Source: Acidobacteriota bacterium
GTDB lineage: Bacteria > Acidobacteriota > Terriglobia > Acidiferrales > UBA7541
Length of the DNA: 52,955 nucleotides
Assembly: GCA_003167215.1 (NCBI GenBank)
Contig: PMTV01000025.1
Span: 93,495-146,449 of the forward strand
Direction of reading: 5' to 3'
In this document: positions 1 through 52,955 of the stretch, one piece after another
Layout of the letters: the number at the start of each line of letters is the position of its first letter
How positions within the stretch are numbered: the stretch's first letter is position 1
Program-made: the position numbers and the translations under genes
Notes under the pieces: generated by a model
What the model was told of the DNA's origin: nothing
The model's input: the letters and a program-made list of their open reading frames with translations, nothing else
Databases searched by the model: none

Positions 1-206
1 GCGTCGTGAAGGCGGTGGCGCATGTCTTCCGGAAGCGGCGCAGGTTCGGAGTTGCAGTAGATTTGAATGGTCTTTTTAGTGGTGTCCACGATGAGTTTGC
101 AGTTCTTACATTTGGCCAGGTGCAGTTCAATCGAGACGCGCAATTCCGAATCCAGCGCCTCGTCCAGATAATCCTCCAACTCAACAACGATGGTCTTGCA
201 ATTCAC
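1..206 (-). CDS. Anti-sigma factor, zinc-finger (zf-HC2) domain, partial
   Basis: The reading frame starts at a GTG at 206-204 and runs off the window edge, so only about 68 residues are visible. The start overlaps the sigma-factor stop codon (GTGA, 206-203), which predicts translational coupling. A Cys at residue 3 followed by the cluster H-L-A-K-C-K-N-C near residues 33-40 is the zinc-binding pattern of ZAS-type anti-sigma factors. In that family the zinc finger binds the cognate ECF sigma factor and holds it inactive. Whether a membrane segment follows cannot be seen because the C-terminal part lies outside the window. Confidence 0.75.
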   Translation of the reverse strand, partial: MNCKTIVVELEDYLDEALDSELRVSIELHLAKCKNCKLIVDTTKKTIQIYCNSEPAPLPEDMRHRLHD

Positions 207-856
207 TGATTTTCACTCCGACGAAAATATTTGTTCAGCTTCTGCCGCAGCTTCAGGCGCGCGCGAAGAAGCCTCGATTTCACGGCTGGGATGGAAAGCC
301 CCAGCGCTTCGGCCGTCTCTTCGGTCGATAATTCTTCGATGTCGCGCAACTGGAAAACGATTCGAAAAGATGGGTCTAAATCGGCGATTACCTCGGAAAG
401 AATGTCGGAAAGCTCGGTCTGTTTGTAGCGATCTTCGGGCGAAGGGCCCCAGTCTTCTATCTCACGCGGGATCAAGTCCTCCCCGGTGTTCACCTCTTCG
501 TCGATGGAAACCACGTTGGGGCGGCGCTTACGCAATTTCATCAGCGCTTGATTGACGGCTATGCGCACAAGCCAGGTATAGAAGCGGGAGTTGCCCTGGA
601 ATCCGGAGAGATGTTCGTAGGCCTTCAGAAAGGCTTCCTGCATGACGTCTTCGGCGTCTTCGCGGTTCTGGGTGATGTTCTGCGCCAGCCGCAATATCTT
701 GCGTTCGTAGCGGCCGACCAGAGTTTCGAAAGCAGTAATGTCTCCGTTCTGGGCGGCCGCGACGAGAATGGGCTCGTCTTCCTTCACCACTTGGGAGGGA
801 AGGGAACGAGGTTGCACCGAGTTCTCACCTGCCGGGTTCATTTTGGATGCACTCAT
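203..856 (-). CDS. ECF-type RNA polymerase sigma factor (RpoE-like)
   Basis: A 218-residue protein with the two-domain layout of group 4 sigma factors. Region 2 (about residues 37-110) has the helices that bind core polymerase and the -10 element, including the D-A-E-D-V-x-Q-E-x-F motif. Region 4 (about 150-212) is a helix-turn-helix with L-S-x-E-E-T-A-E-A-L-G and V-K-S-R-L-x-R-A-R. The frame is open upstream to 982, but that extension is Arg/Ser-rich and unlike the family, so I chose the ATG at 856. A further ATG lies at 841. The anti-sigma gene follows with a 4-base overlap. The 225 bp upstream, shared with the divergent TetR gene, should hold its promoter. Confidence 0.88.
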   Translation of the reverse strand: MSASKMNPAGENSVQPRSLPSQVVKEDEPILVAAAQNGDITAFETLVGRYERKILRLAQNITQNREDAEDVMQEAFLKAYEHLSGFQGNSRFYTWLVRIAVNQALMKLRKRRPNVVSIDEEVNTGEDLIPREIEDWGPSPEDRYKQTELSDILSEVIADLDPSFRIVFQLRDIEELSTEETAEALGLSIPAVKSRLLRARLKLRQKLNKYFRRSENQ

Positions 857-1011
857 TTCGACGTATCTCGCAGAATGAAGGGTAGCACAAGTTGAGAGAA
901 GTACGCGCTGCCGCCGGCTCGTAAGCGATTGGATGCTGGAGCGGGTGCGCGGATGGAGAAATGGCATAGGAAGAATGAACACGGGCAGCGAACCGAGGAA
1001 GAGGGCCAGCC

Positions 1012-1069
1012 TTGACAGGCTGGTCGGCAGGAAGTATTCTGGTTACCGAACGAACGTTCGAACGGAACC
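1012..1069 (+). promoter_or_regulatory. Sigma-70 promoter with palindromic operator before the TetR gene
   Basis: TTGACA at 1012-1017 and TATTCT at 1035-1040 are separated by 17 bp, close to the housekeeping consensus. Directly after the -10 box lies an imperfect palindrome (1042-1069) centred on the perfect core CGAACGTTCG at 1051-1060, with outer CCG/CGG arms at 1046-1048 and 1063-1065. It would cover the transcription start. A dyad of this size and position is typical of TetR-family autoregulation, so the adjacent regulator probably represses itself and the downstream catabolic genes. The binding itself is inferred. Confidence 0.72.
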
Positions 1070-1081
1070 TGCCTCTCCTTT

Positions 1082-1759
1082 ATGCCAAGACCTTCTATGC
1101 CGCAGCGCGAGCCCCAAGAGAAACTGCAGGTAATCCTGCGGCATGCCGCCCAAGTATTCTGCGAAAAAGGTTACGAGGGGGCTTCGATACGCGACATCAG
1201 CCGTGCGAGTGGCGTTTCGCTCGCCGGGCTGTATCACTACATCAAGAGCAAGCAAGAACTTCTCTACCTGATTCAAATCCACACATTTAAGACCATTGTT
1301 GCGCGGCTCGAAAAAAGCCTGGCTCGCGTCACTAATCCCGTCGAGAAACTGCGCATTCTTGTCCACAATCATTTGGATTATTTTCTGCAGCATCCCGTGG
1401 AGATGAAAGTTTTGGCTCACGAAGATGAAGCGCTGGAAGGAACATTCCGCAAGGAAGTGCTGGAAGTGAAGAGGCGGTACGTTGAAATCGCGCTGGAGAT
1501 TTTCGAGGAGATGCGTAAGGCCGGCGCAGTGCGGCGATTGAATCCGCGCGTGGCGGTGCTGTCTCTTTTCGGAATGATGAATTGGACCTACACATGGCAC
1601 CGCGCGGCAGCGGATCCGCAGGCGGACGCGCTGGCCGAAACCATCGCGGGAATGTTTTTGCACGGAGTAATGAACGGGCACGGAGATGCGCGTCCGAAGT
1701 CCGCGCGGCCTGTCGCAGCACGCTTGCGGAACCGGCGCGCGCGGGCGGATAATCTTTAA
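1082..1759 (+). CDS. TetR/AcrR-family transcriptional regulator
   Basis: A 225-residue protein. The N-terminal helix-turn-helix (about residues 15-60) has the family signature G-x-S-L-A-G-L-Y-H-Y-I-K-S-K, and the rest is the helical ligand-binding domain. The C-terminal 25 residues are Arg/Ala-rich and probably disordered. The start is the first ATG downstream of the promoter; an alternative ATG lies 15 bases later and neither has a clear Shine-Dalgarno. It stands 44 bp ahead of an enoyl-CoA hydratase gene and heads a run of acyl-CoA genes. TetR regulators in such positions usually sense an acyl-CoA intermediate; here the ligand is unknown. Confidence 0.88.
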   Translation: MPRPSMPQREPQEKLQVILRHAAQVFCEKGYEGASIRDISRASGVSLAGLYHYIKSKQELLYLIQIHTFKTIVARLEKSLARVTNPVEKLRILVHNHLDYFLQHPVEMKVLAHEDEALEGTFRKEVLEVKRRYVEIALEIFEEMRKAGAVRRLNPRVAVLSLFGMMNWTYTWHRAAADPQADALAETIAGMFLHGVMNGHGDARPKSARPVAARLRNRRARADNL

Positions 1760-1803
1760 ATACGGACGGAATAAACAATGGAAATAATTTCCCGGAGGAA
1801 ATA

Positions 1804-2613
1804 ATGGCGACGACGCAGGCAGTGGAGCAGAAGCAACTGATTCATTACGGGGTGGAAGGCGGAGTGGCGATCATCGAGATGGACGATCCGCCGGCGAATA
1901 CTTATACGTACGAAATGATGCAACAGATTGACACCGCCATTCTGCAGGCGCGCATGGACGAAAATGCGCACGTCATCGTGCTGCGCGGCAAGGGTGAGAA
2001 ATTCTTTTCGGCGGGCGCGAGTATCCCCATGCTGACGAAGGCCGATCCGACGTTTAAGTATTATTTCTGCCTGCATGCGAATGAGACGCTCTGCCGGTTC
2101 GAGCAGACACCGAAGCTCGTGATTGCGGCGCTCAACGGGCACACGGTGGGCGGCGGCCTGGAGATTGCGCTGGCTGCTGACATCCGCATCGCAAAAAAGG
2201 AAGGCGGGAAAATCGGATTGCCGGAAGTGAACCTGGGCGTGTTGCCGGGAACGGGCGGGACGCAGCGGTTGTCGCGAGTGGTGGGACGCGCGCGCGCCAT
2301 TGAGTTGATGGCTACCGGACGCACGTTTAGCTTTGAAGAGGCGCTGGAGTTCGGGTTGATTCATTACATTTACGAGCGCGAGACTTTCTGGGAAGAAGTG
2401 ATGGCGTACGCGAAGCAGTTCTGCCCGCCGAATAAAGCGTCCCGCGCGGTGGGGCGCATCAAGCGCGCGGTAGTGACGGGTTCGGAAGTGGGATTTGGAG
2501 AAGCGCTCGGCATTGAACGCGAGATGCAGCAGCTTCTCTTCACCAGCGAGGACGCGAAGGAAGGCTTGAAAGCGTACGTGGAGAAGAGGCAGCCGGAATT
2601 CAAAGGAAGGTAA
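1804..2613 (+). CDS. Enoyl-CoA hydratase (crotonase family)
   Basis: A 269-residue crotonase with a good Shine-Dalgarno (GGAGG just before the ATG). The oxyanion-hole segments S-A-G-A-S (about 69-73) and G-G-G-L-E (116-120) are present. Both acid/base glutamates of true hydratases appear to be kept: Glu120 in G-L-E-I and Glu141 in L-P-E-V-N-L-G, followed by P-G-T-G-G-T-Q-R-L. The family adds water to trans-2-enoyl-CoA. Its position between a TetR gene and a BoxB-like oxygenase suggests it acts on a ring-derived enoyl-CoA. The exact substrate cannot be read from sequence. Confidence 0.88.
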   Translation: MATTQAVEQKQLIHYGVEGGVAIIEMDDPPANTYTYEMMQQIDTAILQARMDENAHVIVLRGKGEKFFSAGASIPMLTKADPTFKYYFCLHANETLCRFEQTPKLVIAALNGHTVGGGLEIALAADIRIAKKEGGKIGLPEVNLGVLPGTGGTQRLSRVVGRARAIELMATGRTFSFEEALEFGLIHYIYERETFWEEVMAYAKQFCPPNKASRAVGRIKRAVVTGSEVGFGEALGIEREMQQLLFTSEDAKEGLKAYVEKRQPEFKGR

Positions 2614-2673
2614 GAGAACGCGAGAGTCGAATTGTAGGTAAGCGAAATACGATTCGGGATCCTAAAGGACTGA

Positions 2674-3186
2674 ATGCGCACACTGCCCGATTATCTTCGC
2701 AAGGGAATGAAAATGATATTGGTGGGCGCCAATCCGGGCGACCGTTCGGCGCGTGTAGGGCACTACTACGCCGGACGCGGCAACCAGTTTTGGCCGATGA
2801 TGTATGAATCCGGCGTGATTCCGGAACCGCTCGGCTATGAAGATGATCGCCGCGTGCTGGAGTTTGGGATCGGAATGACGGATTTAGTAAAGCGCCCCAC
2901 GCGCGGGGTGGAAGAAATCGAACGGCAGGAATTTTCCGAAGGGCGCGTCCTGTTGGCGCAGAAGCTGGAAGACCTGCGGCCACGAGTGATCGCTTTCAAC
3001 GGAAAGATGGTTTACGAGAAATTTACGGGGCGGGTATGCAAGTTGGGCTTGCAGAAAGAAAAACTTTACGGCGCGCAGGTGTTCGTGCTGCCTTCGACCA
3101 GCGGGGCCAATTGCGGGACCGACCGCGGCGTGAAGACGCGATATTTCAAGAAGCTCGCAGCATTGCTGAAAAGCTTAAAAGATTAG
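2674..3186 (+). CDS. mug: Mismatch-specific uracil/thymine DNA glycosylase (Mug/TDG family)
   Basis: A 170-residue family-2 uracil-DNA glycosylase. Motif I, G-A-N-P-G-D (residues 18-23), carries the catalytic Asn20 of the Mug group, followed by H-Y-Y-A-G-x-x-N-x-F-W (30-40). The second active-site loop is P-S-T-S-G-A-N near residue 140. The enzyme removes uracil, and in some members thymine or ethenocytosine, from mismatches. AAGGA lies shortly before the ATG. It sits in the same orientation between two crotonase genes of the catabolic island, with 60 bp before and 11 bp after, so it is probably co-transcribed although its role is DNA repair. Confidence 0.86.
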   Translation: MRTLPDYLRKGMKMILVGANPGDRSARVGHYYAGRGNQFWPMMYESGVIPEPLGYEDDRRVLEFGIGMTDLVKRPTRGVEEIERQEFSEGRVLLAQKLEDLRPRVIAFNGKMVYEKFTGRVCKLGLQKEKLYGAQVFVLPSTSGANCGTDRGVKTRYFKKLAALLKSLKD

Positions 3187-3197
3187 GGAGCGATGTT

Positions 3198-4013
3198 ATG
3201 GCGGCAACTACTCAACAAAACGCGGCGAACCAACTGGTGCTCGAGGAGCGCGACGCCAGGATTGTCACGTTGCGTTTGAACCGGCCGGACCGGCTCAACG
3301 CGTTGAACGTGGAGCTTGGGCGAGCGCTGGTTCATGCGCTGATAGGCGCTGGCGAGGACAAAGGGATAGGCGCCGTAAGAATAATTGGAGCCGGGCGGGC
3401 ATTTTGCGCGGGCGGGGATCTGGAGCTTCTTCACGATCTGCGAAAACGCAATGACGCAAAGGAACTCGAGAGCCTGCTTGTTTCGGGGAAAGAGATTTGC
3501 CTGGTGATTGCAGGGATGCCGAAACCGGTAATCGCGGCGGTGAATGGTCCGGCGGCCGGCGGAGGAATGAATCTGGCCCTTGCTTGCGACATGCGCGTAG
3601 CTTCCGATCAGGCAAAATTCGCGGAGGCGTTTGCGCAAATCGGCTTGTACCCCGATTTCGGGGGAACCTTTTTCCTGCCCAGGCTGGTGGGACGCGCGCG
3701 AGCGGCGGAATTATTTTGGACCGCTGAGAAACTGACGGCGGAAGACGCTCTCAGGATGGGGATCGTCAGCAGGGTCATTCCCGCGGCGCAATTCGAAGAA
3801 GAAACCAAAAAAATCACGCAGGATTTGGCTGCGGCCGCGCCGCTTTCGGTTCGAGATTCGAAGCATGCCATGACGAGCAATGACCGCGCCGCGCTGACGG
3901 CCGCGCTGGACGAGGAAATAAGGCTGCAGGTTCACTGCTTCCAGTCGGAAGACTGCCTGGAAGGGCTGAACGCGTTTGTCGAGAAGCGCAAGCCGAATTT
4001 TCGAGGGCACTGA
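3198..4013 (+). CDS. Crotonase-family enoyl-CoA isomerase (PaaG-like)
   Basis: A 271-residue crotonase. The frame is open further upstream, but the ATG at 3198 follows GGGAG and just clears the mug stop, so it is preferred. The oxyanion-hole motifs A-G-G-D-L (71-75) and G-G-G-M-N are present. The first hydratase glutamate is replaced by Asn125, and the second site reads G-L-Y-P-D-F-G-G with Asp153. As I recall, PaaG, the ring 1,2-epoxyphenylacetyl-CoA isomerase, has an Asp at this place, so double-bond or epoxide isomerisation is more likely than hydration. It precedes the BoxB-like oxygenase by 97 bp, which fits processing of an epoxide or diene product. Confidence 0.82.
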   Translation: MAATTQQNAANQLVLEERDARIVTLRLNRPDRLNALNVELGRALVHALIGAGEDKGIGAVRIIGAGRAFCAGGDLELLHDLRKRNDAKELESLLVSGKEICLVIAGMPKPVIAAVNGPAAGGGMNLALACDMRVASDQAKFAEAFAQIGLYPDFGGTFFLPRLVGRARAAELFWTAEKLTAEDALRMGIVSRVIPAAQFEEETKKITQDLAAAAPLSVRDSKHAMTSNDRAALTAALDEEIRLQVHCFQSEDCLEGLNAFVEKRKPNFRGH

Positions 4014-4110
4014 GCGCGGGATTTATTCGGCGGCGTGGATGCTCATAGAGCGACGACCCGGAACTCAATTCATAGAAGTAAGCGCTTTAGAAAATGGGAG
4101 GAATTCATAA

Positions 4111-5235
4111 ATGTCCGCAACACGCATTGCTACGTTTGATGACTGGGTGGATTTATTTCGCGTTTGGCGCAACGACATCGGCGTGAATTATTCCGAAATC
4201 GACAGCTATCATTTCGAGGCGAAGTTCGGGCCCACACGATCCAATGAAATTGAATTCGGCGCGTTCAAAGGACGCCCGAAATGGCAAAAGGTGCTGGACA
4301 TTCCGGACCAGCGAATTCGCGACGGTCTGATGAATCTAATTATTTACCAGGGCGACACGGAATTTGCTTCGGTGGAACAGCAGCGTCGCCTCTTCGAACA
4401 TTCGCCGAGCGAGCATGACCGCAAATCGCTCTGCCGCGTGGTGACGGAGGAAATGCGCCACGGCTGGCAGATGTGCCATTTGCTGATCAATCACTTCGGC
4501 TACAGCGGAAAAGTGGAAGCGCAGAAAATGCTGGAACGCCGCGCATTTGAATCCAAGCGCTTGCTTGGCGCCTTCAATCAGGAAGTGGCCAACTGGCTGG
4601 ACTTTTTCACCTACACGGATTTCGTGGACCGCGATGGAAAATTCCAGCTCACCATGCTGAGTTATTCGGGATTCGAGCCGCTGGCGCAATCCATGAATCC
4701 GATGCTGCGGGAAGAATCGTTCCATCTGGGCACCGGTCATGATGGTCTCAAGCGGATTGTGAAAGCGGAAGTGGTGCCGCTCAATATCGTTCAGAAATAC
4801 GTGAACAAATGGATTCCGGTGAGCTACGACTTGTTCGGAGTGGACCAATCGAGCTCGGCGCACTGGTTTTACGTTTGGGGATTGAAAGGACGTTACGACG
4901 AGGCCCAGACGCAGCAGGAAGTGGACCTCGGGCACATGAACGAGCACAATCGCCACCTGTATTTTCTCGAATGCGAAAAGCTGATCGAGCAGATTAACAA
5001 ACACGTCCCGGTGGGCGCGGTTCCGCTTTACGTTCCGGATATGAAGTTCAACCGGCACATCGGGGAGTTTGCCGATCAGTCCTACAGCGTGACCGGTGAG
5101 CTGCTGTCCCCGGAGAAATATGCGGAGCACTTGAAGGAAACTCTGCCCCAGCCGGAAGACATCAAGCTGGTGGGCGAGATACAGGACACCGAGCCGAAGT
5201 GGGTTTCTCCGAAAGGGAGCATGGATTTATCGTGA
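4111..5235 (+). CDS. BoxB-like di-iron aromatic acyl-CoA epoxidase, short form
   Basis: A 374-residue protein with GGGAGGA before the ATG. Several blocks match what I know of BoxB, the benzoyl-CoA 2,3-epoxidase oxygenase: Q-G-D-T-E-x-A-S-V-E-Q-Q-R (80-92), W-L-x-F-F then D-R-D-G-K-F-Q-L (162-180), D-L-F-G-x-D-Q-S-S-S and G-L-K-G-R-Y. Candidate iron ligands are Glu84, Glu114, His117, Asp175, Glu202 and His205; the first four keep BoxB spacing. The family uses O2 and electrons from a separate reductase to epoxidise an aromatic CoA thioester. It is about 100 residues shorter than classical BoxB (around 475), mainly at the N-terminus. No BoxA-type reductase lies in the window. The substrate may not be benzoyl-CoA. 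Confidence 0.8.
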   Translation: MSATRIATFDDWVDLFRVWRNDIGVNYSEIDSYHFEAKFGPTRSNEIEFGAFKGRPKWQKVLDIPDQRIRDGLMNLIIYQGDTEFASVEQQRRLFEHSPSEHDRKSLCRVVTEEMRHGWQMCHLLINHFGYSGKVEAQKMLERRAFESKRLLGAFNQEVANWLDFFTYTDFVDRDGKFQLTMLSYSGFEPLAQSMNPMLREESFHLGTGHDGLKRIVKAEVVPLNIVQKYVNKWIPVSYDLFGVDQSSSAHWFYVWGLKGRYDEAQTQQEVDLGHMNEHNRHLYFLECEKLIEQINKHVPVGAVPLYVPDMKFNRHIGEFADQSYSVTGELLSPEKYAEHLKETLPQPEDIKLVGEIQDTEPKWVSPKGSMDLS

Positions 5236-6020
5236 CGGCTCGGCCGGAAGAGGAAATCGCGAGCCGCGGTTACACCTTTAGCGAACTGATGGTTGCGGCG
5301 GCGGCCAGGGAAATCGGCGACGGGGAACTTGTATTCGTGGGAATGCGTCTGCCGATGCTGGCCTTCCTGGTTGCCCGGCGTACGCACGCTCCGCGCGCTG
5401 TGGGACTTTTCGAAAATGGTGTCGTCCGCGAAACACCTTCGCTTGAACTTCTTTACACGATGGGCGATCCGCCCAATCTTCTTCACGCCACGCAATGCGG
5501 TCAAATGCTTGATGTGATGTCTCTGCTGCAACAAGGCCGCGTGAATGTCGGATTTCTCGGCGCTGCGGAAGTGGACCGCTTCGGCAATCTGAACACTACC
5601 TGGGGTCATCGAAATAAAGAAATGCAGCGCTTGCCGGGATCGGGCGGCGCTTGCGATATTGCGTGCCTCGCGCGGCGGACAGTAGTTTTACTGGCGCACG
5701 AGCGGGGCCGGCTGACTGAGCGCGTTGGACACATCACGTCGCCAGGGTACGGCAGCGGCAATGGTTGGCGGCGAGCACAGGGCCTGCCCGCGAATTCTGG
5801 TCCTTCGGCTGTGATCACAACGCTTGGGGTGATTCGCTTCGGCGACGACGGCGAAGCTTTTCTGGCTTCGGTTCATCCGGGAGTGAGCGTGGAAGAAGTG
5901 TTGGCCAATACAGGTTGGACGCTGCGTGTGGCTGATGACCTTGTTGAAACGCCCGCGCCTCGCGATGAGGCGTTGGCCGTAATGCGCGAGCTGGATCCAA
6001 ATCATTTCTGGACTCGCTGA
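5232..6020 (+). CDS. Class I CoA-transferase, beta-type subunit (GctB/IpdB-like)
   Basis: A 262-residue protein starting at a GTG that overlaps the upstream stop (GTGA, 5232-5235), with AAAGGGAG about 11 bases before it; an in-frame ATG at 5199 is less likely. The fold is that of glutaconate CoA-transferase subunit B and of IpdB. It keeps an E-N-G triplet (Glu61-Gly63), the place where class I CoA-transferases carry the glutamate that forms the enzyme-CoA thioester. As I recall, the IpdAB ring-opening hydrolases lack it, so CoA transfer is somewhat favoured. A retro-Claisen-type C-C hydrolase cannot be excluded in this aromatic-degradation context. The partner subunit follows after 22 bp. Confidence 0.8.
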   Translation: MTARPEEEIASRGYTFSELMVAAAAREIGDGELVFVGMRLPMLAFLVARRTHAPRAVGLFENGVVRETPSLELLYTMGDPPNLLHATQCGQMLDVMSLLQQGRVNVGFLGAAEVDRFGNLNTTWGHRNKEMQRLPGSGGACDIACLARRTVVLLAHERGRLTERVGHITSPGYGSGNGWRRAQGLPANSGPSAVITTLGVIRFGDDGEAFLASVHPGVSVEEVLANTGWTLRVADDLVETPAPRDEALAVMRELDPNHFWTR

Positions 6021-6042
6021 AATCGAGTCGCGCCTAAAAGTT

Positions 6043-6963
6043 ATGGCTGAATCAAAATTGATGACGATGCGCGACGCGATCGCGCGCCACGTGCCTTCCG
6101 GCTCGATGGTGCTTCTCGGCGCCCAACTCGAACAGATGATCCCTTTCGCAGCGGGGCACGAGCTGATACGGCAAGGGCGTCGCGATCTCACGGTCGTGGG
6201 TCCTATCTCGGACATTTTGTTCGATCAGATGATTGGTGCGGGATGCGTCTCGCGCGTGATGGCCGCGTGGGTGGGAAATGTTTCGGCCGGCGTGGGATAC
6301 TGTTTTCGCCGGGCAGTGGAACACGCGGTTCCGCGAAAAATCGAAGTCGTGGATTACTCGAATTTCACGATGGCGCTCGCGCTGCATGCCGCGGCGCTGG
6401 GTGTGCCGTTTCTGCCGACCTACGCGACACTGGGCAGCGACTTTTTGAAGAAGAACGGAAATTTGCGCGAGTTTTCTTCGCCCGTCAGCGAAGAAAGGCT
6501 GGTTGCAGTGCGCGCGCTGCGGCCGGACGTGGCGATTTTGCACGTGCAACGCGCGGATGCTCAAGGCAACGCACACATTTGGGGCAGCCTCGGCGTGGCC
6601 GTCGATGGTGCGCGAGCGGCCAGGAAAATAATTATCGTGGCGGAAGAAATCGCCGAGCCCGGCGTGATTTCTTCAGACCCCAATCGCACGCTGGTGCCGG
6701 GATTTTTGGTCGAAGCGGTGGTGCACGAGCCGGGAGGAGCGCATCCTTCGCCGGTACAAGGATATTACGGACGCGATCATGCGTTTTTCGCGCAGTACCA
6801 CGAGCAGACTCGGCGCGTAGAGGATTTTGAGGACTGGCTTGCGCGGTGGGTGGTGCATGTGAGCGATCGGGGCGAATATTTGAAGCAGGTCGGTGCGGAG
6901 CGAATGCAGAGCTTGGGAGTGAAAGAGCACGCATATACTGCTCCCGCGGATTTCGGCTACTAA
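6043..6963 (+). CDS. Class I CoA-transferase, alpha-type subunit (GctA/IpdA-like)
   Basis: A 306-residue protein of the CoA-transferase subunit A family. Recognisable parts are the N-terminal Rossmann-like region with G-A-x-L-E-Q-M-I-P, the central V-V-D-Y-S-N-F-T-M-A-L segment near residue 105, and G-V-P-F-L-P-T near 124. It forms an alpha/beta enzyme with the preceding gene; the B-then-A order is reversed compared with gctAB. No clear Shine-Dalgarno precedes the ATG. Its stop overlaps the next start (TAATG). The assignment to CoA-transferase or IpdA-type hydrolase rests on the partner subunit and context. Confidence 0.8.
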   Translation: MAESKLMTMRDAIARHVPSGSMVLLGAQLEQMIPFAAGHELIRQGRRDLTVVGPISDILFDQMIGAGCVSRVMAAWVGNVSAGVGYCFRRAVEHAVPRKIEVVDYSNFTMALALHAAALGVPFLPTYATLGSDFLKKNGNLREFSSPVSEERLVAVRALRPDVAILHVQRADAQGNAHIWGSLGVAVDGARAARKIIIVAEEIAEPGVISSDPNRTLVPGFLVEAVVHEPGGAHPSPVQGYYGRDHAFFAQYHEQTRRVEDFEDWLARWVVHVSDRGEYLKQVGAERMQSLGVKEHAYTAPADFGY

Positions 6964-7301
6964 TGACGGAAGATCTCTACGCAAACATGGAAGTGGCGCC
7001 AGGCGAGGTGAAAGACATGCTCGCGCGAGGCGAGAAGCTACTTTTCGTAGACGTCCGCGAAAAATGGGAGTACGACACTACGCACATTGAAGGCTCGGTG
7101 TTGATCCCGCTGCGCGAGATCCCGGCGAATCTGGCGCGGCTGGAAGCGGCGAGTGAGCTTGTGTTGTTCTGCCACCACGGGATGAGAAGTTTGGATGCCG
7201 CAGCGTGGTTGCGCTCGCAAGGCGTAGAAGGCGCGCGGTCGATGTCTGGCGGAATTGACCGCTGGTCCGCCGAGATCGATCCGAACGTACCGCGGTATTG
7301 A
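6963..7301 (+). CDS. Rhodanese-like domain protein
   Basis: A single rhodanese domain of 112 residues. The start ATG overlaps the preceding stop in TAATG (6961-6965), implying coupled translation. Typical features are V-D-V-R-E-x-W-E-Y (29-37), H-I-x-G-S-x-x-I-P-L, and the active-site loop C-H-H-G-M-R-S with Cys70. The active loop has the length of sulfurtransferases rather than Cdc25-type phosphatases. Single-domain rhodaneses carry persulfide sulfur; the acceptor is unknown. It lies between CoA-transferase genes and an ArsC-like thiol-redox gene. Confidence 0.88.
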   Translation: MTEDLYANMEVAPGEVKDMLARGEKLLFVDVREKWEYDTTHIEGSVLIPLREIPANLARLEAASELVLFCHHGMRSLDAAAWLRSQGVEGARSMSGGIDRWSAEIDPNVPRY

Positions 7302-7330
7302 AGGCGAAGTACTGCGCGAGGAAGCAAACC

Positions 7331-7720
7331 ATGGCCGTCAAGAAAGCTAGCAAAGCACCGAGTCGCGGGGCAAAAGCCCGGAAGCGAGTTCAATTCCTGC
7401 ATAAGCCTTCGTGCACAACCTGCCGCAAAGCGCGGGCCTACATGGAAAACCTGGGTTTCGGCATGCATTTCCGCGATTTGGGTAAAGAGCGATTGAGCGC
7501 GGCGGAACTCGAGAAATTGATCGGCGACCGCGATCACACACAATTTCTGAACACGCGCAACGAGCTTTACCGTAGGAAGAAAATGAAGGACCATCCGCCG
7601 TCGCGCGCAGAGGCCATTCGGATGATGGAGAAAGAGCCGAATTTGATTCGCCGTCCGGTGATCATCGCGGGCGGCCGTGTGGTCCTCGGATTCGATCAAG
7701 AGGGGATCGATCGAATTTAG
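7331..7720 (+). CDS. ArsC/Spx-family thioredoxin-fold protein
   Basis: A 129-residue protein of the arsenate reductase/Spx superfamily. The ATG at 7331 follows GAGGAA at a normal distance; a TTG at 7298 overlapping the rhodanese stop is possible but adds a non-conserved stretch. After a Lys/Arg-rich N-terminus comes P-S-C-T-T-C-R-K-A with Cys28 and Cys31, and near the C-terminus R-R-P-V-I-I-x-G-G-R-V-V-L-G-F. The CxxC is more like Spx/MgsR or YffB-like members than the single-Cys ArsC. No ars genes are nearby, so arsenate reduction is not supported by context. A redox role coupled to the adjacent rhodanese is inference. Confidence 0.8.
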   Translation: MAVKKASKAPSRGAKARKRVQFLHKPSCTTCRKARAYMENLGFGMHFRDLGKERLSAAELEKLIGDRDHTQFLNTRNELYRRKKMKDHPPSRAEAIRMMEKEPNLIRRPVIIAGGRVVLGFDQEGIDRI

Positions 7721-7768
7721 CCTCGGAGTGAAGCGCGTTTTGCTGTACGTTGTCGGGGGAAACTGAGC

Positions 7769-8617
7769 TTGCCGCCAATTATAGACATTCATATTCACGT
7801 GCAGCCCAACGACGCGATCAAGCCGGAAGCTCGAGAATTGATTCGCCGGGGACGCCGGGACTACGACGAGGTGCTGAAGTTCGGGGAGAGCGCCAAAGAA
7901 TTCCTGAAGTTTTTAGATGAGGCGGAAATCGAGCGAGCGGGAATCATTAACTACGTCAGCCCGGACGTGATCGGATACACGGCGGAAGTTAACGATTGGG
8001 TCGCAAACTATTGCTCCGCCGATCCGCGGCGCCTGCTTGCATTCGGCTCCGTGCATCCAAAATATATTTTCGATGCAGGCGCGGAAGTGACCCGGCTGAA
8101 AAAACTTGGCATTCGCGGGTTAAAAGTTCACCCCTCCCATCAATTGTTTGCGCCTAACGAATATCGCAACGGCCTGGGGCCTTTGCGCGCGATGTACGAG
8201 AGGGCGGAGGAAGTTGGCCTGCCGGTAATGATTCACACAGGCACATCGATTTTCCCCGGCGCGCGAAACGTGTACGCGCAGCCTATGCTGGCTGACGATG
8301 TCGGCGTGGATTTTGCCAACCTGGTCGTAATCCTGGCGCATGGTGGGCGCCCACTGTGGATGAACGAGGCTTTTTTTCTCGTTCGCCGGCACAAGAATAT
8401 GTACATGGATGTCTCGGGGATACCTCCGCAAAAACTGCTGGAACATTTTCCTCGGATCGAGGAGATTGCGGATAAAGTCCTGTTTGGGACGGACTGGCCG
8501 GGACCCGGTGTTCCCGGAGTGCGGGGGAACATCGAGAAGTTTCGCGCGCTAGCAATATCGCCGGACGCGCAGCAGAAGATTCTGTACGATAATGCAGCGC
8601 GGCTTTTTCCAGTTTGA
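7769..8617 (+). CDS. Amidohydrolase-2 family metal-dependent hydrolase/decarboxylase
   Basis: A 282-residue TIM-barrel enzyme starting at TTG with GGGGGA about 8 bases upstream. Metal-binding features of the ACMSD/gamma-resorcylate decarboxylase group are visible: D-I-H-I-H (6-10), L-K-V-H-P-S, M-I-H-T-G, L-A-H-G-G and F-G-T-D-W-P. Members decarboxylate aromatic or muconate-type acids or hydrolyse lactones and C-C bonds. Here it sits between the CoA-transferase-like pair and a 3-hydroxyacyl-CoA dehydrogenase, so it may act on a ring-cleavage product. It has no signal peptide and should be cytoplasmic. The substrate is unknown. Confidence 0.82.
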   Translation: MPPIIDIHIHVQPNDAIKPEARELIRRGRRDYDEVLKFGESAKEFLKFLDEAEIERAGIINYVSPDVIGYTAEVNDWVANYCSADPRRLLAFGSVHPKYIFDAGAEVTRLKKLGIRGLKVHPSHQLFAPNEYRNGLGPLRAMYERAEEVGLPVMIHTGTSIFPGARNVYAQPMLADDVGVDFANLVVILAHGGRPLWMNEAFFLVRRHKNMYMDVSGIPPQKLLEHFPRIEEIADKVLFGTDWPGPGVPGVRGNIEKFRALAISPDAQQKILYDNAARLFPV

Positions 8618-8630
8618 GCGAGGTCTGTGA

Positions 8631-9500
8631 ATGGACATAAAAACCATCGGAGTGATTGGCGCGGGAACGATGGGGCGCGGAATTGCGTACGCCGCGGCGT
8701 TTGGCGGATACCGCACGGTGCTCGAAGACGTTTCTCCCGAAATGCGGGAACAAGGCGCCGCCTATGTTTCTCAAACACTGGAAGATGGAGTATCGCGTGG
8801 AAAGGTGACGCCGCAGCAGAAAGAGTCGGCGCTTAGAAATCTTACGACCGCGCGTTCGGTGGAAGACGTTTGCCGCGAAGCGGATCTTCTGATCGAAGCT
8901 GTTCCGGAAGAAATGGAAGTGAAGCTTGAGATTTTCACGATCTTCGACAAGTTCGCCAAGCCCGGCGCGATTCTGGCCAGCAACACCTCTTCGCTCTCCA
9001 TCACGGAAATGGCGTCTATTACGTTTCGCGCGGAAGATTGCATCGGCATGCATTTTTTCAATCCCGTGCCGAAGATGAAATTGCTGGAAGTCGTGCGCGC
9101 GCTGGAAACTTCTGAAGCGACCCTGCAGGCGTGCGTGGAAGTGGGACGCCGGATGGGCAAGGAAGTGGTGGTGATACGCGAATCGCCGGGATTCGTGACC
9201 AGCCGCATCAACGCGATGATTGGCAACGAAGCTTTTTACATGCTGCAGGAAGGCGTGGCCAGCGCCGAGGACATCGATAAGGCGCTGAAATTGGGACTGA
9301 ATCATCCGATGGGTCCGTTTGAGCTTGTGGACCTGGTGGGTTTGGATGTGCGCCTTAATATCCTGGAATACTTGCACAAGACGCTGGGAGAAAAATACCG
9401 GCCGTGCCCGCTCCTGGCGCAGTATGTGAAGGCGGGGCGCACCGGGCGGAAGTCAGGTCGCGGCGTGTACGAATACGCAAAAGACGCGGCAAAGAAATAA
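8631..9500 (+). CDS. 3-hydroxyacyl-CoA dehydrogenase (Hbd/PaaH-like)
   Basis: A 289-residue stand-alone 3-hydroxyacyl-CoA dehydrogenase with GAGG before the ATG and only 13 bp after the amidohydrolase. The NAD-binding motif G-A-G-T-M-G (10-15) is followed by S-N-T-S-S-L, G-M-H-F-F-N-P-V-P (catalytic His) and the C-terminal helical domain with N-H-P-M-G-P-F-E-L-x-D. The family oxidises (3S)-hydroxyacyl-CoA to 3-oxoacyl-CoA; hbd and paaH/paaC belong here. In this island it would follow the hydratase step. No thiolase gene is in the window, so the last cleavage must be encoded elsewhere or be done differently. Confidence 0.92.
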   Translation: MDIKTIGVIGAGTMGRGIAYAAAFGGYRTVLEDVSPEMREQGAAYVSQTLEDGVSRGKVTPQQKESALRNLTTARSVEDVCREADLLIEAVPEEMEVKLEIFTIFDKFAKPGAILASNTSSLSITEMASITFRAEDCIGMHFFNPVPKMKLLEVVRALETSEATLQACVEVGRRMGKEVVVIRESPGFVTSRINAMIGNEAFYMLQEGVASAEDIDKALKLGLNHPMGPFELVDLVGLDVRLNILEYLHKTLGEKYRPCPLLAQYVKAGRTGRKSGRGVYEYAKDAAKK

Positions 9501-9546
9501 TTCTGCAGCTTCCATGCAATACTCGCTGGGAAGGATTTTCTTGAAG

Positions 9547-10077
9547 ATGAACATTGCCGATCGGATTGAAATTATCGAAGGCGACCTGACCGAGATGGAT
9601 GTGGACGCCATTGTGAATGCTGCGAACAACGATTTGCAACTGGGAGGCGGCGTTGCGGGAGCGATCCGACGAAAGGGCGGCCCCGAAATCCAAAAAGAAT
9701 GCGATGCCATCGGCCAGGTGCCGGTGGGTGGCGCGGCAATTACGACGGGCGGAAAGCTAAAAGCTCGCTACGTGATACACGCGGCGAGCATGCAGCTTGG
9801 CGGAAAAACATCCGCGCACTCGTTGCGCAGCTCCACGGCGCATTCGCTGCGAATTGCGGCGCAAAAGGGACTCAAGACCATCGCGTTTCCGGCTGTGGGG
9901 ACGGGCATCGCAGAATTTCCGCTGCGCGAATGCGCCGAAATTATGTTGCGTGAAGTAGCCAAACATTTCGAGCAACCTACATCGCTCGAGAAGATTGATT
10001 TCGTTCTGTTCGACAAAGAGGCGCTGACTAGTTTTGCAAGCGTTTGGACGGAACTGCAGGCCAAGAGCTTTAAATGA
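9547..10077 (+). CDS. Macrodomain protein (MacroD/YmdB-type ADP-ribose hydrolase)
   Basis: A 176-residue protein that is essentially one macrodomain. The start at 9547 is preferred over an upstream in-frame ATG (9514) because AAGGA lies about 10 bases ahead. The signature G-D-L-T-E-M-D-V-D-A-I-V-N-A-A-N followed by G-G-G-V-A-G-A-I, and the later G-T-G-I-A-E-F-P, form the ADP-ribose pocket. MacroD-like enzymes remove ADP-ribose from acidic side chains and deacetylate O-acetyl-ADP-ribose. It overlaps the next gene by ATGA (10074-10077), so the trio up to 11479 is likely one transcript, possibly continuous with the catabolic island. Confidence 0.86.
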   Translation: MNIADRIEIIEGDLTEMDVDAIVNAANNDLQLGGGVAGAIRRKGGPEIQKECDAIGQVPVGGAAITTGGKLKARYVIHAASMQLGGKTSAHSLRSSTAHSLRIAAQKGLKTIAFPAVGTGIAEFPLRECAEIMLREVAKHFEQPTSLEKIDFVLFDKEALTSFASVWTELQAKSFK

Positions 10078-10346
10078 GCGAATTGCTCGCAGATAAGGTG
10101 CGGCACCAGCTCGTGCGTTACGAGCATCCGCTTTTTGATTTTGAAGCGCGCTCTGCGGAAGGGGGAGTGGAAGTAGAGATCCGCTACAAACCCACAAACG
10201 CGGAAGTGCACAATTATACTTTCAAGCTTCAGCCGCGCGAAATTGAACATTCGCAATTTCCATGGACTTTCCAAAAACAACTCTACGACTGCCTGCACGA
10301 TTACATCATCGAGATGTTTACGCGCAACCCGCAGCGCGTGAATTGA
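10074..10346 (+). CDS. Small protein of unknown function
   Basis: A 90-residue protein I do not recognise. It overlaps the macrodomain gene (ATGA) and the methyltransferase gene (TGATG), so it is embedded in a tightly coupled operon, which is the best evidence that it is real. It has no signal peptide or membrane segment. The middle (about 30-65) alternates charged and hydrophobic residues as in a small beta-sheet, and the end (70-90) looks helical. It is acidic-to-neutral with several aromatic residues. Confidence 0.7.
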   Translation: MSELLADKVRHQLVRYEHPLFDFEARSAEGGVEVEIRYKPTNAEVHNYTFKLQPREIEHSQFPWTFQKQLYDCLHDYIIEMFTRNPQRVN

Positions 10347-11479
10347 TGGCTTCGCGCAGCGAGCCGACGCCGCTCGCACTCATCCTCGCGGAGCGGATTC
10401 GTTCGCACGGCCCGATCACATTTGCTGAATATATGGAGGCCTGCCTCTATCACCCGGTGCACGGGTATTACACCAAAGCGGAACAGCAGCCCGGGCGCGA
10501 TTATTTTACGAGCGCGGACGCAAGGCCGCTTTTTGGGCGGCTCTTAGCGCGGCAATTACAGGAAATGTGGTGCGTGCTTGGACGCCCGGATACTTTCCAG
10601 CTTGTGGAAGCCGGAGCCGGAACAGGCCGATTGGCTAAGCAAATTCTCGATTTCGCCGCCGAGGCGTGGCCTGATTTTTACCAGGCGCTACGGTTTATTG
10701 CAGTTGAACGATCAACTTCACGCCGCTCTGTGCAATCTGAGGTTCTGGATGCGCACATTGCACGAGGTAGATTCTTGTCTCGAGACGAATTGCCGGCTGA
10801 AGTCGCTTGCGGCTGCATTTTCTCAAACGAACTTATCGACGCGATGCCGGTTCATCGCCTAGTACGCGAAGGCAACGATCTGCGCGAAATTTATGTCGGG
10901 ACCGACAAGAACGGGTTGTGCGATGAAATGGGACTGCTATCTTCGAGCGAGCTCAGCGAATATTTGTCGGAACAGAACATCCATTTGAACCAAGGACAGC
11001 AAGCGGAAGCGAATCTTGCCGCTTGCCGGTGGATCGAACAAGCAGGGAAGATGCTCAAGCGTGGATTTATCGTAACAATTGATTACGGGCATGAAGCACA
11101 GGAGCTTTACGACGAGCGGCATATGCGAGGCACTTTGCTTGCTTACGAGCGTCACCGAGCCGGCGAGGATTGGTTTCGCGTGCCGGGCGAGCAGGATTTG
11201 ACTGCGCACGTCAATTTCAGCGCGCTCGACTTATATGGGCGAAGAAGCGGACTCGTTCAAACTGGATTTATTTCTCAAAGCAACTTTTTGCTTGCGCTCG
11301 CGCGCCACGGCAATTTTTCGGATTTGCAATCAGACGAGATGACCGAGGTGGAACAAACGCAGAGACGGCTGCTTTTCAAGACGTTGATCAACCCGGAAGG
11401 AATGGGCGAGACTTTTCAAGTTCTCATTCAACATAAGGGCATCGATCCGGAAAATCTCGCCGGACTTCAACCGCTCTAA
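10346..11479 (+). CDS. SAM-dependent methyltransferase, NDUFAF7/MidA family
   Basis: A 377-residue protein; the ATG at 10346 overlaps the upstream stop (TGATG) and a longer frame from 10262 is a shadow of that gene. Family hallmarks are P-I-T-F-A-E-Y-M-E-x-x-L-Y near residue 25, the SAM-binding L-V-E-A-G-A-G-T-G (about 87-95), N-E-L-I-D-A-M-P-V-H-R, and D-Y-G-H near residue 250 followed by R-G-T-L-L-A-Y-E-R-H and D-L-T-A-H-V-N-F. In mitochondria NDUFAF7 symmetrically dimethylates an arginine of a complex I subunit. The bacterial substrate is not established. It ends 37 bp from the convergent M1-like gene. Confidence 0.88.
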   Translation: MASRSEPTPLALILAERIRSHGPITFAEYMEACLYHPVHGYYTKAEQQPGRDYFTSADARPLFGRLLARQLQEMWCVLGRPDTFQLVEAGAGTGRLAKQILDFAAEAWPDFYQALRFIAVERSTSRRSVQSEVLDAHIARGRFLSRDELPAEVACGCIFSNELIDAMPVHRLVREGNDLREIYVGTDKNGLCDEMGLLSSSELSEYLSEQNIHLNQGQQAEANLAACRWIEQAGKMLKRGFIVTIDYGHEAQELYDERHMRGTLLAYERHRAGEDWFRVPGEQDLTAHVNFSALDLYGRRSGLVQTGFISQSNFLLALARHGNFSDLQSDEMTEVEQTQRRLLFKTLINPEGMGETFQVLIQHKGIDPENLAGLQPL

Positions 11480-11516
11480 TCCGCCAACTCCGAAGATTCC
11501 AGTTTCCTTCAGCTCT

Positions 11517-13655
11517 CTAAGGGCGTTTCTTGAGGACCGGCTTGTCCGGGTCGGCGGCAGCGGGCGTGTTTGCAGCAGGGGTAGCGGATGCTCCTCCGGC
11601 GGGTGCTGCTCCCGCGGGCGCGGCGTCCGCGACGGCGTCGCCGGTGTACGGCCGCTGCAAATATTTTCCAGCTTCCTGCTGCGCCCCGGCCGTATCGTCA
11701 CCGAGATGCTGCGCTAAACTGTACTCGTTGACGGCGCGTTCGCGCTGGCCGAGAATATCGTAAATTTTTCCGATATAAATGTGGCACCAAACGTCGACCC
11801 ACTTGGGGTCCAGGTCGCCGCCGAGCGCGGCGCGAAAGGCGTTCGCAGCGGACTGAAAGTTTTTCTGGTTAAACATGGCTTCGCCCATGCGGAAATGAGC
11901 GAGCGAATTGCTGGATTGAAGATCCAGAGCGTGCTGATACTCCTGGATGGCCTCGTAGTATTGGCCGTTTTCGGCGAAGCCTTCGCCTCTTGCCACGAAC
12001 GCGCGGATTCGCAAGCGCGGACTGGACTTCAGCATATTATTATTGGGATCGATCACGATTCCGTACGGCTTGGGCCGGCCGAACGTGTCGATCTCGAATG
12101 CTTGCGTTGTTCCGGTCACCAGGATCTTCTTGTATTCGGGGTTTCCTTCCGTGTCCACGCGGATTTCAACCGGCATGCGAAATGTATCGAGATCCTGGTG
12201 AATCTTGCCCACGACTTTGAAGCCTTTTCTGGTGCGATAGACGATAAATTCAAGTTTGAATTCCGGAATGCCTGTTGAATTGACCCACTGCGAAAAGAAC
12301 GAAACAAGATTGATGGGAGGCTCGCCTTTCTTCGGAGGCGGAACTTTTGTGTAAGCCATCTTTTCGAAGTCGGCGATGTTCGCGTTTTTGCCTTCGTATT
12401 TCTTATAGAACTCGTGCAGAAGCGCGGTAAAGGCATCGTCTCCGATTTCGGTGCGGAGCATGTGAAAAACCAGAGCGCCCTTGTCGGCGACCACCGATCG
12501 GTATTCGTTTGAGAATGTCTGCAAGCGGCCGGCCTGAGAAATGGGCGCGGTGTCCTCGTACATCAACGCGCCGACCGCAAAATCTTCGAGGGCTCGGTGC
12601 AGGCCGGCGCTGCCATCGCTCTGCTCCGCGTACATCGCTTCGGCATAGCGCGAGAGCCCGTCCGTTAGCCAAGTATCGGACGAAGTAGCGGGAAGGACGC
12701 GGTCACCCCACCACTGCTGCGAGGCAAGCTGGGAGATCAGGCGATCGTTAGCTTTCGTGGTCCATTGGCGGGCGCTGATCAGCAGCAATCCGGGAGCGGA
12801 ATATCCAGCCAAGCTACCGTCGGGCATCTGCGCGATCGTAAACGGCGGAGGCGCATTCTCTTGAAGCGGCCCGAATGCATCGGAGTAATACAAAATAATG
12901 TGCGCCAGGGAATTTCCATACGCGGTTGCGGTGGACGCCTGGACCGGCGGCGTAAACACGGAAACGGTGATTCCTTCCGTTTGTACAGGATTGAGCTGCA
13001 ACGCTCCCGCGACGAAAGTGCCTACCGGACCTGGGTGATAGCAATGAAAAACGTAGGACGCCTGGCCGGCACCCTTTCCGATGCCCGGCTGCATCGTCGG
13101 CGGATCTGCCTTTCCCGTGCCGGTGACGTACATCGTATCGGGCGTGATTATTTTGAAGGTGCCGGTGTAACGATTCGCGGGATAATTGGTGAGCGGAAAC
13201 CAGCGCGCGGGAAGTAGCAGATACGCCGAAGTTTTGTCAATCGAAGCGAATCGCACGCCTCTCGTCGGGCTATCATCCTCGCTCGAAATCGGCCCGGTGT
13301 AATCAAACTCGAGAGTTACAGGCTGCCCAGGAGCTACGGCATCAGGAAGTCCGACGGTCAACAGGAGCGGATAAGTTCTATCGCGCTCGAATTCCAGCGG
13401 CTTCCCGCCCGGAATGCGGATCAAGTTCAGTTTCAAATCCTGATGTAACTCGACGACTACAGTGCGCGAAACTTCGTTGGCAATAAAATCCACGCGAGCC
13501 AGACCCGAGATGGTCTGGTCCTCGGGGTGGAGCAAGACCTGCACGTCGTAATGATCCGCACGAAACGGGAAGCGGCGCGGCGATTGCGCCGGCGCCGTGG
13601 CTGCCACCAGGAAGGATAGAGCCAGCAGGACGAGCAGCCGATGAGTCTTGTGCAA
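11517..13655 (-). CDS. Secreted M1-peptidase-like protein with TPRs, active site lost
   Basis: A 712-residue protein with a signal peptide (about 1-24). Residues 28-240 resemble the M1 N-terminal beta domain and about 240-500 the catalytic domain. The zinc motif HExxHQWWG is degenerate: residues 309-317 read Q-L-A-S-Q-Q-W-W-G, so both histidines and the glutamate are gone. The third-ligand segment N-E-G is T-D-G (331-333), and the catalytic Tyr before K-G-A is Ala (V-V-A-D-K-G-A). The W-W-G-D context and the frame are intact, so this is a pseudo-enzyme rather than a decaying gene. TPR-like helices span about 545-660, followed by an Ala/Pro-rich tail. A periplasmic binding or scaffold role is inference. 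Confidence 0.85.
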   Translation of the reverse strand: MHKTHRLLVLLALSFLVAATAPAQSPRRFPFRADHYDVQVLLHPEDQTISGLARVDFIANEVSRTVVVELHQDLKLNLIRIPGGKPLEFERDRTYPLLLTVGLPDAVAPGQPVTLEFDYTGPISSEDDSPTRGVRFASIDKTSAYLLLPARWFPLTNYPANRYTGTFKIITPDTMYVTGTGKADPPTMQPGIGKGAGQASYVFHCYHPGPVGTFVAGALQLNPVQTEGITVSVFTPPVQASTATAYGNSLAHIILYYSDAFGPLQENAPPPFTIAQMPDGSLAGYSAPGLLLISARQWTTKANDRLISQLASQQWWGDRVLPATSSDTWLTDGLSRYAEAMYAEQSDGSAGLHRALEDFAVGALMYEDTAPISQAGRLQTFSNEYRSVVADKGALVFHMLRTEIGDDAFTALLHEFYKKYEGKNANIADFEKMAYTKVPPPKKGEPPINLVSFFSQWVNSTGIPEFKLEFIVYRTRKGFKVVGKIHQDLDTFRMPVEIRVDTEGNPEYKKILVTGTTQAFEIDTFGRPKPYGIVIDPNNNMLKSSPRLRIRAFVARGEGFAENGQYYEAIQEYQHALDLQSSNSLAHFRMGEAMFNQKNFQSAANAFRAALGGDLDPKWVDVWCHIYIGKIYDILGQRERAVNEYSLAQHLGDDTAGAQQEAGKYLQRPYTGDAVADAAPAGAAPAGGASATPAANTPAAADPDKPVLKKRP

Positions 13656-13745
13656 GAAACCCTCTCACGAAAAGCAGACTATTCGCTTCTGTCTAAGATA
13701 CAGGAGTCCCGCGCGAAGTTGCCCGCAAGTACCACGCGGAAAAGG

Positions 13746-14873
13746 TTACAACATCTGCGCGAAAATGTCCGCTGCACGCTCGATCGCGCCACCCGGGCCA
13801 AGCTTGGCACGCACCTCAGCCAGGCTTGATTTCATCTCCTCACGAGCGGCCGGCGAATCCAGAAGGCGGCGAACTTGCGCTTCGACAGCGGCAGGCGTGA
13901 AATCATCCTGAATTAACTCCGGAACCACGCTTCTCCCCGCTATTAGATTCACCATGCTGAAGAAGGGTGTCCGAATCATTCGCCGCAGGATGGATGCGGA
14001 AATCGGGCTAACGCGATAAACGACAACCATCGGCGTGCCGAGGAGCGCTGCTTCAATCGTGGCCGTTCCGCTGGCGACAATGGCGCAATCGGCCGCGGCC
14101 AATGCGTCGTAAGTGGCTCCCTGGACAAGCCTTATATCGATAGCTGGGAGAGTGTGTGAAGTGAAGGAGCCCGCGGTCAGGTTCGGCGCCGCGGCGACGA
14201 CGAACTGCATCTCGTTATCGGCTCGGATGAGGCGCTCGCACGCCTCGAGTACGCGGCCATAATTTTGCCTGATCTCATTTCGCCGGCTGCCGGGCAGGAT
14301 GGCGACGATGGGCTTGTTTGGATTCAGATTGTGAAGCGCCGCGAATTCCGCGCGACTCATTGTGGGCCGCACGACGTCCACCAGCGGATGTCCGACAAAA
14401 TCTACCGGCACTCCCGCCTCGCGATAGATTTTCTCTTCGAATGGAAATATTACGACCATGCGATTTACTCGCCGCTTGATGATGCGAACGCGCCCCGCGC
14501 GCCAGGCCCAAACCTGCGGACCGATAAAATAGCCGACCGGAACGCCAATCTGTTTCAGACGGCGAGCCACGCCCAGATGGGTGCCGGGCGAATCGACCAA
14601 AATTGCAAGCGCGGCGTTGCGGCGTTTGGCTTCGCGCTTCAGACGATTCTGCACACCGATCACGGTCGGAATTTTGTGCAGGACTTCCGCGATGCCTACA
14701 ACCGCAACCTCGTGGTAGTCGGCGATCAGTTCGACGTCCGCTTCTGCCATGCGAGGACCGCCCATACCAAAGAACTTCGCGCCGGTACGTGCGCGCAAGG
14801 CAATTGCGAGCCGCGCAGCATACATGTCACTGGATGCTTCCCCGGCGGAAATCAAAATGTTCTTTTCAGTCAT
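13746..14873 (-). CDS. lpxB: Lipid-A-disaccharide synthase
   Basis: A 375-residue family-19 glycosyltransferase, close in length to E. coli LpxB (382). The N-terminus I-S-A-G-E-A-S-S-D is the family signature, followed by F-F-G-M-G-G-P-R-M, I-D-S/V-D-S-P-G-x-H and P-Q-V-W-A-W-R. The C-terminal half has L-P-G-S-R-x-N-E-I and A-S-G-T-A-T-I-E-A-A-L. It condenses UDP-2,3-diacylglucosamine with lipid X to give the lipid A disaccharide, at the inner face of the cytoplasmic membrane. It lies 42 bp after an ABC exporter pair and is probably in the same transcript. The other lpx genes are not in the window. Confidence 0.93.
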   Translation of the reverse strand: MTEKNILISAGEASSDMYAARLAIALRARTGAKFFGMGGPRMAEADVELIADYHEVAVVGIAEVLHKIPTVIGVQNRLKREAKRRNAALAILVDSPGTHLGVARRLKQIGVPVGYFIGPQVWAWRAGRVRIIKRRVNRMVVIFPFEEKIYREAGVPVDFVGHPLVDVVRPTMSRAEFAALHNLNPNKPIVAILPGSRRNEIRQNYGRVLEACERLIRADNEMQFVVAAAPNLTAGSFTSHTLPAIDIRLVQGATYDALAAADCAIVASGTATIEAALLGTPMVVVYRVSPISASILRRMIRTPFFSMVNLIAGRSVVPELIQDDFTPAAVEAQVRRLLDSPAAREEMKSSLAEVRAKLGPGGAIERAADIFAQML

Positions 14874-14915
14874 GAGAAACGCAATAGCGGCGGCGTTTCG
14901 GGGCGTCGACGGTGC

Positions 14916-16793
14916 TTAATCATCGGCAGGCAGCGGTTGCGAAAATCCAGTCCCACCACCGGGCACCGGAGCAGTCAATTCCTGCTCCCTGTATTGCAGC
15001 TGATAGAGACGGTAGTAAATTCCGCGCAGCGCGAGAAGTTCTTGATGCGAACCCTGTTCCCGGAGGCGGCCTTTATGAAAGACGAGGATGCGGTGAGCGT
15101 GCTGAATCGTGCTCAGGCGATGCGCGATCACGACGGCGGTGCGGCCCTGGAGCAGCCGGTCGAGCGCTTCACGGATCAAGAGCTCGGTTTTGGTGTCCAC
15201 GCTGGAGGTAGCTTCGTCGAGAATCAGGAACTTCGGGTTGTGCGCCAGAGCGCGAGCGAAACTCACGAGCTGGCGCTGGCCCACAGAAAGCGTTGAACCG
15301 CGCTCGGTGACGGGCGTCTCCACGCCTTGAGGTTGCGATTCGAGAAAAGGGCCGAGCCCGACTTCACGCAGCGCCTTTTCGGTAGCCGCTCGGCTTATCG
15401 TTTCGGTGCCGAGCTTGACGTTGGATTCCAGCGTGCCGGTAAAAAGGAACGGGTCCTGCAAGACGATTCCAAAAAGGCGGCGCAGTTCCTGCATGTCCAT
15501 CGTTCGGATGTCCACACCGTCGAGCAAAATTTCTCCGCGTTGAATATCGTAGAAGCGCAGTAGAAGCTGAATGATGGTGGTCTTTCCGGCCCCGGTATGG
15601 CCGACGATCGCGAGCGTTTGCCCCGGTTCCACGCGGAAGGAGACGTCGCGTAAAACCCAATCTGCTTCTTTCGGCTCAGCTCCGCCGGTATAAGAGAACC
15701 AAACGTTGCGAAATTCGATTTCCCCGCGCGCGGATGGAAGCGTGTGCGCCTGAGCAGGGGACGTAATCGTAAAGGGCTCGTCGAGAAGCTTGAAGATGCG
15801 CTCGGAAGCGGCCATGGCCGTCTGCAAAATATTGAATTTCTCGCTCAGGTCCTGAATGGGCCGGAAGAAGCGCTGCGCGTAAAGCATAAATGCAAGCAGC
15901 ACGCCGACTTCAATCGTGCCTGTAATCGCTTTTAGGCCGCCGACCCAGTACAACAACGCGAGGCCGGCCATGCTGAGAAATTCGACGGCCGGATAGAAGA
16001 AGGAGAACGCATCAATGGCCTCTTTGTACGCCTCCATGTGGACGCGGTTCAATTCCTCAAATTGCTTGCGCGATTTCCATTCGCGATTGAACAGTTGCAC
16101 AACAGACATGCCGCTGATGTGTTCCTGCAGAAAAGCGTTAATACGCGCGATGGCTGTGCGGATGCGGCGGTTCGCGTTGCGCACTTTGTTCCGGAAAAAA
16201 TACGTCAACAGAATCATGAACGGCAGGGGAGAGAGAGTCGCGAATGCAAGAAACGGATGCCACTTAAATAAAATTGCGATCATTGCGAAAAGCAATACGA
16301 AATCGTTCAGCATGGCCGCGACGCCGGAGGCAAAAAGATCGTTTAAGGCATCCACGTCGGTGGTCGCCCTCGTTACCAGACGCCCCACAGGGCTGCGGTC
16401 AAAATAGCTCATCGGCAGGCGCTGCAAGTGTTCGAAAATTTCCTTGCGCAGGTCGTACATGGTTTCCTGCCCGACCCATTGCATTATCCGTACCTGCGCG
16501 TATTGCAGCCCGAAACTGCCCATAAGCGCTCCCGCAGACGCGGCCACTACCCACAGCAGTCCTTTTAAAGCCTCGCTGCCCGTAATGGAATTATTGAAGC
16601 CGGGGACGATATATTTATCCACCGCGATGTGGAAAAGATACGGCGCCACGATCTCCATGGCTGTGACGCCGAGAGTGAGGGACACTGCGGCTACGACATA
16701 CCAGCGGTACGGACGCAGGTACTTCATCAGCCGGCGGGTTAGCGTCGAGTCGTAAAGCTTTCCTAATTTCTCTTCTTCGCGGAAATCGCTCAT
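14916..16793 (-). CDS. ABC exporter half-transporter (partner with canonical Walker B)
   Basis: A 625-residue half-transporter with six predicted membrane helices (about 28-310) and a nucleotide-binding domain from about 355. Walker A is G-H-T-G-A-G-K-T-T and Walker B ends I-L-D-E-A-T with the catalytic Glu. The signature is L-S-V-G-Q instead of L-S-G-G-Q. Its start overlaps the stop of the upstream half-transporter (ATGA, 16793-16790). In heterodimeric exporters such as TM287/288 and LmrCD a non-standard signature pairs with the degenerate site of the partner, which is what is seen here. The substrate could be a drug or lipid; the neighbouring lpxB hints at envelope lipids. Confidence 0.9.
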   Translation of the reverse strand: MSDFREEEKLGKLYDSTLTRRLMKYLRPYRWYVVAAVSLTLGVTAMEIVAPYLFHIAVDKYIVPGFNNSITGSEALKGLLWVVAASAGALMGSFGLQYAQVRIMQWVGQETMYDLRKEIFEHLQRLPMSYFDRSPVGRLVTRATTDVDALNDLFASGVAAMLNDFVLLFAMIAILFKWHPFLAFATLSPLPFMILLTYFFRNKVRNANRRIRTAIARINAFLQEHISGMSVVQLFNREWKSRKQFEELNRVHMEAYKEAIDAFSFFYPAVEFLSMAGLALLYWVGGLKAITGTIEVGVLLAFMLYAQRFFRPIQDLSEKFNILQTAMAASERIFKLLDEPFTITSPAQAHTLPSARGEIEFRNVWFSYTGGAEPKEADWVLRDVSFRVEPGQTLAIVGHTGAGKTTIIQLLLRFYDIQRGEILLDGVDIRTMDMQELRRLFGIVLQDPFLFTGTLESNVKLGTETISRAATEKALREVGLGPFLESQPQGVETPVTERGSTLSVGQRQLVSFARALAHNPKFLILDEATSSVDTKTELLIREALDRLLQGRTAVVIAHRLSTIQHAHRILVFHKGRLREQGSHQELLALRGIYYRLYQLQYREQELTAPVPGGGTGFSQPLPADD

Positions 16794-18739
16794 TCGCGTT
16801 CAAGCTCTTCTTCAAGAAGTTGCTTTTGATACAGGTCCGCGTAATAGCCGTTGTGCGCGAGCAGTTCGTCGTGCGTGCCGCGCTCGATGACATAGCCCTC
16901 GCGGAGGACGATTATTTGGTCGGCATTCTTCACGGTCGAGACGCGGTGAGAAATCAGAATAGTCGTGCGCTCGCGCATCACGTCGCGCAGGCGGCGCAAG
17001 ATGCGCTCTTCGGTATCGGTATCCACGTTCGCCAGCGAGTCGTCGAGAATCAGGATTTTTGGATGCCGCATGATGGCGCGGGCCAGTGCCGTACGCTGCT
17101 TTTGCCCGCCGGAGAGCGTGATTCCGCGTTCCCCTACCATGGTGCTAAACCGATGCGGAAAACTCTCAATCTCGCCGGAAATGCTCGCGATTTCAGCCGC
17201 TTCGAGAATGTGCTCTTCCGCCGCGTCCACCGCGCCGAATGCAATGTTTTCGCTAATCGTTTCGCTGAATAAAAACGTGTCCTGCGGAACGTACCCGATC
17301 GCGTTGCGAAGTTCGGTAAGCGGATACTCTCGAATGGAACGACCGTCGAGGAATAATGTGTTCGGAGGCGCATCCCACAAACGCGCGATCAGAGCCGCTA
17401 AAGTGGACTTACCGCTGCCGGTCGGCCCTACGACTGCCAGAGTCGTGCCTGCCGGAACGTGCAAGTTGATGTTGTGGAGGACGGGCTCTCCCGCCTGCGT
17501 TTCCGAACCCGAAGTTGGGTAGGTGAACGTGAGGTTTCGAAAATCAATCTCGCCGCGGACCGCGGATTTCTCCTGTGGCGCGGGAGCATCTCCATTCGGC
17601 CGCATGTTGAAAGGGTCAGTCGGCGTATGCGCTGGGGCGGACGAATCTCGAATCCCCGGTTCCGCGTTCATGATGTAATTCAGCCGGCCCATGGACGCGG
17701 CCCCGCGCTGGAAGATATTCGTCACCCAGCCGAGAGCGATCATCGGCCATACAAGCTGGATCAAGAACATGTAAAACGCGTTGAACGTTCCAAGTGAAAC
17801 GCGATGATCGATCACTTGCTTGCCGCCCAGCCACAACAGGATCAGAACGGTCATGCCGATCAGTGTGGAAAGCCCCGGAAAAAAAAGACTCCAAGTGCTG
17901 ATGAGTTTGATGTTGCGGTTTACATAGTCACGATTGGCTTCGTCGAACTTCGCGACTTCCTGTTTTTCCTGGGCGTAGGCGCGAATGACGCGCATGCCGG
18001 TAAGATTTTCCTGTGCGCGAGTGGAAAGCACGCCAAGCGCGGCCTGAATCTGCTCCGAGAGCCGGTGAATAATCTCGCCGAAATAGCGGGTGACGATGGC
18101 AACGATCGGCACAGGAATCAAGACCCACATCGTGAGCCCCGGCGAGAGTTTAAGCATGAAGAAAATCGCCAGCACCATCGTGGAGATCGTAGTCGCGCTG
18201 TACATGATGCCGGGACCGAGCACCATGCGCACCCCGTTCAGGTCGTTTGTGGCGCGAGACATCAAATCGCCCGTCCGATTGCGCACGTAAAATTCCGGTT
18301 CGAGCAAGACCAGACGCGCCAGCAGATCGTTGCGCAGGTCGTATTCAATCTCGCGAGAAACTCCGATCAGTATCCATCTGGTCCAAAAGGAGAAAAATCC
18401 CTTGGCAAGCATCACCGCTACCAGGATCAGGCAATAGAGTCCCAAAGCGTGGCGGCTGCGCGGCGCATAAATCGAAAAAAGCGGTGAGAGGAGTGCGCGC
18501 GAAAATCCGCTCAGAGTCGAAAGCGTACGCGGCGATCCTTGCACCAGGTCCGTAATCATTCCAATGATCAGTTGGGGCAGCGCCCCGACCAGCCCCATCA
18601 GCGCTAGAGTCAAAAGTCCCAGAGCCGTCATCCCCTTGTAGCGGAGGACGTACGGAACGAGCGTCTTCATTTGGCTCCAGCCGGAAGGCTTGGGTTGCGG
18701 GCGCACCGTGGCGACGACCGGTTGGGCGATGGCGCTCAT
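16790..18739 (-). CDS. ABC exporter half-transporter (partner with degenerate Walker B)
   Basis: A 649-residue half-transporter with an N-terminal membrane domain (about 40-350), a Pro/Ala-rich linker and a nucleotide-binding domain from about 400. Walker A is G-P-T-G-S-G-K-S-T and the signature a perfect L-S-G-G-Q. Walker B reads I-L-I-L-D-D-S, with Asp in place of the catalytic Glu, as in TM287, BmrC and LmrC. Together with the downstream gene it should form a heterodimer with one active and one degenerate ATP site. Its start overlaps the lipoprotein stop (ATGA), so lipoprotein, both subunits and probably lpxB are one operon. Confidence 0.9.
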   Translation of the reverse strand: MSAIAQPVVATVRPQPKPSGWSQMKTLVPYVLRYKGMTALGLLTLALMGLVGALPQLIIGMITDLVQGSPRTLSTLSGFSRALLSPLFSIYAPRSRHALGLYCLILVAVMLAKGFFSFWTRWILIGVSREIEYDLRNDLLARLVLLEPEFYVRNRTGDLMSRATNDLNGVRMVLGPGIMYSATTISTMVLAIFFMLKLSPGLTMWVLIPVPIVAIVTRYFGEIIHRLSEQIQAALGVLSTRAQENLTGMRVIRAYAQEKQEVAKFDEANRDYVNRNIKLISTWSLFFPGLSTLIGMTVLILLWLGGKQVIDHRVSLGTFNAFYMFLIQLVWPMIALGWVTNIFQRGAASMGRLNYIMNAEPGIRDSSAPAHTPTDPFNMRPNGDAPAPQEKSAVRGEIDFRNLTFTYPTSGSETQAGEPVLHNINLHVPAGTTLAVVGPTGSGKSTLAALIARLWDAPPNTLFLDGRSIREYPLTELRNAIGYVPQDTFLFSETISENIAFGAVDAAEEHILEAAEIASISGEIESFPHRFSTMVGERGITLSGGQKQRTALARAIMRHPKILILDDSLANVDTDTEERILRRLRDVMRERTTILISHRVSTVKNADQIIVLREGYVIERGTHDELLAHNGYYADLYQKQLLEEELERE

Positions 18740-19365
18740 GGATGAACCTGCGACTGCGGAGTGTCCAGCGTGGGCAATTCCCCGAGGAAATTTTCGAAGG
18801 TCCTGTCGAGCGATTGGTAACGTTTCACCTTCGGATTCCAGCGGATTCCCACTGGCAATACGTGTCCGCCCTCACCTTTAGGTGACGCGATCGGTGTGAA
18901 ATACATTTCCAATCCCTTTTCGTGCTGTTCGAATTGCAACCGCCAGCCGTTCACCGGCGCCAGGGGAGATCCTCCGAGAAATCCCTTCGTGTTCTTCAGA
19001 TGTTCGTCGCACAGGAAGATCTGTTTCCAAGTGTTGCCGTCATTTTCGATTATAACAGCGCGCGTGACGACGGTGCCTGCCGCGACGCCTGGGGGGATTG
19101 CCTTCAGACGATTTACCGCCAGAACCTGCTGCGGGCCTGTCTTGGAAAGGTCGCCGAACGCCAGGACTTCAGTTTCTGAACCCAACGCCAGCTCGGCAGC
19201 TTTCTGCACGTCAGGTGGAATTGCCGGAGCGGCTGGCGTGGGACCAACGGCGTCTGATGTGGCTGCACGGGGAGGGGTCGCCGTGGGAGTTTCGCAAGAC
19301 AGAACCGTGAGTGCCGCCGCGGCGACAGCAATGAGCGCGATTGTTTTCATGCTTTTTTTGCGCAT
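18736..19365 (-). CDS. Putative lipoprotein of unknown function
   Basis: A 209-residue protein with a short basic N-terminus, an Ala-rich hydrophobic stretch and a possible lipobox V-L-S-C near residue 24, followed by a Pro/Thr/Ala-rich linker and a globular domain (about 50-200). I chose the ATG at 19365; another at 19350 would also give a good signal peptide, and neither has a clear Shine-Dalgarno. Its stop overlaps the start of the ABC half-transporter (18739-18736), which suggests a functional link, for example an accessory periplasmic component. I do not recognise the family. Confidence 0.72.
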   Translation of the reverse strand: MRKKSMKTIALIAVAAAALTVLSCETPTATPPRAATSDAVGPTPAAPAIPPDVQKAAELALGSETEVLAFGDLSKTGPQQVLAVNRLKAIPPGVAAGTVVTRAVIIENDGNTWKQIFLCDEHLKNTKGFLGGSPLAPVNGWRLQFEQHEKGLEMYFTPIASPKGEGGHVLPVGIRWNPKVKRYQSLDRTFENFLGELPTLDTPQSQVHP

Positions 19366-19370
19366 CCGGA

Positions 19371-19943
19371 TCAAAGGCTCGACGCCGCCAGCGTGATAGA
19401 CACCACCTGCTTGGAGGAAACGCTGCAAGACACCTCCATCACCTGGGGGACGTTTGAGCCGGCCCAATCGAACGAGTACAACCATAATTCTAGCTGTTCG
19501 CTTCCTCTCGCGGAAGGACTCTCAGATTCAGGCTTGCCATATATTTCGGCCATGCGACTGCACGGGTCGCCGAGCTGCAAACCCTGGCCGGACGCTAACA
19601 ACTTCAAGCGGCTGGGAGCCATTACGACAGCCTGGCATTTTGCCATGATTTCAGGTTTGTAGTCGGTATCCACTGTGATCGTTTGAACGATTTTATTTGC
19701 GTCTACTTCAACGCGAAGTTCGCGGTGGGTGCAGATGTCGCCCCACAACAATGCGTCCGTTACGGATTCGTCGCGATCCAGCTCGCGGAAAATTTTCTGT
19801 GGCGAAGCGAGCCTGTCGCGGCCTGGATGAAGTCCGGCAAGGCTCAGCTCGTTTGTTCGCTTGGAAGCCTCGACTGACGGCACGGCTTGAACCCCCAGCA
19901 TCAGGAGGGAAGCCAAGCTAACGAGCTGCCAGAATTTCTTCAA
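19371..19943 (-). CDS. Secreted protein of unknown function
   Basis: About 190 residues from a TTG start at 19943 that has GAGG at a suitable distance. This start places a normal signal peptide at the N-terminus (L-V-S-L-A-S-L-L-M-L-G core, cleavage after V-E-A). The frame is open to an ATG at 20021, but that would add 26 basic residues ahead of the signal and overlap the upstream gene by about 100 bp. The mature part has two Cys pairs possibly forming disulfides and a G-D-P-C-S-R motif near the middle. The gene ends 5 bp before the lipoprotein start. No family recognised. Confidence 0.6.
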   Translation of the reverse strand: MKKFWQLVSLASLLMLGVQAVPSVEASKRTNELSLAGLHPGRDRLASPQKIFRELDRDESVTDALLWGDICTHRELRVEVDANKIVQTITVDTDYKPEIMAKCQAVVMAPSRLKLLASGQGLQLGDPCSRMAEIYGKPESESPSARGSEQLELWLYSFDWAGSNVPQVMEVSCSVSSKQVVSITLAASSL

Positions 19944-20592
19944 GGCGCGCCTCAAAGTTTTCCTCACCCTCCGACCACAGCCGCACCCTGGCGACCGGCA
20001 AAGCTTTTTCGATCCGGCCAACCCAGTCGAAAAGTTTTCTTATGTTCTCGCGAGTCTTTTCATAATAGTTGTGCAAATTTTCAGGACGCGCCATGGCTTC
20101 AAGAAACAGTTTTTCCTCCGGGCTTTCCGCGGTTGAACGGCCAATCTGCCGGATGCCGAGCAAGCCTGCGTGTCCGGTGAAGAGATGCTCGAAGCCGAAA
20201 TTTACTTCCAAATGGCCGTCTTGACGCCAGGCTCCGCTGTCGAAATCCTCCCCATAACAAATAAGCTCCAGGGCTTGCGGCTGCAACTGCCATCGCGCCG
20301 GATCGCCTTCGTAAACCCACAGGTCCCAGCGCGAATGAACCGAGTAAGAGCTGTCGTTATTCAAATGATTCTTCGCCAATTCCACGATGCTTGCGGCATC
20401 CAGAGGAAGCGAACGCAGATCCTGCTCGTAGACCGGAGTTTCCGTCCAGTCCACCGCGCGAATTTCGAGATGCGTGAATCCGGGCTGCTTCGCAGTGAAG
20501 GGAACCGTGGAAAGAAAAGTGCCCAATCTTTCGAGAAGGAGATCCTCGGGAAAATCCTTGCACCAGATACTCAGGTAAGCCTGATTCGACAT
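19918..20592 (-). CDS. Conserved-looking cytoplasmic protein of unknown function
   Basis: A 224-residue protein without signal peptide, membrane segment or recognisable motif. It is rich in Trp and acidic residues (for example S-R-W-D-L-W-V-Y-E-G near residue 90 and F-D-W-V-G-R near 190). Codon use and the long open frame support it. The ATG at 20592 is preferred over one 9 bases upstream because a TATAAT box ends 7 bases before it, which would give a leaderless message. It heads the run of minus-strand genes leading to the ABC exporter and lpxB. Confidence 0.68.
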   Translation of the reverse strand: MSNQAYLSIWCKDFPEDLLLERLGTFLSTVPFTAKQPGFTHLEIRAVDWTETPVYEQDLRSLPLDAASIVELAKNHLNNDSSYSVHSRWDLWVYEGDPARWQLQPQALELICYGEDFDSGAWRQDGHLEVNFGFEHLFTGHAGLLGIRQIGRSTAESPEEKLFLEAMARPENLHNYYEKTRENIRKLFDWVGRIEKALPVARVRLWSEGEENFEARLEEILAAR

Positions 20593-20599
20593 GCCGAGC

Positions 20600-20605
20600 A
20601 TTATA
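20600..20605 (-). promoter_or_regulatory. TATAAT -10 box, predicted leaderless start
   Basis: On the minus strand a perfect TATAAT occupies 20605-20600. The ATG at 20592 begins 8 bases after the last T, which is where transcription would start. No Shine-Dalgarno is present. The -35 region (about 20623-20629) is poor, TTCGGC or TTTCGG at best. The distance fits a leaderless transcript of the 224-residue gene. Confidence 0.5.
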
Positions 20606-20673
20606 CCGGGATGCAGCTTGGAGCCGAAATGGAGGCAGCGGGTGCGGAAACGGTCTAAATCGCGGACTTTGGA

Positions 20674-23562
20674 TTACTTTTTGTGCTTAGGAGAGTCTTC
20701 GTCTTCTTCGGTGTTGAAGTCCGTGGAAATGCCGAGGAGCCGTTCCTTCAGAGTGTCGCCCATCCCGGCGAGAACTTCTGAGCAGGTTTCGCGAAGGCGC
20801 TTTTCGGCGGCTTTGGCAATAGTGTCGAGCACGGATTGCGAATGCTGGCCGAGCGTGGTGGCGGAAGCCAGCAACCAGGAGTTGGAGGCGTTTTCCAGTC
20901 GAGCCTTGTATTGTTCGATGGATTCATCGGTGGACTGTTTCAATTGCAGCTTCCACTCTTCCTTTTCGACTTCGCGCTTTTCTTCCCAGGCTTCAATGAG
21001 CGGCGCAAGTTGCGATTGAAGGAATGTCCGCGCCTGCTCCACGCCTTCCATCATGCGCTCGTCCATTTTCTGCTGAAATTCGGCGAGCGAGCCTTCGCGG
21101 TTGAACTCCATATCGGAGCGCGCCTTTTCCAGCGCCGAGCGGGAACTTTGTTCGAACCGCCGTAGAGACTCGCCGGTCACGCGCTGCACCTGATCGGAGA
21201 AGGATGCCGTCGCGATTTGGGCCGTTTCGTTGAGTTTCTCTCGTTCGCGGGCCACTACTTCTCCCGCGGCGTCTTCGATTTGCGCCGTGCTGTGCTCCAC
21301 ATACGTTCGGCGGTAGTGATCGAGCTCGGAAGCCAGCATGCTGGATACTTCGGCGGCGCGATCGCGAAGTGTCGTGGCAGATTGCTCGACGGCCTTTTCG
21401 AGCGAGGTCTGCATCGTGGTCTGCGCTTTTTTCTGATACCAATCGGAAGCTTTCGACAGAGCCTCGTACGTCTCGTGCTGCGTCTCCGTGCTTTTTTGCT
21501 GCAAGTCTTCTTGGACTTTCGAAAGAGAAGCCCGGCAAGATTCCTCGAATTCCGCGGGAACCTTGGAGGCCTCCGCGCGGAGTCGTTCAAGCGACTCCTG
21601 GACCACCTGTTGCGAAGACTGCTGCGCTTGCTCGCGAATTGAATGTTGCAGTTGCGCGGCTTGCTCCGCGGCCTGGCGCATCTGTTCGCCGATGGCGCTC
21701 TTCAGGTTTGACGCTTGCTGCTCGGCATTCTGCAGCTCGGACGCCATCTTTTGCACCGCTTCGAGGCTTGGCGCGATCTTCTGATCGAGTTCGGCGGAAA
21801 CTCGCGCGAGAACCTTTTGTGCGGATGCTTCCAGCGCCGGTTCAATCTGCTGTGCGCGTTCGGAGATAATTTGATCGGCGCTCCGACTGATCTGCTCCCG
21901 TTGCGCGCCAAGAATCTCATCGAGGTGCTGGCGCGTTTGTTCGAGAGTGACCTTCGCGGCATCCCGGAGTTGCAACTTGGTTTCTTCCGCCCGGTCGCGC
22001 TCGTGCTTCAGGCTGGCCCCGAGCGATTCGATGGTCGTAGCTGCGCTGTCGATCACTTCGTCCAGCGAAGTACGAAGAATATCGCTGCGGGTAAGAATGT
22101 TTTGCTCCGCTTGCGACATCGCTTGCCGCGACACTTCGGAAATTTTCTCGTCTATCCGCTGCGACGCGTTCGCGATTTTCTCGTCGAACTCGTGCGACGC
22201 TCCCGCCAGGCTGGCCTCGACTTGCTGATTCCAGCGCTGGTTCGCCGCGGCTATCTCCGCTTGCGATTGCTCCACCGTCTGGCTTCGCACGCTCTGGGCC
22301 GTTTCTTCCAAACTCTTGCGCCATTGATCCAGATGTTGCTGCGCCACTTCCGGCGAGGAAAGAATTTCCAGCGACGGCGTGGCCGCCGCGCGCTCGATCA
22401 AAGCCCGCTCCACCGCTTCATCGACCGCTTGCTTCAGGCTGTGCGCCTCCGTTTGCTCCGCCGCCTGTCGGGCTGCCTGAGTTGCGGCTTGCTCGGCTGC
22501 ATGGCTCACTGCCTGCTCCACTGCGTCACGGATTTTCTCGTCGAGATGAATTGCGGAAGCCTCGGTGGACTTTCGCGCCTCGTCCACAATCGCCGCTGTG
22601 CGCTCCGCCGCCTGTTGCACCACCTTCTTCACCGAAGCTTCGGACACGCGCTCCATCGAAACCTTGATAGCTTTCTCGATGGCCTCATGTAGTTGCGAAT
22701 CGAGTTGCTGGCGGGCAATTGCCATTTCCTCGGTGATCGCCGCTTCTGCGGTCCTGCGCATTGACTTGTCGAGTTTTTCCTTAACTTCGTCCACCATTTG
22801 CGCCATTTGGCGCGCTAGCGGTCCCTGCACATCTTGGCTTGTACTTGGAACTACATGGATCTTGCTTTCTTCCGCCGGAGCGGCTGGAACGCTTGCATGT
22901 GCCGGCGGCGCGGGCGCCTGATGGAAGGTTGCCTGCGGTGGTGCTGCAGGCACTCTGGATGCTGCAGTCGGTGCGGAAGGCAAAGGTGCCGCGACCGAGG
23001 GCGCAGGAATCGCTGGTTTTGCACTCTCGCTTGAGGGCCTGGGAGTCAGCTGAACCGTTGCCGGCGTTTCCGCTTTCTTATCCTGGGAAGCCGATGGAGG
23101 AGCAGAAACCGTTGCGACGGGCGGTGCCGCGGATAGTTTCGGATCAACGGCGGCATACGTAGCAGAACTTTCCGCGCCAGCCTCATCCGACATCGGGAAC
23201 CAGTCCTCGGGTGGGAACGCTATACCCCAGACGTTACCGGCGGCTTCAAACTCAAGCCCAATTTGAAACAGCTCGCGAACTGTGCGCGGTCGCTGCACCC
23301 ATACTACCCGGCCCTGAGTGGTACGCTTTTGTCCCGCTTCGGGACGAGGGACTTCCAGCGTAACCATCGAATTCTTGGGAACGTAATGTTTCGACTGGTA
23401 CTTACATCCGTGACAATTCACCATCACGGTTGTGGTTCGTTCCTTAAATGGTTGGCCGAGCGCGTCCACACCCGTGACCGTTATGGGCACGGCCTGCACG
23501 ATCCGCGTGCTACGGCGCTTCTGTCCGTCTGGATTGGTCGATACCAGGGGTTCGGTCACCAT
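20674..23562 (-). CDS. Giant PilZ-coiled-coil protein
   Basis: About 962 residues from the ATG at 23562, with GGAGGA touching it; the adjoining GTG is an alternative start. The frame is open to 23724 but that part is Pro-rich and unlike a domain. Residues about 12-125 form a PilZ domain: R-R-S-T-R supplies the R-x-x-x-R that binds c-di-GMP, but the usual D/N-x-S-x-x-G loop is N-C-H-G-C. A Pro/Ala-rich linker follows (about 140-250), then some 680 residues rich in Ala, Gln, Glu, Lys and Ser that look like continuous coiled coil, recalling chemoreceptor or apolipoprotein-like helices. There is no membrane segment. A c-di-GMP-responsive filament or scaffold is inference. Confidence 0.8.
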   Translation of the reverse strand: MVTEPLVSTNPDGQKRRSTRIVQAVPITVTGVDALGQPFKERTTTVMVNCHGCKYQSKHYVPKNSMVTLEVPRPEAGQKRTTQGRVVWVQRPRTVRELFQIGLEFEAAGNVWGIAFPPEDWFPMSDEAGAESSATYAAVDPKLSAAPPVATVSAPPSASQDKKAETPATVQLTPRPSSESAKPAIPAPSVAAPLPSAPTAASRVPAAPPQATFHQAPAPPAHASVPAAPAEESKIHVVPSTSQDVQGPLARQMAQMVDEVKEKLDKSMRRTAEAAITEEMAIARQQLDSQLHEAIEKAIKVSMERVSEASVKKVVQQAAERTAAIVDEARKSTEASAIHLDEKIRDAVEQAVSHAAEQAATQAARQAAEQTEAHSLKQAVDEAVERALIERAAATPSLEILSSPEVAQQHLDQWRKSLEETAQSVRSQTVEQSQAEIAAANQRWNQQVEASLAGASHEFDEKIANASQRIDEKISEVSRQAMSQAEQNILTRSDILRTSLDEVIDSAATTIESLGASLKHERDRAEETKLQLRDAAKVTLEQTRQHLDEILGAQREQISRSADQIISERAQQIEPALEASAQKVLARVSAELDQKIAPSLEAVQKMASELQNAEQQASNLKSAIGEQMRQAAEQAAQLQHSIREQAQQSSQQVVQESLERLRAEASKVPAEFEESCRASLSKVQEDLQQKSTETQHETYEALSKASDWYQKKAQTTMQTSLEKAVEQSATTLRDRAAEVSSMLASELDHYRRTYVEHSTAQIEDAAGEVVAREREKLNETAQIATASFSDQVQRVTGESLRRFEQSSRSALEKARSDMEFNREGSLAEFQQKMDERMMEGVEQARTFLQSQLAPLIEAWEEKREVEKEEWKLQLKQSTDESIEQYKARLENASNSWLLASATTLGQHSQSVLDTIAKAAEKRLRETCSEVLAGMGDTLKERLLGISTDFNTEEDEDSPKHKK

Positions 23563-23762
23563 TCCTCCAAGAGGGGTGTCTATTAAGGGTAGCACCGGCA
23601 GTGCGACGGGTCGAGCGACATAAGGGGGCTGTGCGAAAGGGTTACTTGGCGGTAACGCACAGCTACCAATCCGAGCGCGCGAGTTCCCAGGATTAAGAAG
23701 AGGGAAGGTGACGGCACCAACCAAAGTCCGTGCATTTCTAGCAAAGAGTTCTGCGCTTGGTT

Positions 23763-25331
23763 ATGATGTCAAACGTGAACGAAAAAGCTCCGGTACTCCT
23801 CATCCGCAAACTCATCCTCATTGCGGGTGTCTTGGTCGTACTTTTCGTCATCGGTCTCTTCGTAGCCTCCGTGCGGCTGCCGGGCTATCTGCGCGAGCGC
23901 GCTATCGAGACCCTGCGTACGCACTTCCAAAGCGATGTGCAGTTTTCCAACCTTCAGGTCCAGGTATTTCCGCGGACGCGAGTCACTATTTCGGACCTGG
24001 TGTTGCGGCACAACGGGCGAACAGATGTTCCCCCGCTAATTCAGGCGAAGGAGATTATCGTTGACGCTACCTTGACCGGTCTCCTGCTTCCAAAGATGCA
24101 CGTCGCAAGCGTCCGCCTGATTGGATTGCAGATCCACACGCCGCCCCACCGCCCGGGGGGACAGCCGCTGCTGAAGAAAACGGACGAAGATCTCTCAAAA
24201 AAATACCCGATCGTAATCGACGATATTCACGCGGACGATGCGCTTCTCGAAATCCTTCGGCCCCAGCCGGGAAAAGAGCCTAAAGACTTCCAGATTCATC
24301 ATCTGCAGATCAACGATTTTAGCTTTGACCGTCCTGCTAATTTCCACGCCATTCTGACCATTCCGACTCCGAAGGGAGAAATTGACTCGATTGGCCTATT
24401 CGGTCCGTGGCAGCCGGAAGAGCCCAGCCAACTCCCGGTCGATGCAAAATATAATTTCAAGAATGCGGACTTCCGCACCATCAAAGGTATTTCCGGGACC
24501 ATGAACTCCACGGGTGCGTTTAAAGGCCCTCTAAACTACTTATCCGTCCAAGGGCAAACGGAAACTCCGGATTTTGCGTTGAACATTGCGGGACATCCCG
24601 AGCACCTGCACACCGATTACGACGCCACCGTGGACGGCACTAACGGTAACGTGATTCTAAACCATATTCTCGCGAAACTCCGGAACAGCACGTTGCACGT
24701 CAAGGGCGAAGTGGTGGATATGGAGAAGAACGTCAGAGGACGAACGATCAAGCTTGACGCCGTCTCCAACGATGCCCGAATCGAAGATTTTCTATGGCTT
24801 GCGGTTAAGTCTGACCAGCCTGTGATGACCGGCTCCGCCACCCTGGATGCACAGATCGAAATTGCGGAGGCGGACACGGACATTCTTCAGCGTTTGACCA
24901 TTCATGGGCAATTCGGTGTGGACAATGCGGAGTTCACAAGCTCGACGGTGCAAGGAAGGATCGACACGTTCAGCAAAAAGGCGCAAGGCGAACCAAAGGC
25001 CACGGACCTGGGAACGGCCGTTTCCGCGTTAAAGGGAAAGTTCGATGTGAACAAAGGCCTCATCACATTCTCGGAACTTTCCTTCGCGATCCCCGGAGCC
25101 TCGGTGCAATTGGCCGGAACCTATGAAATGACGGGCGGTGAAATGAATTTCCACGGCAAACTGCGGATGGACGCGAAGCTTTCGCAGACGACCACCGGAG
25201 TGAAATCATTTTTCTTGAAGGCGGTTGATCCGTTTTTCAGAGGCAAGCACGGCGGAACGGAAATACCGATCAAAATCACGGGAACAAAAGATCATCCGTC
25301 ATTCGGACTGGATCTCCATCACGGAAACTAA
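23763..25331 (+). CDS. AsmA-like membrane-anchored protein
   Basis: About 522 residues. One N-terminal transmembrane helix (about 15-40) is followed by a periplasmic beta-rich part with F-S-N-L-Q-V-Q-V-F-P-R-T-R-V-T-I-S-D-L typical of AsmA N-termini. The C-terminal third has the AsmA-2-like pattern G-T-Y-E-M-T-G-G-E-M-N-F-H-G-K and ends with I-P-I-K-I-T-G-T-x-x-x-P-S-F-G-L. AsmA-like proteins bridge the periplasm and are linked to phospholipid transport to the outer membrane. The start is uncertain: ATGs at 23763 and 23766 and a GTG at 23775 are all in frame without a clear Shine-Dalgarno. It ends 11 bp from the convergent recR. Confidence 0.8.
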   Translation: MMSNVNEKAPVLLIRKLILIAGVLVVLFVIGLFVASVRLPGYLRERAIETLRTHFQSDVQFSNLQVQVFPRTRVTISDLVLRHNGRTDVPPLIQAKEIIVDATLTGLLLPKMHVASVRLIGLQIHTPPHRPGGQPLLKKTDEDLSKKYPIVIDDIHADDALLEILRPQPGKEPKDFQIHHLQINDFSFDRPANFHAILTIPTPKGEIDSIGLFGPWQPEEPSQLPVDAKYNFKNADFRTIKGISGTMNSTGAFKGPLNYLSVQGQTETPDFALNIAGHPEHLHTDYDATVDGTNGNVILNHILAKLRNSTLHVKGEVVDMEKNVRGRTIKLDAVSNDARIEDFLWLAVKSDQPVMTGSATLDAQIEIAEADTDILQRLTIHGQFGVDNAEFTSSTVQGRIDTFSKKAQGEPKATDLGTAVSALKGKFDVNKGLITFSELSFAIPGASVQLAGTYEMTGGEMNFHGKLRMDAKLSQTTTGVKSFFLKAVDPFFRGKHGGTEIPIKITGTKDHPSFGLDLHHGN

Positions 25332-25342
25332 ATCCCGCGAGG

Positions 25343-25942
25343 CTAGAGCTCGCGGCGTCCTTCCATCGCTTTCATCATCGTCACTTCGTCCGCGTATTCA
25401 AGGTCTGATCCGACGGGAATACCCATAGCGATGCGCGTGACGCGAACGCCCAACGGCTTGATGAGCTTCGAAAGATAAACGGCCGTGGCTTCACCCTCGG
25501 CTGTCGGGCTCGTAGCGATGATGATTTCCTCCACCGTGTTGCCTTTTAGTCGCTCGATGAGGCTCTTGATTTTTATTTGATCGGGCCCGATCCCTTGCAG
25601 CGGTGACAATGAACCGCCGAGCACGTGATATAGCCCGTTGAATTCCCGTGTTTTTTCCACCGCCTGAATATTCGTAGCTTCCTCCACCACGCAGATGATC
25701 GCCCGGTTCCGCGTCGCGCTCGCGCAGAAATGGCAGGGATCCGCGTCTGTAATATTGTTGCAGACGGAACACTCGCGCACTTTTTCCTTGGCTTCGCGGA
25801 TCGCGTCGGAAAGCGCGAACGCCTGGTCGCGGTCCACACGCAACAGGAAAAACGCCAGACGCTGCGCGGTTTTCTGCCCAATCCCAGGAAGGCGTTTCAA
25901 TTCGTCAATCAATCGCGTCACTGAAGGCGCAAAATCGGGCAT
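25343..25942 (-). CDS. recR: Recombination mediator protein RecR
   Basis: A 199-residue RecR of normal length. The order is helix-hairpin-helix [11 protein letters not shown], the C4 zinc finger C-S-V-C then C-H-F-C (about 57-73), the Toprim domain beginning I-C-V-V-E-E-A, and G-G-S-L-S-P-L-x-G-I-G-P. It works with RecO and RecF to load RecA at gaps. It closes the conserved SRP RNA-dnaX-ybaB-recR cluster, 79 bp after ybaB. Confidence 0.95.
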
Positions 25943-26021
25943 GCCATCACATCCGTTTCGTGGATTTCGAAAGAGAAGGGAATCGGTACTGCGCCTTGTA
26001 GACGGGCCGCCGGAATCTAGC

Positions 26022-26348
26022 TCAGAACATGCCGGGAATTTTCATTCCCGCGAGCCCAGGCAAACCGCCCGTGAGATCCTTTACCTGCTTGGATAATTCT
26101 TCATCCACGCGCCGGGTAGCTTCGTTCACCGCTGCCAGCATAAGCTCTTGCAACATTTCCTGGTCCTTGCTCTTGAAGACGTCCGGTTCGATGCGCACTT
26201 CGGTCAATTGTTTTTGACCGTTCATCTTCACCGTGACCATGCCGCCGCCGGACGAAGCTTCCACGGAAATCTCGCCGATCTGCTTTTCGAGCTTTTCCTG
26301 GACCTGCCGGAACTGCGACAACATTTGTTGTAGAGCTTTAACTTCCAT
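26022..26348 (-). CDS. YbaB/EbfC-family nucleoid-associated protein
   Basis: A 108-residue protein, typical for the family. It has an N-terminal helix with [15 protein letters not shown], a central beta part with [12 protein letters not shown], and a helix rich in E/A. It ends in the Gly/Met/Pro-rich tail common here ([11 protein letters not shown]). Members bind DNA as dimers. It starts 3 bp after the dnaX stop, so the two are translated together. Confidence 0.92.
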
Positions 26349-26351
26349 GTG

Positions 26352-28094
26352 TCATTCCTCGCCCGGGCGCTTGACCTTTGAAATCTGGCCGCCGAACTTT
26401 TCAAGCATTGCCCTAACGATCGGGTCTTCTTCAAACCGGGCGCGCAATTCAGAACTGCGCGGCACAGCTGCCCGGCCACTCTCAAGCTTAACACATACGC
26501 GCAGCGGCTGGCCGACCACTCGATGCACCGCTGTGCGCAAACGTTCCATTGCTTCGCGAGGCAGCATATCCGCGAGTCCGCGGTTCTCCGTGGTGAAGAA
26601 AAGCCGAAACTCGCTGGCTTCCATTTCACATCGCGTGGCCTGTTCCAGGAAGGACGACAGCAATTTCGATTCGTGCAGCGCGGCTTTGATCGCCTCCAAT
26701 TGCGCGGAGGCCAGCCCCCCGCCAACATCTTCGGCGGCGCGTGCCACTATACGCGGTGACGACGCGGGAACAGGCCCGGAGGATGCAACGGCAGACATAC
26801 GAGCCGGCGGAATTTTTTCCCCCGGCGCCGCAATGGCGCTCGTTACAGGAGTCTCGCGCGCGGGCGCCACCGCCGAATAGGCCGGCGCCGAGGCGGACTG
26901 CGCCGCGGACATCGCACGCGGTGGCGCGCCGGAAGACGAGGGCGCTGATTTCGCTGCGACTCCCGTGCCGCGCAGATCAGCGAGAATTTCTTCGAGCGGC
27001 GCAAGGCGCTGCGCGTTCACCAGCTTCAGCAGCCCCAGCTCAAGGTGCAGGCGTGCATCGGGTTTTTTGCGCAAATCGTCATCGGTGGCCAGCAGGATGT
27101 TGAAAAAACGCGTAAGGTCTTCTTCGCTGAACTTCGCCGCTTGCTCCGAAAGGCGGTCTTGCTCGTCGGACGGTGCGGCGACCAGATCCGAACTCGCGCC
27201 GCATACGCGGACCACAAGAAGGTCGCGAAAATGGCGAATTGCTTCGCGGCAAAAGTGCTGGAGATTTTGTCCCTCGCCGATCAGGCGATGGACCAGTCCC
27301 AGAGCGCGCTCCGCAGACTGTGTCGCGATCGCTTCCACAAGTTCATCCAGCACGTTTTCCGCAACCACTCCGAGCAGTTCGCGCACTTGCGCGTCCGTAA
27401 CCGTATCGTCGCTATAGGAGATGGCCTGCTCCAGAAGCGAAAGGCCGTCGCGCAGGCTGCCTTCGGCGGCTCGCGCTAGGACGGCGACAGCCCCGGGTTC
27501 GATCTGAAGTTTTTCTTCGCGCGTGATGCGCTCGATTTCTTCCGCGATCTCTTTGAACGTAAGCGAGCGAAACTGGAAAAGCTGCGCGCGCGATTTAATC
27601 GTATCCGCTAGATCTTCTGCTTGCGTTGTCGCCAGGATGAAGACCACGCGTTCCGGCGGCTCTTCGAGGGTCTTGAGCAAAGCATTCGAGGCCTCGTCAG
27701 TCAACTGATGCGCTTCGTCCAGAATCACCACTTTGTAGCGGCTCGAAGCCGGCGCGTAGCGCACCATCTCGCGGAGTTCGCGGATCTGGTCGATGCCGCG
27801 GTTGGAAGCAGCGTCAATTTCAAGCACGTCGAGCGAAGTGCCTGCGGAAATCTCCCGGCAGGAATCGCAAGTGTTGTCCGGATCGGCTGTCGGCCCGCTC
27901 GCGCAGTTCAATGCTTTCGCCAGAATGCGCGCGGTGGTTGTTTTGCCCACACCGCGAACGCCGGAGAAAATGTAGGCGTGCGCCACGCGGTTCGAGCCGA
28001 TGGCGTTAGCCAACGTTCGCGTCACGTGTTGCTGCCCGACGATTTCGCTAAACGTTTGCGGCCGGTATTTTCGAGCAATCACTTTATAGCTCAT
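26352..28094 (-). CDS. dnaX: DNA polymerase III subunit gamma/tau
   Basis: A 580-residue clamp-loader ATPase starting M-S-Y-K-V-I-A-R-K-Y-R-P at the ATG at 28094; the longer open frame runs back through the SRP RNA gene and is not used. Walker A is G-V-R-G-V-G-K-T-T (45-53) and the DEAD-like box is L-D-E-A-H. The zinc module has Cys64, Cys76 and Cys79, but the fourth position, Cys73 in E. coli, is Asp73. The sensor motif reads S-R-A instead of S-R-C. A Pro/Ala-rich linker (about 375-460) precedes a C-terminal domain that could be tau-like. I did not identify a frameshift site. Confidence 0.94.
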   Translation of the reverse strand: MSYKVIARKYRPQTFSEIVGQQHVTRTLANAIGSNRVAHAYIFSGVRGVGKTTTARILAKALNCASGPTADPDNTCDSCREISAGTSLDVLEIDAASNRGIDQIRELREMVRYAPASSRYKVVILDEAHQLTDEASNALLKTLEEPPERVVFILATTQAEDLADTIKSRAQLFQFRSLTFKEIAEEIERITREEKLQIEPGAVAVLARAAEGSLRDGLSLLEQAISYSDDTVTDAQVRELLGVVAENVLDELVEAIATQSAERALGLVHRLIGEGQNLQHFCREAIRHFRDLLVVRVCGASSDLVAAPSDEQDRLSEQAAKFSEEDLTRFFNILLATDDDLRKKPDARLHLELGLLKLVNAQRLAPLEEILADLRGTGVAAKSAPSSSGAPPRAMSAAQSASAPAYSAVAPARETPVTSAIAAPGEKIPPARMSAVASSGPVPASSPRIVARAAEDVGGGLASAQLEAIKAALHESKLLSSFLEQATRCEMEASEFRLFFTTENRGLADMLPREAMERLRTAVHRVVGQPLRVCVKLESGRAAVPRSSELRARFEEDPIVRAMLEKFGGQISKVKRPGEE

Positions 28095-28133
28095 GAATTG
28101 AATGTCCAGCCTTCCGGGCGCAGGCGATAAGAG

Positions 28134-28236
<103 letters not shown>

Positions 28237-28434
28237 ACCGATCGGCAGTCGCTGTAGAAACTTTTATTTCTTCAGCACTGCTCCGCGAAGTCTAGCACAG
28301 CGCTCCACTGCGTGAAAGATGGGCGATGGAATGTAGATTGGTGCGGATTGTTGTGCGAAGCTGTCCACATTTGGAACAGAAGCCGTTACATACGGCAAGC
28401 TGCGTTAACAACTCGGACGTTGCGTCGGGCTCGG

Positions 28435-29967
28435 CTAGTGGCCTCCGGCCTGGCCGCCCGTCACGGAACTTTCTTTCAACGCCGCGCGCGCCTGTGGCAC
28501 AGCAAACGCCGTTTCGACACGCTCGTCACTAATCGCTGCCAGAGAGATCAGAGTTTTCTGCGCGTCAACGGATTGTCCCGCTTTGCTTTGGGCCTCCGCC
28601 AGCAACGTCAGCGAAAGTGGGTTTTGGGGGTCTTCCATCAATTCCGGGATTGCGTCGTCATACTTTTCCTCCGTCATCAACGCAGCGCCGTTTGCGGAGT
28701 GATAGGACTGTTGGACTAGGTTGCTGCGGCTCGTCTGCGACATGGCGGTCAGGGGTTTAAGAGCCTTCTCCGTCGCGTCCGCCATGCCTGCGCGTTCGGC
28801 GATGAACGCGCGCGTTTGCAGAATATTCGCTAGTTCTATCTCACGGCCGCCCTGCGAGATCTCATGATTTTCCGTGAGCACCTGGCGAGCGGCATCGAGA
28901 TCTCTCAGTGCTGCGTGCGGATCAGGGTTGAAAAGCGCCATATCGCGGTGAATTTCTGCTTCTTCGACCGGCAAATCGGCGGCGTGCGCTTCCACCGCGA
29001 GTTTCGCGAATTCCCGGGATCCTCGCTCCAGCTGGTTTTCCCGGTAATACGTCATGGCCCAGAGGATTCGATAATCCAACTTGGTGGCGCGCTCTTTCGT
29101 TCCCGCAATCGCTTTCAGATATTCCACGCGAGCGCGTTGTTGATCTCCCATCAGCGCGTAGGTGGAAGCGATGCCGACCTGCGAGGTATTAAAACTTGAA
29201 TCAATTTCCAGCGCCTTGCCGTAGTGCTCGAGGGCGGCCGGATAGTCACCCAGCATGCGCATGATTTCGCCGTAGGAATCCTGCGGGTTCGGCTGAGCCG
29301 GCAGTGCTGCGATGTACTGGTCCATCAGCGGAGGCGCCAGGTTCGGCTGCCCGCTCAGCGAGTAGCAGTACGCCAGATTGTTCAACGCGGGAAAATATGT
29401 CGGATCTTTTTGCAGGACATTTTTGAGGATTCTCTCGCCATGCTCGTAGGCTGCCTGATTCGAGCACAGCCACTCAGCGGCCATATTCGCGAGCCGTTTG
29501 TCGTTCGGATACTTCGCGAGAAGATCGTTCATCGCAGCGATAGCCGGAACGAGTCCGCCATTCTTAGCGCCATCCATCCAGCGCATCAGCAAGCGTTCGT
29601 CCGGCGACGCCTTCGCAATATATTTTGCCGCCAGGGCGTATTCCCGCCTTTCTTCGATCGGATCGGTCGTGAAGTAAGCCAGCATGGCGTGGGCTAAGGC
29701 AAAGTGCGGATCCGCTTTCACCGCTTTGCGCAGGGAAACCAGGCCCTTATCAACGAAAAGCAGGTCTTCGTGGTACAGCAGCGCGTGTTCGTAATCGAGC
29801 CGTGCATCGGCCGAGGAAGTCGTGACCGGAACTGTGTCCGCCGCTGGCACCGCATCAACCGCCGTGTTCGCTCCGGTCGCGGGCTCTTGTGCGCCCGCCG
29901 CGGCAGCGCCGGCGCCGGTAATTACCAGCGCGATGATTGGATACAGAAAGGGGTTTCGGATTCTCAT
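28435..29967 (-). CDS. Secreted TPR protein
   Basis: A 510-residue protein with an N-terminal signal peptide (hydrophobic I-I-A-L-V-I-T-G-A-G then Ala-rich, cleavage near A-G-A-Q). The ATG at 29967 has GAGGAA about 5 bases upstream; an in-frame ATG 12 bases earlier does not. From about residue 60 to 480 it is helical, with several TPR units, for example Y-F-P-A-L-N-N-L-A-Y-C-Y near 195 and A-A-L-E-H-Y-G-K-A-L-E-I-D near 250. It follows the small binding-protein gene by 30 bp and is probably co-transcribed. A protein-protein interaction role in the periplasm is inferred. Confidence 0.78.
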   Translation of the reverse strand: MRIRNPFLYPIIALVITGAGAAAAGAQEPATGANTAVDAVPAADTVPVTTSSADARLDYEHALLYHEDLLFVDKGLVSLRKAVKADPHFALAHAMLAYFTTDPIEERREYALAAKYIAKASPDERLLMRWMDGAKNGGLVPAIAAMNDLLAKYPNDKRLANMAAEWLCSNQAAYEHGERILKNVLQKDPTYFPALNNLAYCYSLSGQPNLAPPLMDQYIAALPAQPNPQDSYGEIMRMLGDYPAALEHYGKALEIDSSFNTSQVGIASTYALMGDQQRARVEYLKAIAGTKERATKLDYRILWAMTYYRENQLERGSREFAKLAVEAHAADLPVEEAEIHRDMALFNPDPHAALRDLDAARQVLTENHEISQGGREIELANILQTRAFIAERAGMADATEKALKPLTAMSQTSRSNLVQQSYHSANGAALMTEEKYDDAIPELMEDPQNPLSLTLLAEAQSKAGQSVDAQKTLISLAAISDERVETAFAVPQARAALKESSVTGGQAGGH

Positions 29968-29997
29968 GATTCCTCGCATGGAATTTTCAAGCCTCGA

Positions 29998-30459
29998 TCA
30001 GTGGCCCTTCAGGCTGTAACCCGGGTCGAAGGGCTGCTTGTCGTCAATCTTGATCACTTTCACTCCACTGGTGATGTTGTAAACGTCCACCACGCCGATC
30101 GCTCCGGGGCTGCTTTCCACGATCTTTATGACTTCCTCGTCACTCGAGACGAAAACGACCGGAGCCGTTATCTTCCGGCTCGGATCGTTCAAAATCGCCT
30201 TTCCCTCTTCGAACGTGACTCCTAGAATTTTCTCGATGACGAATTTCATTCCCGGCGAATCCGGATCCCGCAGAACGATTGTTATGTTCCGGTCGGTGGG
30301 CCAAGTATGGGTCTTGCCTTTGAAAATCTTGCCAAGATCAGCCAGAGTCGTTGCTCGAACGGGATTCGTGGAATGGACGATGACGGCAAAATCGGTCGCG
30401 AAAGCGGCAGCCGTAACGCCGATGAGCAACAGCCCGAGAATCAGTAATCGTCTTCGCAT
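29998..30459 (-). CDS. Small PstS-like periplasmic substrate-binding-fold protein
   Basis: A 153-residue protein with a clear signal peptide (R-R-R then L-L-I-L-G-L-L-L-I-G, cleavage near A-F-A). The mature part resembles one lobe plus hinge of PBP2-type phosphate-binding proteins: L-A-D-L-G-K-I-F-K-G-K and G-A-I-G-V-V-D-V-Y. These short forms occur next to TPR or PilZ genes in several phyla and often have no linked ABC transporter, as here. The bound ligand is unknown; phosphate is only a family-based guess. Confidence 0.75.
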   Translation of the reverse strand: MRRRLLILGLLLIGVTAAAFATDFAVIVHSTNPVRATTLADLGKIFKGKTHTWPTDRNITIVLRDPDSPGMKFVIEKILGVTFEEGKAILNDPSRKITAPVVFVSSDEEVIKIVESSPGAIGVVDVYNITSGVKVIKIDDKQPFDPGYSLKGH

Positions 30460-30818
30460 CGAATTCTTATTGAAAACTCAATTTATTGAACGGACCGCGC
30501 CTTTGATGCCGCCCGTAGCCGAGGTTAACATTCCGTGCCTGCGCCTGGACTCGCGAGTGCGTCACGCGATGTCGTCCAAGCTACCTGTCCGGAAGGCCAG
30601 TCTCGGTTTCTTCAACTGCCGCAGGCTTTCTTCACAATGGGACGAAATATTGGGGCTTGGCGATTAGGAACAAGAAGCCTGATTTTCGGGTAACACTTCC
30701 TTGCGGGGGAGTATCTTATCTGCGAGTGCATCCTCCGCACTCGCACCGCGGCGCCAGCGGTAACCCCACGACACGGGGATGGCTTGGCATGTCCAAATTC
30801 CAAAGCCCGGAGGAAACG
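30460..30818. other. Intergenic region between divergent genes, with a 9-bp inverted repeat
   Basis: This 359-bp stretch separates the start of the PstS-like gene (-) from a secreted-protein gene (+). Its only strong structure is a perfect inverted repeat, TGCGAGTGC at 30721-30729 and GCACTCGCA at 30737-30745, with a 7-base spacer. No T-run follows, so it looks more like a regulator site or 5'-UTR hairpin than a terminator. I find no consensus sigma-70 pair and no known riboswitch motif. An open frame from 30657 crosses it but is better explained by the start at 30819. Confidence 0.5.
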
Positions 30819-31508
30819 ATGAAGCGCTTTATCAGTGTTTGTGCATTACTGTCTGTTCTGTTGTGGTTTACGCCCGCGGTACACGCTCAACAACCCACTG
30901 CAATCCAGCCCGGTACGCAGGTCCGGCTCACGATGGCCAGCGGACTCAGCACCGGTGTTGCCCATGACGGCGATCCTTTCACCGCGGTCGTCGCCGAACC
31001 CGTCTTCGTCGGCAATCAACTTCTTCTGCCCGCAGGTGCGAAGGTCCATGGGACGGTCACTAGCGTGACGCGCCCTAAATTTTTCGCGCTTTTCCGCAGT
31101 GGCGCCTCGATGAATCTTGTCTTTAATTCCATTGAGGTTGAAAGCCGCATTTTCCCCGTACAGATGAGCATTCTTTCGCTTTACACCGGCGGAATGGACG
31201 CGGAAAAGAAACGCAAAGACGTAAAAACGACGGAAGGAGTCGTGATTGAGGAGAAGCGTGATATCAAAGGCGACCTCATGACCGGCGGCCTGGGTACCGG
31301 CGCCGGCGCTCTTGTTGGAGTGTTATTTGCCAACGTGGCACGCGGCACGCTGATCGGATTCGTCGGCACTACCGCTTACATCGCAATAAAGAAGGGTAAG
31401 GACGTGGACCTCCCGGCGCAAACCGGCATGCTCGTCCGCATGGATTCCACCATCTCGCTGCCGGCTTCGTTGTTGCACAACGCGGCTTACACATCGAGCG
31501 GAAAGTAA
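30819..31508 (+). CDS. Secreted protein of unknown function
   Basis: A 229-residue protein; the ATG at 30819 follows CGGAGGAAACG and gives a signal peptide (K-R-F then hydrophobic, cleavage after V-H-A). The mature part is beta-rich, with G-D-P-F-T-A-V-V-A-E-P-V-F-V and L-L-L-P-A-G-A-K-V-H-G-T-V. That resembles beta-barrel-like TrbI/VirB10-type domains seen in many Acidobacteria exported proteins, but I cannot assign it. A Gly-rich hydrophobic segment (about 160-185, G-L-G-T-G-A-G-A-L-V-G-V-L-F) could insert in a membrane. Confidence 0.72.
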   Translation: MKRFISVCALLSVLLWFTPAVHAQQPTAIQPGTQVRLTMASGLSTGVAHDGDPFTAVVAEPVFVGNQLLLPAGAKVHGTVTSVTRPKFFALFRSGASMNLVFNSIEVESRIFPVQMSILSLYTGGMDAEKKRKDVKTTEGVVIEEKRDIKGDLMTGGLGTGAGALVGVLFANVARGTLIGFVGTTAYIAIKKGKDVDLPAQTGMLVRMDSTISLPASLLHNAAYTSSGK

Positions 31509-31647
31509 GAGGGAAGTCGCGCGGCTTGCAGGATTGTATTCCGGGCCTGCTATCGTTCGCTTCGCTGGAGCGGAAAAATGACTTGGTTCGTGGCTTACCA
31601 GCCCGGCCATGGACCCGGTCAGTTTCAGGATTAATAGCGATTTGCTT

Positions 31648-32022
31648 CTAATTGAGTCTCGAGACTCCCAGACTCCACAAACTATGCGGCTGCAGTTTCT
31701 GCGCTCCGATCGAAATCGCCGGATATTCCGGGCGGACGCGAACGATCCGGAACAAAGCTGATTTCGAATTCAACTCGTCGCCGCCGCTCTGGTGAATTAC
31801 CCGGATGGCCACCACGGTCTCCGGTGCCACTTCCGTATGCAAGCGGAATTGGCAACCCGAATCGCTGACGTTCCACGTCTTCGTGCGTTCGGTGAAAAAG
31901 CGTAAATCACAGTCGAACCCGCAAACTTCTATCGTCAACGACAGCGGAACGCGATCTTCTTGCCGCCGGTCATCCGTTGTAACTGTTCCCAAGTGCTGCC
32001 AGTCGGCTTGTTGCTTTTTCAT
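31648..32022 (-). CDS. Small PilZ-domain protein with canonical c-di-GMP motifs
   Basis: A 124-residue protein that is one PilZ domain. R20-Q-E-D-R24 is the R-x-x-x-R switch and N-V-S-D-S-G is the N-x-S-x-x-G motif, so c-di-GMP binding is likely. The ATG at 32022 has AAGGA 8 bases upstream; an ATG at 32031 is also in frame, and the open frame to 32259 overlaps the regulator gene. It lies 65 bp after the NtrC-type regulator gene and has a sigma-54-like element in that gap, so it may be read both from the operon and on its own. Confidence 0.8.
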   Translation of the reverse strand: MKKQQADWQHLGTVTTDDRRQEDRVPLSLTIEVCGFDCDLRFFTERTKTWNVSDSGCQFRLHTEVAPETVVAIRVIHQSGGDELNSKSALFRIVRVRPEYPAISIGAQKLQPHSLWSLGVSRLN

Positions 32023-32051
32023 ATGGTCCATCCTTGGCGTGGCAGTCTTGG

Positions 32052-32068
32052 AACAACGACCGTGCCGG
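32052..32068 (-). promoter_or_regulatory. Sigma-54-like -24/-12 element before the PilZ gene
   Basis: On the minus strand CGGCACG-GTCG-TTGTT matches the consensus TGGCACG-N4-TTGCW with two mismatches: the first T, and the C of the -12 GC. The GG to -12 spacing is correct. Transcription would start near 32041, 19 bases before the ATG at 32022. The element overlaps a palindrome (GTGCCGGCAC), which could explain the match by chance. Confidence 0.35.
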
Positions 32069-32087
32069 CACATAACCAAACTGTCGT

Positions 32088-33503
32088 TTATGCAGCGCTG
32101 ACCGCAGACTTCCCGTTGGCCGGACGTTTCAGAAAACGGTAAAGGCTGGTGCGTCCGATTCCCAATACCTGTGCGGTGCGCACACGATTGCCTTTGCACA
32201 TATCCAGCACGCGCTGAATGTGAACGCGACGAATTTCTTCCAGTGGAAGTGGGCGCCAACTTTCGTCCGAGGCGGCACTTCCGCGGTGGGGGTTTTGCAG
32301 GTGTTCCGGAAAATCCCCGATGTCGATGAAATCCGCTACCGTTGTAATCGCGGCGCTGGCGATCACGTTTTCAAGTTCGCGGACGTTTCCCGGCCAGTCG
32401 TGCTGCAAGAGAAGGATCTGCGCGCGTCGCGTCAAGCCCTGGATCGGCTTTCCGTAGGCTTCGCTGTACTTCTTCAAGAAATGCTGCACTAGAATCGGAA
32501 TGTCTTCGGGACGTTCTGACAATCCGGGAACCCGGATTTCGATGCTGCTGAGACGGTAGAAAAGATCTTCGCGAAAACGCCCGGCAAGAACTTCGGCGCG
32601 AAGGTCGCGGTTTGTAGCCGCGATCAAACGCAAGTCCACTTTTCTCACTTCGGGCGAACCCACGCGCTGAATTTCGCGGTTCTGGATCACCCGCAGCAGC
32701 TTTGCCTGCATGTGCAGCGAAGTTTCGCCGATTTCGTCCAGGAAAACCGTGCCTCCATTCGCGTATTCGAAAAGACCGGGGCGCGTCTCCGTGGCGCCGG
32801 TGAAAGATCCGCGCACGTGCCCAAAAAGCTGGCTCTCGAGAAGCGTGTCAACCAGCGCTGAACAATTGCACACTGCGAATCGCTCTTTGGCCACCGGGCT
32901 CATCTGGTGCAGCGCTCGCGCAATCAACTCTTTGCCGCTGCCGGTGGGCCCGGTGATCAGCGCATTCGTATAGTGCCTCGCGATTTTCTTGGTCAGGTCG
33001 AATACTTCCAGCATGGCGGGGCTTCGGCCCACAATGCCGTGAAATAGCAGGTTATCGAGGAGTTTGTCTTCCAGATCGCGGATTTGGGACCGCTGCGTGA
33101 AGTTCTCTGCCAGATCGTCCAGGGCCTTCATCAGCCGCGTGTAATCCACCGGCTTGCACAGGAAATCGTAAGCCCCGTGCTTAATCGCCTCGATAGCAGC
33201 ATCCACCGAGTAGTAGCCCGTGACGAGCACTACGAACATTCCCGGGTCGCACTTCAAAATTCTCTCGAGAAATGCCAGGCCGTCCATCCCCGGCATTTTC
33301 ACATCGGCCACCACCACGCGGCACGCACCAGTCTTGACGCTCTGCAACGCGTCTTCTGCGTTCGTTGTACCGACCGTGTGAAAGCCGGCCTTTTGCAATC
33401 GTGCGGTGGTGAGATCCACCTGGTCAGATTCGTCGTCCACCACGCACACGGAAAGATTCTTTCGTGCTGCTTCAGCTCCAGGTCGCTCTTCGACGGCTAG
33501 CAT
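32088..33503 (-). CDS. NtrC-family sigma-54-dependent response regulator
   Basis: A 471-residue protein in the standard order. The receiver domain spans about 16-130 (acidic D-D at 23-24, phospho-acceptor Asp67, Thr95, Lys117). The AAA+ domain follows from about 155, with Walker A G-P-T-G-S-G-K at 185-191, the sigma-54 contact loop G-S-F-T-G-A at 232-237 (usually G-A-F-T-G-A), and F-L-D-E-I-G. A Fis-type helix-turn-helix sits near 425-462. It activates sigma-54 RNA polymerase when phosphorylated. No histidine kinase is in the window. No Shine-Dalgarno precedes the ATG, and a sigma-54-like promoter would start only 4 bases upstream of it. PilZ-type genes flank it on both sides. Confidence 0.92.
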   Translation of the reverse strand: MLAVEERPGAEAARKNLSVCVVDDESDQVDLTTARLQKAGFHTVGTTNAEDALQSVKTGACRVVVADVKMPGMDGLAFLERILKCDPGMFVVLVTGYYSVDAAIEAIKHGAYDFLCKPVDYTRLMKALDDLAENFTQRSQIRDLEDKLLDNLLFHGIVGRSPAMLEVFDLTKKIARHYTNALITGPTGSGKELIARALHQMSPVAKERFAVCNCSALVDTLLESQLFGHVRGSFTGATETRPGLFEYANGGTVFLDEIGETSLHMQAKLLRVIQNREIQRVGSPEVRKVDLRLIAATNRDLRAEVLAGRFREDLFYRLSSIEIRVPGLSERPEDIPILVQHFLKKYSEAYGKPIQGLTRRAQILLLQHDWPGNVRELENVIASAAITTVADFIDIGDFPEHLQNPHRGSAASDESWRPLPLEEIRRVHIQRVLDMCKGNRVRTAQVLGIGRTSLYRFLKRPANGKSAVSAA

Positions 33504-33517
33504 GATGCGGATACATA

Positions 33518-33533
33518 GGCAATGCCCGTGCCG
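33518..33533 (-). promoter_or_regulatory. Sigma-54 -24/-12 promoter before the NtrC-type gene
   Basis: The minus strand reads CGGCACG-GGCA-TTGCC, against the consensus TGGCACG-N4-TTGCW. Only the first and last positions differ, and the GG-N10-GC spacing is exact. The predicted start is about 33507, four bases before the ATG at 33503, so the message would be almost leaderless, in line with the absent Shine-Dalgarno. It suggests that the regulator activates its own gene. Confidence 0.58.
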
Positions 33534-33798
33534 TTTCGTGACATCGTTATAGGGTGAAATATGGAAAGAACTGAGGCGCGTATCCGATGCAAGCTCTCGA
33601 CTAAGAGTCGCGCATTGTTAGCTTTAATCGAAACAGGAGAGAAACGGCCGGTGCGAACAGAAAAGAGCCACTGCTTGAATGACTTTCGATCGAATATTTT
33701 CTCGTTCCGAATTGGCCCGGCGATTTCAGAACGGAACCCATCTAAGAATTCCTTAAGCTTCCGCTTCATGCATATGGCGCCTGGAATCAATCTTCCGA
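33534..33798. other. Non-coding or weakly coding stretch upstream of the regulator gene
   Basis: About 265 bp between the sigma-54-like element and the stop of the next PilZ-like gene. Two short opposite-strand open frames fill it (33561-33806, +, 81 codons; 33497-33769, -, about 90 codons). Neither has recognisable motifs or a convincing start, so I treat them as chance. The region is where upstream activator sites for the regulator would be expected, but I see no clear repeated dyad. Confidence 0.4.
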
Positions 33799-34164
33799 TC
33801 AGTTAGCCAAAACCTTCTGAGCTTCACGTGACTTTGCAGTCGAACTGGTTGTGCCAATCGCGTCCGGGCCCGCGTCGATATGCGGATGCAATTGTCTTAG
33901 GCTTACGCAACCTCGGCCCTCTAAATCCTCAGACCCGATGTTTAGGACGCGGTATGCAACAGGAAAGTTGATGTTTCCCGTCGTGGCATGGATCAACCGC
34001 ACAAACACTACGCAGCCTTCGTGCAAGCGCGACATCAATTCGACGCTCTTCTCGCTTAGATCCGTCCAGTGCAGCACGGCCGTTTCGACGAAGAATGCCC
34101 CTTTTACATTCCAGCCCGATACTTCCACCCGATAACTGTTGGGTCCATCTAGCAGTGAATGCAT
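33799..34164 (-). CDS. PilZ-like protein with degenerate ligand motifs
   Basis: A 121-residue protein; the ATG at 34164 follows GGGAGGG closely and is preferred over the longer frame to 34224. Its pattern of strands is similar to the other small PilZ protein of the locus (V-V-F-V-R-L-I-H-A-T-x-G against V-V-A-I-R-V-I-H-Q-S-G-G). It has no R-x-x-x-R, and the loop is D-L-S-E-K-S, lacking the Gly of D/N-x-S-x-x-G. It may be a non-binding PilZ such as those that act through protein contacts. The C-terminal 25 residues are Ser/Thr/Ala-rich. A sigma-54-like element precedes it. Confidence 0.65.
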   Translation of the reverse strand: MHSLLDGPNSYRVEVSGWNVKGAFFVETAVLHWTDLSEKSVELMSRLHEGCVVFVRLIHATTGNINFPVAYRVLNIGSEDLEGRGCVSLRQLHPHIDAGPDAIGTTSSTAKSREAQKVLAN

Positions 34165-34187
34165 TGGCCCTCCCGCACGCTGATCAT

Positions 34188-34203
34188 TGCAGAAATGATG
34201 CCA
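34188..34203 (-). promoter_or_regulatory. Sigma-54-like promoter before the PilZ-like gene
   Basis: The minus strand reads TGGCATC-ATTT-CTGCA, preceded by T, against TGGCACG-N4-TTGCW. The -24 TTGGCA and the -12 TGC with correct N10 spacing are present; three positions differ. The start would be near 34177, leaving a 13-base leader that contains the Shine-Dalgarno of the gene at 34164. About 30 bp further upstream is the dyad GTGAA-CCA-TTCAC (34216-34228), a possible activator site. Confidence 0.48.
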
Positions 34204-34339
34204 AAGACCTGTCGCGTGAACCATTCACAGGGAAGGGCTTACGCAATAATCGAGCGGCTTCAGCGTCTTGCAGCCGGGCTTATCGAAACATCTGTTCGTG
34301 TCTGAACCAAACCGAAATGGGGTCTAGAAGAACATGACC

Positions 34340-35059
34340 TTAGCCCCAATGGGAGCCGGGATAGAGCGCGGCCAGAGCGAAGCGAAAGATGTAGGGGAAG
34401 AGTTTATCGTATGCATACCAGGCCAGCACCAAACCCAACATGCCAAAGCCCTGGCTTCGCGACCAATTAACGAATTTCAAGGCCGTGCTTTCGCTCATAA
34501 ACAGCGTGATTCCGTTGTTCCCGTCGAGCGGCGGAACGGGAAGAAGATTGAAGGTTCCGAGCAGGAGATTCAGCAGGAAAATGATGCTAAGAAACGTAGC
34601 GGCAAATCCCGCTATACCGGGCCCGGAGGCTTCGGTGATGCGTGTGAAGCTGACGAACGCGGGCATTCTGAAATATCCAAAAGATATTCCGGCGCGAATC
34701 GCCAGCGCGGATAGGATCACCAGCGTAAAGTTTGCGGCGGGGCCTGCAAGCGCCATCCAGGCAGCTCGGCGCGGATAGCGTTGTTGCCATGCGGGGTCGT
34801 AGGGCGCGCTGGCCCACCCGATCATCCAGTGCGCCAGGAAATAGGAAATGATCGGCACCACCACCAGTCCAAACGGCGACCGGCGTATATGCGGAATCGG
34901 ATTCAGCGTTACCTGCCCGCCGTGGAATGCGGTCGTGTCTCCGCCAAGCTTCGCGGCAAGGGAATGCGCGCCTTCGTGGCACGTCGTCGAGAAAAGAAAT
35001 ACGATATACCAAATTACTCCGAGGATTAGGAATTGCGGCGTGAACTCCGAGCCTTGCAT
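34340..35059 (-). CDS. Site-2-protease-type membrane metallopeptidase (M50B)
   Basis: A 239-residue integral membrane protein with about six hydrophobic segments. The first holds the zinc motif H-E-G-A-H (residues 28-32), and L-D-G-N-N-G near residue 190 supplies the third ligand Asp. N-P-I-P-H and A-G-P-A-A-N-F are also typical of the M50B group. These compact enzymes lack a PDZ domain. They cleave membrane-embedded substrates, in known cases anti-sigma factors or small peptides; the substrate here is unknown. No neighbouring target is evident. Confidence 0.88.
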   Translation of the reverse strand: MQGSEFTPQFLILGVIWYIVFLFSTTCHEGAHSLAAKLGGDTTAFHGGQVTLNPIPHIRRSPFGLVVVPIISYFLAHWMIGWASAPYDPAWQQRYPRRAAWMALAGPAANFTLVILSALAIRAGISFGYFRMPAFVSFTRITEASGPGIAGFAATFLSIIFLLNLLLGTFNLLPVPPLDGNNGITLFMSESTALKFVNWSRSQGFGMLGLVLAWYAYDKLFPYIFRFALAALYPGSHWG

Positions 35060-35142
35060 GCTGGCGCCTAGACTAGAGCGTCAGCCCATTTTGCGCAAGG
35101 TGTACTACCGGCGTCCGTGATGAATTCGTGGCCGGAGAGTTT

Positions 35143-35161
35143 GCGACGAGCTTCCCGTCGC
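35143..35161 (-). terminator. Possible hairpin after tRNA-Gln
   Basis: Inverted repeat GCGACG (35143-35148) and CGTCGC (35156-35161) with a 7-base loop, 22 bases downstream of the tRNA 3' end. There is no U-run, so it may be only a processing or pausing hairpin. Confidence 0.25.
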
Positions 35162-35183
35162 GGTTGGGCGCGTAGCGGAGAAT

Positions 35184-35258
35184 TGGCTCCGGGGCCTGGA
35201 CTCGAACCAGGATAACCAGCTCCAAAGGCTGGCGTGCTACCAATTGCACTACCCCGGA
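35184..35258 (-). tRNA. tRNA-Gln (anticodon TTG)
   Basis: The minus strand folds as a full cloverleaf of 75 nt. The acceptor stem TCCGGGG (from 35258) pairs with CCCCGGA, discriminator G and an encoded CCA (35186-35184). The anticodon arm is CCAGC-CT-TTG-GA-GCTGG, giving anticodon TTG that reads CAA and CAG. The T arm contains GGTTCGAGTCC. The gene stands alone between the site-2 protease gene and a small unknown gene. Confidence 0.96.
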
Positions 35259-35332
35259 ATAGTTAAACGACAGCATAGGATTATGCCACGTAGATTTAGT
35301 TAGGGGAAATCGTTGAAGCGCGGCCGAATCGT

Positions 35333-35623
35333 TTACCGCTGAAGCGACAGTTCTTCCCAGATTAGCCGGAACCTTGAGGCGCGGAGTTCTTTGGGGAGCT
35401 TGAGCCGCGCTAGTTTCGAACGCAAACGGCCAACGTCTAGTCCTGCCGATTGGCAGACGAGGGGGAAGTCCCGCTCATCCTTAAACAAATAGTCCTCAGC
35501 TTCGCGTTTGCGGCGAAGCGGCCCGGACACCCATTCCTGAATAGTGGTCACCACCACCGCCTGCCAAAGCCGTACTTCCATCAGTTTCTCTTCGTCGCCA
35601 ACAATGCAGTCTCTTGTCTTCAT
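35333..35623 (-). CDS. Small protein of unknown function
   Basis: About 96 residues from the ATG at 35623; the frame is open to 35689 with two further ATGs, and none has a clear Shine-Dalgarno. The protein is charged, with W-Q-A-V-V-V-T-T-I-Q-E-W near the N-terminus, a K-R-E-A-E-D-Y-L-F segment and F-P-L-V-C-Q-S-A-G-L-D. The second part looks like a small helical DNA-binding-type bundle. I do not recognise the family, and support is moderate only. Confidence 0.5.
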   Translation of the reverse strand: MKTRDCIVGDEEKLMEVRLWQAVVVTTIQEWVSGPLRRKREAEDYLFKDERDFPLVCQSAGLDVGRLRSKLARLKLPKELRASRFRLIWEELSLQR

Positions 35624-35871
35624 GAGCCGTCCAGGGGATATGTTCAACGGAAGAGTGCTAGCAATAGACATGCCGACCGGGCAAATCAATCGGACATTCT
35701 TGCCGGATGTGTTTTGTTAGTGAAGTCGAAAGATCACAAAACGGCAGGACTTAGCTTTTATGCGAAAAACTGCGAAAATTTCTCTGGTTAACTTGAAGAG
35801 TCACTGAAGGACTGAACGGAATTTATTCCTAGTGTAGGTAGCTTTTGCACGAACCGAGAACCGCGCGACGT

Positions 35872-36216
35872 CTAAGCCACCGCTGCTTTCTTCCGCAATA
35901 ATTCCGCTGGTTTTGGGGCGCCCACGATCGGCCTTTCTCCTGCCGGACAAGGCCTGCCCTCATGCCCCGAGAGCAGATGTTTCACCAGGGCATCAATCCT
36001 TTTGTGCTCGCCGCGGGTGAGCTCGCTATCCTCATAGAATGAGAGGTCCTTGGACCTGCGAATTTCTCTCGCCTCTCGGAATGTGGAATCGGCCTCTTGA
36101 AGGATTCGATTTAGCGCCTCACACTGCAGTTTTGCGGCCATGGCGCGAGAGTTTACAACGCCGCCCATGCGTCTCAATGGTACGAACGTACCAGTGCAGC
36201 GCTCGAGAGCCCTCAT
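35872..36216 (-). CDS. Small protein of unknown function
   Basis: Up to 114 residues; a start at 36216 has a weak GGAAG-type Shine-Dalgarno, while an ATG at 36141 would give about 89 residues. The centre is helical and charged (E-A-D-S-T-F-R-E-A-R-E-I-R-R-S-K-D-L). The tail is Ala/Lys-rich (L-R-K-K-A-A-V-A). It lies 27 bp after a small basic protein gene in the same orientation. No motif gives a function. Confidence 0.45.
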   Translation of the reverse strand: MRALERCTGTFVPLRRMGGVVNSRAMAAKLQCEALNRILQEADSTFREAREIRRSKDLSFYEDSELTRGEHKRIDALVKHLLSGHEGRPCPAGERPIVGAPKPAELLRKKAAVA

Positions 36217-36243
36217 TTCGCTTTTTCTTTCTTCCGCTGTGCG

Positions 36244-36450
36244 TCACACGGATTTTTTCGGAACCTTTGCGCCCTTCTTTCGTGCCTCCGAAAGGCCGAT
36301 GGCGATTGCTTGTTTTCGTGAGGTCACTTTCCCGCCCTTTCCACCCTTGCCCGAGCGCAGCGTGCCCCGTTTTTCTCGATGCATCGCGCTTTTCACGCTC
36401 TTGTCCGCAGCCTTGCCATATTTTCTTCTGGATCCTTTTTTCTTTGCCAT
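36244..36450 (-). CDS. Small basic protein, DUF6496-like
   Basis: A 68-residue, very Lys/Arg-rich protein with GGGAGGG at good distance from the ATG. The C-terminal segment S-R-K-Q-A-I-A-I-G-L-S-E-A-R-K-K-G is a widely distributed pattern in small proteins that I associate with DUF6496. The N-terminus M-A-K-K-K-G-S-R-R-K is histone-tail-like. Nucleic-acid binding is plausible from charge alone, but the function is unknown. Confidence 0.75.
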   Translation of the reverse strand: MAKKKGSRRKYGKAADKSVKSAMHREKRGTLRSGKGGKGGKVTSRKQAIAIGLSEARKKGAKVPKKSV

Positions 36451-36663
36451 TTCATACCCTCCCGAAAGTTAGATCAGAAATCCCGGAGAAAGTTACGCAC
36501 CCGCGCTAACTGCTCTGGCCCTTGAAGCAGCGGCCTTCAGGCGGGGGGCAGTTCCGTGCTTCATGCCGCGCCGGGCCAAAATCCTCAGTTCACTCATTTT
36601 TCGATGCACTGTTTTATTCGTTGCGAGCTTAAGGCAGAATATGGGCGCAAAATCGAGGGGACT

Positions 36664-38955
36664 ATGAATCGCAACGTTCTCGCAGGATCATTTCTCTTGG
36701 CCGTATCTATTGCGTCCGCTGGCAGCTACGTTATCGCCGACGAGGCGCCGCTCGCTGGTTACTCCGTTGAATCGTCACACACCGAACGCGACTGGGAGCA
36801 GAAATTTCGCGCTACGCCCGATCCCGCCAATCTTCGCGCTTATATGCAGCGGCTTTCCGCGCATCCTCATAACGTCGGCTCGCCGTACGATAAAGACAAT
36901 GCCGAATGGATCCTGGCCAAGTTCAAAGAATTCGGCCTGGATGCGCACATCGAATCCTTCAACGTGCTTTTTCCCACGCCCAAAGAGCGTCTCGTCGAAC
37001 TCGTCGAGGGCGGACCGCATTTCGTCGCCAAGCTTCAGGAACCGGCGGTGCCCCAGGACCCCACGTCCAATCAGCAATCCGAGCAGCTTCCCACCTACAA
37101 CGCGTATTCCGCCGACGGCGACGTCACCGGCCCGCTCGTGTATGTAAATTACGGCATCCCGGATGACTACGAAATCCTCGAACGCAACGGCGTCTCGGTA
37201 AAAGGCGCAATCGTCATCGCGCGGTATGGCCACGCATGGCGCGGCATCAAGCCTATGGTCGCCGCCGAGCATGGCGCCATCGGTTGCATTATTTATTCTG
37301 ACCCGCGTGACGATGGTTATTCACCGGGCGTCACCTACCCGGAAGGTGCATGGCGTCCGAAAGAGGGAGTGCAACGCGGCAGCGTGCAAGACAGCACCGA
37401 ATTCATGGGCGATCCTCTGACTCCCGGAATCGGCGCTACAGCCGATGCCAAGCGCCTCCCCATCAAAAATGCTCCCACGCTAACGAAAATTCCGGTCCTT
37501 CCGATTAGCTACGCCGACGCCGAGCCGCTTCTTGCTGCAATCGCAGGGCCGGTGGTGCCCGCTGCATGGCGCGGAGGCCTCCCCATCACTTATAGGCTGG
37601 GCCCCGGTCCCGGAAAAGTTCACCTGAAAATGTTTTCCAACTGGGACATCAAGCCGCTGTACGACGTGATCGCCAAAATTCCCGGCGCGCAATTTCCGGA
37701 CGAGTGGGTGCTTCGCGGCAATCATCACGACGCGTGGGTGAACGGCGCGGAAGATCCCATCTCCGGCCAAGTTGCCCTCATGGAAGAGGCTCGCTCGCTG
37801 GGCGTTCTGGTCAAAGCCGGATGGAAGCCGAAGCGCACGATCATTTATTGCGCGTGGGACGGCGAAGAACCCGGCCTGCTTGGTTCGGTGGAATGGGCTG
37901 AAACTCATGCAGACGAACTGCGCAAACATGCCGTCGCCTATATCAATTCAGATTCAAACGGCCGCGGTGTTTTGGGGGCCGAAGGTTCGCACACGTTGGA
38001 AAAACTCGTAAACGATGTTGCCCACGACGTTCAGGATCCCGAAACAAAACTTACGGTCTGGAAGCGCTGGCAGCTCGACAGCATCAAGTCCGCGAGTTCC
38101 GACGAAGAGCGCCAGGAATTGCGGCAACGCAAGGATATTCGCATCGGCATTTCAGGCGGCGGTTCCGACCATGCCGGGTTCCAGAATTTTCTTGGTATTG
38201 CAGTGATTGATGCCAGTTTCGGCGACGAAGACGGAGGCGGCATCTATCATTCGATTTATGACGATTTTTACTGGTACACGCACTATAGCGACACGGACTT
38301 TGTTTACGGCCGCACCCTCTCTCAATTTAACGGCTCGATGATCATGCGCCTCGCCGACGCGGATTTGCTGCCCTTTGATTTCTCCGACTTTGCAGACACC
38401 GTCCAGACCTACGTCAAGGGCCTCCAAACATTTTCCACCAAGATGCGCGACGACACCCGCGAGCGCAACCTTGAAATCGAAGAAGGCGTGTTCACTGCCA
38501 CCGCCGATCCGAAAAAAGCGTACTTTCCGCCCAAAAAGGAAGACGTGCCTCCTTATCTAGATTTCTCTCCGCTTCAGAATAGCGCGGACGCGCTTTCGCG
38601 AAGCGCCGGCGAGTATCAGAAAGCCCTCACCGCCGCCGACGCGAACGGCGGATCGGCGCTCACTTCCGCATCCATAGCCGAAGTCAATGGCTTGCTGATC
38701 CAAAGTGAACGCAAGTTGACCACTCCTGAAGGCTTGCCGGGACGCTTTTGGTACAAGCACCAGATCTACGCCCCGGGCGTCTACACAGGATACGAATCGA
38801 AAGCAATTCCTGCCGTCCGCGAAGCCATCGAACAGAAGAAATGGAAGCAAGCGGAGCAAGCTATGGCCCGTGCCGCTGCCGTTCTCCAGGACGAAGCGAC
38901 TCTGGTGTCCTCCGCTGCGGCAAAGCTTTCTGCCGCTTCCGCCGCCGCAAAATAA
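36664..38955 (+). CDS. Secreted M28B metallopeptidase, glutamate-carboxypeptidase-II-like
   Basis: A 763-residue protein with signal peptide; the ATG at 36664 follows GAGGGG. Order: a PA insert domain (about 135-300), the M28 catalytic domain (about 300-560) and a C-terminal helical dimerisation domain. The expected di-zinc residues are visible: H-H-D-A-W near 352, G-A-E-D-P-I-S-G near 362, D-G-E-E-P-G-L-L-G near 400, N-S-D-S near 432 and Y-H-S near 526. The whole resembles human PSMA/NAALADase. It should cleave acidic or small C-terminal residues from peptides outside the cytoplasm. A possible weak terminator, the palindrome GGCGGGCCCGCC, is at 38967-38978. Confidence 0.9.
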   Translation: MNRNVLAGSFLLAVSIASAGSYVIADEAPLAGYSVESSHTERDWEQKFRATPDPANLRAYMQRLSAHPHNVGSPYDKDNAEWILAKFKEFGLDAHIESFNVLFPTPKERLVELVEGGPHFVAKLQEPAVPQDPTSNQQSEQLPTYNAYSADGDVTGPLVYVNYGIPDDYEILERNGVSVKGAIVIARYGHAWRGIKPMVAAEHGAIGCIIYSDPRDDGYSPGVTYPEGAWRPKEGVQRGSVQDSTEFMGDPLTPGIGATADAKRLPIKNAPTLTKIPVLPISYADAEPLLAAIAGPVVPAAWRGGLPITYRLGPGPGKVHLKMFSNWDIKPLYDVIAKIPGAQFPDEWVLRGNHHDAWVNGAEDPISGQVALMEEARSLGVLVKAGWKPKRTIIYCAWDGEEPGLLGSVEWAETHADELRKHAVAYINSDSNGRGVLGAEGSHTLEKLVNDVAHDVQDPETKLTVWKRWQLDSIKSASSDEERQELRQRKDIRIGISGGGSDHAGFQNFLGIAVIDASFGDEDGGGIYHSIYDDFYWYTHYSDTDFVYGRTLSQFNGSMIMRLADADLLPFDFSDFADTVQTYVKGLQTFSTKMRDDTRERNLEIEEGVFTATADPKKAYFPPKKEDVPPYLDFSPLQNSADALSRSAGEYQKALTAADANGGSALTSASIAEVNGLLIQSERKLTTPEGLPGRFWYKHQIYAPGVYTGYESKAIPAVREAIEQKKWKQAEQAMARAAAVLQDEATLVSSAAAKLSAASAAAK

Positions 38956-39077
38956 ACGGTGGTTCAGGCGGGCCCGCCCTATGTTTTGTGAGTCCTGGGT
39001 AATCGGGCCGCCAATCCCTGTAACTCGCCCCATGCGCTCCACATCTACATTTGTGTACGGGCTCGCACTCGAGCCCA

Positions 39078-39106
39078 CTGACGATTTTACGCAGGCGGTG
39101 TATCTA
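39078..39106 (+). promoter_or_regulatory. Possible sigma-70 promoter
   Basis: CTGACG at 39078-39083 and TATCTA at 39101-39106 are 17 bp apart, 32 bp ahead of the His-rich secreted-protein gene, which has GGAGGG before its ATG. A 6-bp inverted repeat (GGGCTC, 39059-39064; GAGCCC, 39071-39076) lies just upstream. Match to consensus is moderate. Confidence 0.33.
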
Positions 39107-39137
39107 AGCTGTTAAATACTTTTGCGGAGGGTATGTC

Positions 39138-39671
39138 ATGAAGCGATTTGGAAACCTCACCGCTTTTTTCGGCACAGCAGTTCTGCTTTTGCTATTCGGT
39201 ACTACCGTTCCCACACAGGCGTTTCAGGAAGACCACCCGCAAGACGCCAAGCCGGCTGAAAACAAGCCCCATGATCAGGAAGCCAAACCTGCAAAAGAAG
39301 CCAAGCCTCCTAAGGACGCGAATGCTCCGAAGGCCAAAGACACGCATGAAACAAAAACGGTGACGAAATCTGACACTCGGACGGAGACCAAGTCCACCGT
39401 GAAACACGGTCCCATCGAGAACGGCCGCATCCCCGACGCCCAGTTCCATTCACACTTTGGCCATGAGCACACGTTCCACGTCGGCCATCCGGTTATCGTG
39501 GGAGGCCAGTCGCGCTTTCAGTACGGCGGCTATTGGTTTGGTTTCGGTGAAGCGTGGCCGGTTGGCTGGGGTTACACGGATGATGTTTATGTCGATTATA
39601 TCGACGGTCAATATTACCTGATCAATCCGGTCCACCCTGGTTTTCGCCTTGCGCTGGTCGTCGTAATCTAA
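39138..39671 (+). CDS. Secreted Lys/Pro-repeat and His-rich protein
   Basis: A 177-residue protein with signal peptide (F-F-G-T-A-V-L-L-L-L-F, cleavage near T-Q-A). Residues about 30-75 are a low-complexity linker of Lys, Pro, Ala and Asp/Glu with repeated A-K-P and K-D-A units. Then comes a cluster H-S-H-F-G-H-E-H-T-F-H-V-G-H (about 104-117) that could bind metal. The last 60 residues are Tyr/Trp/Gly-rich (Y-G-G-Y-W-F-G-F-G) and resemble small envelope-exposed domains. A bidirectional terminator follows 13 bp after the stop. Function unknown. Confidence 0.78.
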   Translation: MKRFGNLTAFFGTAVLLLLFGTTVPTQAFQEDHPQDAKPAENKPHDQEAKPAKEAKPPKDANAPKAKDTHETKTVTKSDTRTETKSTVKHGPIENGRIPDAQFHSHFGHEHTFHVGHPVIVGGQSRFQYGGYWFGFGEAWPVGWGYTDDVYVDYIDGQYYLINPVHPGFRLALVVVI

Positions 39672-39684
39672 AATCCACGTCTAT

Positions 39685-39729
39685 AAAAAAGGCCCCATCT
39701 TCTGCTCAGACAGACGGTGGGGCTTTTTT
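39685..39729. terminator. Bidirectional rho-independent terminator
   Basis: Six A residues and GGCCCCA (39685-39697) pair with TGGGGC and a run of six T (39718-39729), leaving a 20-base loop and one bulged G. With an A-run on one side and a T-run on the other it can stop transcription from the + gene ending at 39671 and from the convergent - gene ending at 39782. Confidence 0.82.
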
Positions 39730-39781
39730 GTCGCCGTGAGTCTCGCTCAGGACATCCAAAAATCGGCCATTCGCCTCGCGT

Positions 39782-40438
39782 CTAGACGACGGTGTATTGC
39801 AAGATCGCCTGCATCTCTACGTCACCGCCAACTCCTGCGTGGTCCATGTGGAACATAAGGAAGTCGCCGTTGTTCAGGGCCAGGGAAGGCTGCCCAAATA
39901 CCTGACGAGAAGTGTATCCTCCGGTCCCATCCGCAGGAACGAAAGTCTTTAAGATAACGTTCAAAAACAGGTCTTGGACCACACCGCCCAACCCTATGTT
40001 CAGCTTATTGGGATTATGTGCCGTCAGACTCCCGAAATTTGGACTCGGCGGGGAATTGAGATACGAAGCAGGAGAGGTACTGAATGTCGGCTTAGCGCCG
40101 CGAGAAACGCCTCCCTGGCACAATATTTCAGCAAACCCGGCTGCAGTCGGCAGGCTGGTAATCATGAACGACACATCGATATTGATCGTGTTCAGCACCA
40201 TAGTGTCGCGCACCTCGAAGAAGACGTCAGCGCCATTATTGTCAATATTGACGACCTCCCAGCCGAAGCCCACAACGGGGTCGCCGGATTGTGCCGCTCC
40301 CGGAACGGGGGAAACAGCTTTGAGAAACTCTCGCCTTCCTTTTGCGTTCATCGCCGCCTCCAGCGGAGTGAAAGTCCCGGCAGTGATTCCGGCCAAGACC
40401 AAAGCACCCTGAGTAAGAAAAGTTCGTCGATCCGCCAT
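39782..40438 (-). CDS. Tat-exported protein of unknown function
   Basis: A 218-residue protein. The N-terminus D-R-R-T-F-L-T-Q-G followed by A-L-V-L-A-G-I-T-A-G is a twin-arginine signal. The ATG at 40438 has AGGGA close upstream and is preferred over one 15 bases earlier. The mature protein is rich in Gly, Asn and hydrophobic strand segments (V-N-I-D-N-N-G-A-D-V-F-F-E-V) and looks like a beta-sandwich. Export in folded form suggests a cofactor or rapid folding, but no cofactor motif is visible. Family not recognised. Confidence 0.72.
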   Translation of the reverse strand: MADRRTFLTQGALVLAGITAGTFTPLEAAMNAKGRREFLKAVSPVPGAAQSGDPVVGFGWEVVNIDNNGADVFFEVRDTMVLNTINIDVSFMITSLPTAAGFAEILCQGGVSRGAKPTFSTSPASYLNSPPSPNFGSLTAHNPNKLNIGLGGVVQDLFLNVILKTFVPADGTGGYTSRQVFGQPSLALNNGDFLMFHMDHAGVGGDVEMQAILQYTVV

Positions 40439-40523
40439 GATTCCCTTATGCAAAACTTCCGTCTTGAACGCCGAAACGAGTGATATCGTACAACGCTTGC
40501 TCGCCTCTCCACGAGGGTAAAAG

Positions 40524-41789
40524 TTGAGCGATAAACATACGCTTCATTTGATGGTGCGGACATTTCTCGTAATCTGTCTGCTTTACTGCATGTACCTCGT
40601 CATCCGGCGGGCAATCGGGGCATGGTACTTCCGAAAGAAACTGCCCCAAGATATTCAAACCGCCATCAAATGGGACCCTGGAAATCCGGAGTATTACGAC
40701 GATCTTGCCACCCTCACTCACCTGTATTCGAGTGGCGGCAATCCAGCCGAAGTCGTACGCCTTAGCGAGAAAGCTACGCAACTAAGCCCGTACGATGCGT
40801 TTTACTGGGCCGATCTTGGCGCAGCGTATGAGTGGGCCGGGCGCAAAAATGACGCGCTGATCGCCTTCACCCGCGCCCGCGCTCTTTTCCCGAATTCGCC
40901 GGAAATCAATTGGAAAGCCGCGAATTTCTACGTTCGAATCAGGCGAACTTCAGACGCGCTCGCCGCGTTGCAGCAGGTTCTGCTGGAAGATAGCGCAAAG
41001 GAACGCCAGGTATTCGTCCTCGCAACTAACGCGACGGCGGACAACCAGGAAATTCTGGCCGAAATGCTGCCGAAGCGCGGGCATGTAATACTCGATTATC
41101 TGAATTTCCAAATCGAAACGGGCCGAATGGAAGCTGCGCGAGAGACTTGGGCTATGCTCCTGGAATCGAAATTACCGTTCGAGCTTTCTCAATCATTCCC
41201 TTATCTCGACGCGCTCATTCAGCATCGCGATGTGGACCAACTCACCCAGGCCTGGGGCGCCCTGTGCGTCCGTTTTCCTCAAGATGTCTGCGCTCGGGAA
41301 TCCAAGCCGAATTTAATCACCAATGGCGACTTCGCGTTCCCGCTTCTGAACGGCGGCCTGGATTGGCGCGCGATCCCTGTTGAGGGAGTCGCGGTAAGCG
41401 AGGATCCCTCCGTCGGCGTTCCTGGCAGCAAATCGCTGCGCATCGACTTCAATGGCACGCAGAATCTGGAGTACGCTCACGTACTTCAATACGTGCCAGT
41501 AACCTCCAACACTGCTTACACTTTTTCCGCATACATGCGCGCGCAGGGAATCACTACCGACAGCGGCCCAAGATTCGAGGTTCTCGACGCTTACGATCCT
41601 TCGAAACTGTTCCTCTCCACTGAAAATGTAACCGGCACCTCGGACTGGTCCGCTCACCAAATTGAGTTTAAGACCAGCACTGATACGCACATGTTAATTG
41701 TAAGAATTGCTCGTCCCATCAGTCATAAATTCGACAACCGTTTGGCCGGCGCGGTTTGGATCGCCCGCGTCACCCTCCTACCCAAGTAG
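40524..41789 (+). CDS. Membrane-anchored TPR protein with C-terminal jelly-roll domain
   Basis: A 421-residue protein starting at TTG with GAGGG about 6 bases upstream. One N-terminal transmembrane helix (about 10-28) is followed by TPR units (about 60-245; for example A-D-L-G-A-A-Y-E-W-A-G-R). From N-L-I-T-N-G-D-F (about 265) to the end it matches the start and layout of carbohydrate-binding modules of the CBM4/9-like jelly-roll type. Such TPR-plus-CBM-like proteins are frequent beside exopolysaccharide genes, but none is present here. A role in envelope polysaccharide handling is only a suggestion. Confidence 0.75.
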   Translation: MSDKHTLHLMVRTFLVICLLYCMYLVIRRAIGAWYFRKKLPQDIQTAIKWDPGNPEYYDDLATLTHLYSSGGNPAEVVRLSEKATQLSPYDAFYWADLGAAYEWAGRKNDALIAFTRARALFPNSPEINWKAANFYVRIRRTSDALAALQQVLLEDSAKERQVFVLATNATADNQEILAEMLPKRGHVILDYLNFQIETGRMEAARETWAMLLESKLPFELSQSFPYLDALIQHRDVDQLTQAWGALCVRFPQDVCARESKPNLITNGDFAFPLLNGGLDWRAIPVEGVAVSEDPSVGVPGSKSLRIDFNGTQNLEYAHVLQYVPVTSNTAYTFSAYMRAQGITTDSGPRFEVLDAYDPSKLFLSTENVTGTSDWSAHQIEFKTSTDTHMLIVRIARPISHKFDNRLAGAVWIARVTLLPK

Positions 41790-41845
41790 CCGGTGTTCTT
41801 GCAATGGTGCTTCTTGTTGCGGCCTCAAGGTACTGGGCGCTGGTG

Positions 41846-41854
41846 TGCTAGGAT
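41846..41854 (+). promoter_or_regulatory. Possible extended -10 promoter
   Basis: TG-C-TAGGAT (TG at 41846-41847, TAGGAT at 41849-41854) is an extended -10 type element 39 bp before the GTG start of the metallo-beta-lactamase-fold gene. No good -35 box is seen, which extended -10 promoters can tolerate. Confidence 0.3.
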
Positions 41855-41893
41855 ATTCGCGTTCAAATTCCAACGGTCAAATACGAGGCGCCT

Positions 41894-42901
41894 GTGACAA
41901 CAGAATTCTTCTCGAAGCAAACTACCCGCCGGGAACTACTGCGAACTGGCAGCGCCCTGGCAGGTGCTAGCGTGTTGGCCGGATTGATGCCCGCCAACCT
42001 TCTCTCGCAGCCGAAAGCGCGACCGGGAGGTTTGCAACAAGTGACGTCCTCCGCGGATCGCATCGCGCAGATGAAGGCGCAGATGTCCGCAGTCCCGCTG
42101 GTGACAACCAAGCTCCGCGACAATATCTATCTGCTTTCCGGCCCCGGTGGAAACATGGTGGTCCTGAGCGGCGCGGATGGAAAAGTTCTCGTGGACTCAA
42201 GCTTCTCCACCGTCGCGCCAAAGATCAAGCAGGCCATGGACGGCTTCGGCGGAGCTCCGCTGAAGATCCTGATCAACACGCACTGGCATTTCGACCACAC
42301 CGACGGAAACGAAGCCATGCATCAGGCCCGTGCCTTGATCGTCGCGCACGAAAATACCCGCAAGCGCCTTTCGACCCCGCAGGACGTCGCCGCGTTCGGC
42401 TTGCACTTTGACCCCTCACCCGCGGATGCGTGGCCGCAGCAAACTTTCACCGAAGGGACCAAACTGTATCTAAACGGTGAACAGTTGACGCTCGCTTATT
42501 TCCCTCCTGCGCACACCGACTCCGACATTTACGTCCGTTACGAAAACGGAAACGTCCTGCACATGGGCGATGTCTGGTTCAACGGAACCTATCCCCTCAT
42601 CGATTTCAGCTCAGGCGGCAATATCGGCGGGATGATCGCAGGCACAGCTCGCGGCCTGGCTCTCGCGGACGCAGACACGAAAATTGTTCCGGGCCATGGT
42701 CCCGTAGGCGACAAAGCCACTCTCGCAGCGCACCACGAAATGCTGGTAACAGTGCGGGATCGTGTGCAAGCTCTGAAAGCGGCCGGCAAATCCAAGGAGG
42801 AAACCGTCGCCGCAAAGCCCACGGCGGATCTGGATAGCAAGTGGGGAAATGGAATGATTAAGGGCGACATGTTCACGATGCTCGTCTATTCCACGCTGTA
42901 G
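41894..42901 (+). CDS. Tat-exported metallo-beta-lactamase-fold hydrolase
   Basis: A 335-residue protein starting at GTG with GAGG upstream. T-T-R-R-E-L-L-R-T-G followed by A-L-A-G-A-S-V-L-A-G is a twin-arginine signal. The MBL-fold metal motif T-H-W-H-F-D-H-T-D-G-N (about 131-141) is complete, with later H (P-P-A-H-T-D-S-D), D (H-M-G-D) and H (V-P-G-H-G-P) ligands. It resembles periplasmic cyclase/quinoprotein-relay SoxH-like members more than beta-lactamases. The substrate is unknown. It is 12 bases from the next open frame and 39 from the permease start at 42941. Confidence 0.85.
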   Translation: MTTEFFSKQTTRRELLRTGSALAGASVLAGLMPANLLSQPKARPGGLQQVTSSADRIAQMKAQMSAVPLVTTKLRDNIYLLSGPGGNMVVLSGADGKVLVDSSFSTVAPKIKQAMDGFGGAPLKILINTHWHFDHTDGNEAMHQARALIVAHENTRKRLSTPQDVAAFGLHFDPSPADAWPQQTFTEGTKLYLNGEQLTLAYFPPAHTDSDIYVRYENGNVLHMGDVWFNGTYPLIDFSSGGNIGGMIAGTARGLALADADTKIVPGHGPVGDKATLAAHHEMLVTVRDRVQALKAAGKSKEETVAAKPTADLDSKWGNGMIKGDMFTMLVYSTL

Positions 42902-42940
42902 GCTTGCTCAACTTTGCTTGGCCGAAAGATGAAGGGCAAC

Positions 42941-45361
42941 ATGCAGACGCTTCTTCGAGATTTGCGCTACAGCATGCGGATGTTGGCAAGGGCGCCGGGA
43001 TTCACGGCCCTCGCAGTTGCCACGCTCGCCCTCGGAATCGGCGCGAATACGGCGATCTTCACGGTGGCCAATTCCGTATTGCTCCGGTCGCTTCCTTACC
43101 GGGATCCTGGCCAACTCGTGCGCATCAGCACCCACCGCGATGGCACTTGCTGCGTTTCGCTTCCCTATTTCACGCTTCTGTCCGCCGCCAGTCGTTCCTT
43201 TTCCGGCGTAACCGCATATCAGTTCGACGCCGTGAATCTCGCTGTCGCTGACGGCGCAGAGCAGATCGACGCCGAACGGGTTACCGGGAACTTTTTCGAC
43301 GTCCTTGGCGCGAACCTGCTATTCGGACGCACTTTCACGCCCGAAGAAGATCAGCCCGGCGGTAATCAGGTAGTCCTGATCGGATACGAATTGGCCACGC
43401 GCCTCTTCGGCGCAGCAGGAAACGCAGTCGGCCAGCACCTGGCGCTCGATTCCAAGGACTATACGATCATCGGTGTTCTTCCTCCCAAGTTCGGCGTGCA
43501 GTTGCTCGGTCGCCGGCCCGAGATCTGGATGCCCCGTGTCATCGAATTCAGCATGACCACGCCCGCCCGCGTCAATCTCGGAGGCATGTATTTCGAAGCC
43601 ATTGGGCGCCTGCGTCCCGGAGTGACTGTCGCGCAGGCGCGTGCGGAAACCGAGGTCGTCTTTCAGCAGTACAAGCACGATAAGCCCGGTAATTTCGACG
43701 CAACCTCGGACGTCGCCATGACCGTCGTGAATCTTCAGTCGAATCTCGTCGCCAATGTTCGTCCAACTCTGCTGATTCTTTCGGCCGCAATCGGATTTGT
43801 CTTGCTGATCGCCTGCGCCAATGTAGCGAGCCTTCTGCTTTTCCGCGCTCTCGTTCGAAGAAAAGAGTTCGCCGTCCGCAGCGCGCTGGGAGCGCCGCGC
43901 GCGACGCTCCTCCGCCAACTGCTCACCGAGAGCGTGCTGATGGCCATCATGAGCGGGGGCCTCGGAATCTTTCTTGGCTTCTGGGGCACGCGATTTCTCG
44001 GAGCGTTTACGCGAACGAACTTGCCTCAGGTCGCCGATGTGCCCATGGATTTGCGTGTACTCGCTTTCACCATGGCCATTTCTGTCCTGAGTGGAATTCT
44101 CTTCGGACTTGCTCCGGCGTTGCAGCTCTCCCGTCCGAATCTCGGCGCGGTGTTATCCGATGAAGGGCGCGGCTCCGCGGGAAACCGCCGGCGCAATCGC
44201 GCTCGCAACATACTTGTCGCCGCCCAAGTTGCACTTTCCATGGTCCTGCTAATCGGCTCGGGTCTGTTAATCCGCAGCTTCATGCGGCTCCGCACAGTCG
44301 CCCCTGGTTTCGACGCCAGGAATACTCTCACCGCACAGACCTTCCTTCCTCCAGCCATTTACCCGCAACCTGCCGATCGGATCGCTTTTTATCAGAATGC
44401 AATTCAGCATCTGCAATCGATCCCGGGAGTGGAATCTGCCGCCATCTCGACCGCGCTTCCGGTCCTTCCTACGCACGGAGCGCCCGCTCGGTTTGAAGGA
44501 CAGCCGGAGGTTGAACTCGGCCGCCTTCCAATTGTGCTGATCGAGTCGATTAGCCCCGATTATCCCAAGGCCATGCGCATGCCGCTCGTTCAAGGACGCG
44601 CTTTCGACGACGCCGATGATGCCAAGTCGACCCCGGTGGTCATGGTGAATCAGGCTGCGGTGCGGCGCTTCTGGCCCAATGCGGATCCGCTCGGAAAGTT
44701 CGTTTGGGTGGGCAGATTCCCGCCCTGCAAAGTCGTCGGCGTGCTGGGTGACGTCAAGAACGATAGTCTCGCTACGCCCACGCAGCCCGAAGTTTTTTTC
44801 CCGTTCCCGCAGCTCGCGTCCGCTATGCTCTATCTCACCATCCGCAGTTCTATGGATCCGCATAGCCTGGTGTCCTCTCTGCGCGCCCAGATCGTTGCCG
44901 TGAATCGCGGCCAGCCCGTCACCGATGTACAAACGATGGATGAACGCCTTGAGACGGCGAGCGCACAAACCCGGTCGATGATGTTGTTGATCGGCGTATT
45001 TTCGGCGACGGCGCTGATTCTCGCCGTAGTCGGCATCTACGGCGTCATCGCGTATTCCGTCGCGCAGCGAACGCAAGAGCTGGCTATCCGCATCGCGCTG
45101 GGCGCATCGCGCTCTGACATTTTTGGACTCGTCATTGGCAGCGGGCTTAGGCTCGCCATCGTTGGAATCCTCCTCGGTCTTGCGGCTTCATTCGCACTCA
45201 CACGTCTGATGGCCAGTCTTTTGTTTCAGACCAGCGCAACCGATCCAATCACATTCGCCGCAAGCGCCGCTGTGTTTGCCGCCGTCGCGGCACTGGCGAG
45301 TTATTTACCGGCGCGGCGCGCGATGCGCATCAATCCCACTGATGCCCTCCGCTCTGCCTAA
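42941..45361 (+). CDS. Duplicated FtsX/MacB-type permease (ADOP family)
   Basis: About 806 residues; the ATG at 42941 follows AAGGG, with an alternative 12 bases earlier. It has two copies of the MacB layout: a first membrane helix in [22 protein letters not shown], a periplasmic domain and three helices near 285-400, then the same again in the second half. It ends with [15 protein letters not shown]. These large orphan permeases are greatly expanded in Acidobacteria and have no dedicated ATPase next to them, as here. This copy lacks the N-terminal helical extension seen in the second permease of the window. Confidence 0.88.
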
Positions 45362-45441
45362 ACCTGCATCGAATTCGGCTATCCTGCATTAAGCGGGCGC
45401 CATCATCTTCTCGCCCAATCTCCCGATCGGCGCCTCGGAAG

Positions 45442-45506
45442 GGCGGGGCTTCAGCCCCGCCGTAAGCGCTTCATTAGTCACTGCGGGCTTTAGCCTCTGA
45501 AGCCAT
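45442..45506. repeat. REP-like intergenic hairpin element
   Basis: GGCGGGGCT at 45442-45450 and AGCCCCGCC at 45453-45461 form a perfect inverted repeat with a 2-base centre. It is followed about 20 bp later by GCGGGCTTTAGCC and TGAAGCC (around 45483-45506), another GGCT/AGCC dyad. Paired GC-rich hairpins containing GGGCTTCAGCCC-like arms occur as dispersed repeats in many Acidobacteria intergenic regions, as I recall. It sits between the first permease gene and padR and may also act as a terminator. Copy number cannot be judged from one window. Confidence 0.45.
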
Positions 45507-45591
45507 TGCCGGATCTTGCCGCACCCTTTTTTATCCTGGGCTATCTCCCGGAACCCTCTCATCTCCAATCTCGCGCCAGCCGTTTCCCCTG

Positions 45592-45620
45592 TTGACATCC
45601 CACACGTCTTTCGCGATACT
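45592..45620 (+). promoter_or_regulatory. Sigma-70 promoter of padR
   Basis: A perfect TTGACA at 45592-45597 is 17 bp from GATACT at 45615-45620. The start would fall near 45628, leaving a short leader that contains AGGAGG (45637-45642) before the ATG at 45647. It should drive padR and the permease behind it. Confidence 0.65.
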
Positions 45621-45646
45621 CCTGTTTGCAAGCCACAGGAGGCCGC

Positions 45647-45991
45647 ATGGCTGCCGACAAGTCCGATATTCTGCAAGGCACCCTCGATTTGATGGTTCTG
45701 AAGACCCTCGACGCCATGGGGCCGTTGCACGGCTACGGAATCGCCCGCCGTATCGAACAAATCAGCGAAGAAGCTTTGCAAATCAATCAGGGCACGATTT
45801 ACGCCTCTCTGGTACGCCTGACGCACAAGCGCTGGATTAGCGGCGACTGGGGCACATCGGACAACAATAGAAAAGCCAAGTTTTATTCCATTACGAAATC
45901 CGGACGTAAGCAGCTCAATACCGAGGAGCAGAACTGGGAGCGCATTTCCACGGTGATCGGCCGCGTGCTGCGCCTCGCAGACCGGGGATAG
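45647..45991 (+). CDS. PadR-family transcriptional regulator
   Basis: A 114-residue PadR protein of the short class with a strong Shine-Dalgarno (AGGAGG). The N-terminal [15 protein letters not shown] and H-G-Y-G-I-A-R-R-I, then [15 protein letters not shown], are the family's winged-helix signature. The C-terminal helix serves dimerisation. In Acidobacteria these genes precede duplicated orphan permeases, with which they are probably co-expressed and which they probably control. The permease gene starts 4 bp after the stop. Confidence 0.93.
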
Positions 45992-45995
45992 ACAA

Positions 45996-48659
45996 ATGTT
46001 TGCCTGGATAACAACGCTCGCTTCTCGCACTCGCACGTGGCTCTCGCCGCGTGGAGTCGATCAGGATTTTGCCACCGAGCTCGATTCCCATCTCGATATG
46101 CTCACCGACGAAAATGTTCGCCGAGGCATGCCGCCGGAAGAAGCCAGACGCGCTGCTCGCATCAAACTCGGTGGAGTCACGCAACTGAAAGAAACCAACC
46201 GCGAACTCCGTGGCCTGCCTTTCATCGAAACATTTTTTCACGACGCGCGCTACGCCCTCCGAATGCTGCGCAAGAATCCAGGCTTCACCGCCGTCGCCGT
46301 GCTCACTCTCGCTCTCGGCATCGGCGCGAACACAGCCATCTTCAGTGTCGTTTATGCCGTGCTCCTAAAGCCGCTGCCTTACGCGAATCCCAATCAATTG
46401 GTCAGCGCATTTGCGGCCAACACCCAAGAAGGAGTTCCGGAAGACGGCACTTCGTATCCGAATTTTGAAGAGTGGCGCGCGCAGAATCATGTTTTTAGCG
46501 AGCTCGCGACAATTAATTTTCACCAGCTCACGCTTACGGGACGCAGCGAGCCTTCCGAGGTGGACACCTCCGTCGTGACGCCAGAGCACTTTGCGGTTCT
46601 CGATGTGAAGCCGCTCCAGGGGCGCGTTTTTTTTCCTGAGGACGGCAAGCGTGGCGCTCCTCCCGTCGTGATCGTGAGCGAGAATCTGTGGCGCGGGACC
46701 TTGGGAGCAGACCCGAAGATCCTTGGAAGCTCGATTATTCTCGACAAGCGTCCCTTCACCGTCGTTGGAATCATGCCCGCGAACTTTCGCTCTCCTTTTA
46801 TCAACAGCAAGCCGGAGGTCTGGATCCCGCTGGTTCAAGACCCCCTCTTTGGAAGCTGGATGGCTCGACGTGGAGGGCATTGGCTGGCAGTGTTTGGGCG
46901 GCTGAAGCCCGGTGTTTCCATCGCGCAGGCTCAGGCGGAAATGGACGCTATCTGCGATCGGCTGGCGAGCGAATATCCGGCGGAGAATAAAGGCTGGACG
47001 GTCCGTCTGGTGCCGATGCAGAAAGAAATTGTGGGAGACGTTAGAACCGCTCTTCTCGTGCTTCTCGGCGCTGTCGGCCTGGTGCTGCTGATCGCATGCG
47101 CCAATATCGCCAACCTGCTTCTCACGCGAGCCACTTCTCGCTCGAAAGAAATTGCTGTTCGTGTTGCCTTGGGAGCCGGACGCAGCCGAATTATTCGCCA
47201 GTTGCTCAGCGAGACTGCAGTCCTCGGTCTGTTCGGTGGAATTATCGGCATAGCTCTCGCCTACGCCGGAGTTCGAGTACTTAGTTCGCTAATGGCTGAG
47301 GATCTGCCGCGCTTGAACGCAATTCGCGTGGACAATGCGGTATTGGCTTTCGCGCTCGTACTTTCCGCTTTCGCAAGCGTGGCGTTTGGTTTGGTGCCCG
47401 CGCTGTTCGCATCGAAGTCGAATATACAAGCGAATCTTCGCGAAGGCGGAGGACGGTCGGGTGAAAGCGGAAACCGCCGCCGCGTGCGCAGTGTCCTTGC
47501 GGCATTAGAAATTGCGCTCGCTATGGTTTTGCTTGTGGCGGCAGGTTTGCTGCTGAGGAGCTTTTCGAAACTCACGGCGGTCAGTCCGGGGTTTAACGCA
47601 GAGCACCTCGTGAAGGCTGAGATCTCACTGCCGCAATTTCAGTATTCCACGCCTCAACAGTGGATCGCTTTCTCCGACAAATTGCTCGCGCGAGTCCAGG
47701 CTCAACCCGGAATGAAAGACACCGCCGTGGCTATTCCGTTACCGATAGTGAATGGCAAAATCAATCTTGCGTTCGATATCGTGGGCACTCCGCCGGCGTC
47801 CGAAGGCGAGTCGCGGCTAGCTGATTACGCCTCCGTCAGTCCGGAATATCTTCGCGTGATGAGAATTCCACTGCTCGCCGGCCGCTTTTTCACTCAGCAG
47901 GATATTTTCTCGGCCTCGCGAGTCTCGGTGATCAGCAAAACATTTGCGCAGCGTTATTTCCCGAATCAGGATCCCATCGGCAAGCGCCTCAACTTCGGTT
48001 TCCCTCCCAATGGCGACGCCGATCGCGAAATCGTCGGAATCGTCGGTGATGTGCGCGACGTTTCGCTCGGCGAAGCTCCTGGCCCGATGATGTACGTGCC
48101 AAATGCGCAAGCGCCTTTCTGGGGCGCGAATTTGGTCGTGAAGAGCACCTTGAGCACAGACGCCGTGGCTGCCGCGATTCGCCAGGAAGTTCAAAAAATC
48201 GATAAAGACCTGCCTATAACTGAGGTAGGGAACATGCCGGACTTTATCGACGCTTCCGTCTCGCAACAGAGGTTTCGCACCTTCCTACTCGGTCTTTTTG
48301 CCGCCATGGCCCTGATTCTCGCCGCTACCGGAATCTTCGGCGTGATTGCCTATTCCGTCGCGTGCCGAACCAACGAAATCGGAATACGCGTCGCGCTCGG
48401 TGCTTCTCGTAGCGCGATTCTTCGTATGATCTTGCGCGAGACTCTACTCCTTACACTCGCTGGACTGCTTGTTGGAATACCGTGCGCGCTCGCCGCCTCG
48501 CACTTGATTGGCCATTTGCTCTTCGGCGTCTCCGCGAATGATCCGCTCACGCTCGCAACTGTCGCTTTCATTCTCGCTGCCGTAGCCACTCTCGCCGGCT
48601 ACATCCCGGCCCGCCGCGCCATGCAAGTCGATCCCATGCTCGCCCTTCGCCACGAATAA
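45996..48659 (+). CDS. Duplicated FtsX/MacB-type permease with N-terminal extension (ADOP family)
   Basis: An 887-residue permease with two MacB_PCD-FtsX halves. Before the first helix lies a helical domain of about 80 residues ([20 protein letters not shown] and [13 protein letters not shown]) that is characteristic of the PadR-associated subgroup. Membrane segments lie near 95-120, 350-480, 500-520 and 755-870. It ends [14 protein letters not shown]. It is translated directly behind padR. The transported substrate and the ATPase partner are unknown. Confidence 0.9.
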
Positions 48660-48872
48660 GCCGATAGAGTTGAAAGGCACAGCCGACGCGCCATGATGCT
48701 TTTCGACTACCGGCAATCTGTGCAGAATCGGCTGAGCCGTCAGGCACGGTGAAACCAACCCATGTATAATCGCGTCCGTTCTATGGTTCCGATGAAAATT
48801 CCTCGCCAACATACTCCTTCATTTGTTGGCGCGGACAGGCAGGAAGCGGCATTCATCCATAGCGCGAGGACG

Positions 48873-49982
48873 ATGACCCACGATTTGAATTCACCCTCAC
48901 AAGCGATCTCGGCATCTGGCCAGGAATCCATTTGCCTTGCTGACTTCGAGGCGAGGGCAAAGTCGAAGATGCCGGCGATGGCTTGGGAATACGTCACCGC
49001 TGGCGCGGGCGATGAGCTCACCGTGCGATGGAACCAGGAAGCTTATCAGCGGATTCGCCTGCGGCCTCGAGTTCTGGTGGACGTTTCCAAACTGGACACG
49101 CGCGTGACGTTGTTTGGACAGGAGCTCGCGTTCCCTATTCTTCTGGCGCCTACGGCGGGTCAAAAGTTACTCCACGCAGACGGAGAGTTGGCTACCGCGC
49201 GAGGTGCGGCCGCGGCCGGCACCGCTATGGTGCTCAGCTGCTTTTCCGGCACGAGCCTTGAAGATGTGGCGGCCGTGGCAAAGAGTCCTTTGTGGTTTCA
49301 ACTTTATGTGCAGCCTGATCACGGTTTCACTCGCGAGCTGGTGCAACGTGTCGAGGCGGCTGGCTACCGCGCGCTTTGCCTCACTGTGGACACTCCGATA
49401 ACCGGCGCGCGCAACCGCGAAACCCGGGCTGCCGTGAAGTTGCCGCCCATGCCTCATTTAGAGGGTTTCAAGGTTGACGGCAGGGAAGGCCATCTCCATC
49501 CAGGCTCGGCGCAGGTCTTTAGCGGCGTGCTCGACGCGGCGCTGAGCTGGAAAGATGTCGAGTGGCTGCGCTCCGTCGCCAAGATTCCTCTGGTGCTCAA
49601 GGGCGTGATGAATCCGGATGACGCGGACCGCGCGGCCAAGTCCGGCGTGGCTGGTGTCATCGTCTCCAATCACGGAGGCCGCAACCTCGACACGCTTCCC
49701 GCGACCATCGAGGCACTGCCGCAGGTAGCAGACAAAGTTGCCGGACGCATGCCGGTGTTTGTGGATGGCGGCATTCGGCGCGGCACCGACGTGCTCAAGG
49801 CGCTCGCGTTGGGCGCGAGCGCAGTCTTCATTGGACGGCCGTATCTATATGGTTTAGGCGCGGCGGGCGAGACTGGCGTCATGCAAGTGATTAACATTCT
49901 GCAGCGCGAATTTCAGATGGCAATGGCGCTGACGGGCAGGACGAGTATCGCTAGCATCGACCGCTCGGTTATCTGGGCGTAG
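48873..49982 (+). CDS. FMN-dependent 2-hydroxy-acid oxidase/dehydrogenase (LldD/glycolate-oxidase family)
   Basis: About 369 residues from the ATG at 48873 with GAGG upstream; the frame is open back to 48762, but the extra 37 residues are not family-like. The TIM-barrel residues are visible: F-P-I-L-L-A-P-T-A, Q-L-Y-V-Q, T-V-D-T-P-I-T-G-A-R, V-L-K-G-V and the catalytic histidine segment S-N-H-G-G-R-N-L-D, followed by D-G-G-I-R-R-G-T-D-V and G-R-P-Y-L-Y-G-L. The family oxidises L-lactate, glycolate or similar 2-hydroxy acids using FMN. No lactate permease or regulator is adjacent, so the substrate is open. Confidence 0.88.
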   Translation: MTHDLNSPSQAISASGQESICLADFEARAKSKMPAMAWEYVTAGAGDELTVRWNQEAYQRIRLRPRVLVDVSKLDTRVTLFGQELAFPILLAPTAGQKLLHADGELATARGAAAAGTAMVLSCFSGTSLEDVAAVAKSPLWFQLYVQPDHGFTRELVQRVEAAGYRALCLTVDTPITGARNRETRAAVKLPPMPHLEGFKVDGREGHLHPGSAQVFSGVLDAALSWKDVEWLRSVAKIPLVLKGVMNPDDADRAAKSGVAGVIVSNHGGRNLDTLPATIEALPQVADKVAGRMPVFVDGGIRRGTDVLKALALGASAVFIGRPYLYGLGAAGETGVMQVINILQREFQMAMALTGRTSIASIDRSVIWA

Positions 49983-50151
49983 GAAAAGGTTCCTCGGCAT
50001 TCAGGGCGACCGCCGGCTTCTTTCTCTCCGGCATCAAGTTCGACTGAATCGCTGGCAACCAAAGCGCAGCGTCGCAGCTTCTAGGCACCTGCCTTTGAGA
50101 GCAACCTGTGCTCCGCCTTTTGATTCCAAGATGAGTCTTCACGGAGGCTTT

Positions 50152-50193
50152 ATGAAATCGCGGTTCGGGGTGGCGAAGGCTAGGCAACTATGA
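50152..50193 (+). CDS. 13-codon leader ORF overlapping the lipoprotein gene
   Basis: ATG at 50152 opens a 13-residue frame (M-K-S-R-F-G-V-A-K-A-R-Q-L) whose TGA (50191-50193) overlaps the next ATG in ATGA. A good GGAGG lies a few bases before its start, whereas the lipoprotein gene itself has only a weak AGG. Translation of the leader would deliver ribosomes to the overlapping start. It could be chance, but the strong ribosome site favours a real coupled leader. Confidence 0.45.
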   Translation: MKSRFGVAKARQL

Positions 50194-52145
50194 ACCGAGG
50201 AAATCTCTTAATCGTTCTCGTTGCACTCTGTGCCGTGGGCAACGCGGCATGCGGTGGCAGTAGCAGTTCGACCGGCCTTGAGATCGTAATCACAACCGCC
50301 CCTGCGAGTATGGTCGTCGGTGCAACCGCAGACGTCGTTGCTACCGTGACCGACGACCCTAAGAACGGCGGAGTCACTTGGAGTTGCACTCCTGCGCCTT
50401 CTTGCGGAATCACTTCGTTCAATCCCGACCAAACCCAAAGCGGAGCTGCCAGCGTGTTCACGGCTCCCTCAGTCGTTCCACCCGGCAGCCAACAAGTAAC
50501 AATTACGGCCACCTCAGTATCGGACACCTCCATCTCCAGCAATTCCGTGAACATAACTATCGGCGTAGCTTCGAACAATTTCTCGTTCTACGTAACCGGC
50601 AAGGAAGCGAACGATGTCGGCGACACCTACTCCATCGCGGGAATCGTGACGGTTTCCGCGGACGGTACCGGCAGGGTTCTTGGTGGCGTCGAGGACTACA
50701 ACGACGGTGATGGGATCACGTCTCCCCAGCCCAATGGTGACTCGATCACGGGCGGATCGCTGGTCATGGATCGCGACGGCTCTGGAAACGGAATCCTCAC
50801 TCTGATGATCCCGGGAAATACGAACTTGGGCGTTAATGGCAGGGAGTCTTTTGCCCTGAACTTCCCCAACCCTACCCACGCGCTCATTATGCAATTCGAC
50901 GGGACCGCGACGTCCAGCGGAAGCCTCGACCTTCAGACTTTGACGGCCATTCCAACCTCCGGCGGATTCTCCTTTGTCGCCTCTGGTGCGGGAGTTGACG
51001 GTGAGCCGGTTGCAGACGGCGGCGTTTTCACAATCACCGGCACCTCCGTTGCCGGAATTGTTGACGTCAATGACGGCGGAGCGTTTTCGAGGGGCACCCT
51101 CTTCACCGGCATCTTGGGGCCGTCGGACTTCCTGGGTCGCGGCACCATAACCAATAACGCAGGCTTCCCCGTTTCACTGAACTACTACGTGGTTGGTCCC
51201 GAAGTGATTCGGATCGTCAACGTTGACGCCACCGACACGGCCGTCGGCTCGGCGTTCGGTCAAGGCAGCAACCCAAGTTTCTCGAATGGCTCAATCCGGC
51301 AATCCGTGTTCTCCCTTGAAAACAGCCCAACGGGATACGCAGCAGCGGGCCAGTTTTCCACTTCCCCAGCGGCCGACGCCAAGCCTGCGTCTAACGCGAG
51401 CGCTGTCGCCCATCAGGGTCAACCCGCCAGCAATCAATTCGATGGAATCGGGGATTTGAACGAATTGGACGGGGCGGTACTGACCGCCGCAACCATTACC
51501 GGCACATACTCTCTAGGTAGTAACGGGTATGGAACCTTTAATTTTGATGGGGGTTTTGGAGATGTCGCCACGCTGGGGATTTATGCGGTCGATCCGGCCC
51601 TTAACATACTTGATCCCAATAACCCTTCAGCCGGGGGAGGAGTCGCTGTCCTTGCCGAAATGGATGAAAACCTGGTCGGCATTGGAGAGCTGCTTCCACA
51701 AACCGATGTGACTGTGTCTTCCTTCGCGGGCTTTTACGCCTTCGGAGCGCAAGGTCAAACCTTATCTGGCTTCGACGAGTTCGATTTCCTTGGCGGGGCC
51801 ACAGTGTCGGAAGCGGGAACTGTCTTCACCGGAACGGGTTCCCTCAGCGATCCCTTCGCAACACTCACCAGCGGCGTGGAATCTCGGGCGGCTACTTTTT
51901 CGGCGACCGCTGTCCCCGACACCGCACCCGGCCACGCGGGACGATACACGCTCAATCCGGTTGCGGTGGCCAGCACCGCGAGTGATTTCACTCCCTTTGA
52001 CTTCACCACCGTGACCGCCTACCAGGCCAACGGCCAGCAGTTGTTCTGGGTCGAAGTAGATCCGCACAGCGAATTCGGCGGCACCTTGCAGCAAAACCCG
52101 TCGTCCGTGGTTCCGGATGCCAAGAAGGCAATGCCGAAGAATTAA
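50190..52145 (+). CDS. Large Ig-like/beta-repeat lipoprotein
   Basis: A 651-residue exported protein. The signal peptide ends in a lipobox-like G-N-A-A-C (Cys near 21), followed by G-G-S-S-S-S. Residues about 28-125 look like a bacterial Ig-like domain (I-T-T-A-P-A-S-M-V-V-G-A-T-A-D-V-V-A-T-V). The rest is beta-rich with repeated short blocks of the type G-T-Y-S/G-S-L-x-x-N-G-Y-G-T and many Asp/Gly turns, ending in a Lys-rich tail. Such proteins are surface-exposed in Acidobacteria, but the ligand is unknown. Translation may be coupled to the short leader ORF. Confidence 0.78.
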   Translation: MNRGNLLIVLVALCAVGNAACGGSSSSTGLEIVITTAPASMVVGATADVVATVTDDPKNGGVTWSCTPAPSCGITSFNPDQTQSGAASVFTAPSVVPPGSQQVTITATSVSDTSISSNSVNITIGVASNNFSFYVTGKEANDVGDTYSIAGIVTVSADGTGRVLGGVEDYNDGDGITSPQPNGDSITGGSLVMDRDGSGNGILTLMIPGNTNLGVNGRESFALNFPNPTHALIMQFDGTATSSGSLDLQTLTAIPTSGGFSFVASGAGVDGEPVADGGVFTITGTSVAGIVDVNDGGAFSRGTLFTGILGPSDFLGRGTITNNAGFPVSLNYYVVGPEVIRIVNVDATDTAVGSAFGQGSNPSFSNGSIRQSVFSLENSPTGYAAAGQFSTSPAADAKPASNASAVAHQGQPASNQFDGIGDLNELDGAVLTAATITGTYSLGSNGYGTFNFDGGFGDVATLGIYAVDPALNILDPNNPSAGGGVAVLAEMDENLVGIGELLPQTDVTVSSFAGFYAFGAQGQTLSGFDEFDFLGGATVSEAGTVFTGTGSLSDPFATLTSGVESRAATFSATAVPDTAPGHAGRYTLNPVAVASTASDFTPFDFTTVTAYQANGQQLFWVEVDPHSEFGGTLQQNPSSVVPDAKKAMPKN

Positions 52146-52244
52146 AAACACTGCCCCAACCGAAGCGATTAGTTCTTTACGAAGGGGTGAACAGTGCGCC
52201 GTGTGGCTAATCTCCAATTACGACACCATCTCACGCGGGTCGCC

Positions 52245-52274
52245 TTGTAAGCGGGTTTATGCCGGGCGTATACT
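52245..52274 (+). promoter_or_regulatory. Sigma-70 promoter before the last PilZ gene
   Basis: TTGTAA at 52245-52250 and TATACT at 52269-52274 with an 18-bp spacer. It lies about 70 bp before the ATG at 52346 and leaves a leader without other obvious structure. Confidence 0.5.
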
Positions 52275-52345
52275 CCGTTGAATAGCGGTTATCGAGCCGT
52301 ATCTCGGCCAGACTCTCGCTCGCCCTTCCGCGCGAAAAGGAAGTC

Positions 52346-52955
52346 ATGTCGGACCAGCGGCATCACGCTGACAAACCCCTTGCGATTGGTGAGAGACGGA
52401 ACCACGCGCGTACGCCTGTTTCTCCGCAAGCCTTCGTGAAATTCGGTGAAAACAACTACGGCTTCGTTTTCAATATCAGCGAAAGCGGATTGGTATTTGC
52501 ACCCACTGAGACTTTGACTTTGGCAGTCGCCGCCGTGGCCAAAATGCGGTTTCAATTGCCCCAATCCAAGGACTGGATCGAAACCAGGGGAGAAATAGCC
52601 TGGATCGCGGATTCGAAAAAAGAAGCCGGAGTGCGCTTTGTTGATTTACACGACGATACGCGCATCAAGATTCGGAACTGGATCGCGCAGGAGCCCTCTC
52701 GCGCCCAGTTCGCCCGCCAGCGCGACGCCGTTTCCCAATCAGACGAGAGCGCTAAAGACAGTGTCCGTGTCCCTGTTTCAACCGGAAGCCCGGGGGTGAA
52801 CACCGGCACTTTTGTTGACAAAATTGCTCTGAATTCTATGCTTGCGGATCCCGCCAAACTATTGCTCGAAACGAAGAGCGCTAGAGGAAAGCTGGCGTCG
52901 CAACCGGCGAAGGTTGTAGCAAACGAGCCGCGTCAAGCAGCGCGAGGCTTGCACG
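52346..52955 (+). CDS. PilZ-domain protein, partial at the 3' end
   Basis: An open frame of 203 codons that runs off the window. The ATG follows AAGGAAG at normal spacing. Residues about 15-115 form a PilZ domain with R-N-H-A-R (R-x-x-x-R) and N-I-S-E-S-G (N-x-S-x-x-G), so c-di-GMP binding is likely. A Ser/Ala/Lys-rich, probably disordered part follows. It is the fourth PilZ-type protein in the window, and one of three with an intact R-x-x-x-R. Confidence 0.8.
   Translation, partial: MSDQRHHADKPLAIGERRNHARTPVSPQAFVKFGENNYGFVFNISESGLVFAPTETLTLAVAAVAKMRFQLPQSKDWIETRGEIAWIADSKKEAGVRFVDLHDDTRIKIRNWIAQEPSRAQFARQRDAVSQSDESAKDSVRVPVSTGSPGVNTGTFVDKIALNSMLADPAKLLLETKSARGKLASQPAKVVANEPRQAARGLH

Follow-up and report, generated by a model that had tools for sequence, protein, structure and literature searches.

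A candidate PilZ-headed coiled-coil rod protein with a degenerate second motif in one acidobacterial order

Does a PilZ domain joined to a very long helix make a filament or scaffold that is controlled by c-di-GMP? One gene of a soil bacterium, in a 52,955-nucleotide stretch of acidobacterial DNA (the window), raises this question. The original prediction had proposed an N-terminal PilZ domain, a Pro-rich linker and about 680 residues of coiled coil. We found that positions 20674-23562 are indeed an open frame, which lies on the minus strand and encodes 962 residues. In the protein, the PilZ barrel occupies residues 14-106, a linker rich in Pro and Ala follows at about 113-246, and residues 247-946 are predicted to be helix. 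The features are as follows.

20674..23562, minus strand: PilZ-rod gene (962 aa and stop codon), with ATG 23562 or GTG 23559 as the start
23245..23523, minus strand: PilZ domain, residues 14-106 (barrel 21-105), from Pfam, AlphaFold2 and VIA-align
23503..23517, minus strand: RxxxR motif, residues 16-20 (R16, R20), kept in 70/70 distinct related domains
23404..23424, minus strand: loop M47-V-N-C-H-G-C53, which aligns without gaps to D/N-x-S-x-x-G and the residue after it
23200..23235, minus strand: N-x-W-G-I-x-F-P-P-x-D-W tail of a PilZ subclass, residues 110-121, from the sequence
22825..23226, minus strand: Pro/Ala-rich linker, residues 113-246, very low model confidence and no secondary structure
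20725..22824, minus strand: predicted helical rod with hydrophobic period 3.74, residues 247-946, from the full-length model and periodogram
20725..20961, minus strand: conserved module at the C-terminal end of the rod (RLENASNSW...), residues 868-946, common to orthologues and long paralogues
20677..20724, minus strand: acidic, then Lys-rich tail, residues 947-962, from the orthologue alignment

The PilZ-rod gene is a genuine gene, because its orthologues align lengthwise, their starts coincide and the gene order is kept. The orthologues can be aligned over the full gene length, and their differences in length fall mostly ahead of the last third of the rod. The start site is the same in nine of the nine orthologues examined and is preceded by a G-rich, SD-like stretch. 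Because GTG 23559 coincides with the start of most of these orthologues, it may be the true start rather than ATG 23562. No membrane segment was found in the 962-residue protein, the top 19-residue Kyte-Doolittle mean being 1.06, inside the PilZ domain. The only NCBIfam matches were to sigma factors, were weak and fell on the helical region (E 0.024 and 0.075); we dismissed them as an effect of composition.

The N terminus is a PilZ domain, as predicted. Pfam PF07238 matched residues 14-106 with 24.1 bits for the whole protein and 28.4 bits for the domain scored alone (cut-off, 22.5). An AlphaFold2 model of the head, built from a 12-sequence alignment, is a beta barrel of six predicted strands at residues 21-105 (mean pLDDT 72). 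Its best structural match by VIA-align was PA0012 (Z 10.7, rmsd 2.5, 82 aligned). Among the best 50 matches, the top 28 were PilZ or PilZ-containing chains, counting 5y4r, which we take to be MapZ; flavin- or F420-reductase-type barrels started after these, at Z 7.5. A Foldseek search with the head model also placed PilZ chains on top, the best at E 0.0016 and none at E 0.001 or better. When solved structures were searched with the PilZ profile, the sole matches were two WD-40 proteins, hit through the WGIAFPP tail, and we took these as chance.

We then asked whether the head has the motifs of a c-di-GMP receptor. R-x-x-x-R had been noted as kept, and R16 and R20 are shared by all 70 related domains, a count that excludes identical sequences and fragments of less than 90 residues. 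The own genome has 15 canonical PilZ domains; to place the second motif, we aligned the head to a profile of 14 of them and kept the fifteenth (L072) for the test set. The profile scored the head at 34.7 bits and ran through the loop without a gap (attvDvSrsGa against TTVMVNCHGC), and it shows no two-residue deletion there. In this register Met47 occupies the D/N position and Asn49 the Ser position, and the Gly of the motif corresponds to Gly52, which Cys53 follows. D/N-x-S-x-x-G is therefore absent from the head in the gapless alignment, and M-V-N-C-H-G stands in its place. The N-C-H-G-C noted earlier does occur, at residues 49-53, but the view of it as a reshaped N-x-S-x-x-G fails, since its N is at the Ser position. 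Position 47 is D/N in 1 of the 70 related domains and Met, Ile, Leu, Ser, Thr, Ala or Val in the other 69. Canonical c-di-GMP binding by the head appears doubtful, because D/N is found in 1/70 despite RxxxR in 70/70. By fold and profile the head is a PilZ domain; judged by motif, it is not a canonical c-di-GMP receptor.

The cysteines of this loop had also suggested a role in metal binding or redox response. We split the 70 domains, by score rank rather than by the presence of a rod in each case, into 50 orthologues and 20 others. Cys50 is present in 49 orthologues, Cys53 in 49 and both in 48, with one NAHGC and one NCHGF accounting for the single losses. In the 20 others, Cys50 occurs in 3, Cys53 in 15 and both in 2; the first Cys is missing from 17 and replaced by Leu in 8. 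A post-Gly Cys is also found in 3/15 canonical PilZ domains of the own genome, and the orthologues keep the entire loop, not just its cysteines. The resemblance to a metal-binding loop seems to be largely a product of the loop alignment register. The pair is conserved in 48/50 orthologues, but the single losses, the 17/20 domains without the first Cys and the canonical post-Gly Cys leave the metal or redox idea looking weak.

The own genome has 22 PilZ matches at E <= 0.001, of which 19 exceed the Pfam cut-off. [DN]xSxxG is present in 15 and missing from 7, this head included, and all 7 have a W-containing tail related to FWxxxFPPxDW. These seven (L066, L068-L071, L074, L075) form an acidobacterial PilZ subclass with no second-motif D/N and a W-x-x-x-F-P-P-like tail.

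Behind the head, the predicted Pro-rich linker was confirmed by composition, residues 126-246 being 19% Pro and 25% Ala. The full-length AlphaFold2 monomer model shows a near-continuous helix over residues 247-946 with short breaks near 366-371, 395, 403, 620-625 and 781-788, at low confidence (mean pLDDT 59.7). This model is rod-like rather than globular, in line with the original prediction, and the composition of the helix (15% Ala, 13% Glu, 11% Gln and 1% Pro) agrees with the long Ala/Gln/Glu-rich helix described there. The hydrophobic periodogram of the rod has its maximum at 3.74 with a power of 25.9, a value reached in 0/500 shuffles (99th percentile, 9.0). At the heptad period of 3.50 the power was 3.7, below the shuffle 99th percentile. 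Thus, of the coiled coil of about 680 residues first proposed, the length is corrected to about 700 residues for the predicted rod, and the usual heptad sense does not stand, as there is no power near 3.5 over shuffles. The autocorrelation z was 5.5 at lag 15, 4.8 at lag 41, 4.7 at lag 26, 4.2 at lag 11, 4.2 at lag 7 and 0.0 at lag 14, and it was also high at lags 4 and 8. Because it is zero at 14, lag 7 looks like a step inside longer repeats and not a heptad. Segments of the rod peak at 3.81, 3.69, 3.74 and 3.74; the exceptions are two 100-residue windows around the breaks near 366-403, which peak at 4.09 and 4.15. The hydrophobic residues gather in a narrow stripe that spans about 90 degrees, is partly made of Ala and is flanked by weaker shoulders, as expected if helix packs against helix.

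The same period was found across the family. All 28 rods that we compared peak at 3.66-3.82, above the 99th percentile of their own shuffles, 19 of them at 3.73-3.75, and none exceeds its own shuffles near 3.5. This set includes the window's own rod and three from other families and consists largely of homologues, so that the 28 are not independent; proteins of less than 450 residues were dropped, and rod boundaries were set automatically by low Pro content. Synthetic controls peaked at 3.50 for heptads, 3.67 for hendecads and 3.75 for pentadecads. In coiled-coil theory, a period above about 3.6 gives a right-handed supercoil. Because the hydrophobic period of 3.66-3.82 matches hendecads and pentadecads, the sequence suggests a right-handed coiled coil of these repeats, which would be about 104 nm long if straight. 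Searching solved structures with the C-terminal module yielded 12 weak matches; the best covered 21 residues and was to a designed TIM barrel (E 0.00084), and the next had E 0.11.

How widely is the protein distributed? It was matched in 34 of 41 genomes (the own genome and 40 relatives), a count that includes paralogues and PilZ-only matches. The 79-residue C-terminal module was found in 79/95 genomes of the order: 79/89 of the own taxonomic family and 0/6 of two other families. Module counts also include paralogues, since paralogue sequences went into the profile, and in a few cases (for example, G011 and G351) the sole match of a genome is a paralogue or a weak one. All candidates were scored in the order search except in one genome (59 of 68). 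Across the phylum, the own genome alone matched the module, at least 1/297; the phylum searches scored no more than the 19 or 13 top candidates in each genome, and their counts of 1/297 and 9/297 are lower bounds. Family members occur in MAGs named Acidobacteria, Terriglobia, Candidatus Acidiferrales and Acidipila, and PilZ-rod proteins are also present outside the own family, in further families of the same order and class (L049, L050, L053). Paralogues in the own genome are open frames of 897 aa (a PilZ-rod protein with the same C-terminal module), 323 aa and 469 aa. The PilZ-rod protein is thus a conserved, duplicated family centred on one acidobacterial order. The orthologue of an Acidipila sp. 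MAG (L032, 7935-12152, plus strand) has a much longer rod in a 1406-codon open frame, with peaks near 11/3 and 15/4.

The own genome has 10 GGDEF matches alongside its 22 PilZ matches, and we compared these repertoires between genomes with and without the module. It is missing from 10/89 genomes of the family, of which six entered the comparison; G005, G016, G367 and G377, which are 55-86% complete, were left out. The six (G379-G383, G385) have 2-4 GGDEF and 2-3 PilZ matches, and ten chosen family genomes with the module have 6-21 GGDEF and 6-54 PilZ matches. The PilZ profile at E 1e-6 gave nothing in the four of these six that were searched. Because five of the six belong to one genus and the sixth to another, the correlation amounts to one or two events. 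G025 and G026, from other families of the order, are without the module and have 12 and 10 GGDEF and 17 and 36 PilZ matches. We read the comparison as a weak, phylogenetically confounded sign that the PilZ-rod gene belongs with the c-di-GMP network.

The surrounding genes could point to a pathway. The neighbours are listed here; the names recR, ybaB and dnaX for genes of this neighbourhood are our own assignments from the sequences.

13746..14873, minus strand: lpxB, PF02684 with 298 bits
14916..18739, minus strand: two ABC transporter genes, downstream, from the neighbourhood scan
19918..20601, minus strand: 227-aa gene, next downstream, no Pfam match, a conserved neighbour
23757..25331, plus strand: divergently oriented AsmA/DUF748-like gene, 27.4 bits, below its Pfam cut-off (50)
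25343..25942, minus strand: recR homologue, upstream neighbour in 13/18 orthologue loci

Downstream, on the same strand, the 227-aa gene recurs in 17/18 orthologue loci; measured by stop-to-stop frames, in 15 of those 17 it overlaps the PilZ-rod stop or is no more than 109 bases away from it. Its protein was found in 29/41 genomes, and in the order the gene keeps its place beside the ABC pair and either recR or the PilZ-rod gene. The first ABC gene is downstream in 16/18 loci and lpxB in 11/18, with several loci ending too early, and the AsmA/DUF748-like gene stands at the equivalent place in 5/18. In two sister-family genomes, recR, the 227-aa gene and the ABC genes are consecutive without a PilZ-rod gene, and we dropped the reading of an envelope-biogenesis operon on this account. 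Because these neighbours sit together without it, they reveal no pathway. Most simply, the PilZ-rod gene was inserted into an older cluster, because the sister-family order runs recR, 227-aa gene and ABC genes without it. Four genomes from more distant families have the 227-aa gene apart from the recR and ABC genes within the stretch examined. Two more open frames of 216 and 249 aa (18736-20021, minus strand), which lie between the 227-aa gene and the ABC genes, have no Pfam match and recur in some relatives. The window also holds a second PilZ protein (31651-32370, minus strand; profile part 31726-31971, loop NVSDSGC, 20.9 bits, under the Pfam cut-off) and a third, canonical PilZ domain (52391-52690, plus strand; NISESG, 45.6 bits).

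The reading that we favor, with a probability of about 0.5, is a structural protein of one acidobacterial order that acts in the cytosol as an oligomeric rod scaffold and uses its degenerate PilZ head for docking. Several chains would lie side by side, their roughly 700-residue right-handed hendecad/pentadecad coiled coils forming a rod of up to about 100 nm. At one end PilZ heads would be clustered, held by flexible Pro/Ala linkers and serving as docking modules; the other end would carry the conserved module, which would be an interaction module. Because the head keeps RxxxR but has neither the D/N nor the Ser of the second motif, it probably binds c-di-GMP weakly or in a changed mode, or responds to the c-di-GMP network through a protein partner. 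The loss of the second motif, a full-length model that is a low-confidence monomer and the off-period windows around the breaks near 366-403 count against this reading. Of the c-di-GMP-controlled filament or scaffold first proposed, the rod-like prediction survives, but control by c-di-GMP is weakened by the replacement of D/N and Ser.

If instead the head were a genuine c-di-GMP receptor, with RxxxR and with Asn49 serving for the motif Ser, the ligand would switch rod assembly or partner binding. RxxxR in 70/70 related domains, the many c-di-GMP-bound PilZ domains among the best VIA-align matches and the small GGDEF and PilZ repertoires of the six module-less genomes are consistent with this, but 69/70 related domains have no D/N at the D/N position, and we consider it unlikely. 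It is still less probable that the rod is an amphipathic lipid- or membrane-binding helix, in the manner of apolipoproteins and phasins, which the PilZ head recruits to or from the membrane. The top non-PilZ Pfam match is Apolipoprotein (PF01442, 18.4 bits, E 0.0019), yet it is far below the cut-off of 90; the gene is near lpxB and ABC exporter genes, but this neighbourhood occurs without it in the sister families; and such helices share a period near 11/3, but the stripe here is narrow and partly Ala. The least probable explanation, which we regard as very doubtful, is a redox or zinc switch in which C50 and C53 from neighbouring heads bind metal or form disulfides and clamp the heads. Oligomerisation of the rod would cluster the heads, and 48/50 orthologues have both cysteines. 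However, the NAHGC and NCHGF orthologues lose one each, the first Cys is in 3/20 and the pair in 2/20 of the other related domains, 3/15 canonical domains share the post-Gly Cys, and conservation covers the whole loop.

Among the literature searched, which was mostly without subscription papers, we met no PilZ-rod protein of this kind and no paper combining a PilZ domain, a coiled coil and Acidobacteria, in keeping with the earlier remark that no member is characterised. In that literature, only the report on XCC6012, a tetrameric PilZ protein of Xanthomonas campestris, has both PilZ domain and coiled-coil in its abstract (PMC3131395). XCC6012 resembles the scaffold proposed here in combining a PilZ-like barrel with an oligomerising coiled coil, and its c-di-GMP motifs are incomplete; its helices, however, are short, heptad and inserted inside the PilZ fold (PMC3131395). 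The rod described here differs in following the domain and a linker, in its length of about 700 residues and in being non-heptad, and RxxxR is intact in our head. By VIA-align, the head matches the XCC6012 structures (3PH1, 3RQA) at Z 9.1 (rmsd 5.7, 95 aligned) and Z 8.9 (rmsd 3.0, 89 aligned). The single-domain and YcgR-type c-di-GMP receptors PA0012, Alg44, VCA0042 and YcgR are like the head in fold (Z up to 10.7) and RxxxR but have D/N-x-S-x-x-G where it has M-V-N-C-H-G, and to our knowledge they have no long rod. Right-handed coiled-coil stalks built on hendecads or pentadecads occur, for example, in YadA, tetrabrachion and VASP. Such stalks share the period of 11/3 to 15/4 with our rod but are not known to be joined to PilZ domains; YadA and tetrabrachion are surface proteins, whereas we detected no membrane segment here.

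A stronger version of the scaffold reading, which we regard as a long shot, has cytoskeletal-type right-handed rods of about 100 nm acting as long-range spacers or filaments, with heads gated by c-di-GMP or by a zinc or disulfide clasp between neighbouring heads. If true, this would be a new class of bacterial cytoskeletal-type element in one acidobacterial order. PilZ proteins are usually small adaptors or enzyme domains; by joining such a head to a non-heptad rod of great length, this conserved, duplicated family would give a second-messenger network an unusual route to a structural protein. A PilZ subclass that departs from D/N-x-S-x-x-G calls for caution in naming such proteins c-di-GMP receptors, and the family supplies a defined set of fragments: head, rod and C-terminal module.
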